Source: Acholoe squamosa (Eukaryota > Annelida > Polychaeta > Phyllodocida > Polynoidae). From it: a stretch of DNA of 64,000 nt. Positions 1-64,000 of the stretch are shown here, one piece after another (position 1 is the stretch's first letter; each line of letters opens with the position of its first letter). Position numbers and translations under genes: made by a program. Under the pieces are notes generated by a model. The model saw only the letters and a program-made list of their open reading frames with translations, made no database searches and was not told the DNA's origin. Location: the NCBI GenBank assembly GCA_949317995.1, contig OX439046.1:74788286-74852285 (forward strand). The letters run 5' to 3'.

Positions 1-1356
1 TTTGGCCAAAGGTACCTAAAAATGGGGTTTGATGATGAGAATATTTTAAAAATGTACAAAAGTTATATTGAAAATGATTGGAACTTTTTATAGATGCAAC
101 ATGCTAATCAAAGTCAGTACCTTAATCTACATATCCCAATGTTTGCCTATCCGAACCTGACAAGTACTCTGCTTGCGTATGGCTCTACCTCTCCCACATA
201 CTGCCTATCCCTTAGTCTGCCTATCACTCATACTACCTATCCTTCATGGTATATAGCCCTCAGTTTTTTAACTTGTCAAGTGGGATAGCATGAACGATAT
301 GCAGCATGAAGGATAGGAAGAGGGTAATAAACAACATACATGTAGGATAGGAAGTTAGCTAGTCTAACGATAGCCATGGTGAGGCATTTTAGAAAAGCAT
401 GATAATTCAATGGCCTGAGGGATATGTAAGGTAAACATGAGTGATATGCAGACTTGAGGATAGGTACAATGAGCGATAGGTATATTTCACAAGGCATAGA
501 CTATAAGAGCTACTATAAAGGTAGAAAGAATAGCATACAAGGTGAGAGATACATAGATAGCTGGTTAGGTAAGCAGAGGGCTATATACCATGAAGGATAG
601 GCAGCCTGAAGGATAGGTAACCTCAAGGATATATAGCATGAGTGATCAGTAGAAGTATGCTTGAGGTAGACTGTTGGATTTGTTCTTTAGGGGATAGGTT
701 GACTAAGAGATCATAACAAAGGTTGGATGTGAGCTATCCCAGCTGATCAAGCTGTGATAGGCAGGAAAGCTATAAAGTGAGCTTGAGGGATAGGTATTGA
801 AGAGGATGAGTAGCAAGGAGGATAGGTAATAATCAGTTTAAGAGATAGGTACAGAGGGTACCTTGTAAGGTGAGCATATTCAAAAGATACATTGGTGCTA
901 GGTAATATCACAGATGTGCCAGTCAAATATGAGGAATGTGCAGATTTGAGGGATAGTCACCATGAGGGATAGGTAAAGTGAATGATAGGCAGATTGAGGA
1001 TAGGTAGACTAATGGTAAGAATGTACAGAGAAAATTAGGTACAAAGGTGAGGGGTAAACTTTAATCCTTTAAGCCATGTGAGGGAAAACCTAATTAAACT
1101 CTAGATGTTTCAGGGGATAGGTAGTATGAGTGATAGGCAGACTAAGGGATAGGCAGTATGTGGGAGAGGTAGAGCCATACGCAAGCAGAGTACTTGTCAG
1201 GTTCGGATAGGCAAACATTGGGATATGTAGATTAAGGTACTGACTTTGATTAGCATGTTGCATCTATAAAAAGTTCCAATCATTTTCAATATAACTTTTG
1301 TACATTTTTAAAATATTCTCATCATCAAACCCCATTTTTAGGTACCTTTGGCCAAA
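1..1356. mobile_element. Fold-back element with 242-bp inverted arms
   Basis: Bases 1-242 are the reverse complement of 1115-1356 with few differences; both ends read TTTGGCCAAAGGTACC. Bases 238-261 also pair with 577-600, so a smaller hairpin is nested in the left half. The interior is full of degenerate GGATAGGYAG/CTATCC motifs and has no convincing ORF. The left end coincides with the window edge, so the arms may extend further and the target duplication cannot be read. Confidence 0.8.
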
Positions 1357-1374
1357 TTTTGAGAATCAAGACCA

Positions 1375-1541
1375 CAAATTTTGGATTCAGCAGGATTTTC
1401 TGGTATAGGTGGCCCCTTGTTTCCATTTGATATCACTCTGATAAAGATTCCTGACATCTCTATAAACCCCCTTATCCTACATATGACTCAATACTGAACA
1501 CAAAAGGGAGCCTACTTTGAAGGGGGGGGGGTAGAGGGGGG
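1375..1541 (+). repeat. 167-bp direct repeat, copy 1
   Basis: CAAATT(T/C)TGGATTCAGCAGG through the G-run at about 1541 is nearly identical to 1941-2108 (offset 566). The unit ends in a 9-10 G homopolymer followed by TAGAGGGGGG. The segment between the copies includes a half hairpin of the cloverleaf family at about 1888-1921. No coding content. Confidence 0.8.
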
Positions 1542-1940
1542 TGGCTTGCACTATAGGACTCTATGGAGTAACATATCCTAGGGAACCTATACTATTCTTG
1601 TACAAACTGTGATTGGAGATCTAATACTCCCATCTAGTGGAGTTCAGGTGAACTATACCCCAGAATGTGGGGAGAAATGTCACCAGAAATGTCCCCTCAA
1701 TACCTGCAGGGGACCAGTATAAGTCTATGGAGCCTCGTGACAGCCACATTCAGCTCCCTAAGTAGTACATACAAAGGGGGCATTGTGCCAGGCTTTCTGT
1801 ACAGCAAGGATAGCCTGCACCACGCCATCATGTCATGTATATTTCACATCCATAGTGCTCTAACTACTAACATTCATGATTGCTCGTCAGCACTTCATTG
1901 GTGCATCATGCCGACCCTCTAGGAGTCCCCTCAATACCTA

Positions 1941-2108
1941 CAAATTCTGGATTCAGCAGGATTTTCTGGTATAGGTGGCCCCTTGTTTCCATTTGATATC
2001 ACTCTGATAAAGATTCCTGACATCTCTATAAACCCCCTTATCCTACATAGGACTCAATACTGAACACAAAAGGGAGCCTACTTTGAAGGGGGGGGGGTAG
2101 AGGGGGGG
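1941..2108 (+). repeat. 167-bp direct repeat, copy 2
   Basis: Second copy of the unit at 1375, same orientation. Both copies are preceded at some distance by CCCCTCAATACCT, which suggests a larger duplicated or terminal-repeat structure of roughly 730 bp. Confidence 0.78.
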
Positions 2109-2840
2109 GGCTGTTACACTGTGTCCATAGGTAAAGCTCTGAGTTTCACCTCCTATCTATTGAAGCTTCTTGGTTTGTATACCAAACCTCTATATAAGAG
2201 AGACATATTCATACGTAACTTCTTGTGCATGGCCTGCCTTCATTTATCCCGATCAGGAGGGTCCTTGGGCCCTCCCTTCATAATGTGTACGGGTATCTAT
2301 GATATATTTTGGTCACTGGCACACTGACCTATTTATGTGCAAGTTGCCATCCATTTTTTCATAAAAATGGGAAAAAAAAAATCAAATTCGAAATGACACA
2401 AGCTTTGCAAAAATCAAAACATGTATACATGAAATTCAAAGAGCCATGTGAAACCTAGATTATACCAGGCTTTGGAAAAGACCCGTGGAGACTTTGAAGA
2501 ATATTAGGCCAATACCCCAACCCGTCCTCTCCCTGCAACTCAAATAGCCTGTTATTCACGGCTTATACACGAGGTTAAAAGGCACTGGTTTATCTCTGCG
2601 TATTATTACATTGTCCCAGTATTGTACCACAACAGTTGATGGACAGGCGTCATTCCAAGTCCCTCAAAATCCTAAACGAATCCAAATATTTAGTTTTACC
2701 TTTTTAATTAATACATTGGTTTGTTGAATCGTCGTCGAGCCCTACACAGACCAAATGAAGTGTCAACATCAACATTGGATACAAAAACACGCCATCGTCC
2801 ATTGTATTACAGAGCACGGAGAGTAATTATTCCCAGCCCT
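2109..2840. other. Non-coding stretch, no gene seen
   Basis: No ORF with protein-like composition, no splice-bounded exon and no clear inverted repeat. It includes A- and T-rich runs near 2350-2390. Nothing supports a first DDR exon here. Confidence 0.5.
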
Positions 2841-2844
2841 TTAA

Positions 2845-3132
2845 AGACTGATGATGCATTAATGCATCATGACAATGGGCATGATGCACCGATGCATTGA
2901 TGCATCATGCCTGGAACTGTCGAGTTGGCATGATGCACAACTGCAGTCCTTTGGAGTAACACTCATGCATCATGTCGATGATGATGCACGCTTATATGGG
3001 CGGGATGATGCATCAATGAATGATACACTCCTAGAGGGTTTGTTGTCATGATGCACCAATGAAGTGCGTCATGATGCACTTCATTGGTGCATCATGACGA
3101 CCTATAGGCATCATGCATTAATGCACTAGCGG
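2845..3132. repeat. Hairpin-rich (cloverleaf-type) repeat copy
   Basis: Series of palindromic modules: GATGCATTAATGCATCAT, CATGATGCACC..TGCATCATG, and CACCAATGAAGTGC followed by GCACTTCATTGGTGCATC. Ends with GCATTAATGCACTAGCGGC. Divergent copy of the family best seen at 59828-60079. Confidence 0.75.
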
Positions 3133-3221
3133 CACGTAAAGGTTTAATTAATAATAACCTTTGTGACTGCATTAATGCACTAGCGGCACGTAAAGGTTTA
3201 ATTAATAATAACCTTTGTGAC
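3114..3221 (+). repeat. 54-bp tandem duplication
   Basis: Bases 3114-3167 (TGCATTAATGCACTAGCGGC to TTTGTGAC) are repeated exactly at 3168-3221. The unit contains the end of the hairpin repeat plus TTTAATTAATAATAACC. Exact identity indicates a recent slippage or unequal exchange. Confidence 0.9.
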
Positions 3222-3677
3222 TGGCCGCCCGTGTAGAATACAGACTCCAGTCAGCGACAAGACAACATCCCTTTTTATAGCCCCCCCCCCCACCCCCGCC
3301 TGGCCTGGCATGTTTTTTGTGCACACCATTGGTTGTAATTTCCCGCCGTTTTGTCCAGGCCCGCCTTCCGGATGGTGACGTCATGTTATGGTGTTCACGC
3401 GCAAGCGCAGTGTGTCGATGATGGATATATCACATTTAGATCAATTTAGATTAGTGATTACTTTTCAATGTTAATATACACATACAAAAAACAGAAAGTA
3501 TTAGCTGGGTGGTATGACAGTGGTCATTTGTGTAGGAGACCTTGGTTTAGAGACTTATGATATAAATTGGCTATTGGGATATTCGTCGACTGACCTCAGC
3601 ATCTTGGTAGTTCTTGTGGCTTCCTTTGCACACAGACAAAGATCTTGTTACCTTCTCTTTGTAATGAATACTTCATA

Positions 3678-3887
3678 AATGCATCATGCCCATTGGTCGG
3701 CATGATGCATGAATGCATCCCTGGTGAGTCTACATTCGTGCATCATGCCGGGGGTGATACACTCCAGGAGGGTCGTCATGATGCTCCAATGAAGTGCTGG
3801 TGAGCAGTCTCACCAGCACTTCATTGGAGCATCATGATGCCCAATGGGCATGATGCACTCCTGCATCAGCGGCCCTGGAAGGGTTAA
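3678..3887. repeat. Hairpin-rich (cloverleaf-type) repeat copy
   Basis: Contains the H1 arm (CATGATGCATGAATGC...), and the H2 arm TGCTCCAATGAAGTGCTGG..CCAGCACTTCATTGGAGCA as a near-perfect hairpin. It closes with the base stem CCAATGGGCATGATGCA and GGGTTAA. It ends 56 bases before DDR exon a. Confidence 0.8.
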
Positions 3888-3943
3888 TACTAATACTAAT
3901 ACGACTACTTTATTCAATGTCTTTTATTTGTGCCTCGTTTCAG

Positions 3944-4033
3944 GGACAAGAGTACGCGGACCACTACGTATTGTCATACCAACGTGAGGACGGTGGGAAA
4001 TGGTTCGTCTTCAAAAACAGACGGGATCAAAAG
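3944..4033 (+). CDS. DDR: DDR exon a: discoidin domain strand
   Basis: Acceptor TTTCAG ends at 3943 and donor GTAAAT starts at 4034; phase 0 at both ends. The 30 residues (start GQEYADHY, then KWFVFKNRR) match the middle of the DDR discoidin domain. It is the first recognisable exon. A hairpin repeat ends about 56 bases upstream, so the 3' end of the preceding intron is mostly mobile DNA. Confidence 0.9.
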
Positions 4034-7000
4034 GTAAATAATACTCTATTGTTCATGTCTTATTTAACCCTTTATGGGTCGCTAGTACAGGAGTGCATCA
4101 TGCCCATTGGTCAATATGATGCACTGCTTGCTAGTTGTAAACGCTGACCCTCTGGGACATTTCTGTCATTTATGTTGGGTCACTCCAGCCTTAAAGGATT
4201 AGTCGTCATAAAGTAGGAGATATTCCTATTAAACCCGCCATTGCACTATATGAGCTGCAGGCCACTACCCTTTTTAAAGATGCTATCCCAGCTAAAATTT
4301 TATCATTTTTCAGAAATACCATATTTATAAGGGGTAACACTCCCTAAAAGTATTCCCCAACTTTTGAAATGATATTCAGTGTCTTTGAGCTTGACACATG
4401 CAGAATTATAGTAAAATTCTTTACTGTAGATTGACAGTAAAACCACCGGATAACATGACAAGTGTTTGGTATGTCATGGGTCAGTGATCACCTGTACAGA
4501 CTAGATTCCTAATGACCCATTAGTGGCACCTTGTGGCTACGTTATGCACTTCATACCCTCAAATTGCATTTGAAACAAAGTGTTCACATTATTAGATATG
4601 CTTATCTTAGGTTCCAGAGAGCTAACTCATATGATGACGTATAAAATGCAAGTTTTTTTTTGCATATTTTAACAAACAATGTATGGACATAGGTAGTTAG
4701 CAATGTTTGGTTTATACCTGTCATTGTAGGGGCCAGCTGGTGGTGCCCTCTTCAGTTATAGTCATTACCTGGCCCTGAACTAGTGAGAACTTTCCCGCCA
4801 TAGAATAGTGGTATTGCATACTTAGGTGTCCTCTGTTTGTATATATATGGAGCATATATGTCAACATAATATACCCCATTGATCTGGCAAAGAAGTAACA
4901 TTGACCACAGTATAGTTCCTTAATAACTTTCCATCAGGTCGTTTTAGTTGAAATTGCATCTTTAAATGCCCTCTGTGCCAGCTGATGTACACAGGTCAGC
5001 AATGTATCCATGAGATTTCTATGGATATATTGAGTCCCTGCTTTTCTAAAACAATGTGTGAACCAAGGGCAAATGATCCCATCTGAGAATAATTTGATAT
5101 TGTTATCTTATATTGAAGTAAATGCAGATGTAAATTTAAATATTACAACCCAGAAAACCATTTGTAGGGGTGAGTGACAGGCAGACACCTGCAGACCCTT
5201 TGATTGGTTATTCACTGACAGCACCAGTTGTTTGGTATACAGTTTGGCTGGTCCCCGGCCCCACCTCCCTCACTCGGTATAGGGCAGGTAGCTAGCAACT
5301 TCAAGCATTGGCAGCTGCAAAGCCTTGGTATAGGCGAGTGACCCACGCGCATGGGCATGCACATGCGCGTGGGTCACTCACCTATACCAAGGCTTTGTAG
5401 TTTGCCAATGCTTGAAGAGTGATATGCAAATCATAATTTATGATAATGATATTCTAGTCACGTGTTAGCTCTACTAGAACTCGTGACGTCATAAGGTCAG
5501 TTAGTAGCTACCAGCGGGCATATCGCATCGATCCCGCAGTGGTACCAGCGAAGTATACAGTATCAGAGACATACACAACACCATGTGGATGCCTGGGACT
5601 GGGCACAGCCTTACAGAAGTCTGCTTAGTACTCACTAAGGAGTAACAGTTGATTTGTCACTTTCACACAAATCACTACATGTATTACCATGAAGTGAATG
5701 GTGTGAATTTCAGAAAATGTCATTTTAGTATAACTGCTGTATAGAAGATTACAGCTTTTGGTTTTGGTGTCTAAATTCAAATCCAACAGTTTCTTGTCTC
5801 ATATATGACCTCTGACCCTGGGGTTGTCAGCACCTTGGGGTGACATAGACCACTTGCTGCACAGCCCTGCATGGGATATGGCTAGTCCATGAAATGCCTC
5901 CAAACTTACTGGAGGGCAACATGAGTCGCGGGTTTAAAGGCCACTGATGCAGGAGTGTCGGCATGACGCACCAATGAAGTGCTGGCGAGTCTGCTCGCCA
6001 ACACTTCATTGGAGCATCATGCCGACCCTCCGGGATAGTATCAACCCTGCAGGGTCAGCATGATGCATGAATGCAGCAAGGTTGGGGTGGCCCCTAGATT
6101 CAAGGGGGGAAGGACAAAAAATATTCCTATCATTATGATTGTAGGCAGTCGTGTATTTGAATAGAATAATCCAAGGCAATCACAGATATCTGAGATGGGT
6201 ACAAGAAGAGCCTGTCTCGTATAAGCACTGTGAGATATTGGAAGTCTTACAGCGTAGCCTGTATTGTACTCTGTCTGAGTCAGACAGTCCCCCCCCTGGT
6301 TACCCCCCCCCCCCGCCACTCAACCCTCGTTCACATTCCTGGCATTTCTCAAGCCTCCTCTCATCTCGGCCGAGGTCACGTGCTTATGGAATCTGATCTG
6401 ATTGGCCCCTTTTTCATTGAGATCCACCTGGGAGCAATTTCAGGAACCAGGAGGGGCCTGCAGGGAGGTGATGAGATGTGTTTCTGGCAGGACAACGGAG
6501 AAAAAATGTCGTCTGCAATTTGGAACTTCATTTTCCCGCCCTTATCCAGATGTCTCTGTAATGTGAGAATAATGTCTTTCTGCTGGTATGATGCATGAAT
6601 CCAGCCATGGTGAGTAACTCGCCAGTGCTGCAATGTGCTTGATCGAACGCAAACGTGACTATTAATTAGCTATTACATTTACAATAATCATAAACAGAGT
6701 AAAGATTATGATTTTTTTTTGCATATAATGATATGCCTAGGTGCATGTTTAGATTGATAGTAGGCATCACTTCTTTGTCCTTCCCCCCTTGAATCTAGGA
6801 GTCTCCCCAATATTGCTACATTCGTGCATCATACATACTCTACAGGGTGGAGGCACCTCCAGAGGGTCATCATGATACACCAATGAAGTGCTGGTGAGGA
6901 GACCCGTCAGCACATCATTGTTGCATCGTGACGATCAATGGGCATGATGCTCTTCTGCATCAGCGACCCTTAAAGAGTTAAGACAAGGGGTGTGAGACAT

Positions 7001-10000
7001 TGGTGTGACTGGGCCGGGGGGAGGGTGAGGAGGTTGCACGGATCAGCGTCTGGACGATATCGAGTGGAAAATTAGAAATGAAAAGAGTCAGGCCCCCACG
7101 GCCTTACATTAGTTCTCCACCCTGACGCTGATACGTCCGTGTCACCACTGTCGGTGACGTGACAGACATGCGCACTTTGGGCCGGCAAGAAATCGGAAAT
7201 CAAGGTAGAAAGCTTTAGTTCTAGCTACTCAAATAAGTGACTTCCTTAAGAGAGTCTGTGGCTGTATGGTAGCCACCATCTTTATTTATGGTACTGTACA
7301 TTTGGCCATTTTGTATGTGTATACCAACTTAGCGGACTGTCCAAAGGGCGCCGCCATTACTGAAGCTGGTTCCCAGCTCTTATCACTGATAACAGTTATC
7401 TGATGGGTGCTACTGCCCCCCGAGAGGACCGCAGTGAATAGCTGGTGTCATTTCATTGGCTGATAATTAAACCAGCTAAGTCGGTATAGTGATGTACGTC
7501 CGAAAAGCCCCATCCCATCCTGGACTTGAACCTGGACCCTTGGGACCAATGCTCTACCACTGCCCTATTGGTTACGTGGAACTAATTCCATTTCCTCTAT
7601 GTTTCTATATAGCATAACACATAAAAACAGCCCCCCGTAATGTTCGTTGGTAATATTTTCGACCGTAGCAAGATTAAACCATCTCTCACACACAATGTGT
7701 TAGAATATAGGATAGGCTTAACCCTGAAAATCTTAACTAAGGGAGCGATACGTACAGCAAGTGCCATTCTACCCTATTTTGGGCCTCAAAACCTCCATTG
7801 GCCAGATGAACATTTGCAGACCTGATAAAATCACCAAACCTTGGCAAAATATAAAAACTCATCTACTGTTCCATTTAGGAACTAATTGGGGTCACTTGTG
7901 ATTTTTTTCATAATTTTACCAATATTTCTTGCATATGATTTCTAAGCCAATCAGCACCCAGATCACCTTCAGTGCAGGCCTGAATACCATATGACTCACG
8001 AGAGGGCAGCATTTACGTCCATGTAACCTTAATTAGGGGTAGGGTCTTCAGATAAAACTAAAATGTTTTTCCTATCAAACCTTAGGGTCTGTCCTATAAA
8101 ATCCTAAAGTTTGGTGGCAACAGCCTTTCTCAATGTTATGATATGAGGGGATTGATGTGTGCAATTCACACTGAAATTCCTACCAGTTTTCAATGTGATT
8201 TCCGAGCAGCGACTTTTATCATCAAAGATCTATGCACTGCACAAGCAGCAGTTCTAGAGCTGTCAAATTGCATATTTGCAGTGAATTCAGTCACCTGATG
8301 ATGAAGGGGGCATTGATTTTGCAAAATATTGTTAGGATTTTGCCAGAAAAACTCACAAAATCATGAAAAACATGATAAAACTGGTGAAAAATGATTAATA
8401 TTAGGCCTATAATTAATCCCACTTTTTACAGATCATATCTTACCAGGGGATCATTTTTTAAGGCATGCCTTTTCTGTTACATGCATCAAGAATACCTGTT
8501 ATCAATATTGTACTAATATTTGCACTGGGGGATAAATTACTACTGGTTAATTAGATAGTTGCGCTCTCACTGAAACTTTGACGAAACACCGCAAACCCGA
8601 CCAACTTCCAATGGACCCTATGGTAGGCCCTACATGGATATCTGTGCATCAATAACCCTAGGAAGATTAAAATGAGGCTAAAATGTCATTTTCTGCTGAA
8701 AATTTCACCCTGTAGGTGGTTTATGACCAGAAAAAGTTATGTTTTGGGAGATTCATAGAAACTGCAATATTTAGTGAATTACCCTACCTCCGCAAGCAAG
8801 GTTTTCCTATTTTTTTTATTTACACACCATTTCTGTGACTAATTTGGCCAAATTCCTGTAAAACCATCCTTGCTGTAACAGAAAAATGACAATAAGAGGG
8901 CATTTGAAATAGGCAGGTCAAATGTCCAATCATCCTATAGGTTACGTGGAACTAATTCCATTTCCTCTATGTTTCTATATAGCATAACACATAAAAACAG
9001 CCCCCCGTAATGTTCGTTGGTAATATTTTCGACCGTAGCAAGATTAAACCATCTCTCACACACAATGTGTTAGAATATAGGATAGGCTTAACCCTGAAAA
9101 TCTTAACTAAGGGAGCGATACGTACAGCAATTGCCATTCTACCCTATTTTGGGCCTCAAAACCTCCACTGGCCAGATGAACATTTGCAGACCTGATAAAA
9201 TCACCAAACCTTGGCAAAATATAAAAACTCATCTACTGTTCCATTTAGGAACTATTTGGGGTCACTTGTGATTTTTTTCATAATTTTACCAATATTTCTT
9301 GCATATGATTTCTAAGCCAATCAGCACCCAGATCACCTTCAGTGCAGGCCTGAATACCATATGACTCACGAGAGGGCAGCATTTACGTCCATGTAACCTA
9401 TTGAGACGCTGCTTAACTATTGCACAACTTCTTATGGGGCTCGGGTGGGGTAGTGGCAAGGACCCATCTCACTATACATGTGTATTGTATGTGCCATGGA
9501 GGGCGATTCATAAAGATTCACGATGTCGTCAAAGAAAGACGACCATAGAATTGTGATTTTGTTCAATACATGATAATTGCTGAAAATGGTAACATTAGCA
9601 TTCTTGTGCATACTGTACTCAGTGACCATAATACTCATTCTAACCATAATCCTTTGGGGCCTGATTGGTTTGTAAATTCTTTAAATTGTGCAAAGAATTC
9701 CTGAAATATATTTCTTGAATGGTCGTTTCCAAATGAATCGTTTAAACCTAAATTGGTCGTGAGTTTTTATGAATCATCCTCCTGAAGGCCTATTCAAGTT
9801 TAAGTAAGAACCAGGTTTTTCATGGAAGTAACAGTTTTATTTTCAATTTCCCCATATACTATCTTTTTCGCAGCTCCAACCTCAATTGTGAGGATGCCTA
9901 TATAAAGATGGAATAATAATCATAACTTCTAAAGACAACTTCCCAAGAAGTAGGCTTCAACAAACGCTGGGGATTCCCCCTTGTGGTGTTTAACGGAACT

Positions 10001-13000
10001 AACAGTAAAAAGTAGACGCAGGGTGGGACGCTATGATTGATGGATGAAAACCACAACGACAAGGACAGATCAGAACATTGATTATTTCTATTGGGTGTGG
10101 ATGTGGGGAGTTGTTTGGGAAAGAAATGTTAACGTGTAAGATTAAGCAGAGCTAAGACGTTATCGGCCCTCTAAGGATAACATAGTGTTGTCATATCTAC
10201 TGATGCATGAATGTAGCCCTGGCGAATAACTCGCTAATGTAGCCCTGGCGAATAACTTGCCAGGGCTATATTCATGCATCATGGTGACCTATCTGCATGA
10301 TGCAGCATCTCAGCACAAGGCAGAAAAGCATCACCATTATTGGCTGGTCCCGCTGCCCTACCTATCGGATAAGGACAGGTAGCTACCAACCGACCTTGTG
10401 ACGTCCTAGAGCTCGTGACATCACAGAATATCATTATCATAAATTATGATTTGCATGTCACTCTTCAAGCATTGGCAAAGTACAAAACCTTGGTATAGGA
10501 GAGTGCGTCATGTAGAGTATAGAATATGAATACTCCGTGAACATTTAAACAATAAACATTGAAGCAATTGTGGATTTTAAACCTATTTAAACCCTGTGAG
10601 CCATTTTTGCGAGAATCAGCCATATACCACCTGCCTTGTTATCTTTTCTTTCAGGTGCTCCAGGCTAACACCAATATATAGCGGAGCTGAGAGAGGTGGA
10701 TCCCCCAATTATTGCCCATGTAGTCATTTCCCTATTATTGCCTATATAACACAGAACCCCCTATCATCTCCTATAATACATATATAACAAAAACAATGCT
10801 CTCTCTTGTTCCAGGTGTTCCAAGGTAACACTAATACGTACATAGCGGAGCTGAGGGAGGTGGATCCCCCAATCATTGCCCAGAGGGTGAGGTTCATCCC
10901 CTTCTCTGACCGACCCAAGACAGTGTGCATGCGTGTAGAGGTCTACGGATGTGAGTGGAGAGGTAGGTCACGTGATATAAACTAACCTAAATTATATCTG
11001 ATACTTTTTTTGTTTATTGGAGTTATTTCAGTGATTAAAGTAGGTTGTTAAACATTTCGAACTTTAATCTACATCTCCTCAAAAATGGCCCTGAGACTGG
11101 GGTGGGGAAGTGGAGCCGTTATTTGGCTACTAGCAGATTAAGTCATTCTGCTAAACATATGATATTATTTTTATGTCATGTAGCAAATTGATAAGGTTTA
11201 TAGATAAGTTCCAGGCCTTTTCTCCTCATGGAATACATATCATATCTGAGGGGTAGTCAATAGGTGCATGCCTGGCAAGAGGCGTGCACGGCTTGCGATC
11301 TTTTAAGCTCCAAGGAAATGGCGCGTGCTGATTGCTAGGCATGCTGCCTATTGAATACCCCATTTGGCCGGGCCTAGGTTTGTAATAAAAATATGTGACA
11401 TTGAGTAAGGACATTAACTGACCCCTCTACAGCCAGGGATCAGTGTCCAAATAACACACATTTAAAATCTATCATGTCATAATAAGATTAATATTGGCTA
11501 GAGTCAAGACCAGAGAATTTGTCAAGGCTGACAAAGGGGCCCCTGGAGTTAAAACTCCAAGGGTTCATAAATGACAAGTAATTCACTCACATAGGCGAAT
11601 CCACAAATGCCCTGTGGTCAGTTTTATCACCTCCAGTGTCCCTTTCCACCAAAAATGGGGTCTGTAAACCTGTGATCTTAAATTGTGTTAATTTAAGGAG
11701 GGTGTGAACTGCTCCTAAATGACTGTTTCAATGAGATATCTAAATGGTGTGAGCTGATGTATTTGATTTGATTTTAAAGATAGCACCCATATTAGGGGGT
11801 TACGACCGCCACGTGGGAGGTCTTGCCAAATTCTAGGTCTTGACTATAGGTGTGCGGCCTATTGAAAACCCCTCAGTTATGTGACTGAGTAGTATATAAA
11901 GAGTTTACATTGAGTGGGGCATCTATATATATGGCCCCATTACAGACACCGAATCAGGGATCAGTGTACAAATAACACACTTTCCAAGTTCCCCATCTCA
12001 TAGTAAGATTGCTATTGGCTATGTGACACTTACCAAGCATCTAAACTCTGCACAATCTGGTTCATTCGGGGGAGGGTAGATGTGTACTTTTGTCTCTCGC
12101 TTCTCTCCGTTCTCTCCTCATACCAGGGCTCTATCTGTACACTGTACTGCTTGGCTGAGTTCTTTCCTTGATACCCCCTGTTCTGTTAGATAAACACCTC
12201 TTGGATCTGCAGAGTGCTTGTGATGCATTGTGCCCAATTTCTTTTGTGGCGCTTGATGAATATACACAATGAGGGCCAAAGGCGGTCGGCATGATGCATT
12301 GGTTACAGATTGGGTACTTCATCATGGTGGCATTTGTAAATGCATCACGATAACCAATGGGGAATATGAATCGTAATACCTTGCTCATATATAAGTTATG
12401 GCTTATCCATGAAACAAACCCTCTATGTGCCTTACAGGACCCTCTCAAATTTTGGAGGTGCGGTAAAGTTATATTAGATTTGATTTAAAGTGACCAAAAA
12501 CAGACCTCAGATGCACCCTTTCACTTTTGGCTTGAATGCAGGGTGAGTTTTATACTTGGGGTAGATTTATAATGGGTTGAGTTAGTCACTTTACTCGCGT
12601 TTATCTCTATGAGCAGTTTCCAGTAGCTCACTGGCCATGTGCTCCTGTGTCCTTTAGGTGGAGCAACTCCACCTTTGGTGCTGCCACCTAGTGTGCAACA
12701 CTGACATTACCAACAAACCCCTGGTGTTTGGATTCAAACTAAAACCACCCAAGGATTACTGAAATAGTATTACATTCATTGTGCTGACAGATATATTACT
12801 CAATTCTGCGAAATGCTTTGAGAGAAAAGAATATGAAACCTCCAATTTATTTTATTCAGAGTTGGAAGTACAAACTCAGAATAGTTCATATCACTTCATA
12901 CCTTTAACCCATGTTCTAAACTGTCACCTTTTTTCATTCTGAAAAGCATCATTAGTTTTCACCTACTGTATATTTTGAGGATAAACAAAAAAGCATTTAG

Positions 13001-16000
13001 TAAGTATATTTGTTAAAAATGGAGACCCTACATTGTATCCAATTTCCCCAACTCCTTTGTGAATTTAGTTAAAACATGGGGTAGTTATTAGCAATTACTC
13101 TATAACAATTGTCATAGTTAGTTGGTCCCTTCAGTTGTTGTCTACACCCTGTCTTCCCTAAGTATATTGATGGTGATGTGCGACCTGACTAATTTGTTTT
13201 CATTTGTTTTCGTCGGAGCCTTCAAGTGCCAAGTAATGCATAAATGCGTCATTCACTTTGGTTACCATGGTACATAAATGAAGCCCTTATGAGTCTACTC
13301 ACCAAGGCTATGTTCAAGTATCATGGCGACCCTATACCATATTGTGTTGATATGGCGCATGGTGCCGGCCGGCAAGTCACCAGCTATTCATGCAAAAGAT
13401 GCGTATAATGCATTTATGCACTCAGTGGTATTAAAAGGCTTATGGCGCTTCCAACTTACCTCTCCAGATATTGTATTTTTCGAATTCCTACACTTAGTTT
13501 ATAAACAATTAGACCCATATTAGTTCTTCAATGTTGATTCAAATCCAATTCCAATTCCAACAACCCAACACCCAATTATCTATAGAAATACCCAATCATC
13601 CTCATGAACACCCCTCCTCCTCTATTTTTCCTGTTTTTTTCTCTTGGCATTATAAAATTTCACATTCTACAGCCCTTTATTAATCACATAGTGTCTTAAT
13701 GGACTGTTTATTGTATCATCGCAATGTGTGAAATTAGCCTTGTCGAGTCACTCGCCTTAGTTGTATTCATGCTCCTTGTTCCTTATTGGTGAGTTCCCTC
13801 AAGATGAGTCAGTATGATGCCACATGTAATGCCTGTAAAGCAGGTATTCCATTGCCATTGGTTGGCCAATTTTTTGCTAATCCGATTATTTTTTATTATG
13901 CAAAAGTATAGAAAGAATCAGTCCGATTAGTGAAAACTCATCCGACCAATGGCAGTGATATACCCGCTTAAATCACTCAACATTACTGTCTTGGGGCATC
14001 AAGATGACAAATTGAACATTGAGGCACTATGTGGTTTTTAGAGGGTTAAACACTGCATTGCTACCACTGAAACTTCACCTCATATTTCCAGGTACCTCAT
14101 GCACCCACACTGCACATTTCACTCTCTACCATCAGATTCAGTATTCCACATGGTTCCAAATATATCATTGATTTTCATACATTTGTTTTCTATTTTACAC
14201 CTGAAGATCACCATTTTGAATCAACAATTTGAAATGAAAAATATTTTGAACTTTCTAACCATAGCATTTCATCGCAATATTTTTCAGATGGTGTTGTGTC
14301 GTATGATATGCCCCAGGGTGAGCGCCGAGGCTCAGACATTAACCTGTTGGACTATACTTACGATGGCGACCGTAAGAACGGGTTACTATCTGGTGGCATG
14401 GGCCAACTCTTTGATGGGGTCGAGGGCCAACACAACTTCCGACTTGACCCCCACGGCCTCGGCATCAAGGGCTATGACTGGGTAGGCTGGCGGAACGAAT
14501 CCATGAACTCACGCGCGGTTGAGATGATCTTCAAATTCGATGATGTGCGTAACTTCACCGATATTCGGATCCATACAAACAATATGTTCAATAAGGATGT
14601 ACGAGTGTTCAAGACTGCTAGGATATCCTTCAGCGTGGGAGGCAGGTACTTTGTCGGTGAACCCATCGTGTTCCGGTTCATGAGGGATACGTTGATTGAG
14701 TATGCCCGCTATGTGATCATCCCGCTGCACCACCGGGTCGGCCAGTACGTCAAGGTCCAGCTGGAGTTTGATGACCGCTGGCTCATGATCAGCGAGATAC
14801 AGTTTGATTCAGGTATGGGTGTTATTTCTATTCCATAGTAAATATGCTGAAATACTGGGGTGACATAGAGCATTAAAATGTACAATTTACAATTTCATGG
14901 GGGGCTGTGAAATGTGTAGGATGCATAGTTTATGCTCAGGTCACATGCCTTTCTGGTGATATCATAGGATGTGACTGCAGACCCTGCTCATGAATCTATG
15001 CCTATAATTCTATTTTAAAATAGCTTTTCAATCGGTGCAAAGTATGTCTGTGTTTGATATCAGCATGTGGATGGTTAGAGTCTCAGGAGTAGGCTCCCTA
15101 TGTAAAGGCTGCATTTATACATCATGTTGGTCATTTGGGTGCAATTACTAGAAGTGATCAACAATGGTTTGAAGAACACTTACGATAATCTTACAAACTA
15201 CTTCTATATGTGAGAATACATTAAATAAAGGAAGCCAATTGCCTTCTTTGAAACAAAAAAAAAAAAAAAACTTTTATCACATCACTTATATATTACATCA
15301 CTATGAATTCTGTCAGTCTTGTAGTCTATTATGTGCATTTCAGATCACTTATATGGCTAAACCTAAAGATCTTCTCTAATCATTAACCCTTTAGATCCCT
15401 GTGACAACCTAAGGAGGGAATTCCTTTGGTCATCATTGGCCGAGAGACTTGTCTCCTCGGCCATATGTACATCATGTAGAAGGGGGACAGCAGGTCATGT
15501 CAAAAACAGCCAAAAGCCCTCTACTATAGATCAGCTACTGAAATCAGTCAACCATGACGAAGACTGTGGTGTACCAGTGTACCAGTACCAGTGTACCAGT
15601 GAATTGCTATTATTCCAGGTCATTCTGGGACGGGCTGATAGCTTCCACACCCACTCTAGGCGCCTCTAAGTACCTGTAGTCAATTGCTATTGTCCCAGGT
15701 CATCTAACAGCGCCGCAGCTCTGTCCCCTAGAGTCTCTGAGTGTTTGTTCAATCACTTCATAATTAGATGTCTCTACTACGATCTCTCAGCCATTACATC
15801 TGTGATCTACAATTCACTCTTAATAATGTCCTCAACCAAGCGTGATCTTGTATAGTTAACATTATATTATTTAACAATCTTACAAACTCACCTTTCAGAC
15901 TATGCAGTAGGAAACTTCACAGAAGAGAAACCACCAACAACAACACCAGCTCCAAGTACCACAGCGACGACTAATGTTGTGCACCTTAATGTTATAAACA

Positions 16001-18954
16001 CCATCCCCCTGCGGAACAAGACGAATGGCAAAGGACCGCTATTTGGTAACAGCAATTTTTACAAACTAAATTGACTAAAAATATGCAAGTGAAAAAAAAG
16101 AATCAATTCAGATTTTATGACTCACAGACAAAGCTTATGCATTCAATGGTTTGCTAAGCATATGCTGTGTTAAATATTCTCTTCCAAAATTAATAACATA
16201 ATATATATCTATTTGAAATAAGTGAAAGATATCATTCGCTAAATAGTTAGAAGGTTATTCATTAAGAGTGAAGTTATATAAAAATTGGCATGTACTTTCT
16301 TTGCTTTCATATGAACATTTCTGTTTCATTCAGTAGTTGTTGACATTCTTATTTCTAACAACAGCTTGAAACAATAGAGTGTGTTGTGTGTACTGGATGC
16401 AGTATCCATTCTCCATGAATTACCTGGTCTTTTATAATTTATGAACAAAATGGATAGTTATTCTAATCAGCTGAGTGTGTCCAATGGTTGTTGCACTATT
16501 AAGGCAGATAGGAATTTTAGACCTAAGCTTTAGTTAGAACTTTGAAATTGTATCTAAGTTACACTGTTATAACATAACACCATACATTGCCATACATATA
16601 CAGCAATACCCCCATGTTTGCTAACACATAAGTATGGTTAAATCAGCAACACCTAAATCCATTGCCATCTCTAACACCTATACCATTTCTCCTCTTCCAG
16701 CTACCCGACAAACACCAACCACATCTGGGCTGGAGGTGCTGGGAACACGCGGCAAGAAGAACATGGACGACGAAATCATCGGCATTGTTATTGGTATCCT
16801 AGCAACCCTGATCTTGTTGCTCTTTATCCTCATGATCATAATCATCATCCGACAGAAGCGTGGCAAGTTCTACAACAAGCGAACAGTCAAGGCCGCTGCT
16901 GAGCCGCAGAGCAACGGCACGGTCAATCTAAGTCAGCTTAACACGAACGCTTCCAATGGGAAGCTCTCTAACGGGAAAATGTACAGCTACATCGCCAACT
17001 CGGACATCGAGTCGGACCGGGAAGGAACCGGTACCTGGGCGAAGATCGGCACGTACAGAGAGCCGCTAGATAGCATTCAGCATCGGAGGCTGCCCGAGCT
17101 GCCGCGCACGCCCGAGTCCACAGGTAGACCCGTCAGCCAATCAGATTGCAGGAGAACACAGGGGGGGGGGCTCAGGGTATATTTTCAGGAAATATGGATA
17201 AGATAGTATATAATTGGAAGAAGTGGGTTTTGGGAAGAATAGGAATCAGCCAATCATTTTGGAGAACTTCAGGAATGGGGAAATAAGAGATATACATAAA
17301 GGAAATAAAGCAGAAAAGATTGTGAGTCTTTGATAGGACCTTGTTGTAGCAAGAGCTGGGAAGATTCGGGATTTAATAGAAATGGGGAGGGCAATCAGTG
17401 GGAAGAGCAGTTGGCATATATCTTCCTATTCATTATATATAATGAATAGGAAGATATATATAATGAATAGGACGAGGGGCTAAAGGGGAATGGAGAGTAT
17501 TATGTACATAGTATCAATATTACTTATGGGATTAAGGCAGAACTGGGAAAGACATAGAAATTATCAGGGCAATATTTTTTTTTTTGTAAACATGTATTGG
17601 CTTGGATTCATAATGTTTGATTTAGCTCAAAAATTTTGAAATAATCACTTAAATGTTATGAAAACATTTATGTTATAATATTAATTTACAATGTAGTAAT
17701 AATTAAGTGTTGCTTTTTGTACATAGTGATCTATCATGTAATCTGTAATACCCGTGTACTTGTGGCCCAATCATGCCTTAAGTTACATTAAGTTAAACTG
17801 GCTAAATGTGTTCTCTATATGTACCTATATAATTCCATTGGGTTCATTTTTCTGTAAGGTCTGCATGATTACATACTATGTAAGCTGCCGCGTGCTAATT
17901 TTCTTACAAATGTCCAAAAGTACTATATTTATTTAATTCCGTTGAAAATATGTTTCTCTTGTTGGCATTGATTACCATTTCAGGCATTCTCCCAAGACAT
18001 GTTAGACGTTGGTTTGATTGAGAAATTATTCCTATCGGAGTAAAAAAAGAGAGACAATTTCAGCTTTTGCTTGCACCCCTATAGCTTTGTTCAATAAGTG
18101 CCGTTTATATTGTTTCGATCCCACTCCCTCATGTTGATGTCATGTTGCGTCCAGTTTGCACACCAAGAGTATCCTCCACTGTGTTCTTATATTCCTTCAT
18201 AGATAGTAAATTAGTTTACATTTATTAGAATTCAACATCACATTTACCTCAAGTGTGTATTCTTTATATCTTATCCTAGTTGTATTCTTCAACTGGGTAA
18301 TATTACACCTACAAATTAAACAGCATTTCACCACATGTCACCATGCCCTGTTAATGGAACTCAAGAATAAATATGAGTAATGTTTTTTACTGCGCTAGAT
18401 ATTCTGAAAAAAAAAATATGGACATATCCTATTGGATTCCTTTCTTATGTCTAATTTTTAGAGGAACACAATTATAAGGTTATAGTTCAAACCTTGAGTG
18501 GTGCATATGATGAGCAAGTCCTGGTAATCTCAATTGAGAAATTTCTCTCGTAACGATTTTTACAGATCTTCTTTGTGCTTTTCTTAAAGGCCTTCTGAGA
18601 ATCTGTTATCTGGGTTAAAGACATGTACATACCTACCCTTTTGACATACTCTAATTTGATTGATACCAATGCAAAATCTGCTACCACCAATATAGAAGTT
18701 AGATTGTCACCTTTGACATCACCGATAATGTTGTGCTTAACTAACCCCAACATGACTTATCAACATCCACATATAACACCTAATCTAACCCAGTTTTCTC
18801 CTCAGTAAATATTAACTCAACTCCACAGATCTCCCCACTCACTAACCACTTTTTTAACACAACAAACCTTACCCAACCATCAAAAATACCCATTCCCCAT
18901 ACCATTACATACCACCAGTTAATTAACGCATTAACACACAAAGAAAAAAGGCAA

Positions 18955-18995
<41 letters not shown>

Positions 18996-21973
18996 GTGAG
19001 TAACTTAGGAGCAAACGAAAATTGTCAATCATTCCAGACACTAACACGTCTAGAGAGTATGCCGTACCGGATATGACAAAATCATCTGTCATCGTCAACA
19101 TCCCGCCCCCTCCACCCCCGCCGCGGCGACCCAATATTTATGGCGTCAACCCCTCTGTGACCTTCTCAGGGTCGGGGCCCTACTACACCATTTCAGACAT
19201 GCCCAACATCCAGGGGGTATCTGGTAACAACCTGTATGCCGTCCCCAACTCAGAGATGTTATGGAAGGAGGACTACTCTGTGATGGAGTTTCCGCGAGAG
19301 AACCTCAAGTTCATTGAGAAGCTCGGAGAGGGCCAGTTCGGCGAGGTGAGTTTTGGCGAAATGACTGCAGACCATAATCTAAACATTGGTCGCCATTGAT
19401 AGTTGTAGATAAGTCTCACTGTATAATCAACTGGTGGCTAAATTTGTACAAATGAATCCTTTATAACAAATAGAATCCAAATAGACCTTGATACAAAAGT
19501 GATATCTGCAAGAGGGATCTGTTAACTCCATTTCAAGAATATCAAGTAAATTTATATTGAGCATAGTAAGTACAGTACCAACTTACAAAGGGAGTGAAAC
19601 TTAAGTAATGTATGGTTTTTGATACTCCTATGGTAGAATTGGCAGGCCTTTGCATGTAAACTCACCAGGATTGCTGTCTTGAACACAAAGGGTATAGGGC
19701 CCATCTTTGGCAAGGGATGAAACTAAAACTAATCATTGCTGTTATTTCGCCTTGTTCAGGTTCACCTGTGTGAAGCCCAGCGGATAGCAGACTTCCTTGG
19801 GGATGACTTCCTGGTCAACAGGACGGGGTCTAAGTCCATGCGAGTCGTCGTGAAAACACTCAAGAAGCATGTCGATGACAATGCTAGGTTTGTACATAGG
19901 ACCTTGTATCTGACATTACATTTCACATACAATAGACTGACATTTAACCGCTTCAGCAGCAGTGGACCATAACTTTAGTAAATCTCCAAATCATCAACCC
20001 CACTGCTTACCCAGGTTCAAAGTTTGTAGTAATAGACCAACAGAACAGGGTGAGGCAATGGTGGCTTTCTTTTCAGACAAGTTTTCTTTTTGAAGTTTTT
20101 ACTCTCTTTTTAAGAAGTTTGATGACAATAATACAAGGGCCCCGCAATGCTATTTTATATTGATAGGACATTTCTGCTTTGAACTAATATAACATGATTA
20201 CCTTTATTGTATTACAGAAAACATTACAAGAATTAAGTTAAACAATACATCTGTGGTAAACAATCTAGCTTTCTTACCAGTCTTGTTTCCTCTTGTTCGT
20301 TATCTGTTACTGCATTTGATTTCTGAATTTTTCTTTTTACAATAGACATGTGCGATTTGACTTCCATCGGGAGGTGAAGATCATGTGTCGACTCAAGGAC
20401 CAGAATGTGGTACGAGTTCTCGGGGTATGTTCGCAGGATGACCCACTCTGCGTCATCGTAGAGTACATGAAGTTTGGGGACCTTAACCAGTTCCTCAAGT
20501 CACACGTACCCGAGACCAGCACCACTTCACGCCGCAAGGGGGCCAAACCCCTCAGGTAAGAACTTGTGTTTTCATGTGATTTCAGGTAATACATTCTTAC
20601 TTTGGCTTCTATTAATATAATCATATTAAGGTATGGAGTCTTTCTCTTATTTATACCAATATGTAAAAACCCTGGTATGCCGGGCCCCTAGTGTTAACGT
20701 CAATAAGTTATCCCTTCTTAGTCAAATAGATATAGAACATTTTTTTAGGTCTCATTAGTTAACATAATAATGAAACAGGAAATAAGCAATCTCATATTCC
20801 ATCAGCTATGTACAAGCATCAGCATACATGTTGGTACCACTTTGAATACCATCTAGAATATTTGACATATTATCAGTATTGTTTTTGTCATCCCTTAAAA
20901 TAACTTTATAGAATATGGTATTTACCCATAGCCATGTCTAAACACTAATATACATTTTTCCCCCTTAGTTATGGTTGCCTCATCTACATGGCCACCCAGA
21001 TAGCATCAGGTATGAAGTACCTGGAGACGTTGAACGTGGTTCACCGTGACCTGGCCACCCGTAACTGTCTGGTGGGGCACCAGTACATCATAAAGATCTC
21101 TGACTTCGGCATGAGCCGCAACCTGTACAGCGCCGACTACTACCGGATAGAGGGCCGCGCCGTGCTGCCCATCCGATGGATGGCCTGGGAGAGTGTCCTC
21201 CTGGTATGTTAGCTCTCATAATTATGATCTATCATTTCGATTTACTGAGCCCTTTATTTACATTTGTAAATCATGCAGATTATTCAAGTGGGTCATAATG
21301 GATAGTCAGAATAATATAATGCATCTTTTGAGCACTGGCAACCAGGACAATAGGTATATAACTATGACAACAGCCTTTTTCTTCAAGCCATTAAACCTTA
21401 ATCCAGCACTAGCACATCTAACACAAAAAAAGAACAGTATTAAGGTAGGCCTAGCTTGATGCAATTATATCTGTTTTTGGAAAAAGAATTTTATTACAAA
21501 TTTACTATGAAGTTCAATGAAAAGAAGGGGGGAAAATGATATAACATTTAAAGGCATTATACTCTGTAAATCTCCCAATAATACAATATCACTGAAGTTT
21601 AAGAACACATTCAACAATATCTTTTATTTTTCAGGGCAAATTCTCCAGTAAGAGTGATGTATGGTCATTTGCCGTGACACTTTGGGAGGTGCTCACGTAT
21701 GCCCGCGAGCAGCCATTTGAGGAACAGAATGACGAGCAGGTGATCGAGAACTGCAGTCACTACTTCCATAGCGACACCCAGCAGCAGTACCTCCCCCAGC
21801 CCACCAACTGCCCCAAGGAGATCTTTGACCTGATGAAGGAGTGCTGGAACAGGGAGGAGATGGACCGCCCCGCCTTTAAGGAGATCCATATGTTCCTCCA
21901 GCGGAAAAACATGGGCTATGATCCAAAGACGGAGTTCCCTCCACCAGCACGTATCACCGTGCCTGTTGTATAG
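3944..21973 (+). CDS. DDR: Discoidin domain receptor tyrosine kinase (DDR), 5' partial, 10 exons
   Basis: Exons: 3944-4033, 10815-10962, 14288-14812, 15899-16045, 16701-17123, 19038-19345, 19760-19887, 20346-20555, 20969-21203, 21635-21973. They join in frame through GT-AG junctions into 2553 nt (850 residues plus TAG). Order: end of the discoidin domain (1-79, with [10 protein letters not shown]), DS-like domain with WRNES glycosylation site at N149 (80-254), Thr/Pro-rich stalk, membrane helix about 329-353, long juxtamembrane with a seven-proline run (467-473) and NLYAVP (509-514), then kinase: GEGQFG 541-546, K579 in VVVKTL, E599, HRDLATRN 685-692, DFG 705-707, activation-loop DYYR, C-lobe to 850. 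DDRs bind collagen and signal slowly by autophosphorylation. The [23 protein letters not shown] and LPQP stretches fit DDR1/2 and no other receptor kinase family I know. The signal peptide and first two thirds of the discoidin domain are not found and should lie left of the window. Catalytic residues are all present, so the gene looks functional. Confidence 0.96.
4063..4196. repeat. Short member of the hairpin repeat family
   Basis: TTAACCCTTTATGGGTCGCT and GTGCATCATGCCCATTGGTC at the left and AGCCTTAAAGGATTA at the right match the base-stem modules, with a shortened interior. It begins 30 bases after the DDR exon a donor. Confidence 0.55.
4197..5297. other. DDR intron sequence without recognised features
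   Basis: AT-rich intron DNA with no splice-bounded ORF and no clear repeat until the palindrome beginning at 5298. Confidence 0.5.
5298..5418. repeat. Large palindrome (about 120 bp)
   Basis: Left arm ACTTCAAGCATTGGCAG...CTTGGTATAGGCGAGTGACC pairs with right arm GGTCACTCACCTATACCAAG...GCCAATGCTTGAAG around a centre GGGCATGCAC near 5358. The segment after it (ATGCAAATCATAATTTATGA to GTGACGTC, to about 5490) recurs in reverse orientation at 10385-10508. Confidence 0.85.
5935..6980. mobile_element. Hairpin repeat copy whose H1 arm carries a 650-bp loop
   Basis: 5935-6060 holds a base-stem end, an H2 hairpin (CACCAATGAAGTGCTGGCGA ... pairs to 6025) and the spacer. The H1 arm starts at 6059 but its partner is at 6774-6832: GATGCATGAATGCAGCAAGG pairs with the complement of ATTGCTACATTCGTGCATCA, and CCTAGATTCAAGGGGGGAAG (6093) pairs exactly with CTTCCCCCCTTGAATCTAGG (to 6799). 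The 650 bases between lack a convincing gene. The right part (6840-6980) has H2 and base-stem remnants. Confidence 0.7.
7495..7567 (-). repeat. tRNA-like sequence (SINE head or tRNA pseudogene)
   Basis: On the minus strand GGGCAGTGGTAGAGCA resembles an A box and GGTTCAAGTCC a B box, with plausible spacing. I do not see a full cloverleaf with a clean acceptor stem. The mobile element at 7571 is inserted directly at its 5' side. Confidence 0.5.
7571..8027 (+). repeat. Left terminal direct repeat
   Basis: First copy of the 457-bp repeat. Short terminal inverted motif GTTAC...GTAAC. The 61-codon ORF inside is a chance ORF also present in the right copy. Confidence 0.85.
8941..9397 (+). repeat. 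Right terminal direct repeat
   Basis: Second copy, offset 1370. Near-identity to the left copy points to a young insertion. Confidence 0.85.
9404..10197. other. DDR intron, no feature recognised
   Basis: No protein-like ORF bounded by splice sites and no clear repeat. Ordinary AT-rich intron DNA. Confidence 0.5.
10198..10315. repeat. Hairpin repeat fragment (H1 arm)
   Basis: GATGCATGAATGTAGCCCTG ... CAGGGCTATATTCATGCATC forms the H1 hairpin, with an internal duplication of AATGTAGCCCTGGCGAATAA. Truncated at the right. Confidence 0.75.
10340..10508 (-). repeat. Inverted half copy of the 5298 palindrome element
   Basis: ATATCATTATCATAAATTAT and TTCAAGCATTGGCAAAG...CTTGGTATAGGAGAGTG are the reverse complement of 5390-5480. 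GGCTGGTCCCGCTGCCCTAC at 10341 matches GGCTGGTCCCCGGCCCCACC at 5247, so both copies share flanking parts of one larger element. Confidence 0.7.
10655..10719 (+). pseudogene. Decayed duplicate of DDR exon b with its splice acceptor
   Basis: TTTCAG followed by GTGCTCCAGGCTAACACCAA and on to ATTGCCCAT repeats the beginning of the exon at 10815, including the polypyrimidine tract. A 4-base loss after AATA breaks the frame and gives an early TAG. The copy stops after about 65 of the 148 exon bases. It reads as a partial tandem duplication, not an alternative exon. Confidence 0.85.
10815..10962 (+). CDS. DDR: DDR exon b: discoidin domain C-terminal end
   Basis: Encodes the end of the discoidin domain ([20 protein letters not shown], then [20 protein letters not shown] and YGCEW). 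The two cysteines are those of the family's C-terminal disulfide. The exon starts in phase 0 and ends after one base of a codon. A broken copy of this exon lies 160 bases upstream. Confidence 0.95.
10963..14287. other. DDR intron with only decayed repeat traces
   Basis: Contains weak hairpin-family traces at about 12280-12360 (CGGCATGATGCATTGGTTAC) and 13220-13340 (AATGCATAAATGCGTCATTC), otherwise nothing. ORFs here are not splice-bounded and do not resemble proteins. Confidence 0.5.
14288..14812 (+). CDS. DDR: DDR exon c: discoidin-like (DS-like) domain
   Basis: The largest exon (525 nt) codes for nearly the whole DS-like domain that follows the discoidin domain in DDR1/2. Recognisable runs are [73 protein letters not shown] and [11 protein letters not shown]. 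It is flanked by TTTTCAG and GTATGG and enters and leaves in phase 1. Confidence 0.96.
15899..16045 (+). CDS. DDR: DDR exon d: extracellular Thr/Pro stalk
   Basis: Encodes a low-complexity linker with [12 protein letters not shown], typical of the extracellular juxtamembrane stalk where O-glycosylation and shedding occur in the family. The acceptor TTTCAG ends at 15898 and the donor GTAACA starts at 16046. Phase 1 at both ends matches its neighbours. Confidence 0.85.
16701..17123 (+). CDS. DDR: DDR exon e: transmembrane helix and inner juxtamembrane
   Basis: Contains a strong single membrane segment ([20 protein letters not shown] followed by five I, then RQKR as stop-transfer). After it come an Asn/Ser-rich cytoplasmic segment, [13 protein letters not shown] and [17 protein letters not shown] resembles the DDR inner juxtamembrane. 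The exon runs from TTCCAG to GTAGAC. Confidence 0.94.
17416..17459. repeat. 44-bp near-perfect palindrome in DDR intron
   Basis: ATATATCTTCCTATTCATTA followed at once by its complement, centre near 17437. The right half is then repeated once more. It would extrude as a cruciform or fold as an RNA hairpin in the pre-mRNA. Confidence 0.85.
18958..18987. repeat. TA microsatellite
   Basis: About 14 TA units, ending roughly 50 bases before DDR exon f. Confidence 0.9.
19038..19345 (+). CDS. DDR: DDR exon f: juxtamembrane and glycine-rich loop
   Basis: Carries tyrosine sites (REYAVPD, NIYGVNP, GPYYTIS, NLYAVP), a run of seven prolines followed by RR that could bind an SH3 domain, and the start of the kinase domain through GEGQFGE. 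NLYAVP occupies the place of the conserved YAVP of DDR1/2. It ends in phase 0. A TA microsatellite lies about 50 bases upstream. Confidence 0.95.
19760..19887 (+). CDS. DDR: DDR exon g: kinase N-lobe with catalytic lysine
   Basis: Encodes [19 protein letters not shown], then RVVVKTLKK with the ATP-binding lysine. The spacer between the glycine loop and the lysine is long, as in other DDRs. The consensus VAVK appears as VVVK, a conservative change. The exon ends two bases into an Arg codon. Confidence 0.92.
20346..20555 (+). CDS. DDR: DDR exon h: kinase helix C and hinge
   Basis: Encodes [20 protein letters not shown] with the helix-C glutamate, then the hinge [16 protein letters not shown] and a basic insert RRKGAKPL characteristic of this family's N-lobe/C-lobe linker. 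The acceptor is AATAG at 20341-20345 and the donor is GTAAGA. Confidence 0.94.
20969..21203 (+). CDS. DDR: DDR exon i: catalytic and activation loops
   Basis: Contains [27 protein letters not shown] and [14 protein letters not shown]. The paired tyrosines of the activation loop and the whole catalytic loop are intact. The donor GTATGT follows SVLL. Confidence 0.97.
21635..21973 (+). CDS. DDR: DDR exon j: kinase C-lobe and stop
   Basis: Encodes [40 protein letters not shown], then [16 protein letters not shown] and a short tail ending ITVPVV with TAG at 21971-21973. The C-terminal tail after the kinase is about 24 residues. A good stretch of non-coding DNA follows. Confidence 0.97.
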   Translation, partial: GKFSSKSDVWSFAVTLWEVLTYAREQPFEEQNDEQVIENCSHYFHSDTQQQYLPQPTNCPKEIFDLMKECWNREEMDRPAFKEIHMFLQRKNMGYDPKTEFPPPARITVPVV

Positions 21974-24900
21974 TATAGCAGTGCTGGGGGTAGTGTGTGA
22001 TTGACTGATTGCTGTGTAGGAACTGCATAGACTGTGTAGGAACAGAATGATGATGATGACTCTTGAGAAGTTTTCTTCACATGATTCCATGCCCTCTGCC
22101 TTCATGGAAAGCTCAGCTGATAGACATATGGCAACCTTGAAGGCTGCAGGTAGTTGAAAGCTTTCCTGCAGTAACTGATGATAATGAAATAGGGCATTGG
22201 AGAACACCATGAGGTAGTATGTAGTACACGGAGATGGAAAACATGTCAAATAATATTGTTAATTATTGTCATCCTTTGAGATAATCATAATGATATCAAC
22301 AATATTTCTTAAATACTGGTCTGTCCAATCAGCTCAGCGAATTACTTATATGTATTACGGTCTACAGTGTCTACAGCCTCGAGTGATCACAGGTTTGTCT
22401 CAGTACATAGTTTACCCAACAAAAAGCATTTATGAAATAGCTATAGTAGAAATAGGTACATATGACCTGTCCAGAGTGTCTCACACTTTATATAGATGTA
22501 CCAAAATAGGTTTGTGAGGAAAAAACAGTGACTTGAATCTTTGACATGTGAATCTGTAATAACCTTACATCCTAATATTGGTGTGTACCCAGCTCCCCCT
22601 GGTGCCTTAGACACTACTGTTGTAGTTGTCTACTGGTAGTTAATGCTATCATTGACCCTTTAAGGGCAGCACTGTGCTCACAGTAGCCTTTTAAAGTGTG
22701 TCAAATAATGCCACTAGATCCTAACATGATACTCTTATTTAGGCATGATACAATTCATATGATGCCGTACTGGCGAGTAACACACCGGTACTGTATTTGG
22801 TGCATCATATTGAGCATTAGGAAGTGTGTACATCCTGTGCAATCTTCTTGGGTGTATCAAAAGTGATGCATGTAAGCACTAAGCACTTTGTTGCCCTAAA
22901 AGGGTTGGTATACTTTAGATTCCCCCTCCCTTTGTCCCAATAGACATTCTATAGTCTTCAGATGATGTAGTGAGTAGTATAGTAGACTCCTAACAGGAGC
23001 TAGTATTAGCTCTTTGGTCCAGTTGACTGAATTTGAAATAGTTTTACATAATAGAGCACAGCTTTGTCTACCAATTAGTATCATTTAGACACATAGAGCA
23101 TTATAGAAATCCAGGTACTGTTTGTAAGTCTGGGTGGTTTTTCAAGTAGGATGATAACATTTTGTGTTCACTTCTTTTTGTGTATAAGGCCCTTCACAGC
23201 TTAAAAACAGCCCTAAATTATGCCTTGTATAGCAATTTTATGGTTTATGTATTTAAAATTGTCCACAAAATGTATAGGCTACACTGAAATAGTAGATAGA
23301 GGGACTTGACTTACGGCATAAATCTTAGAAGTCCATATCATCAAGAAGGCCAGAGAAATAGTGTTTCTTCAGGTTCCATGATCAAACTTAGTAGGACAGT
23401 CAAAATCCTTCCCTTGACATTTCTTTTTATCTAAGCCTGAAGAGAATCCTGTAATTCATTTGTGCCTAGCAAGAATCATTCCACAAATTACCTTGTCCCT
23501 TTTTTCTTAAATTGGTTTTCTTTCAGCTTCGATTTGCTAGCTAGTGTCAGGCAACCCGAAGCACACCTTTTCCATTTTGGCCTTAGGCTTTGTAATAATG
23601 TACCAATGTGTATCAATCTTAAGGCCTTAAAGATTTTAACACTGATCCAGTAATAGACAACATACAAGCATATCACAGAGAAGTGATGAATGTATTGAAC
23701 AAGGTTAACATCTCTACAGTCATCCAAAGAGCAGACAATATATGATTGATTAATGTATGAGACTGATATGACAAGATACTTGTTTGACAGGTTGTGAGGG
23801 TTTAAAATGGATGTTTGAACTTATATTTATAACTAATGTACTATTCTAGTCACTGTATATATTTGGTTCATAGAGTAACAGTATACAGGCCTCTGAAAAT
23901 AACTTGCCACACATTTATAACTTTCACATTCAGCCAATCATGTGCGAGTAGCGAAGTCAAATTACCATATCGAAGCAAGAAGACCTTACTCAAACATATT
24001 AGAAATGTAACAAGAGTATTCACTCGAAGGATATTTTTCATCAAGGCACCATACTAATTTGCCATGCAAAGGTAGGATTAAAGGGTTTTGAAACTTCATA
24101 GAACAAGTGATACAATGTTGAAAGTGATCACACTAGCGGGGGACAAGATGGCAGCCTCCATTCTGAGACTAGTTGTGCTTCTATATGCCCACAATATGTA
24201 GAATATGCTGAGGCAAACTATCATGAGCTTATGAAAGTCAATATTGGAAGGGCTCTCCAAGTTTCTGCAAATGGGAATTCAGCACTTAGAGCCAATGTCA
24301 AGGGATTGTGTCAATATTTTCTTTTGATAATTTAAAGTATTTAACTGTACCATGTGTTTCATGAAGAATTGTATTTTTCAGGCTACAGAGCAACAGGGCT
24401 TTCCAGAAACTTATGAGCCAAATAAAAATGCATATTCTATCAAAGACAGTACCAGTAGACCTGGAAAAATGGCTAAATAAAAAATGTTGGTTTGCTTTGG
24501 CCCATGGTCATTTCAAATTGTGATCACACCAATTGTATTATTATGATTTATGTTCTATTATACTTCCCTATTACTGATTATGACATTATTACGATTATGT
24601 ATCTTATCCGCGGTGCTTCAGTTTATGATAATCAGTGAACTAAAACTGAATGATCTCTCTATATATGTGTGTTGAAGGTAAATTTCCTACATATTGCTTT
24701 CAATGTTAACATGTTTATTTATCCAATCTGCCACATTGTATATTATTAATGGTGTTGAGCACATGGTTGTATCAGAAAATGTCTTAAATTGCTTATTCAG
24801 AAGTTTCTTAAGATTCTGAAACCTTTGAGGACGGTGTTATCCCAAGTTGTCATGTTTGTACTTCCTCAAAACGTATTCATACTGAGCCGGGCCCATTGAA

Positions 24901-25373
24901 ACTGGGCACGCATAACCGCATCATGATGACTCTTAGTGTAATTATCCTTTGGACTTTGTACAATGAAAGGGCAACCCCAAAAAAACACATGTCCATAAAG
25001 TGGTGACTATTTATTTACTTTGGCTTTGAGGTCATGACCTATGGTTATTGCACTTTATACCAAGATAATTTTGTGTGATGTTGAAACATGGTCCATCTTT
25101 TTCTTCTATCAACAATTTGTTTCTGACAGTCTGTAGAAAATATACTGTTATATAATTATTACACATGACTTCAATATGTGGTAGTAGAAATAATTATCAT
25201 CTAAAAATGCATATCTTATAAAATTTTGTAGAGTGACAGATTTTGACAATCACAAGTGATTAAGAGTGGATTGAATGGGTCTCCCTGATATGTTTTTGTT
25301 TTCAAATCTTACTGTTTCATGGACATCTTTTTAAATTTCATCAATAATAAGAATTGTCATATCGGGAGTACAG
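21974..25373. other. DDR 3' UTR and flanking DNA
   Basis: No coding feature seen. Early part is presumably 3' UTR. AATAAA-type signals occur, for example near 24420 and 24476, but I cannot choose the used site. A decayed hairpin repeat lies at 22655-22905. Confidence 0.5.
22655..22905. repeat. Decayed hairpin-family copy
   Basis: GACCCTTTAAGGGCAGCACT at the left and CTAAAAGGGTTGG at the right are the base-stem ends. Between them are ATGATGCCGTACTGGCGAGT and ACACACCGGTACTG, a worn hairpin arm. Confidence 0.55.
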
Positions 25374-26405
25374 TGGTAACAATCTCCATCATACGCCAGG
25401 CAGTGAATGAGAGTTACATCACCTGCTGTGTGATTCATCATGTGGTAACAATCTCCATCATACGTCAGGCAGTGAATGAGAGATACATCACCTGCTGTGT
25501 AATGTATCATGTGGTAACAATCTCCATCATACGTCAGGCAGTGAATGAGAGTTACATCACCTGCTGTGTGATGTATCATGTGGTAACAATCTCCATCATA
25601 CGTCAGGCAGTGAATGAGAGTTACATCACCTGCTGTGTGATGTATCATGTGGTAACAATCTCCATCATACGCCAGGCAGTGAATGAGTTACATCACCTGC
25701 TGTGTGATTCATCATGTGGTAACAATCTCCATCATACGCCAGGCAGTGAATGAGTTACATCACCTGCTGTGTGATTCATCATGTGGTAACAATCTCCATC
25801 ATACGTCAGGCAGTGAATGAGAGTTACATCACCTGCTGTGTGATTCATCATGTGGTAACAATCTCCATCATACGTCAGGCAGTGAATGAGAGTTACATCA
25901 CCTGCTGTGTGATGTATCATGTGGTAACAATCTCCATCATACGTCAGGCAGTGAATGAGAGATACATCACCTGCTGTGTGATGTATCATGTGGTAACAAT
26001 CTCCATCATACGTCAGGCAGTGAATGAGAGTTACATCACCTTCTGTGTGATGTATCGTGTGGTAACAATCTCCATCATACGTCAGGCAGTGAATGAGAGA
26101 TACATCACCTGCTGTGTGATGTATCATGTGGTAACAATCTCCATCATACGTCAGGCAGTGAATGAGAGTTACATCACCTGCTGTGTGATGTATCATGTGG
26201 TAACAATCTCCATCATACGTCAGGCAGTGAATGAGAGTTACATCACCTTCTGTGTGATGTATCGTGTGGTAACAATCTCCATCATACGTCAGGCAGTGAA
26301 TGAGAGATACATCACCTGCTGTGTGATGTATCATGTGGTAACAATCTCCATCATACGTCAGGCAGTGAACGAGAGTTACATCACCTGCTGTGTGATTCAT
26401 CATGT
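25374..26405. repeat. 69-bp minisatellite, about 15 copies
   Basis: Unit begins GGTAACAATCTCCATCATAC and includes CAGGCAGTGAATGAGAGTTA. Because 69 is a multiple of three, both strands stay open (up to 220-223 codons). Two units lack AG (67 bp), which breaks the frames near 25690-25760. A three-unit higher-order pattern of about 207 bp repeats at 26041 and 26248, marked by the CACCTTCTGTGTGATGTATC variant. Not judged coding. Confidence 0.95.
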
Positions 26406-28228
26406 GGCCTAAAAATATTGTTGTGTTTAGTTAACGCTACGGACCCTAATTTGTTAGCCCTACCCTAACCTTTGTATCGGCCTTTTTGAGAAGAAAATCT
26501 GAATTTTCTGCACTTATTTAGACATGGAAGTTCGTTTATGATTCTGCACATCAAATTCACAAGGCATAGGCATGATGATTTACTATCGACCTTAAAAACA
26601 TTCTCAAAAAGGAATCCCCTTTCTACTCTAATTTTGTTTTACCCCGTTACCTGAACACATTTTTAGGCCTCGTACAGCCGACACTACCATTTACATATAC
26701 CAGTGTTTTAACCCTTTAAGGACGACATGATCATGTATTGTACTATGACCCTAAGTAATGTAGCAGTAATTGCTTCAATAGACCATACCAACTCACACAA
26801 GATTCCTACCCACCTACCACCGGTCATCAAAATCTCTAGTTGGAGTAAAGGAATTATGTGGTCCTTAAATTATTGATTCCTACGTAATATCCCACCTTTT
26901 TCATTAACCCTTCTAAACTTTTAACTCTATACAGTGTCCATTGTCTTTCATTGTATTCCATGAATAAATATAAAAACATGTACAGATTGTGATTTGAGAA
27001 AAGAAATATAATCTTATCATTATCATTCCAAAAGGTTTGAATGAACTAGCCGGGATATAAATGTTGACAGGGGTCTTGACAGGTGAAGTTCCTATTTTCA
27101 TTTTTGCCTTGCATAATTCCCCTTCCATTACTATTTCAATATTTTAGATCACAATTCTGTTTTAATATCTAGATAAAACACCAATCTGCTATGTAGAGCC
27201 TGGGTGATATAACTGATGTGTAATAATAATTAACCATTATCCTGGTTTATTCATGTCATTGCATGTAGTTATATCAAAGTAGTGTAATAATTCTTTTATT
27301 AAATAAGTTTTAAAACATTGAAATATTTCTTTCAATGAGGTCAGCCACTTAGGAGAAAGGTTTCTTTTTACCTACTAAGAACATCTTTCTATATGGTTAT
27401 TCACATTGTATGTCCTTTAGTATTGCTGTTATAGCAATTCAATATTGCCATATATGATGTGGTCTCACTCCCCTATATTCACATATTGATATTTGCTGAT
27501 TGTGAAGTTGATAATTTGATATTTGAGCCAAGGTTTAGGGAAGAAAAGACATTCATGTGCACATCCCTAGCCAATACAAAATCTGTTGGTATTATTCACA
27601 ACTAAAAAATAATTTTCTTATGAAATGAACAGCCATGCATCGTGAACAAAGTGGATATTTCTAATATTTCTTTTCCTTAACAACAGTTCTCTCTCCACTA
27701 TTAGAGGTAATTTATCTCATTGCCTTCAAATAAGAAAATTATTTTTTGGGGTGTATTGATTGTCTCTTATGTAATACTTTTCATTCATTAATCTCTTTCC
27801 ATTGCTCCTCTCTGCTAGCCTGTGTATATAGGTAGAGCTGTACATATATTATGTATATAGCCACTGGTTTATATCATATCTGGTTCTCAGAAACTGAGGT
27901 ATATATGATACTGAGAGTGCCCACCGTGACCACCATATTACTCTATATATGTCCGAATATAAGCCGATCAGTGAAATCCACAGTGGAAACTTTGAAAGTA
28001 GTTATAATCTCTCTGTACTGATATTCTATCCTAACTGTAGTCACTTTATACGCAAGTTTGGATGTGCTATGATATGTGTCGGTGACACACGGTGGCGCTC
28101 TGCTGTCTCGTTTTGCGAGAATGTATAAATGAGTTTCAAGTGTTGGTTTGTGAATGTGTATGTGCAGAAAAAAATCTTTATTGTGTCCCAATGTATTCCT
28201 ATTATCTCTTTGAGGGCTGCATGATGCC
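26406..28228. other. Intergenic DNA, no feature recognised
   Basis: AT-rich. A TTTAACCCTTTAAGGACGAC near 26708 recalls the hairpin-family end but no arms follow clearly. No splice-bounded ORF. Confidence 0.45.
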
Positions 28229-28552
28229 TGACCCTTTAAGGGCCACTGGTGCATTGATGCATCATGCCCACTGGTCTTCATGATGCACTACTGAAGTGCA
28301 GGTCAGACTGCTCACCAGCACTCCATTAGAGCATCATGCCAACCCTACGGGAGTTTATGTATCAACCCCGTAGGGATGTCATGATGCATGATTGCAGCTA
28401 GGTAAATCCATTCACCAGGAGGACATTTGAAATGGCTATGTCAGCCAAATGCATGCCCATCATATTAGGCTGTGTTAGCCAACTCTAACATCGCAATGGG
28501 GGTTATGTTAGGCCATTTTGGAATAAGCACCAGGGCTACATTCATGCATCAT
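28229..28552. repeat. Hairpin repeat copy, divergent
   Basis: Base stem TGACCCTTTAAGGGCCACTG, TGCATTGATGCATCATGCCC, H2 arm (TGATGCACTACTGAAGTGCA ... CACTCCATTAGAGCATCATG), spacer CAACCCTACGGG..CCCCGTAGGGATG, and H1 left half at 28380 whose right half (GGGCTACATTCATGCATCAT) lies at 28531 after about 130 bases of other DNA. Confidence 0.75.
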
Positions 28553-29240
28553 TACAAGCAAAGGACTAAATGTATTCAAGCGTTATGCAGCATTTAAAGA
28601 GTCGGGCAGTGTAAAGAATGGTATTATACAGGAACTCCTCCTACCTTACATCTTTTGTTGAAGCAGAGCATCCAGTGGGCCCCATGTGCTCCATATAATA
28701 AGCTGCATGTAAATAAGGGCTGGAGATATTTTTGTAAAGGAGAATATTGTAAAGCTGATAATAATGATGATGAAAATGATGATGATGAAATTCTGTGTCA
28801 TGGTGAGAAATCCCCAATTATCACTCACTGGACTGGAATAAATGAATAAATAAAGATTGTGTCGTATTACATATGGAGTTTGTTTGTTCTGTTTATGACT
28901 GATTTGGTTTCCGACAAAGTCTGTTACTTCTTCACCATCATTTGAGAGAAAGTAAAATTATTCAACACCTGTTATTCAGTCATTATGAAGTAGGCTATAT
29001 CTATATCAAGCAACAGTATTTTATCACTGACAGAGGTTGGGGGATTTAATTTTGTTCAAGCTTTGACCTGGTCAGTTTTCAACAAGTTTATTGGCCAACA
29101 ATATCATAACATAGTGATGTTTTTTATAATTATCAGCCAGTGTAGCAAAAGTCAACAACAAAATAGACATATGTAATATGGTTAACATTCGGTGTACCAC
29201 AAATGGTTTCCATGAACAATCGTAATGAATCAGTAGCAAT
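28553..29240. other. Non-coding, AT-rich, includes a polyadenylation-like cluster
   Basis: Near 28838-28855 AATAAATGAATAAATAAAG could mark the 3' end of a transcript or retroelement on +. The lower part (to 29240) is probably the 3' UTR side of the minus-strand LINE. No gene recognised. Confidence 0.4.
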
Positions 29241-29251
29241 TCCTTTAAATA

Positions 29252-29695
29252 TTACAGCTCATATAATTCACATATCATCATGCTCAGGTTATAGTAACAT
29301 ACCTCAAAGTTCTTTTTAATTACTTGTATATTTTCACTTAGCTGTACATCCATAGGTAAATTGTCCCAAACAATGTTTCCTCTATATAAAGGAGTCTGTC
29401 TATATAATTCAATTCCAGGACAATTCCCTTTAAGCTTAATCTTATCATTACCTCTAAGAGGTCTTGCTGGAACAATTCTGTTATCATTATCTTTTCCATG
29501 GGTATACATCATACAAGCCAGCACTCTCTTCCTATGTATAGCCAATGTCTCGACATTACACAACGTCAATAGATCATTAACATGCATATCTAATGGATGT
29601 CTTATTTTTTGACAGGCTCTTAGACAATGGTTTTGTATTAGGGAGTGATCATTTTTTAACAACAGGGTGGGGCTGGTGGTTTTATGCGCGGACAC
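29252..29695 (-). pseudogene. LINE reverse-transcriptase C-terminal fragment
   Basis: The minus-strand frame reads CLRACQKIRHPLDMHVNDLL, ETLAIHRKRVLACMMYTHGK and LYRQTPLYRGNIVWDNLPMD, then IQVIKKNFEVCYY. This is the tail of a non-LTR retrotransposon ORF2: short hydrophobic helix block, then the RG-xx-WDxLP-x-FKK ending typical of CR1/Jockey-like LINEs. Everything upstream (RT palm, endonuclease) is missing and the frame is cut at 29640 by a MITE; the residues upstream of the cut in the ORF come from that MITE. A 5'-truncated dead copy. Confidence 0.7.
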
Positions 29696-29862
29696 GTGAA
29701 AAAAGATTTCAACCCCCTGTCAAGGGGGTAACATTTTTTGACCCCCCCATCAGAGGTGTTGAAAAAATTGACCTCCCCCGGTCAAGGGGTTGAAAAAATT
29801 CTGACCCCCCCCCTCAAACCCACCAGCCCCCCCCCCCCCATTGTTAAAAAATGATCACTCCC
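29641..29862. mobile_element. 222-bp MITE inserted in the LINE fragment
   Basis: Terminal inverted repeats GGGAGTGATCATTTTTTAAC and the complement at 29841-29862 match perfectly over 22 bases. TTA on both sides (29638-29640 and 29863-29865) is the target duplication. The TWA target and G-rich ends fit PIF/Harbinger-type MITEs. Inside are C-runs and repeated TTGAAAAAATT-type blocks. Confidence 0.85.
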
Positions 29863-30135
29863 TTATGTCTAAGTGCTGGTGCATACAGGAAGGCTCTATT
29901 CAAATAGAAGGGTAGAATCTGAAATAAGGAATAAGGGTATAATGTGGGTATAAGGAATATCATTGGACTAAAGATCAAATAGTTGTTTCAATTTGGCACC
30001 CACAATTGACCTGATTGAGTTATCTTTCAGACCACTAGAGGGAGCCATAGAAAAGGCAGTTCGCCAGTTCCCCATTCTGGTACAGAGGGCGCCACATAGA
30101 ATTTAACATCTTAGTTTCAAAGTTTGTGCCCATTC

Positions 30136-30712
30136 CAGGGGGGGGGGGGTGACCAGTGCTTCAGCGCCATCTTGTGGCAACTGTAACATTCATGTTTGTG
30201 TGTATAGCTCAGTATGCCTGAGGAAATACTTCAATTCTGCTATATTAACACATGTGTCAAATATCCTATGATACATTTACATCAAATATACTTCACTCTA
30301 TGTAATGGGTCCAGGTTAGCTGCATTTCAATGTATCAGTATGGAGAAATCCATCCTGTTTCAGTTGATAATGGGCTGTTCTAAAGGTCAACTTTGAGCAT
30401 TTCATAAAAATAATTGAGTTGAGATCCATTAAATCTACTTTTTGTGAAAATTATTTCGATGTCTAATGTATGAGGGGGTGCAGTAGAGAACATTGGAGCA
30501 CCATTCCTAGAGAGTGAGAAAGGTATTTCAATTACCACTAATAACAGTGAAGTCATTTCTGGTACATTTCATGTTTGCTTAGTTCCCATGCCACTCACAT
30601 GACGTCTCCACTGTGTCATACTTTGACCATTTCCTTGCCTTCTAGCTCTGTCAGACATGGTCATACTCTAGTCTGCTACAAGGTGGCGCCTAAGCACTGG
30701 GCTCTCCTCCTG
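30136..30712. mobile_element. 577-bp TIR element, copy 1 (intact)
   Basis: Ends are imperfect inverted repeats: CAGGGGGG...GACCAGTGCTTCAGCGCCAT at the left against the complement of GGCGCCTAAGCACTGGGCTC...CTCCTG at the right. TGCCCATTC flanks it at 30127-30135 and 30713-30721 (9-bp target duplication). Non-coding. A second copy is at 54773-58877. The 9-bp duplication suggests a Mutator-like source; CAG-type ends would also suit hAT, which normally gives 8 bp. Confidence 0.85.
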
Positions 30713-30759
30713 TGCCCATTCTAACTTGGCCACTATTGTGTGTCATCGCTAGCACCCGG

Positions 30760-31740
30760 GTATTATGGGGAAAGTACCTTATTACCTAGTATTATAAATA
30801 GCACCGATTGCATATAAGGCGCACATCAAATTGGTGCAAGCATAGATTGTATCTGAGGCACCTGATTGCGGGCAGCGCCATACCAATCTACGGTAGAATT
30901 TTATCAATGTCGGCGAAAATAAAGCTGCATACCATATTAGATGTAATAAGCGCCTAGGGCACTTAGAAAATTATTTTAACTAGCAAATCGGCCCCAAATT
31001 TTCATTTTGATAAGCGCCCCTTTCTTGGCTGTCTGATGTTAGTGAGTACTAGTTAAGTGCCGCGTAAGGGCTGGCACCGCTGAGACACCCCAGACTCACC
31101 TGGCTTGGCCATCACAACTTATCAGGTGTGAGGAGCCTTCTCACCTTTGCATAAGTATTTTAGAAAGTGTTATAGTCATGCTCACACAAATAGTATTTTG
31201 TCACTTTATCTGTTTATTACAGAGGACTCAATCATGGACAAAATTTGCAGGAAAGTTTCAGAGTTTCATGCAGTGGTCACCATGATCAGCAATCCTGGTG
31301 AGTAGAGTTTCATAATGGGTGTGGACCACTAAAATCGACATGGTGACATGGGCTATTTTAGGCTTAGTGACATGGGACATGAGCAATTTCTTAAAATTGA
31401 CATGGTGACATGAACAATTTCTTAAAATCGACATGTGACATGACCATTTCTTAAAATTGACATGGGGACATGGCGTTTCTTTTTCTAAAATCGACATGTG
31501 ACATGGGGGACCCCCCCATCCACACCCCCTTCATATACCATAATGGCCCAATTAAGCGCCACGGTTTCAAATAAGTGCCAGTCTTGAATAAGCGCTAAGG
31601 TATAACAGTACTAAGGTTTATCTTAAGCACTAAAAACAGTATTCAAATAAAAACCTGTCTCAAATAAGGGCCGGGGGTACAGTGGGATTGGAATCAATGA
31701 GACCCTGGGTGCTTAAATATATGAGCCAAAACGGTACCCC
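30760..31740. repeat. Repeats with AATAAGCGCC motifs and a short GACATG tandem tract
   Basis: AATAAGCGCC, GATAAGCGCC, TTAAGCGCCAC and AATAAGTGCC recur at 30950-31020 and 31545-31660, resembling subterminal repeats of a DNA transposon. Between, at about 31329-31505, a worn tandem tract with ACATGGTGACATG repeats every 40-50 bases. No transposase seen. Confidence 0.5.
31221..31292 (+). CDS. Orphan exon-like segment, unknown gene
   Basis: A good acceptor (TTTATTACAG) ends at 31220-31221 and a donor GTGAGT follows CCTG near 31293. One frame between them is open: DSIMDKICRKVSEFHAVVTM then ISNPG. I do not recognise the protein and find no partner exons nearby. It could be a lone exon of a gene with very long introns, a transposon exon or chance. 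Confidence 0.25.
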
Positions 31741-32211
31741 AAACTGGGGTATCACCAGGAGCAAATGGAACAAACACACCTTGAGTTGTAAGAAATGTGC
31801 ACACTTTATTTCAATGAGTTGATGAGAACATATCTAGCAAATAAAAAACGGGCATATTTTCCTTTTTGGCAATAGCCTCTAGTACTGCACCAAAGCAACA
31901 TACTGTACATTAATGCGGGTAGGCCAGTGACCTTAGTCTTCTATGAGAAACCGCTCACAAAACCGGTTTACCCTAAGTAAATACTTTAAAACTGCAACCA
32001 AGCATATACCCACGAACATTCCCCCCTCTATGTAGTGTGGTAGAACATTATGTGTATGAACCTGGAAGGTATCATTATAGATACACATACCTTACACTCC
32101 TCTCATAGTCTCTGGGCACCATGGTGTTAAAACTGGTCACACACTATTAACATAAAAACCAAGAACTAGGTGCGTCTGGAGGTTAAAATGTGTGTATACG
32201 TTAGATAAGAG

Positions 32212-33850
32212 GAGTAAGGCTACCAAACTAACCTGTATAGTTACCATACCAACCTGTATAGTTACCAAACTAACCTGTATAGTTACCAAACTAACCTGTA
32301 TAGTTACCAATCTAACCTGTATAGTTACCATACCAACCTGTATAGTTACCAAACCAACCTGTATAGTTACCATACTAACCTGTATAGTTACCAAACCAAC
32401 CTGTATAGTTACCAAACTAACCTGTATAGTTACCATACTAACCTGTATAGTTACCAAACTAACCTGTATAGTTACCAAACCAACCTGTATAGTTACCAAA
32501 CCAACCTGTATAGTTACCAAACTAACCTGTATAGTTACCAAACTAACCTGTATAGTTACCAAACTAACCTGTATAGTTACCAAACCAACCTGTATAGTTA
32601 CCAAACTAACCTGTATAGTTACCAAACCAACCTGTATAGTTACCAAACCAACCTGTATAGTTACCAAACTAACCTGTATAGTTACCAAACCAACCTGTAT
32701 AGTTACCAAACCAACCTGTATAGTTACCAAACTAACCTGTATAGTTACCAAACCAACCTGTATAGTTACCAAACTAACCTGTATAGTTACCAAACTAACC
32801 TGTATAGTTACCATACTAACCTGTATAGTTACCATACTAACCTGTATAGTTACCAAACTAACCTGTATAGTTACCAAACTAACCTGTATTGTTACCAAAC
32901 TAACCTGTATAGTTACCAAACCAACCTGTATAGTTACCATACCAACCTGTATAGTTACCAAACTAACCTGTATAGTTACCAAACTAACCTGTATAGTTAC
33001 CAAACTAACCTGTATAGTTACCATACTAACCTGTATAGTTACTAAACCAACCTGTATAGTTACCAAACCAACCTGTATAGTTACCAAACTAACCTGTATA
33101 GTTACCAAACCAACCTGTATAGTTACCATACTAACCTGTATAGTTACCATACTAACCTGTATAGTTACCATACCAACCTGTATAGTTACCATATTAACCT
33201 GTATAGTTACCATACCAACCTGTATAGTTACCATACTAACCTGTATAGTTACCAAACCAACCTGTATAGTTACCATACCAACCTGTATGGTTACCATACC
33301 AACCTGTATAGTTACCATACTAACCTGTATAGTTACCAAACTAACCTGTATAGTTACCAAACTAACCTGTATAGTTACCAAACTAACCTGTATAGTTACC
33401 AAACTAACCTGTATAGTTACCAAACCAACCTGTATGGTTACCATACTAACCTGTATGGTTACCATACCAACCTGTATGGTTACCATACCAACCTGTATAG
33501 TTACCATACTAACCTGTATAGTTACCAAACTAACCTGTATAGTTACCAAACTAACCTGTATAGTTACCATAGCAACCTGTATAGTTACCAAACTAACCTG
33601 TATAGTTACCATACCAACCTACATTGTTACCATACCAACCTACATGTTTACCATACCAACCTACATGGTTAATATACCAACCTACATGGTCATCATACCA
33701 ACCTACATGGTTACCATACCAACCTACATGTTTACCATACCAACATACATGGTTACCATACCAACCTTCACGGTTACCATACCAACCTACATGGTCACCA
33801 TACCAACCTACATGGTTACCATACCAACCTACATGGTTATCATACCAATG
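32212..33850. repeat. 21-bp minisatellite, about 78 copies
   Basis: Unit CTAACCTGTATAGTTACCAA(A) with two frequent alternations (AAA/ATA and CTA/CCA). From about 33620 the unit changes to CCAACCTACATGGTTACCAT. As 21 is a multiple of three the array is open on both strands (555 codons on +, 491 on -), reading TCIVTKL/TCIVTIP or MVTIQVS. This is a by-product of period and composition; no start context, signal or flanking exon supports a protein. Confidence 0.95.
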
Positions 33851-33859
33851 TACATATGA

Positions 33860-34390
33860 TTACATCAAGGTAAATGGTACTATATGAATCTGAATGGTTA
33901 ACACCCTAGCACTGGATGGCATTTGTATGATATGTGATTATGTGTTTGCTATGGACTAGTGCTACATGTGTTATGTTTTGTTATTCATGTGTAGTGGTGT
34001 AGATGTGGTGTTAATCTATAATTACATAATTATAATTGTGGCAACAGACACGCCTGTGGGGTGTTTCAGAAGCAAGTAATGTTTACAACCGGTCATAAGG
34101 AGATATGATAACAGTTATAATAGTGGTTGTAGGCTTATACCTGCATGTGTTTCTAAAGCATTACCATTACCTTACTGTGTCTATAACTATATGACTGGTG
34201 AGAGAAGATAATGGTTGCAGTTGTAAGTTTAGAATCTAACAGTTTTAGAAACAGATATTTAATGTTCATTATCATGTCCGGCTTCTGAAAAAACCCACCG
34301 GCATGGTTAGTGTCTGCATGTGTTTACAGGAGTATACTGTCATGTATACAACAATCTGATAATGGCTGCCTGAATCCTCTAAGCCTTTGG
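33860..34390. other. Non-coding, no feature recognised
   Basis: TG-rich, AT-rich DNA between the 21-bp array and the next hairpin repeat. No gene seen. Confidence 0.45.
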
Positions 34391-34393
34391 TAG

Positions 34394-34590
34394 CTGATAT
34401 TGCATTAACTCATCATGTCCATTGGTGGTCCTGATGCATTAATGCAGCCCTGGTTAGTAACTCGCAAGGGCTATATTCATGCATCATGCGGACCCTGAAA
34501 CACATCTGGATGGTCAGCATGACGCTTCAATGGTGAATCATGGCGACCAATGGGCATGATGTGATCCTGCATTAGTGGCCCTTATTGCAT
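34394..34590. repeat. Hairpin repeat copy, divergent
   Basis: CATCATGTCCATTGGTGGTC, H1 arm (GATGCATTAATGCAGCCCTG ... AGGGCTATATTCATGCATCA), then a shortened H2 and the base-stem GACCAATGGGCATGATG with TGCATTAGTGGCCCTTATTG. Confidence 0.75.
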
Positions 34591-34734
34591 TCCTTTTTCA
34601 GATCTAAATGATCTTCCTTAAATGGTTAATGGCTGATAATGTAGGAGTAAATCAAGCCGACTTTCTGGGAGTGTATCATCATCATGAAGTCAGCATGATG
34701 CATGAATGTAGCCCTGGGAGGTTAGTCGCCATTA

Positions 34735-34922
34735 CACTCAATACCTGGCAGTTCCAAAACTAGTCAGTGGTGACGACTTTAGGTCCTCAAGTTGACAGTA
34801 CCTAAAACAACTACCTTATGTTGTCAAAATGATGACTTTAAGTCATCATCCTGATGACCTGAGTCATCAGTATGACAATACTGACAATACAGAGTCGTCA
34901 TACTGACAATTTAGGTCATCAG
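34735..34922. repeat. Left half of a CACTG-type palindromic MITE
   Basis: CACTCAATACCTGGCAGTTC, AAAACTAGTCAGTGGTGACG, AGGTCCTCAAGTTGACAGTA and the GTCATCATCCTGATGACCTG block match the element at 51705-51986. The right half is missing where the DIRS-like sequence starts. It follows directly on a hairpin-family H1 fragment (34694-34734). Confidence 0.75.
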
Positions 34923-35739
34923 CCAGCCCGCCCCTCCCCAGGGAGGAGCTCCTGACCTGTCTGCTATGTTCCAGAATGTAGATACGGGTGCCATGATGTC
35001 GCAATTCTAAGGATCCCTGATGATGCAGGCCATGAGGATCTAGAAAATCCAAAGACCTCCTCTCCACCACCAGGTAAACTAAGATCCATCATGGAGGAGA
35101 AGGTAGAGAAGAGCAGGCTAAAACGAAGAAGAGGAAAGAGATAATAGCTGGGTTTTTACAGTCCCTGTTCGGAGAGTAAAGGACAAGGGTTAATCTCGAC
35201 CCCCTACATGCAGCATATCCCCAACCAGGCAATGCTGGCAAACTGGTCATTCCAGAGCTGGAACCGATCATACAATTGCTGATAACCAAGCCTAAAAACT
35301 CTAAATTATCTAAAGCCTTTGTCCCAGTCATTGATTTGTGGATATCCCGGGACAGTCAGACAAATAGATGGATGAAATATCGGACCCGTTTGCTGACGGT
35401 ATGCAGCTTATTATAAGCACAGTCAATGGGGCTCCCATGCTTCCCCATTGTCTTCCCTCAATACAACTCCGCTCCCCGAGTGTCGACCCCGCGACAACCC
35501 AGACCCCCAACACCATCAGCGGTGGCGGGCAGTGCCACTTTAAAGAAACAGGGTTTTTAGAAGTAGAGGCCTCACATGGGCAGTTGAGTCCCCCTCCTTT
35601 TGTACATACTGCTCAAAATTTTGTTGCCGGTAGTATTTCCCGTTACGTTGCCAAATGGTCCACCACCACCAAAGACCATTGGGTGTTAGGGATGGTAAGA
35701 GGGGTCACAATTTCCTTTGAAGATTTGGTCCCAAACAGT

Positions 35740-36660
35740 ACTGGTCAGGGAGGAAGACAGAAAATATTTGCGCTTCAGTTGGAAGAACAAAATTTATGAA
35801 TTTAAAGGCATGCCCAACGGCCTCGCTTGCGCCCCGCGAATTTTCACTTAACTCATCACCCCAATCTTTGCGAAGTTGAGGGAAGTCACGAGTGCTTCTC
35901 GTACTTGGAAGACTCCTTCATTCTGGCAGACACTCAAGAGAAGTGTCAACACATTACCGAAGTGTTGGCGAGGGAGCTGGACAAATTGGGTTTTGTGGTA
36001 CAAAGGGAAAAATCAGTTTTTACCCCCATTCAGGAAATCACCTCCCCAGGCTTTCTACTGAATTCACTGACCATGACAGTCACTCCTACCAGGGATAAAA
36101 TTGATAAATTCAACAGGGTGGTAGCAGAGGTGTTATCCGTACAAACGCTGACCATTTGACAGGTAGCGGGTATAGTAGGTCTTATGACCGGGGGTGCAAC
36201 ATGGGCCTGCCAATATCTCGAGAAGGAAAAAAAACATAGCTCTAGAAAAGTTTGCCGCCAACTTTGACGCAACTATGTGCATAGGTGAGGGGGGGGCCTA
36301 GAGGAGATTGATTGGTGGTGCGACTGCCTCCCAACAGCTTCAAGGAAAATAAGGAATGAAGGCGCTGACACAGAGTTATGCACAGATGCTTCTGATGGAG
36401 GTTGGGGTGCCCACAGGGGTCCAATACCTACAGGGGGGAGGTGGAAACCTTTAGAAAGAATCCTACACACTAATGTGAAAGAACTGAGAGCCATCCTGCT
36501 AGGTCACCAGACCCTCATCCCAGAAAAGGGCATTACAGTTAGCATCAGAACTGATGACACCACTGCCCTAGCCTACATACAAAAGATGAGTGGGGTGAAG
36601 TCAATAGAGTGTAATAAATCTAGGAATGGTGTGAGGAGAGTGATATGTGGCTACTTATAG
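35740..36660 (+). pseudogene. DIRS reverse transcriptase-RNase H, broken
   Basis: Frames include KNKIYEFKGMPNGLACAPRI, HECFSYLEDSFILADTQEKC, LGFVVQREKSVFTPIQ and the RNase H blocks CTDASDGGWGAHRG, VKELRAILLG and RTDDTTALAYIQ. The RT active-site box YIDD of DIRS elements appears as YLED, so one catalytic aspartate is Glu. TGA after LTI at 36158 and frameshifts near 35798-35850 and 36235-36360 break the gene. Dead copy. Confidence 0.88.
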
Positions 36661-36801
36661 CCCACATTCCAGGAGTCGAGAACGTGTTAGCAGATTTCAA
36701 ATCCCGCCACTTCTCAGATGACATTGAATGTTGAACTGGCTGGGCTGGCTCGGCCAGTCCAGTGTCACCAGAACTGCGTCCGATGGTTCTAGCGTCAGGC
36801 G

Positions 36802-37410
36802 TTGTACCACTCTTCCGATGTCAAGTTGTTATCCTTCAAGTTGTCGATGTTTTTACCCTTGGTAACAGCACAAAGAGGCCAAACCATTATGGGCCTCTTT
36901 ATAGATAGAATGTCAAGGGAAGGTGACTCCATCATTTTCCGCCAAAAGTCGCTCTTGAAGCACAGCAGTCTAGGGGACTCACTGGACTCCCTAATTTTGA
37001 AGGCCTTCGCGGAAGAACCCGGCCTCTGCGTGGTGGCTTGCCTAAATGAGTACCTGGATAGGACCAGGAAGTTACGTCTAAAGACTGGAGAGAAACAATT
37101 GATCATTAGTTTCACCTGCCCTTATGAGGCCATAACTCGACAGAGCCTCTCTAGGTGGGTCATGTCCACGCTGGCTAAATCAGGCATAAACACTACCAAG
37201 TTTGGCGTCAAAACTATAACGACTTATGGGGCTCATTCAAATAGAGGGGCAGCTGCCTCTGGAGCACTGGCAGTCGATTGGAACATGAACCTCCTATAAC
37301 CAGGTGGAAAAACGCGGAAACATTGGCAAAATTCTACCATAAGAACATAGACACTGATGTAACCAACATTGGTCGTAAACTCTTGCGAGCTAATGCCCGA
37401 AAACGCTAAA
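36802..37410 (+). pseudogene. DIRS tyrosine recombinase, broken near the C-terminus
   Basis: Reads LSMFLPLVTAQRGQTIMGLF, CVVACLNEYLDRTRKLR, SRWVMSTLAKSGINTTKFGV and AHSNRGAAASGAL; HxxR is intact in AHSNR and the first Arg lies in TAQRGQT. A stop after NMNLL (TAA at 37297) precedes the nucleophile region, which survives in another frame as ETLAKFYHKNID (Tyr near 37340). Family comparison: HSTRSAS..YYHK. All four kinds of catalytic residue are visible but not in one frame. Confidence 0.88.
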
Positions 37411-37509
37411 GACATTACAGGTAGACTCTTGGTAGTAATGCACAGTGAAAATAAAGTTAGTTTTTCTAAAAAAATTTGGTTTCCTGAGGAATAATTTTAT
37501 AATTATACG

Positions 37510-37776
37510 AGAATTACCTCTCTCCTAAGTTGAAGTAGAATTGTAGTTATTCAGAGGGAACCCTCCCGTAAGCTTACCTTCTACTTCAGCTAGTTACTTT
37601 ATTAGAATCAGAAGAAAGTACATCTCGTATCATTAGTCTTTAATTTAATTCACCCCCTCCAGGCTCTTAAGGACTGATTGAGCATGCAAGTCTCCACCTC
37701 TCATCTATTCCCCTGAACCCCACTGGTTCCATCGGAATAATTACAATTCTACTTCAACTTAGGAGAGGGGTAAGTC
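37510..37776. repeat. Terminal inverted repeat of the DIRS element
   Basis: CTCTCTCCTAAGTTGAAGTA (37517) pairs with TACTTCAACTTAGGAGAG (37752); both continue into GAATTGTAGTTATT and its complement. About 40 bases each, 180 bases apart. Confidence 0.75.
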
Positions 37777-37790
37777 TCATAAAAACCACC

Positions 37791-38455
37791 AGTATGATGT
37801 GTTGACCATCCATGTGTAACCAAGGTATATGTAAAAGCTTCATTATAGCCAATAGGGTCATGTAGAGAATTACACTATACATGTAGTTTAGATGTAGTGG
37901 AAGGGAGGGGCGGGTTTTGGGAGATGTGTTGGTGACACCTTACACACATAGTGCACCAGGACAGGGTGAACTGATAGCAGGACAGGGTAAGTCTTTATGA
38001 ATTTACTACCTCAAGATAACTCAAATAAAATGTTGTTTATTATTGTAGACGTTAATGCTTGTAATATTTTGGGTGGCTATCAAATCTGCAATTCCCCATT
38101 GTATGAATTGCATTGATGTCCTTGGTTTTTTCATAGCAATCATTTATCTCTTTAATACTAGTCCAAGAAAAAAGTCATGAAAGACCTCTCCACCCGATCG
38201 GTTCACTCGTCTAATAACTACTGAGTTCACCACTTCGATCTAGAGATTGTAACATATAATATATGATGCCAGGATTAGGCAGGATTCTGTATATCCAGCG
38301 GATACATGTATCATAACTGTTTTACATTTGCCAAATTATGTATCACTATACGACTGACTGTTTTAGGCATCAGATCATTTGCAAATCATAATATTATTGA
38401 TACAACTGTTAAACATGTAACATGGGCATAAATTTAATGAATGCAATGAACAAAC
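37791..38455. other. Non-coding, no feature recognised
   Basis: AT-rich DNA between the DIRS element and the 18-bp array; nothing gene-like seen. Confidence 0.45.
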
Positions 38456-38868
38456 CCTATACACAGGGTGCACCTTATACACAGGGTGCATCTTATACAC
38501 AGGGTGCATCTTATACACAGGGTGTACCTTATACACAGGGTGTGTCTTATACACAGGGTGCACCTTATATGCAGGGTGTGCCTTATACACAGGGTGTGTC
38601 TTATACACAGGGTGCACCTTATATGCAGGGTGTGCCTTATACACAGGGTGTGTCTTATACACAGGGTGCACCATATACACAGGTGCAGCTTATACACAAG
38701 GTACACCTTATACACAGGGTGCACCTTATACACAAGGTACACCTTATACACAGGGTGCACCTTATACACAGGGTGCATCTTATACACAGGGTGTACCTTA
38801 TACACAGGGTGCACCTTATACACAGGGTGCACCTTATACACAGGGTGCACCTTATACACAGGGTGTTT
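38456..38868. repeat. 18-bp minisatellite, about 23 copies
   Basis: Unit CTTATACACAGGGTGCAC with GTGT, GCAT and TATGCAG variants. A 2-base loss in one unit near 38683 shifts the frame. Open on both strands because 18 is a multiple of three (QGAPYT / HPVYKV). CTGTGTATAAGCTGCACC at 39013 and related TATAAGG(C/T)GCA strings nearby look like the unrepeated parent sequence. Confidence 0.95.
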
Positions 38869-39480
38869 ATTTGGGGTTCTAATTTCCTTTGTAAATTCTA
38901 ACCAAAGCGTGCATCAAAACAATTTCATAAGAATTCATTTAGCAATATAAAAATGTGCATATTGATCTGTTGGTTCTAGTTTGAATATTAGCAAGACCCT
39001 CCAGACTTCTACCCCTGTGTATAAGCTGCACCTATTGGGAGTATTATTTGTGGTAGGAGAGGTGCCAAGTGTGCTATGTCATGATAAGTATGTACCATAT
39101 ACAGGCTGTATCAGAGAGGGGAACTCAGAGAGGTGTTCAAACCCAGAGGTAGATACCAGTAGCCAAGAACAAAGGCACATCTGTGCACTCCTGCATAAGT
39201 GTCCTTTTGTGCTTACCTGACCATACAGGTGTCAGTGCCAACTCTTCTTGTACAAGTACTGTAGTATCCCTTATACCACGATTTCTGGGTTACTCAATGC
39301 TTTTTGGTGGATATTCCCATCCACATATCTGTCGATATTGCACACCCTGTAGGCTGTAACATCAATTTTGTAAGGCGTGCGGTTAACCTGTGCCTGGTGT
39401 GGGTTATCCATGGATAATCGCATGCCTCTCATGTCCCTCCATGTCATATGTTACATGTTAAAACCTACAGAATATTTCAT

Positions 39481-39556
39481 TGCCATGGTAGGGGTCGAAC
39501 CTGCAATCTCAGGTCCTTAGTCCAACTCACTATGCAGTGCGCCACAGGGACTGACG
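39481..39556 (-). repeat. tRNA-like SINE head
   Basis: Minus strand: GTGGCGCACTGCATAGTGAG as an A-box region and GCAGGTTCGACCCCTACC as a B-box stem and loop. Not a convincing full tRNA. Confidence 0.5.
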
Positions 39557-39689
39557 AGAAATGCTCGGTTCGAACCACGTCTGGATATGATACAAAGCCC
39601 GGGAAGGAGACGACTGCGGGCTGTCCGCTGCCATAACTGCGGGACGCATTCAAACATATCCAAGCCCAGACGGCAGCAGAAGGAGGAGA

Positions 39690-39763
39690 CGCAGTGGTCT
39701 AGGGGTTAGCGCATAGCGCTCAGCCGCGTGAGGTACGCGGCTCGAGCCCGGGTCCGGGCGGAT
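39690..39763 (+). repeat. tRNA-like SINE head
   Basis: CAGTGGTCTAGGGGTTAGCG matches an A box (TGGYNNARKGG) and CGGCTCGAGCCCGGG a B box. GC-rich compared with its surroundings. A T-run follows at 39764. Confidence 0.55.
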
Positions 39764-39897
39764 CTTTTTTCACCGTGTGCGCTGTCGCTGTCCGCTACAG
39801 GTGTCAGTGCCAACTCTTCTTGTACAAGTACTGTAGTATCCCATGTATAAGGCGCAGCTCGTATGTATACACAGCGATAGCCCCTTTGCTTTGCCTT

Positions 39898-39940
39898 TAG
39901 CCTTCAAGGGCCACTAGTGCATTAATGCATCTTGCCCATT
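39898..39940. repeat. Truncated hairpin-family end
   Basis: CTTCAAGGGCCACTAGTGCA and TTAATGCATCTTGCCCATTG are the left base module; the rest is replaced by AGTTTGAGTTTGAAAAAC, the start of another sequence. Confidence 0.65.
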
Positions 39941-40670
39941 GAGTTTGAGTTTGAAAAACAAAATTTATTGGCCAATAAATCTCATATCACAATGGCGCTC
40001 TTCTTATATATCAGACATGGTAGTTGAAAACATACAACATGATAAAGTTCATCAGTACACTGGATAATTGATACATCAATACCTGAAGAAGAAGAATTTT
40101 CCCTGAATCTCAAAAGGTTTCTCATGTGTCAGATATATATACCCTATTCATTCTAATAAGGGCACATGCTCTAATAAGTGCACAGCCTTCTTTTTGGGCC
40201 ATAAGCACACCTCCCCCCCCCCCTGATTTCAATTTACACAAAAAATGTATAAAAGTATAGACTTTTTAGGGCAGAAACAACGATTTTATGGCTTCAGGAG
40301 GCCATTTTTCCACATAGATACGGGAGTCCGTATGTCACATTCGGACCCCGCATGTGCCGAAAGTGTTTTTGTTTGCTTTCCCGTATTTTTTTAAGCTCAA
40401 ATATAGGATGCCGTATGTGTATACGGCCCAAAAGGCGTTTTTGCTCAGGATATGGAAAATTATTTTTCCGCATAGCTTCCACATGCGGTACTTCAAATAC
40501 CATCTGCCCTAGGGGAGGTGGTATCTCACATGCGGGCCTTTTTTTCCCGTATATGTACTTTTGTACCCCCGCATGTCTCTATTTCGGTCCATATGTATGA
40601 TATTATGTAGGTCATAACCTTTGGTGACCCTGTCTTTCGACTTCCGGCCGCCTGACATACAAACATCAAA

Positions 40671-41955
40671 ATGGTGTACGGGTCGCTTTACCTCCACCGG
40701 GAGTATTTCGTCGTCTGTACCAGTGTGCAAAAAGTATCTGACTACTTCCATGACAACATCACAGATTACTTAAAGTTGCCTGACACAAGGACTGCCAAAA
40801 ACAACAACAGTATGTCATTCTACCAAAAGACAAGAAAGCCAAAATTTTTCGGCCTCATCGATGGCACCCACGTCCCTATTCAGTGCCCAAGAGGAGCGAC
40901 TGTAGATGAAAATCAGTTTTATTGCTAGAAGGGCTATTATAGCATAAACACCATGGTGAGTAAAGCTAAGTCATTTCATAATATTTATATCTTTATCATA
41001 TTTCCCTATATAACATAGATTTGGACTAAAAATAAATGACAACCATACAGTCATACTATATATATGGGAAAAAGGTGTCAGATGTCTTCTTTCTTTTTCT
41101 ATAAGCTACAATTTCTTTTACCACATAGTCATATGTATACCTATTTAAAGTTTATCATTGGATTTAATGTTTTGCAGATCATCTGTGACTACTTCGGAAT
41201 TTATTCCATGTGGACACCAGTAATCCCGGTAGCTGCAATGACATCTATTGTATGAACAGCAGCCAAATTAAATACCTCAGGGAAAGGCAGGACTTCAGGG
41301 GTACTATCTGCTAGGGGACTCTGGGGTAAGTTAACTGCTTTGAGCTTGTAACATTTTTCTACATGAAAAAACTGTGTGGTCCACATGTTTTTATAATGCA
41401 AGTCAGAATATATCATATGAAATTCACTATGTTTTATTCTTTTTGCAGTTATGTCCTAACTGACTACCTCTTAACTCCAGTGAAAGTAGAGACCACAGAG
41501 TTGGAGCATCTGTACAACGAATGGCACAGAAAGACACACTCACGGGTGGAGAGGACCATTGGAGTTCTCCAGCAGCGTTGGAGGTTATTATTATTCCTTT
41601 CAGTTAACTTATTCTTTAAATTAAAAATTTCCCTGTGATTCGCTTCATGCTATGCCTACAAATATAAAAAGAAAATGAGTAAGAGATGCTTGTTTTCGGC
41701 CCCTAAAATAGAAGTTCTTCTTAAATTTGAATTTCCCCATTGTCATACCTTTAAGCCAAGCCTAATTTTCTCTACTATAAAGACTTTCACCTACATTAAG
41801 ACAAATATAGATTTACCATATTTAATATATATGTAGCATATAACAGGTGCCTAGACTCTTCAGGAGGATACCTGAGCCCTGACCCTCCACAAGCTGGGGC
41901 AATTATAGAGAGCTGCGTTTGTTTGCACAATTGTGCTACAGTCAGGAAGGTTTAA
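40671..41955 (+). pseudogene. Harbinger (DDE_Tnp_4) transposase, four exons, broken
   Basis: Exons about 40671-40955, 41178-41325, 41449-41583 and 41847-41955. Exon 1 reads KPKFFGLIDGTHVPIQCP (first catalytic Asp) then FYC-stop-KGYYSINTM, where other members have an Arg. Exon 2 needs a frame change to read NPGSCNDIYCMNSSQI (second Asp) and another for LLGDSG. Exon 3 gives YVLTDYLLTPV, LYNEWHRKTHSRVERTIG (Glu) and QQRWR; exon 4 CLDSSGGYLSPDPPQAGAII, CLHN, TAA. The DDE triad is recognisable; one nonsense codon and at least two frameshifts make it inactive. Confidence 0.88.
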
Positions 41956-42664
41956 CTGCTTAGGGACTTCCCTGCTGAAGACGGGTTCAAACCCATCCAG
42001 CAAAGGATAACTCAACCCGACCCATGCCTGTCTCAGGAGAAGGCAAAGTTTGCCAACCTGCACAAGAGCCTCATAAAGGACCACTTTAAGCCTAAGAACA
42101 GGACTCCTGGTAGCCATGGCTGTGACCGTCTGCATCGTAGACATTAAACAAAGATGTACACATGAGACCAGTTATATATCCTCAAACTTTTATTGTAAAC
42201 CTTTGAACTACTAAGCATATTTTGTAACCTGTTATTTATTCTTGAATATATGTCCATATGTCGGCATCAAGTGTCATGGCTCTGTGAGCTCCTTCTTCTA
42301 AATGACAAAATCTGTTTTGGTTTTTAAACTTAGGCTAAGACATACTGGGGTATATATATCTGCTCTTTTAAGTTGACATTCTGTGCAATTTAACAATGTA
42401 TGCCATGTTCGAAACACTACAACCTTTTTGTAGATAATGTATGGTGTATCCAGTGCTATATTCTCATTATTTTCTGATAAGGGAAAGCGGACATGTAGGT
42501 TGAAATGTTATGTTGTAAGGCACTGACAACTCTGTATACATCGATGTCTCCATAAGTAAAGGCATATACCTCGTTGGTAATATATCACATCTACATAACA
42601 AACCCATGTTTATGCATACATAGGATATATAAACTGTAACAAAAATGAAGATATACAAATATAC

Positions 42665-42667
<3 letters not shown>

Positions 42668-42756
<89 letters not shown>
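42668..42756. repeat. TA microsatellite
   Basis: About 85 bases of nearly pure TA repeats with single interruptions, inside the Harbinger-type element. The minus-strand ORF of repeated Ile-Tyr across it is an artefact. Confidence 0.95.
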
Positions 42757-43189
42757 GATATACACATATATGGAATCTTGTTTTTAACTTTTTCAAGTTA
42801 CTCTGCAGTAAGGACCAACAGTAAAACTGTCATATTTAAAATAAATGATTTGGCACCATGTGATGACTCAGAATAGTTTTTGAGCAATGACTTCTATGGT
42901 AAGCACCCATCTTATATAAAATCTGTCCAACATTCGAAACCTTAACATATTATCCATGAAACAAACTTAAAAGCTGAACTTTAGGCTTCTCTGCTACAAA
43001 TGTGAAAATGCCACATAGGCTGAACTCTAGAACATCATAATGTGTATCTTCTCATACACCCAATACAGAATTCCTTAGACTAGTAGAAATGTGGTTTTGA
43101 ACCATACTACAGTTTCTGTTATGAAAAATGTATCAGAACGCTAAACATGGCACTCATGAACTTTGGTTTAAAAGTAATCTCAGACTGAT

Positions 43190-46100
43190 TTTCTTAAATC
43201 TCTCTGCTTCTTGATGCGGTTGTCCGTCTCACGCTCTGTATCTGTTTCCTCCACTCCCTCTGTCCATAAAGAAGCTGCATCCAGTACCAAACTTGCCAGC
43301 TCGTTGAGCATCGATCTCGCTGCAGTCATGGGTTCTTGTAACATAACAAATTCAGTTCTATTCAGGACATGAAAAGTTGGGAGGCCTCCTTCCTCATTGA
43401 CACTTGTACTTAGAATAGCTCAGGCATGAGACCAATATATAGGCTTACTTATAATACATTTATGAACATATGGTTATGTATGATACATTATAGAATGGGG
43501 GATCTTTTTAATTGACTTCTAGATATTATTTGCTGAGTAAAGAAGCCTCACCTGATGCTGGTAGTAGGTACACTTCCTCTTTGTTCTCCTTCACGTCTTC
43601 CTGCTCCTACTGTTCCTCATGTACGGGCACTTCAGTTGCGGATGAATAAACAGGTGGCTCCTATGAAAATCACAAACATAAGAGGAAATTATTTTCCCTC
43701 AATTTTTTGGGTGAAGTTTATATTTCATTTTACCTTTAGAATGGAAGAAAACTGTCATATATAGAGACCTCTGTCCAAATTCTGCTTTCATGAAATGTTT
43801 CGCGGCTGCACACATTCTACAACAACTTATCCAGACTTTCAGCAAGAGCTCAAGGTAAACATACCCATGCAGGCCTTAAAATTACTATATTTTTCATGCG
43901 GCCTTCACACCACTTACCTCAAGCAGGTTCTGGATAGGTCAAGTACACTGATGGGGAGAAGGGTTCAGGTCGAGACTCTTGTTCTTGTAACTCAGGGTCA
44001 ACAGGTTCAGAAGGGATGATTGCACCGCTTGAGGTTCCTGGGGGGGGAGTCAAATCTTGGAACTGGTGTTTCTTCTCTTGACCTACTTGTCTCCTCCTTT
44101 GTAGGGACCTCCTTCATAAGGACTGAAAAAAGAGAGATATGAAAAATGGACATTTTTAATATGATGATTCTCGATGACATTGATGAAGGGATAACTCAAG
44201 ATCCCGTAGATACAGTTTATATATCTTTATTGCATAGGCTTAACAATTGATGTTTCATGGTGAACAATACTTCTCGCTTGGCTAATAAAGCGATACACAT
44301 TTCCATTGTGAGAGATTCCATACTCAACTTACAATATAATAAATAAGTCCTTCCGTGCCATGATGATGATCTCCATTGTGCACTCCGCTATTACCATAGG
44401 AAGTCTATGGTTCCAGGCTTGACATGCCTGTGTATTAGTTAACCTATAGGGTGCAGCACATAATGCTGCATGGCTATGCTATTGTTTACCAGAAGGTGGC
44501 GCTGCACAACCTGCATCCAAACTGGGTGACAGCCGGGGCTGCTTCTGATTCCACTACTAGGGATATGAGTGTCCTGTCCCATGGGCTTGCTAGGTCTGGT
44601 TCATACTGGAATGAACTGGTCTATGGGCCTCACTATGGGATAACCCTGCATGATGGTTGTCATGCATGGTGGTTATCCTGTGTCATGGGTGTCCTGCCTA
44701 ATGGTTGTCCCTTGTATGTTCTTTATATATTCTGGATTATTAATGGTATGATTTACATATAGTTGCTTTAGTGGGGTCTAATTGTACAGAAAGATAAAAT
44801 ATGGGTGGTTAATAGGTAGAGGCGATAATTATATAGGGATTACTATAGGGTGGGATTTATAATGAATTTAATGTATGTATTATGCTGACACCCCAGAGTT
44901 CTCATTGAATGTCTGTGCTGCAGTGGACATGTGTTGTGTCAGTTTTTTCATATGTACACCTACAGCAGCTAAGTTGTCCGACAAAGCCCCGACCGTACAT
45001 TCAATTTAAAGAGACTTTTTTCATCAGCGCCTCCAGTTATACCTGGTTTGCCTCTCCTACCTTGGAAGCAGCATTCTTTTTTAGAACGACAGATGTGACT
45101 TTTTCATCTACTGTCTGTATAGCCTCTGCTGTTTCTTCGTGCCTATCCGTGGTGTCTCGGCAGTGTTCCTTGAGAGCTCGACAAGTAAATTCTCAGTGCT
45201 CATTTACTACTTTCATTAAGTCCTTGTTCGACTTCTGACTTGGGCTACAGACAGACCTTGCATCCTCTTTCATGTTTTCAGATATGGATGAAGAAACTGA
45301 AGATACCATTCTTTGAATCACGTCATACATCTTTTTCTTCATGTCGGAAGCTAACTTCTCTATAACTTGAGTACTTGCTTCAGGGAAAAGGTTCTTCCTG
45401 CTGAACCGTTGACAGCCCTATGTATTCTATCTAATGCAGGAGTGTCTTGTTTAGTTTTCTCAGTGACAGTTTTAGGAAATATAGGGGATGGATCCTGTGA
45501 GGTGCTGGTAGTAAACTGTTGTGAAGTATTTGCTTTGAGTTTCTTCATCATTTCTGCCACCTCTGCTTCTATGTAGGTTTTTCCTCCCAACTTCTTAGGT
45601 ATCTCGGGAGAGGGTGGGGGAGTTTTAGTCAGGGAAACTTTCATTGATTAACTTTGAGAAACTAGCAGCCCTTCTCTCCCTGCATCTTTCATTGTTTTCC
45701 TATACTTTGGTCCTTTCCTCAGGAGGGGAAACTTCAACTCCTGAATCTATGTTAACCTTTTTCCTTTTATTTGACAGTTCTCTCTGTTTCCAACGTGTGG
45801 AAGAGGTTGAGCTGTCACAGCCTGCTTGGGATGTTGAGGGTTCACCAACTTGTCTGGATGTGGAGGGTCCAGGACCTGCTCGACATGTGGACGGCTCTAC
45901 ACGTTGGCGTGAAAGTCCAGGTCGGGGTTCCAGCGAAGTTCCAGAATCCAGCTTTTTGGGAGGACCTTTAAGAGGCTTCCCTCCACCTGTATCTTTTCTT
46001 GGGACATCATTTGAGGTTTTCAACTCTGGGAATTAAACATCACTCATTCCCCTTAAAGCATTAGAAATGAATGACTGATCAGACTTCGTATTGTCTTTAC

Positions 46101-48586
46101 TCAGGAGGACTTCAGCTGCATTTCTTTTAGGAATTTTTAGTTTGGATTGGGCCAACTTCAAAGAGGAACTAAAGTTGCTCTTGATTGTTAACATGTCTCG
46201 ATACACTGGAATAGGGTTGCACGTCTTTGTACAATTCATCACCTACTTCTTCCTCTTACTCATTGTAAAACATAGATAAGTGCGCCTCCTCCGGGTCCTC
46301 ATATATTTCATCTTTGTCTGCCTCAGGGTCCTCCCCATTCCGCTGTCGGAGTTCCAATTCGTCTTGGACTTCTTCTGAAAACAAACCAGAAATATATTTA
46401 GCTGCATGTAGGACACTCCTCTAAAAGTTCTACAGTCTTGACGTTATTTATTTTTTTACTTCATTTGTTGACCTGATAAATAATATAAAAAATGATTTCC
46501 TGAACTCACCCAGTGTAACTTCTACACCGCAGTAGTCTAGTGCAGCCTGCTCCAGTTCATGAAATACATCTTCCGCAGCACGCTGCCCTGATCCAGAGGT
46601 GTATTTTGCGTCTATACGTTGGCGCTAAGAAAATGGAAAGTTTAAATACAATGAATTATTCATGACATACATTCCGGAGAGAAGTGAAAGAGTTTAAAAT
46701 ATTTTGTTTCATTTGTGACTTAGCCTCTATTATACTTGCATGATAAGGGCAGCTATATGAAATCCTGATAGACTCTACAGGTAAAAAGGATGAAATTAGC
46801 CACTTGTTTAAGTGATGGTTACCTTTTTCTTTGCCTTCTGGCAATGGTTATAAAAGACTTTAAGTTCTATATGATGTCTCTTAATCATTATGAAACATTT
46901 ATGCAGGGCTGATGGGTAGACTATTTTGTTATATGTGGTCAGATATGGTTGTCATGTTATTACTTTACGCTCCCTATAACATAAGAAATATATATCTGAT
47001 ACCAAACTTAGGAAATTAATATATTTTCCCATATAACATAATTAAGACCAAAGAATCAACTTACCCCACAGCTCCTCCCATGCAAGTTTCTTAAGAGTGT
47101 GCCCATCTGTAGCATGCATGAAACGTCCCTTCAACACGTAAATGGTTAGCACCCTTTAAAAGGGCATCTAACTCTTTGAGATGCCAGTGTTCTCCCTTAG
47201 GTGGAGTTGAAGTAGAGTTGTCGGAAGGATTTCCTCCTCAGCCTCGCCCTCTTGCTGTGCCATGCTCCCTTCCTCTTCCCCTTTGAGAAGAGGTTCCGAC
47301 ACAGAAGGAAGCTCCCCTCCCTGCTCCTTGCCCAATAGATTGGTTCCCCCAGGAAGATGCTCCCCTGCCTCTCCCTCTAGTAGGAGGTGTTTGTGATCTC
47401 GGCATATAGGAAGGGTCATTGAAAGAATTATCTAGGGGAGGAGGCTCGAAAAGGGGTTTCTTCTTGTTTTTTTCATGCGAGGGATGTTGAGATGATGGTG
47501 GTTTACCTTTACCCCTCCATTGAGAAATATTTTCCTTCCTGTTTAAATAGTCCATATATTAAATATCTTGATCACCAGCATCACCGTCAAACATTTCAGG
47601 GTTTACCTCATCCACCTCTTCTTCATTAACCTCTTGCTCCTCCTCATGATCATCTGGACCACTCTGAAAATAGGAAAACAAAGAAAAGGATAGAATAAAT
47701 AAATATTGGTACATTGAGAGGACCCGGTAAAGAACTGACATGTGGAGTTCAAATATAAACCTTTTTGTCCTCAGGCCACAGAAAATAAAATAACACAGAA
47801 GGGTTGATCCCCAAGTGCAGTCTACCTGGGGAAAGGGGGGTTCAAAACAGGTTAAATGTGGCCTGAGGTCATTCCTGGATGGCCCATAAACATACAGGAA
47901 TTTTTTTAGTTAATTTATTTATAAGCATACAAAGGTAAAAAAAGATGGGATAACAGGATAATGGGAATTATTGTTCTAGAACAGAAAATGGCATCATTGT
48001 GTGAGCATGTATATCTAGAACTTTTTTTCTTATTATATAAATAATATATAAAAGAGACCGATGACAGTTGGTATAAATGCTTAATTCTTACTTCAAAGTA
48101 GGGGTCAGCTTCCTGACCTGTCAGCTCCCTGCTTTTTATCAGGAGTTTCTTCAGATCTTGAAGCCCCTGAAAAGCTTTGTGAATGTACGCTTGTCGGGCT
48201 ACAAATATAAAAAATAAGCGAACTATGTAAAAAAAGATGTTTTGACTGTCCTAAGGAGGTCACTTTAAACCCTATGACATACCCCTCCTTTCGGACAAAA
48301 CAAAAAAGGGCCACAGATTAGGTCAGGAAGAATGGACCACCCAAAAATAACTTCACAGAGGACATTCATTAACTAGCAGTACATGTATATATATGACATA
48401 ACACAGAAAAGTGACACTGGCGAAGACAGGCCCCATGAACAAATCAATGAGAATGAATGAAATCTGAACTGACACGAGCTGTTTATGTCACATACATGAC
48501 CGCAAGTCTCCTAGGCAGCCTAAGGAAGATGAATGGTTATGGGTAAATGCAAGAAAATAACTCACTTTTTTAGGCGGTCGAGTCAT
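43190..48586 (-). CDS. Second Harbinger gene, spliced, charged low-complexity protein (tentative)
   Basis: Minus-strand segments bounded by plausible splice sites, in order: MTRPPKK (48586), then QAYIHKAFQGLQDLKKLLIK..DPYFE (about 48198-48090), SGPDDHEEEQEVNEEEVDEV (about 47665), an Arg/Gly-rich part PTRGRGRGASSWG (47.3 kb), LKGRFMHATDGHTLKKLAWE ELW (47.06-47.16 kb), DVFHELEQAALDYCG (46.5-46.6 kb), ELRQRNGEDPEADKDEIYED (46.3 kb), a Pro/Ser-rich part (45.7-46.0 kb), and DAASLWTEGVEETDTERETD ending near 43195. Harbinger elements carry a second Myb/SANT-like DNA-binding protein; the position and charge fit, but I cannot point to a clear SANT fold. Several stops lie between segments, so it may be broken. 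Exact exons are uncertain. Confidence 0.4.
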
Positions 48587-49028
48587 CTTGTGGGATACTC
48601 GAAAAAGGATTTTACAAATGGCGGACGAGGTGGCGGAAGTGACGTCATATAGGGAATTCCGGGGGGGTTCCCCGATATGCAGATGAAACCAAACGAAGAC
48701 TTCCATCATTTCCTGCCGCATTTGGACTACAGCATACAGATTCCCGTATGTGGATACGGGATTCCGCATGTGAACCCCCGCATGAGCTAAATTTTAGTTT
48801 TATTATACGGACACAACACGGAGGTGAAATAAAAACGATATCAAGGACATAAAAAAAATGTCCCTCATGAGCCCCGCATTTGACCCCCCGTATTTACATA
48901 TAAAACACTTATGTGGAAAAACAGCCTCCAAGGGGTGCGATTATTAGAATTAATTTTTGATCAAAGGAATTGAGCCTCTAACAATTAGTTTTCCACACAT
49001 ATGTACTTATTAGAATGAATATGGTATA

Positions 49029-49887
49029 AATATAATTCTAATAATCGTATATATATATCACTATATTTTCATATAATATATACACATTTATTAACTGCTG
49101 TACAACAGCAGTTAATCTGTCCCAAGTTAACATGCCCCTGTAAAGAGGACTTTTTCACATGTTGGCCTACTTACTTTCAGTTCCAGTTTATCATTACCAC
49201 ATAACTCACGTACTGGGACAACTAGATTCTCAGGGTCCTTGATAACTTGCCCAGTTCTCGGACAGGTCCAATTCTTGGATGACTTTTTTGGAGTTAGCTA
49301 AATGTTATTTCAGGCCATAAACCCTATTTTATTTTGATTTCCTCTCTGTTATATCTAATAGATGTCTATTCCCAATGTTAAATTTCATGTGGTTGGTGCC
49401 CTCTGTTGGTATCAATTGAAACTTCTGTCCGAGAATTGGACTATTAAAAATGCGGTGTCAGGTAATTGGGCAGGATGACATGCATATTTCCTGACAATTT
49501 TGATAATTGATATTCTAAAACCAAAATTAGAGTGAATATACTAGCAAATACCTCAAGACTTCTAGTTCATCAATATCTAATAATGGTGGTGAGCCTGCTT
49601 CAGCTTGTAAAGCTATCTTTAAAATACAGATGCTGTCCATGAACTGGGACACTCATCAGAGAACTGGGCACTTTTGAATGTCTATACAATCCCCTTATAA
49701 CAACTATAAATGTTAGGGAGACTTTTTATTATGATACCAAGGGGCCCGATCCATGCATCCTGCTAAGCCTAGATGTGTGAAACCAAGTTGTGCCAGTTTA
49801 GTAGTCTCCCAAAAGTAAAGCTGTCCAACAACTGGGCAAGTTAACTACATGTGTACAATAAGTAGCAACATTCATAGTCATTGTCGT
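49029..49887. other. Non-coding with recurrent AACTGGGCA motifs
   Basis: CTTGCCCAGTTCTCGGACAG (near 49247), CCGAGAATTGGAC, TAATTGGGCAGG, GAACTGGGCAC and CAACTGGGCAAG recur in both orientations between 49240 and 49840, hinting at a transposon end region. No ORF. Confidence 0.45.
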
Positions 49888-50098
49888 CATGGTGCATGAG
49901 TGCAGCCCTACAGCCCTAACTCACCAGGGCTCCATTCATGCATCACGCCTGCCCTGCGGGATTGATACACAAACTCACGGAGGGTCATCATGATGCACCA
50001 ATCAAGTGCTGGCGAGTCTGCTTGCCAGCACTTCATTGGTGCATCATGATGACCAATGGCCATGATGCATTAATGCATCAGCATCCCCTAAAGGGTTA
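49888..50098. repeat. Hairpin (cloverleaf-type) repeat, well preserved
   Basis: H1 arm 49888-49947, spacer arm CCTGCCCTGCGGG...CACGGAGGGTCAT 49948-49988, H2 arm CATGATGCACCAATCAAGTG ... TTCATTGGTGCATCATG 49989-50048 (near-perfect 27-bp stem), base-stem module with GCATTAATGC and CTAAAGGGTTA to 50098. The left base-stem module is reduced. Confidence 0.85.
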
Positions 50099-50124
50099 CA
50101 GAATCTGCCTGAAGTGAGGGTGCA

Positions 50125-51362
50125 CCTTATAGCTGAGGGTATTATATTATAGAACAGCACTAACTTATAGCCGTATAGCTGAGGGTATTATATTATAGAA
50201 CAGCATTAACCTATAGTCTTATAGCTGAGGGTATTATATTATAGAACATCACTAACTTATAGCCGTATAGCTGAGGGTATTATATTATAGAACAGCACAA
50301 ACTTATAGCCTTATAGCTGAGGGTATTATATTATAGAACAGCACTAACTTATAGCCTTATAGCTGAGGGTATTATATCATAGAACAGCACTAACTTATAG
50401 CCTTATAGCTGAGGGTATTATATCATAGAACAGCACTAACTTATAGCTGTATAGCTGAGGGTTTATATTGTAGAACAGTTCTAACTTATAGCCTTATAGC
50501 TGAGGGTATTATATTATAGAACAGCACTAACTTATAGCCTTATAGCTGAGGGTATTATATCATAGAACAGCACTAACGTATAGCCTTATAGCTGAGGGTA
50601 TTATATTATAGAACAGCACTAACTTATAGCCTTATAGCTGAGGGTATTATATCATAGAACAGCACTAACTTATAGCTGTATAGCTGAGGGTATTATATTG
50701 TAGAACAGTACTAACTTATAGCTGTATAGCTGAGGGTATTATATTATAGAACAGCAATAACTTATAGCCTTATAGCTGAGGGTATTATATTATAGAACAG
50801 CACTAACTTATAGCTGTATAGCTGAGGGTATTATATTATAGAACAGCAATAACTTATAGCCTCATAGCTGAGGGTATTATATTATAGAACAGCACTAACT
50901 TATAGCTGTATAGCTGAGGGTATTATATTGTAGAACAGTACTAACTTATAGCCTTATAGCTGAGGGTATTATATTATAGAACAGCAATAACTTATAGCCT
51001 TATAGCTGAGGGTATTATATTATAGAACAGCACAAACTTATAGCCTTATAGCTGAGGGTATTATATCATAGAACAGCACTAACTTATAGCCTTATAGCTG
51101 AGGGTATTATATCATAGAACAGCACTAACGTATAGCCTTATAGCTGAGGCTATTATATTATAGAACAGCACTAACTTATAGCCTTATAGCTGAGGGTATT
51201 ATATCATAGAACAGCACTAACTTATAGCCTTATAGCTGAGGGTATTATATTATAGAACATCACTAACTTATAGCCTTATAGCTGAGGGTATTATATCATA
51301 GAACAGCACTAACTTATAGCCTTATACTGAGGGTATTATATCATAGAACCGTACTAAGTTAT
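50125..51362 (+). repeat. 46-bp minisatellite, about 27 copies
   Basis: Unit CTTATAGCCTTATAGCTGAG followed by GGTATTATATTATAGAACAG and CACTAA. Variants are ATTATAG/ATCATAG and CCTTATAG/CTGTATAG. It starts from GGTGCACCTTATAGCTGAGG at 50119, which resembles the unit of the 18-bp array. No long ORF, since 46 is not a multiple of three. Confidence 0.95.
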
Positions 51363-51519
51363 AGAGTCTGGATCCAGAATCAAGTGAACAAGAATTCTTT
51401 TTCATTGTTGATTTATAGGTTTGTTTATCTGTCTAGTAAAGATTGAGAAATGTAGGCCACAAGACCTGAGGGCATGTGTCCTTGTACGTCAGTTATCTAC
51501 CCATTAGCCCATTAGAGGC

Positions 51520-52040
51520 ACATAGTGCATACATCTCTCATGATGCACCAATGAAGTGCTAGCGAGTCTGCTTACCAGTACTTCATTGGTGCATCATGCC
51601 ACCCTCAGGTACTGTATTAACCCTATGGGTCGGCATGATGCAGGAAATTATGATGTATGAAACACCTGGCGAGTTACTCACCAGAGCTGCATTCATACAT
51701 CATGCACTGAAAACCTAGAAGTTCTGAAACTAGTCAGCGGTGACCACTTAAGGTCCTCAAGTTGACGATACCTAAAACTACAACTTTAGGTAGTTAAAAT
51801 GACGACTTTAAGTCGTCATCCTGACGACCTGAGTCGTCAATATGACGACTCTGTACTGTCAGTATTGTCATCCTGATGACTCACGTCGTCAGGATGACGA
51901 CCTAAAGCTGTAGTTTTAGGTATCGTCAACTTGAGGACCTTAAGTGGTCACCGCTGACTAGTTTCGGATCTTCCATGTTTTCAGTGTGGTTACCAATTGG
52001 CATGATGCACTAATGCATCAGTGGCCCTCACAGGGTTAAA
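51520..52040. repeat. Hairpin repeat copy split by a palindromic MITE
   Basis: H2 arm 51539-51598 (ATGATGCACCAATGAAGTGC ... ACTTCATTGGTGCATCATGC), spacer, a worn H1 arm to 51704, then after the MITE the base-stem CAATTGGCATGATGCACTAA and GGCCCTCACAGGGTTAA at 51990-52038. Confidence 0.82.
51705..51986. mobile_element. CACTG-ended palindromic MITE, 282 bp
   Basis: Almost completely self-complementary: CACTGAAAAC ... CTAGTCAGCGGTGACCACTT, AAGGTCCTCAAGTTGACGAT in the left half and the complements in the right half. The core is a run of GTCGTC/GACGAC blocks (CGTCATCCTGACGACCTGAG). Possible TG duplication at both sides. It sits inside a hairpin repeat. The CACTG ends recall EnSpm/CACTA but the 2-base duplication does not prove it. 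Confidence 0.85.
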
Positions 52041-52788
52041 GGGTGAGCAATGGGACGGGACAAATAGACTCAGTTGTAGATTAATGTTCCACACAGCAGC
52101 TGAGATATTAATGGGCAGTCACAGTCATAAAATATATATACAAAGAGAGATTCTTTCTTCATTTATGGAGTGATAATGTATATCAACAAGTTGTAGTGGG
52201 GTTTTGCATACATGCAAACCACCAACAAATTTGCACACCACCCCCCCACCCTTGCCAAGAAGTCAAAAAGCCCCCCCCCAACTCAAGCAGAAAATAAAAA
52301 CTAAAATAGTAACACATGCCTTCCTTTTTTGCTCTGAAATATTTCAAACCCTTAAATGCCACCATAATATAAGCGGAAATATACAGCGGAAATTGATTGG
52401 GAAGATGGCAGATTTTTTCCCGATTCAAAATCCGGAATAAATCAGCTTTGGTGGAACACCCGCTTAAAGCTTGCAAACTCTCCGATCATTAGCACTTTAT
52501 TTTTCTTTTTTAGTCCAAATAGGTCGTTGTGAATTATGAGCATAGGCAGTGATCCATGAATAATGGTGGTAGACACTCTGTAGTTTTCACTGTTTGTTTT
52601 TGTTGTTGTTGTTGTGTTTCTTTTGCTGGAAGTGTTCCACATTGGAAAAGGTAGCTTTGCCTAAGAAGTGCCTCACCTGCAGCAGTCACTTTCTCTTCAG
52701 TCCTGACTATCTTTGTGTTGCTCATGTCAGTCAGGTACAAGAACCTGTCAGTGAAGATGGTCGACGATTGCTACTCAAAACATGAGGA
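52041..52788. other. Non-coding, no gene recognised
   Basis: C-runs near 52240-52280 and AT-rich DNA. ORFs are not splice-bounded and not protein-like. Confidence 0.45.
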
Positions 52789-52994
52789 CCCAAATGCCAC
52801 TAGGCGACACAGGGCGGTAGCATTCCTATGCAAAACACATTAGCGTACCCTTTTTCCTTGACTGCTTGGTTTTGCGTGAAATTTCTGAGACATTCATGTG
52901 AAACTGATGCGCAATGAGAGACCAAGCAGAAAGGGTACCCCAAAGTGTTTCGCATAGGAACGCTGCCGCCCTCTGTCGCCTAGTGGAGCTTGGG
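52789..52994. mobile_element. 206-bp MITE with long inverted repeats
   Basis: CCACTAGGCGACACAGGGCG, GTAGCATTCCTATGC at the left pair with GCATAGGAACGCTGC and CGCCCTCTGTCGCCTAGTGG at the right. Even GTACCCTTT / AAAGGGTAC and CTGCTTGGT / ACCAAGCAG pair inside. CCCAA / TTGGG may be the outer end. Non-coding. Confidence 0.85.
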
Positions 52995-53011
52995 CAATAG
53001 AGAGTCACACT

Positions 53012-53271
53012 CGGTGCGTTCGGAGTACGGCCGAGGGATCAATGCTGGTTTGTAAGGCCAGCCCCTATTGGTCTGCCCCATGTAGGTCAATGTTGATCCC
53101 TGAGTCAACTTACTACACTCCCAAGCATAGTTAAGGATTGGTACCTAGCCAGACCTGGCTGGGATGGAAGGGGGTGGAGGGAACAAGCTAAGGTGGTGTA
53201 GTTAGCGTTCGAGGTCACCCCCACCCACAATGCACTGCATATGGTTAGAAAACCGCTGCCCGAACGCACCG
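53012..53271. mobile_element. 260-bp MITE with 12-bp ends
   Basis: CGGTGCGTTCGG (53012) and CCGAACGCACCG (53260) are perfect inverted ends; ACAC/ACAG flanks do not give a clean duplication. It starts 17 bases after the previous MITE. GC-rich, no ORF. Confidence 0.7.
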
Positions 53272-53696
53272 ACAGTAAGGTACATGGTCATGCAATACAC
53301 AACATGGGCGGCTTTTCAGTCTAATGTGGTGAGTACAAGTTGAATGCTGAAGCAGAACATGACTTGAGAGGGTACCTACTTAGTGCTCTCTTTAGCTTAT
53401 TTGCAACAGCCTGTTGGTTTTGTTGTTGATCTTTCATCTGTTTCACCAATTTCAGCAATACCAGTATGGATGCCTCCATGCTAATGTGTGCCTATGTCGA
53501 CTGTATGAGGTTCTTATGCATCTAAAAGAGATTTAAAAACTTGTGGGTAGCTACGGCATGCCCTGATGGCCTGATTTGTGAATCTAGGTGAAGCCTTTGG
53601 TTAGCCTTAACTGATTCATCATTCTAAATGTATAAGGCACACGAGAAGTCTATCCTTGAATATAAGACGCACCTTATGTATAGGTGGAGTATTACA
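53272..53696. other. Upstream region of the Msp130-like gene
   Basis: Presumed intron or promoter-side DNA before the first coding exon. AGACGCACCTTATGTATAGG at 53665 recalls the TATAAGGYGCA repeat family. I cannot place the promoter or the non-coding first exon. Confidence 0.4.
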
Positions 53697-53921
53697 GTAG
53701 CTGTCTTCATACCAGGATGTGTACCTGAGGTACAGATAAGACACCTTGTCATTATCTAGCTAAACAGTCAATATTCACCTTATATATCAATTGGTCTGTA
53801 TTCTTAATAATTCTAGCAGAGTCAGTATGACTATGAGTGTACATCCAGATTCCGATGTACCCTGTTGCTAGTTGCCTCCATACCAAGATCCGTACTTGAG
53901 GTACAGCTAAGACACCTGTCA
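53697..53921 (+). pseudogene. Two decayed duplicates of Msp130-like exon 1
   Basis: The segment at about 53808-53921 repeats the acceptor region, the start region, CTGTTGCTAG, TTGCCTCCATACCA and TTGAGGTACAGCTAAGACAC of the real exon. An older, shorter copy at about 53697-53751 has CTTCATACCAGGATGTGTAC and CTGAGGTACAGATAAGACAC. Substitutions and small indels destroy the frames. Both are in the same orientation as the gene. Confidence 0.8.
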
Positions 53922-53960
53922 AAATACAGCAATTCACCATTCAGTTTTCTTAAATTCCAG

Positions 53961-54169
53961 AAGAGTCAAAATGACTGCCTCCAGCTTTCTGTCCCTCCTG
54001 TTGCTAGCTGCCTCCATACCATCGTGTGTACCTGAGGTACAGTTAAAACACCTGTCCACCATATACCTACCATACGAGTACACAGATGAGGGACCTCAGT
54101 ATGGATTTATGGAGGACCCGTCTGAACAGAGTGCTTACGATCACCACTCAAAACTTGTCTATACAGTTG
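53961..54169 (+). CDS. MSP130: Msp130-like exon 1: 5' UTR end and signal peptide
   Basis: The acceptor TTCCAG ends at 53960, ten untranslated bases follow, then ATG at 53971, so a non-coding 5' exon is expected upstream. The product starts MTASSFLSLLLLAASIPSC, a clear secretion signal, and runs to HSKLVYTV. Two decayed copies of this segment lie just upstream. Donor GTAAGT. Confidence 0.88.
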
Positions 54170-57100
54170 GTAAGTCAAAATTGTGTTTATGATTATCATT
54201 TGAATCTTGCCTACCATCTTGATGAGTGATAAATGATTATAGTTTTTTTCCCTCACTCAAAGTCCAACTAGACCATATGTAAGATGTGATTCTACTTCAG
54301 GCCCTGTACTGTTAGTAAGTTTTAGGAGCAGTAATTATCCATGCTCTGTAAAACAACCCCCAGGGGCGTGTTGCCCGGTAATTACTGCCCCCTCATGTGT
54401 ATCATACAAATACATGTGTGGTAGGTAAGATGAAGATGGTAGGAGAGGGCCCCTAGGTTAGTGGTAAAGAATTGACTTTGTTGTCAGAAGGTCACCGGTT
54501 CGAATCCCGGAAAGTCAAAAAAAGATTTTGCTGTCCACCACAAAGTGGTCATTGTGATTATACTCATGTTACTGGAAATACATGAATATTTATTTTTGGC
54601 TTAGTTATTCCCAGCCCTACATGCAGTGGTAGGTCTCTCTAGTGGAGAGAAGGTGAGGCACTGGACTCTTGGGGTGGTGGTTTTAGTTCCTCACTAGTCC
54701 ACTGGGGGGAGCCTCAGATCACAGTTCTCAACCCAAAAGGCCTTATGTGTAATCAAAAACAGGCTTTCTCCACAGGGGGGGTGACCAGTGCTTCAGCGCC
54801 ATCTTGTGGCAACTGTAACATTCATGTTTGTGTATAGATCAATATGCCTGAGGAAATACTTCAATTCTGCTATATTAACACATGTGTCAAATATCCTATG
54901 ATACATTTACATCACATATGGTGCAATTCAGTGAGCGATGTTCACCAGCCTGAGAACCAATAAATTCAAAAACTCAATATTACTTTATGCCACTTTTATT
55001 TATTGATAGCCCTATATCTTGGCTTATTAGAAAGGTTGATTCAAGTCACCAACTCCAAACGGGTCAGTTTTTATAGCCCGCAGCGTAAAACCATAGATTT
55101 TTAACCTCATGTACGTAACATTTTTATTCAGACAGTCATTAAAGCTATTAAATATCATGCTATCTACATCATATTTCATGTCCATAATGGTACAATATAT
55201 GTCTTTAGGTGTAGTGAAAATCAAATCCCTCAGTCAATAACTTCTTTTGCCACACTTCATCGCCAACTTTGTAGATTATCGAAATATTTGAAAATGTAGA
55301 TTAGTATTCTTAACTTTACCCTCATACCTTCAAAAAGGACTAAATCTGTCTGAAAATGAATCTCCACCATCTAGAATGTTCATACTTTCAAGATATGTTG
55401 CTCTTTTGCAACAATATTCGATATGGCCGGTATGGTCCAAATTTGCGTGGACCCTTCCGAATGCCGATAAAACGTTACGGACGTGAGGTTTTCGGTAGAA
55501 CTTTCCAAGTCCACCTGAGCAGTACGTATAAACATCACAGATCATCTTCATCACTTTATCTTGTACAGAATGATTTAAATTGCTAGCCATATCCAGACAC
55601 TTTGAGTGTATTATGGGTCATTATGACTGCTCGGAAAATAAATTCTCCCAATTTTGCAACACTTCCAACATTGAGCGGGAGTCCAGTCCTACCTAAATAC
55701 AGACTAGGGTAACTCAAATACTCTTTTTATACAAGGCACATATCTCTATTAATAATTGCAAACAGGAGAATCAATATACAACATCAATCAGGACCATATT
55801 GTTCATTCTACTATGACATGTCTAAAACACCCGAAAACGTTACGGACGTGAGGTTTTAGGTAGAACTTTCCAAGTCCACCTGAGCAGTACGTATAAACAT
55901 CACAGATCATCTTCATCACTTTATCTTGTACAGAATGATTTAAATTGCTATCTTAAAGCCATATACAGACACTTTGAGTGTATTATGGGTCATTATGACT
56001 GCTCGGAAAATAAATTCTCCCAATTTTGCAACACTTCCAACATTGAGCGGGAGTCCAGTCCTACCTAAATACACAGGTAACACAACTTTAATATCCTATC
56101 TATAATAATAATGTCAACATAAATTGTAATACCTATATCAGATAACAACAGATACAAATGTTGCAGATTAGGGAAATATAAACAAATAGTTACCCTTTCA
56201 CGCCAGTACTTGGTCTTTTGACGTAGGGCGGCCTGTGCCCTCTTCTTGGCGGCATTGGGATCACCCTCCTTCTTCAGTCGTTCATGCAGGTCCTTCTGCC
56301 TTTTCGCTTCATCAGCCTTATCCTGCACCTCCCCTTTCTCGGCTCTCACTTTGGCACGATGCTTCGCTGCCCGCTCGGCCGGGGTCATGGGGACCTTCTT
56401 TTTCTTCTGGTCATCAACTCCATCATTGGGTGGCTTGTCACCGCCTGTCGCAGACATACTGCCAAACATAAGGACAAATTATTGAACAACCAAGGTGTGT
56501 AAGCTCAATGAAAAATACTTCTATATTAACAGAATATGTATGGATGATGATGACAAAGTAGGAGTAAAAAATTATGTATGGATAGAACAATAGACAGGTC
56601 ATTACTGTCCAGTAGTTCAGCGGAACCCTAAAAATTGGCCACCATGAAAAATGTTGGGATTTTTTTTTTTAAGAATTGCTACAACCAACATTATTTAGGA
56701 TGAGGGGCCCATAGGCGCATCTAATGGTGAATTTAAAATAGTCTGGGTGTGTCTGAGGTACATATAGCAATCAAAACGAACAAAACCTCACCTACGTAAC
56801 GTTTTCAAATTTGTGTAAAACTTGCATAAAATAAGGTGGTAAGTGCTTTAATTCTGTCCAGCATATTAGGTATGGGCACTAGGGTGTACATTGTGAAGCA
56901 ATTTAATTGAAAAAAGTGACATGGAGGTCTATAGGGCAACATATCTAGATAACGACTCACATACGTAACGAAATTTGAGGAATGATGAAAAATGGTCATT
57001 GCTGGCAAAATACATACCAAATGTCAGGTTATATGAACTGGAATGATTGATTGTAGATCTTGGGGCACATACACCATGGTAAAAACAGGTACTTCTGCAA

Positions 57101-60100
57101 AATACTGCCATTTTGGGGGTCGGCGAGTAAAAAATTCAACAAAAAATCGGCCCTGCCCCCTCCAAACAAGCTGGGGGGTCATCCCAAAATATCCAAAGAT
57201 GGTCTAATGCACCCTAGTAGTAATGGTAGACCCTAATTTCAACATATAACAATGATTTGGGGCTAAATATACAACGTGAGTTGCTCAGCAGAGCCATTTC
57301 CACAACCTGGCGAAAACGTTACGTACGTGATAAAAACAAATAATCGAAGTTCAGGGAGGTCCGGGGCCCAAAACAATGGCGTCAACCGGCCGAGATGGCA
57401 AGAGAATTTGACTGTGGTCGATTCTACGTCCACATACATCATTTCTGCGTATTATTTGCACAATCAAAGCCATCTACGGACACTCACATACGTAACAATC
57501 GATATTCCATCACACTTTCATGGGAATTACCTACCTTTTTTGTGGTTTTAGGAAGAAACAAGGACAAGTAAACTTCACTCTTTGCAAGTTCGAGATCCTC
57601 TGAGCATGTTGCAAAAGTTCCCGGATGTGGGTCACTTCCGCCCGGTTAACAGGAAGCATCTTCGTTTGGCACCATAAATTTTCGTTACGTAGGTGAGGTT
57701 TGCCGCGAGCAAGAGAAAGACACCCACTGTGGCCATACTACACGGTCTGTGGCTTTGATTTTTGCTTCAATTATTCCATTTATATTTAAACTAAACCAAA
57801 ATAGACTAGAAATGAAGAATTATAAATTTATGTAGCAAGTAGACTTGTAAAAGTATACCTCACGTACGTAACATTGTCGGGAGTTGAATTTTGGTTTATG
57901 AGATCTAGCTCGTATCTGCGACAGACCAGCAGTTTTATTTATTTAACATCAGAACCCCCCTAGGGACCCTGTTGAACACAATTAATAGAGAAAGGGAGGA
58001 TACATTTTTATTATGGTAGTTAGGGGCATAAAAAAAAAGTTACGTACGTGAGGTCGCTCATAGTTCCATATTATAAGACATGCGGGACAGAGGGTTGAGG
58101 CTGTGACATGACCAAAGCATTTTTGATAGATGGCTACGACCCCCCACCTATGTTTAAAGAGGTTTATGGCACTGTAACACTGTCTACCTTGATAAAATAT
58201 TGGTGGGAAGGATGAAAAATTGGCAAAAAAAAAGGCATTTTTGGTGTGTCATCTAACTTAAAGACTCTGTAACTCATCAAATTATAAGCCGATATACATA
58301 AATCTGCCCTCTGCTTGAAGCTCAAGATGTTTTCTATCAAATGTCATTAAAATAAGGAAGAATGGTAATCTACATTTTATACTGTAGCTCCCCAAAGCTA
58401 AATAATACCCAAAATAGGCCCATACATCGCTCAGTGAATCCCCCCATATACTTCACTCTATGTAATGGGTCCAGGTTAGCTGCATTTCAATGTATTAGTA
58501 TGGAGAAACCCATCCTGTTTCAGTTGATAATGGGCTGTTCTAAAGGTCAACTTTGAGCATTTCATAAAAATAATTGAGTTGAAATCCATTAAATCTACTT
58601 TTTGTGAAAATTATTTCAATGTCTAATGTATGAGGGGGTGCAGTAGAGAACATTGGAGCACCATTCCTAGAGAGTGAGAAGGATATTTCATTTACCACTA
58701 ATATGAGCTCAGTGAAGTCATTTCTGGTACATTTCATGTTTGCTTAGTTCCCATGCCACTCACATGATGTCTCCACTGTGTCATACTTTGACCATTTCCT
58801 TGCCTTCTAGCTCTGTCAGACATGGTCATACTCTAGTCTGCTACAAGGTGGCGCCTAAGCACTGGGCTCTCCTCCTGCTTTCTCCATAATAACTGCACAA
58901 GGGCCATTTCCAAATGCATCTAAACTGAAAATCATGTGGTCCAATGATACATGGTAAACTGTAAACTGTCTTCTTTCACTGGAATACATCAAGTTTATGA
59001 GTGGTATCAACTCTAAACAACATTGAAATGTTACATAGGACCCTCCCCTAAGGGGAAAAGTAGATTGGGTGTTCTAGGACTGCGTCATTAGGCATTACTT
59101 GGACTAGACTATGGAGGAAAAGGCCAAAACTTTGGGCCATTTTTCACCTCTAAATCCCAATATCTCCAAAAATAATGTGACAACATTTGCAAATGTGCCC
59201 TTAGTTTGAAGCCCCAGAGGTTTACCATCAAATATGACTAGAAGAAGGAAGAATGGTGCTCTGAATCATTTACCGTAGCTTCCAGCAGCAAAAAAGACCC
59301 AACAAGATTTTTTGGTGAACCTGCCCATATCAGTGAGCAATTTCCAGCAGGAAGAAAAATGAGTTGCTCCATAGATAACTATATAAGAGCCAAAAAGACC
59401 AAAAATAAAAAGGAGCCCCCTCTACAGAGGGATCAAGGCTCTCAAGCTTTAAATACAAAACAAGTTTAAAACAGTGTCACATGAGCGGCAGGTGATACTA
59501 CATAGGATGCTCCATATATAGTTGTAGACTGACCAATATAGTGCTCCCCAAACACCAATAGAGGCTTTCCCAAACACCAATAGAGTGCTCCCCAAACACC
59601 AATAGAGGCTTTTCTCAGTAGCCATAATATCTGCATAAATGCTTTATATGGTGAGTTAATCCTCAACATATCAATTGCAGGTAACAGCCTGTTACAGGTG
59701 ATCGATGTGCGTAACGTGTACAATCCACGAGTCATGTTCTACTTTGAGGTGGACGGTGGTGGTCTCTCTGATGTAGAGATATGTGGAGGGTATGTGTGTA
59801 TGTTTTATGCCATCCTTTCACCGTTTAAACCTTCACGGGCCACTGATCCATTAATGTATCATGCCTATTGAACGTCATGATGCATGAATGCAGCCCTGGT
59901 GAGTAACTCACCAGGGCTGCATGAATGCATCATGCTGACCCTACAAGATTGATACACAAACTCCCAGAGGGTCAGCATGATGCTCCAATGAAGTTCTGGA
60001 GAGAAATCTTGCTAGCACTTCATTGGTGCATCATGATGACTAATGGGCATGATGCATTAATGGATCAGGGGTCCATGAGGGGGGCAAATATGGTACATCA

Positions 60101-63100
60101 TTCCCATTAGGACATGTAAGAATGCATTAACTGGCCAAGACTGCATCATGTTGACCCTGTTTGCATCATTGCCATTGGTTGTCAAGATGCATCAGTGCGT
60201 CCCAGGTGAGTTACTGTATGGATGCATTAATCACACAGGAAAGATAAGATCCTGGAAGTTTGTCTTGATATACCAATGTATGCAATGCCGGCAAGTAGAC
60301 TCTTTAGGACTTCATTAGCGAATCACGCCGACGAAAGAATAGAACTCCTTATAACTTATAGATCATGAATGGTTTATAAAAAGTTGGAAATCAAAGTTTA
60401 ATAGAATCTACTTGTTCATTGACTAGGTATGTGGCAGTGAGTTTCACCAATACCAGAGACTGGTTACTGGGACGAGTCCTTGTTTACAAAGCCTACAACC
60501 CTGAGTGGTACACCAACCCCATGCCGCTTGTACACAACATCACTGGTAAGTTGCACTGTAAGAAATAACTGTTCAATCTACCAAGGATCCTCATTAAACT
60601 GAACAGTTGACCACTGTAATTGTATAGCATTGAAGGTCAGCATGTGGGTGGCAGTACGGTGGTACACAAACATACAAGGAAGCTCTGTGGTAATAATGAC
60701 GTATCTCTGGCACCTTTGGGACAAGGATTGCACTGTTATTTCGCAGACATTTCTTTTTACAGTGCAGCATCCATGGCACCATACCCATGCCTCCTACTAC
60801 ATTCTAACACACTGTATATAATAGACTCCCAGTGCGGTTGTAACAATGAACCACCATAAACCACAGGGAGCCAGTGTATATAGTTTTTACAAGATACCCC
60901 AGGTTGCAGTGTGGTGATACAAGGAATTATTTATGCACCCAACACTTCTTTTAACATTCTAGTTGGCCCCTTACCAGACATGTTACTGTTCACCAAGTCA
61001 TGCAGTAAGATCCTCGTTGCGTTAGAAGGTAACCTTCGAGTTGTGGATGGTGAGGTAGTGGACCCAGAGGGAGGCGTTGGTATCATCAGCTTCTATGGAG
61101 GACACCCAGGAGGAACTCCACACCTTAAAGTGGCATACTTTACCACATTTAATGCACAGTGAGTTTTTGAACATTCATGAGATAAGCTCAAGGTACTTAA
61201 AAGAATCTTAGAGACCTGTGATACCACTTTTCTGTAATGCATTGTAAAAGAAAAAGAAACACTCCACATCAAGCTATACGATAGTATTTTACCTATTGTA
61301 CAAGAACTTGAATTTAGCGGTGTTGTGGGTTTCCCTGTTTTTTTTTCTTCTCGTTTTCATTTTTCTCTTATTGTTATATACATTCAAAGTACTGTCATTA
61401 GGAAGTGAGAGTCAAATATATTCAAACTAGAACTTATTCTGATTTCCTTGCAAGATGTTTATCATTACAACATGAAATGCAGTGAAATTGCTAAAAAGTG
61501 AATCACCTCCGCCTGTGTATTTTCTCCCCATAGTACATCTGTGTACTTGTCTCGGGGTGTGAGGAAGGCATATAATGGTGAAGGGACCAACATGACGACG
61601 ACTCTGTCACAGGATCTGGAACCTGAATATTTAGCTATTAATAATGACAGCACTATAGCCTATGTCACAATGCAAGTAAGTTTGTTTACAATATAGTGGG
61701 CGCTAGTTATGAATACGGGCTGCAGATCAACAAGCAATCCTATAGAGTCAGTCTGTTGCAAAAAAAACGTAGCCCAGCTGTATTGGCAAAGAGCTGCTAA
61801 TAGATTAAATGTTGCAAATTTGGACATGCCTGGCCCCTTTTAAAGTAAAATCAAGTTGTTTTGGGCAACTAATTGACATTGGTCAGTAAACGGTTTCTTA
61901 ACCTAATTGCTTTTACAAAACCTATTATATGAATTCTGTTATTCAGTTTAAACATAAATATCTAATGTTGAAGTAGCTGACAGCTGCCCAATTTCTGAAT
62001 TAGGCCACTCCCGTTCATCACCGCCCACATCGGAAAATTTTATTTTTGTAGAGCCTTACATGAAAATCTACAAAGCAATGAACAAAAGTAGTCAGGATGG
62101 TATCAAATGAAAGCCTTTGGTTCAGGGGATGTAGTAATAATGGTTATTCTTGTACCTTGAAAATTTCAATGAAAATCTATTATAAATGCTTTTTTTCTTT
62201 CATGTGGATGTTTGTTTGTTTTGACCTCATCTTGAAATTTCTAAGAGTAAATTAACTAATTTCCCTGTAAAATTATGCTCTGCAATAATTTGGAGAAGGT
62301 GTTAAACTTTCAATCTAGCCCGATGAAGGTTTGCTCTGGAAAGAAAGTGGTTGTTAACATTATATCTATACAACAGGAGAACAATGCTATAGCCACATTG
62401 GACGTACAACGAGGGGAGTTTCTGGAGCTTTACCCGCTAGGATCCAAGTCATGGATGTACAGTGGGCTGGATGCTAGCGATGCGGATAGAGGTATGATAC
62501 TTTATTTCATGATCAGTATGACAATCCCATAGGTATAACATTGCAGCTTTGTCAACCATTCCCCACGAGATAATCCTTCCCCATTTTTAAACAGTTAAGC
62601 TTGCTTTATGTCAGTGATTGACACAAAAGCTGGTGCATACACAGTTATAGTTGCTTTATTTCAGAGGAAAAACATCAAAATCTGGCCCATGCACATGTAC
62701 CTACACTTGCTTTTATTTCAGAGATTTACAGCCTGCCAGTGCGGTAGAATTTACACACATGCCAAATACCCGTCTTACTACAATCGGTTATACAGATCTA
62801 ATGCATTGGATGAAGAACATGCCCAGGATTGATATCAAAACCCATACAATGCACAGTTTTTACATACCAGATACCTTTTACATGGATTATTGTGCTGTAA
62901 AAAGGACAGTTCTCTCAGCCTGATGCATAATTGCAAGTTCGAGTTAATTTTTATCATACATATTCATACTCGCTTTATTTCAGGGATCAACATCAAACCC
63001 TGGCCCATACATAGTTTCTACATGCCGGACGGCACTGTCTACATGAAAATCCATGGGCGGGGCTATATATTTACTGCCAATGAGGGAGACTCAAAGGAGT

Positions 63101-64000
63101 ATGACACCCGCTTCTACCCATTTGAGTACTCGGAAAGTGTACCTGGCAAAAGGTTGGTGGAGGATGATCTACTCGACGATTCAGTATCCAATGACTTGAG
63201 AGATGCTCTGTCAGATGATGCAAAACTTGGTTGGTATCAGTTATCATTGTGTCACCTTAGTCCACTAAGGTTGTCTAACTGACATTTTGACAAAATTGAG
63301 TTTCTTCTGTTTTAACATTTATTCTATTGACTATGAAAGTTCTGAAGCTCTGTTTATGATATATCTGCCTACAGGCCCCATAGTAATGTTGTTCTATCAA
63401 CTTGGTGCTATTGCAATTGGAACACTTCTTTGTCCTTTCCTGCAAAACTTGAAAGTGCAGATACAACTATGTTGCACTAAGGTGACGATTTACAGTCTCG
63501 AATGGTTCTATTATCAATTTGATAGGAAAAAGGGATAAAAATACTTTACCCTGTTTTTTTTTTGAAATTCTGGTTATTGATTATTATTGTGAAACAATAT
63601 GATCACCATTTTTTATTTTGATATCAAGTCCTGATGATCTACCTGTTTGAAAAATGGTAGATGTACTATAGATTTATGTTCACAACAAAAATAGTTATAA
63701 AAATACAAGTTTCTGATTGTAGGAAAGTTACCATTCAGCACTTTGGATGGTAAAAACTCAAACACGGGTAAAATCGACAAACCCCACACATACGGAGGGC
63801 GTGGCTTCTCCATCTGGGATGCAGAGGACCTTAGGCTGAAATACGACTCAGGGGGATTGATGGAGTACATAACAGAGAAACGCTACCCACAGATATTCAA
63901 CTCTAATGCAGGAAGTGGCACACCCACATCTGAAAGGGACTCACGGTCACCCAAAATGGCAGGTTACAGATTCAAATCTAACTCTGGAAGCGGAATGCTT
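53961..64000 (+). CDS. MSP130: Msp130-like mesenchyme cell-surface glycoprotein, 3' partial, 8 exons
   Basis: Exons: 53961-54169 (ATG at 53971), 59681-59789, 60427-60545, 60963-61158, 61534-61675, 62377-62491, 62984-63229, 63723 to beyond the window. All join in frame, giving 468 residues so far. A signal peptide (MTASSFLSLLLLAASIPSC) is followed by the repeated-strand, propeller-like body: LLQVIDVRNVYNPRVMFYFE, YVAVSFTNTRDWLLGRVLVY, VGPLPDMLLF, DLEPEYLAINNDSTIAYVTM, ENNAIATLDV, YIFTANEGDSKEY and GGRGFSIWDAEDL. The family (Msp130 / choice-of-anchor I) is a surface glycoprotein of skeletogenic cells in sea urchins, also found in molluscs, other invertebrate deuterostomes, bacteria and algae, and its animal origin has been proposed to be horizontal transfer. 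The role here is inferred from the family only. No break is seen; the C-terminus lies outside the window. Confidence 0.93.
54447..54540 (+). repeat. tRNA-derived SINE-like sequence
   Basis: CCCCTAGGTTAGTGGTAAAG is an A-box-like start and CACCGGTTCGAATCCCGG a strong B-box stem-loop. A-rich AAAGTCAAAAAAAG follows. Intron 1 of the Msp130-like gene. tRNA pseudogene is the alternative. Confidence 0.6.
55330..55590 (-). CDS. 86-residue ORF in the 3.5-kb element, unknown
   Basis: Starts MASNLNHSVQDKVMKMICDV and includes KFYRKPHVRNVLSAFGR, whose codons contain one copy of the element's ACGT motif, and ends DRFSPF. The start codon region is copied in the internal duplication at 55.9 kb. No recognised domain; could be an exon of a larger transposon protein or chance. 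Confidence 0.3.
   Translation of the reverse strand: MASNLNHSVQDKVMKMICDVYTYCSGGLGKFYRKPHVRNVLSAFGRVHANLDHTGHIEYCCKRATYLESMNILDGGDSFSDRFSPF
55472..56072 (+). repeat. Internal duplication of about 235 bp
   Basis: CGTTACGGACGTGAGGTTTT ... CAAGTCCACCTGAGCAGTAC ... CGGGAGTCCAGTCCTACCTA appears at 55472-55703 and 55835-56072 in direct orientation, differing by a few bases and one small indel (ATCTTAAAGC near 55950). Confidence 0.85.
56195..56469 (-). CDS. Basic coiled-coil ORF in the 3.5-kb element, function unknown
   Basis: Reads MSATGGDKPPNDGVDDQKKK, TPAERAAKHRAKVRAEKG, KADEAKRQKDLHERLKKEGD and KRAQAALRQKTKYWRER, where a donor-like GTAACT follows. The R/K/E-rich pattern resembles short basic proteins seen beside some invertebrate DNA transposons, but I do not recognise a named family. 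About 90 residues in this exon; continuation exons were not found. Confidence 0.5.
58887..59680. other. Msp130-like intron 1, right part
   Basis: AT-rich. Contains a small tandem tract AATAGAGTGCTCCCCAAACA / AATAGAGGCTTTCCCAAACA near 59535-59615. No exon seen before the acceptor at 59680. Confidence 0.5.
59681..59789 (+). CDS. MSP130: Msp130-like exon 2
   Basis: Encodes GNSLLQVIDVRNVYNPRVMF then YFEVDGGGLSDVEICGG, the first family block (family consensus resembles LxVIDVSNPxxP). The acceptor is TTGCAG and the donor is GTATGT. Its upstream intron is 5.5 kb because of nested transposons. Confidence 0.93.
59828..60079. repeat. Hairpin (cloverleaf-type) repeat, complete reference copy
   Basis: Left base module 59828-59875 (GGGCCACTGATCCATTAATG, CATGCCTATTG), H1 arm 59876-59934 (CATGATGCATGAATGCAGCC ... 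GGCTGCATGAATGCATCATG), spacer arm 59935-59975 (CTGACCCTACAAG ... AGAGGGTCAG), H2 arm 59976-60035, right base module 60036-60079 (CTAATGGGCATGATGCATTA). Left and right base modules pair, giving a stem with three arms. Intron 2 of the Msp130-like gene. No coding capacity. Confidence 0.88.
60110..60340. repeat. Heavily decayed hairpin-family copy
   Basis: AATGCATTAACTGGCCAAGA, CATTGCCATTGGTTGTCAAG, ATGCATCAGTGCGTCCCAGG, then ACCAATGTATGCAATGCCGG and CTTCATTAGCGAATCACGCC follow the module order of the preceding intact copy with many changes. Confidence 0.6.
60427..60545 (+). CDS. MSP130: Msp130-like exon 3
   Basis: Encodes YVAVSFTNTRDWLLGRVLVY followed by KAYNPEWYTNPMPLVHNIT. The exon runs from ACTAG to GTAAGT with phases that match its neighbours. 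The intron before it holds a complete cloverleaf-type hairpin repeat. Confidence 0.92.
60963..61158 (+). CDS. MSP130: Msp130-like exon 4
   Basis: Encodes VGPLPDMLLFTKSCSKILVA, LEGNLRVVDG and DPEGGVGIISFYGG. GPLPDML followed by an LxxANEGxP-like block (here ALEGN) is a hallmark of the family. It ends two bases into a His codon at GTGAGT. Confidence 0.94.
61534..61675 (+). CDS. MSP130: Msp130-like exon 5
   Basis: Encodes SVYLSRGVRKAYNGEGTNMT then LSQDLEPEYLAINNDSTIAY and VTMQ. The DLEPEY block before AYVTLQE is conserved in the family. Acceptor CCATAG, donor GTAAGT, phase 0 at the end. Confidence 0.94.
62377..62491 (+). CDS. MSP130: Msp130-like exon 6
   Basis: Encodes ENNAIATLDVQRGEFLELYP followed by LGSKSWMYSGLDASDADR, continuing the VTMQ-ENNAIA block split by the previous intron. 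DASDxD is a conserved family segment. Donor GTATGA. Confidence 0.93.
62601..62884 (+). pseudogene. Cluster of decayed duplicates of Msp130-like exon 7 start
   Basis: TTGCTTTATGTCAG (62601), TTGCTTTATTTCAG (62651) and CTTGCTTTTATTTCAG (62706) each repeat the real acceptor CGCTTTATTTCAG at 62971. They are followed by degraded versions of ATCAACATCAAACCCTGGCC. A further copy at 62825-62884 lacks the tract but still reads HSFYIPDTFYM against the real HSFYMPDGTVYM. They are unlikely to be used: frames and phases do not fit. Confidence 0.75.
62984..63229 (+). CDS. MSP130: Msp130-like exon 7
   Basis: Encodes INIKPWPIHSFYMPDGTVYM, YIFTANEGDSKEYD and a mostly acidic stretch ending SDDAKLG. The family pattern is the P-x-GMYMPDxIA and TANEGD blocks. 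The acceptor TTTCAG ends at 62983. Several decayed copies of this acceptor and exon start lie in the intron before it. Confidence 0.94.
63723..64000 (+). CDS. MSP130: Msp130-like exon 8 (runs off the window)
   Basis: Encodes GKLPFSTLDG, HTYGGRGFSIWDAEDLRLKY, IFNSNAGSGTPTSERDSRSP and more, open to the last base. FSIWD and FNSN are conserved family blocks. A Gly/Ser-rich stretch near the end recalls the low-complexity inserts of biomineral proteins. The true 3' end of the exon cannot be set here. Confidence 0.88.

Follow-up and report, generated by a model that had tools for sequence, protein, structure and literature searches.

A high-copy TTAA-bounded MITE family of Acholoe squamosa, probably of piggyBac type, with a consensus that folds as a stem bearing three hairpin arms

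Foldback elements and ordinary hairpin MITEs carry long inverted repeats that can fold on one strand, as does the MITE described here, but they usually form one stem rather than four helices and make other target duplications. The nearest described relatives found are the coral CMITEs, piggyBac-type MITEs of Acropora, which resemble the present family (PMC2872659) in TTAA duplication, CC[C/T]T-type termini and lack of coding sequence, and further in having several families with a common internal region, tandem arrays and likely mobilization by piggyBac; they differ in being about 100 bp long with TIRs of 13-14 bp, and the words hairpin and secondary structure are absent from the text, unlike the four-helix plan reported here. 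The ends of piggyBac and piggyBat (PMC11707139) are alike in targeting TTAA and in carrying short palindromes and motifs repeated in subterminal position; these elements are instead protein-coding, with palindromes of 19 bp in piggyBac and the motif GCGGGA in piggyBat, and no four-way junction of a whole element appears there. KolobokP and other Kolobok elements, which occur in molluscs, likewise duplicate TTAA, but their termini are 5'-RR and YY-3' and KolobokP has long terminal direct repeats (PMC9587614). Among the literature matches listed, titles and abstract openings disclose neither this family nor any MITE of stem-and-three-arm shape, which agrees with the sequence-only reading that knew of no named family of such shape; the family may stand in Repbase or Dfam.

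The focal element and its relatives

The window, i.e. the whole 64-kb stretch of DNA that was analyzed (G000:C12:74788286-74852285), belongs to a genome of 1.48 Gb in 63 contigs, which was searched for relatives. Within it the focal copy is a discrete element at about 59825-60087, its ends being set by the alignment of relatives slightly beyond the limits 59828-60079 given earlier; both ends are degenerate TTAA sites, and the copy matches positions 2-258 of the 262 in the family profile (E 1.1e-84). The five modules first described for 59828-60079 are borne out in their order by inverted repeats I1, I3 and I4:

59825..60087, + strand: focal element, from TTAA-type end to TTAA-type end (profile match and end columns of the alignment)
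59825..59875, + strand: left base module, the terminal inverted repeat (inverted repeat I1 and consensus fold)
59876..59934, + strand: H1 hairpin (inverted repeat I4, 29-nt arms, 93% complementary)
59927..59983, + strand: spacer hairpin (third hairpin in the folded consensus, with limits taken from the sequence)
59971..60040, + strand: H2 hairpin, paralogue of H1 (inverted repeat I3, 34-nt arms, 82% complementary)
60036..60087, + strand: right base module (pairs with the left base module, both in I1 and in the folded consensus)

The basal arms (I1, 59830-59893 and 60018-60081) are 80% complementary, and the spacer hairpin overlaps H1 and H2 by its outer bases.

For the search with the focal copy, the best 40 of 4,707 first-look candidates were scored, the focal copy included, and the 39 non-self copies were taken with ~400 bp on each side and aligned with it. 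In this alignment of 40 copies homology breaks off abruptly at a TTAA on each side, beyond which the flanks are unrelated, and the element termini are TTAA-CCCTTTAAGGGCC...GGCCCTTAAAGGG-TTAA (i.e. TTAA-CCCT...AGGG-TTAA). The majority consensus of the sampled relatives is 262 nt long (TTAACCCTTTAAGGGCC...GGCCCTTAAAGGGTTAA), has a terminal inverted repeat of ~52 bp and folds as a four-way junction in which a basal stem of ~52 bp or more and three hairpins leave nearly all bases paired. Its fold energy of -154 kcal/mol (DNA parameters) makes it clearer than the focal copy, which folds on the same plan at -92 kcal/mol and diverges from the consensus by 13.7%. The stem with three hairpin arms is thus, as first described, the reproducible plan of a real mobile-repeat family, and the element, being short, uniform, dispersed and bounded by TIRs, is a MITE.

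The full set of 78 copies comprises the focal copy, the 39 from the focal-copy search, and 18 and 20 from two further sets; the longer versions L002-L008 of L009-L015 were counted once, and L110, a segmental duplicate of L109, was included in the counts of TTAA ends and excluded from those of covariation, H1/H2 and CpG. These copies are the best matches in the genome and divide into a main subfamily (57 copies) and a second one (20 copies; 20 of the 39 non-self copies of that set were aligned, and all 39 were used for chromosome positions). Copies of the main subfamily differ from the consensus by 8.6% on average (5.3% at the least) and those of the second by 13.1%; on these values the sampled copies are not recent.

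Copies within the window were found with a profile built from the 40 genomic copies (focal copy included). In addition to the focal element they are as follows, where insertions marked as apparent or as a reading are interpretations of the sequence:

3656..3887, + strand: family copy, inner part of H1 missing (profile 23-261, E 4.1e-63; sequence)
49854..50099, + strand: family copy (profile 35-261, E 1.4e-61)
28228..28605, - strand: family copy with an apparent foreign insertion in H1 (profile 63-260, E 1.5e-51)
34373..34592, + strand: family copy, inner part of H2 missing (profile 3-254, E 2.9e-41; sequence)
6550..6981, + strand: family copy split by an insertion of ~180 bp in H1, a reading (profile 34-98 and 90-261, best E 4.7e-40)
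51502..52039, - strand: family copy with an apparent insertion between base and H1 (profile 51-258 at 51705-51508, 2-53 at 52038-51987)
2833..3147, + strand: rearranged family copy (profile 18-261, E 2.8e-38)
5929..6089, - strand: shortened family copy (profile 92-255, E 4.2e-38)
13214..13443, + strand: diverged family copy (profile 4-260, E 5.1e-21)
60157..60352, + strand: degraded copy adjoining the focal element (profile 31-221, E 1.1e-20)

All 13 places listed in the sequence-only reading match the family profile (E <= 1e-3), but its statement that at least twelve copies keep the module order or its inverse was too strong. About ten window copies have at least three modules in order (2.9, 3.7, 5.9, 6.8, 13.2, 28.2, 34.4, 49.9, 51.5 and 59.8 kb), the 13.2 kb copy being weak and the one at 60.1 kb a weak eleventh; those at 6.8 and 13.2 kb are additions to the earlier list. 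The matches at 4.1, 10.2 and 39.9 kb each amount to little more than one module, and that at 22.7 kb is marginal. Since every hairpin is self-complementary, the apparent inverse order is simply the opposite strand. If the hairpin modules spread and assembled independently, as in satellite-like arrays, there would be no single mobile unit, and one-module fragments such as these would be in keeping with that, as would end-like arrays of 37-38 bp units near two piggyBac loci (L078, L079), one of them beside an array of H2-like hairpins. The best 40 scored matches to the consensus, however, lie on many chromosomes and each cover at least 249 of its 262 positions at 90-95% identity, and this together with the sharp TTAA ends of the copies makes independent assembly highly improbable.

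Target site, termini and superfamily

TTAA within 6 bp of the extrapolated ends was found at both ends in 26 of the 78 copies, at one end in 30 and at neither in 22, the last figure speaking against a TTAA-targeting piggyBac element. In 18 copies TTAA lies exactly at each extrapolated end; among them the base beyond it agrees in 5/18 and 6/18, approximately the chance level, and the duplication is therefore limited to TTAA. Two nested copies bear on the same point: L038 sits within the H2 arm of another family member and L046 in a CCCT-TTAA-GGG palindrome near the end of another copy, and in both cases joining the flanks at one TTAA gives a host family copy whose alignment is ungapped at the junction. 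The joined alignment of L038 has a 10-nt gap a few bases beyond the junction, and in that of L046 one side of the junction is covered by only about seven bases; the two are moderate evidence, and fit a 4-bp TTAA target duplication. Comparison of flanks among the fetched sequences and a genome search with the flanks of L114, which matched solely the two halves of L114 itself, recovered no empty site in an unrelated repeat, a further point against the piggyBac/TTAA reading. Taken with the end counts, the nested copies support TTAA as the duplicated target.

The focal copy is best read, with a probability of roughly 0.8, as a single old insertion of a non-autonomous cut-and-paste transposon of high copy number, a piggyBac-type MITE. 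The hallmark termini of piggyBac are CC[C/T]T (PMC2872659), and the consensus has CCCT after TTAA, the target that piggyBac also requires. The genome contains 90 matches to the piggyBac transposase (PF13843), and at three of 30 examined transposase loci (L048, L049, L052) paired TTAA-CCC[A/T] inverted ends lie 2.7-3.3 kb apart. The MITE's own TIR was found on both sides of a transposase neither at the 30 loci (mostly with ~1.5 kb flanks) nor in six longer stretches (L078, L079, L118-L121), which counts against the piggyBac reading and is the reason that the mobilizing transposase is one we infer. Membership in Kolobok or another TTAA-targeting superfamily would accommodate both this result and the TTAA duplication, which Kolobok shares (PMC9587614); yet the family has termini CCC...GGG where that source gives 5'-RR and YY-3' for Kolobok, and Kolobok parentage was rejected on these terminal bases, leaving membership outside piggyBac unlikely. 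The piggyBac-type MITE is accordingly retained as the preferred reading, and the family is an old, scattered, non-coding, non-autonomous DNA transposon.

A 37-38 bp unit similar to the MITE end (TTAACCCTTTATGG...GCATGATGCATTGATGCAC) forms tandem arrays 3' of two piggyBac transposase fragments (L078:1-1082 and L079:4464-4768), and at one such locus an array of ~100-bp units with H2-like hairpins stands beside the 37-38 bp array. The TTAACCCTTTATGG arrays were considered as ends of the autonomous partner and rejected on the left end of the L078 element, which differs (TTAACCCTCTGAGCCC, as in L052); our reading is that they are separate arrays with similar end motifs. L118, L119 and L120 represent a young piggyBac family on two chromosomes, with 96-99.6% identity over kilobases and tandem arrays on both sides; within the stretches examined, no paired TTAA-CC ends were found for these or for L121.

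Several observations concern genomic position. The best copies crowd near chromosome ends, 50/56 of the main and 37/39 of the second subfamily lying within 20% of an end; the corresponding figure for piggyBac transposase loci is 10/37 (37 positions merged from the 90 PF13843 matches), and the window itself is distal. The window also contains tandem arrays at 25373-26407 (unit 69 bp), 32221-33830 (21 bp), 38454-38865 (18 bp) and 50125-51364 (46 bp).

No detectable coordination between arm halves in dispersed copies

Comparison of paired positions among the copies shows that the arms change without detectable coordination. For the main subfamily (57 copies) 121 consensus pairs were scored against a null model in which one column of each pair was shuffled among copies (300 shuffles). 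Compensatory double changes number 53, compared with 49.8 ± 6.0 after shuffling (92/300 shuffles reach 53), single-sided changes 1,017 (1,008 ± 15 shuffled) and the Watson-Crick fraction is 0.847 (0.847 ± 0.002 shuffled). The second subfamily (20 copies) has 25 compensatory changes against 20.8 ± 3.9, a value reached in 51/300 shuffles, and a Watson-Crick fraction of 0.790 against 0.785 ± 0.004; an initial run with 40 copies, all within the 57, gave 43 against 37.2 ± 4.7. Compensatory counts are slightly over the shuffled mean in every run and significant in none. When compensation was planted at 1, 2 and 3% of single-sided changes the mean z was 1.6, 3.8 and 4.2, respectively; compensation of 2% or more would therefore have shown, and 1% might not. 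At the ends, 66 of 77 copies could be classed, of which 24 are non-complementary and none has the compensated combination.

The sequence-only reading had proposed that substitutions in one half of an arm are often matched in the other, giving GGTGAG/CTCACC against GGCGAG/CTCGCC as its example, and that the fold itself is maintained. These claims do not survive in the sampled copies, where matched substitutions do not exceed chance and no departure from independently varying arms is detected, the very outcome that the reading itself had named as contrary to it. The quoted example is a CpG on both arms, whose halves show no association in H1 (23 copies with neither side changed, 10 with the left alone, 15 with the right alone and 9 with both; Fisher p 0.58) or in H2 (32, 13, 7 and 4 in the same order; p 0.72). 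Divergence at CpG sites is 24.5% compared with 7.0% elsewhere, and transitions make up 278 of the 334 CpG changes; the quoted case fits independent CpG decay.

The hairpins themselves tell of an earlier divergence. In the consensus the left arms of H1 and H2 are identical at 22 of 28 positions, and the two are thus duplicated hairpins; six pair positions differ, and four of these have changed on both sides and are paired in both hairpins. Divergence between the ancestral paralogues is largely paired, unlike divergence among dead copies, and since four of the six differences are compensated, pairing was upheld in the source element.

These compensated differences also enter into two explanations that place maintenance of the fold in the dispersed copies. 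Selection for a functional DNA or RNA cloverleaf would account for the near-complete pairing of the consensus, for the H1/H2 differences and for compensatory counts slightly above the shuffled mean; but shuffling reaches those counts freely in both subfamilies, planted compensation of 2% is readily detected, the non-complementary ends are never compensated, and the window has no Rfam match at gathering scores, so that a known RNA family was rejected too. We give such selection very little credence. Palindromes can template repair that copies one arm half onto the other, and if this continued in dispersed copies it too would suit the H1/H2 pattern, but matched changes are then predicted among the copies, and counting rare changes only, 10 are compensated against 8.4 ± 2.6 in the 57 copies and 6 against 4.0 ± 1.7 in the 20. 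Templated repair is very unlikely on these numbers, for which a rate near 1% of changes may fall below detection. The copies decay base by base, and no upkeep of the fold is detected in them.

Source of the arms and implications

What remains is that the fold came down from a source element where the pairing of the arms had been kept up or formed anew. The paired divergence of H1 and H2 could reflect selection on active source elements or re-formation of arms during DNA synthesis; either would do. In the proposed history, the hairpins of the source element would have arisen by duplication of one hairpin, giving the paralogues H1 and H2, and would also have been shaped by inverted-repeat formation during DNA synthesis. 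A piggyBac-type transposase supplied in trans by another element would have bound the ends, then excised the MITE and inserted it at TTAA, steps suggested by the ends and the target, and the branched potential would have been carried along passively from the source element into the copies. After insertion each copy would decay by single substitutions, chiefly CpG loss, and by loss of inner arm parts and nested insertions; each of these processes is observed among the copies.

Six occurrences of the motif CATGATG or its complement lie at module borders of the consensus, against a mean of 0.04 in shuffled sequence. Transposases of piggyBac and piggyBat bind repeated subterminal motifs and short palindromes (PMC11707139), and by analogy it is a reasonable guess that CATGATG may be a putative subterminal transposase-binding box. 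It is conceivable, though doubtful, that the multi-armed fold or the CATGATG-bounded hairpins were a working part of the active source, serving as a structured transposase substrate or a transpososome scaffold that was kept or regenerated in each source lineage via compensated changes. If true, this would explain the contrast between H1 and H2, whose differences are mainly in matched pairs, and the dead copies, which decay freely; the family would then be a MITE that owed its success to a branched DNA structure.

A caution for repeat families follows from the CpG example: arm changes that match can readily pass for covariation if CpGs in both halves are decaying independently. Ordinary MITEs are pictured as one hairpin, and a high-copy TTAA element with four paired helices along its whole length is an unusual architecture, one that makes it testable whether internal palindromes aid MITE transposition or are merely tolerated.
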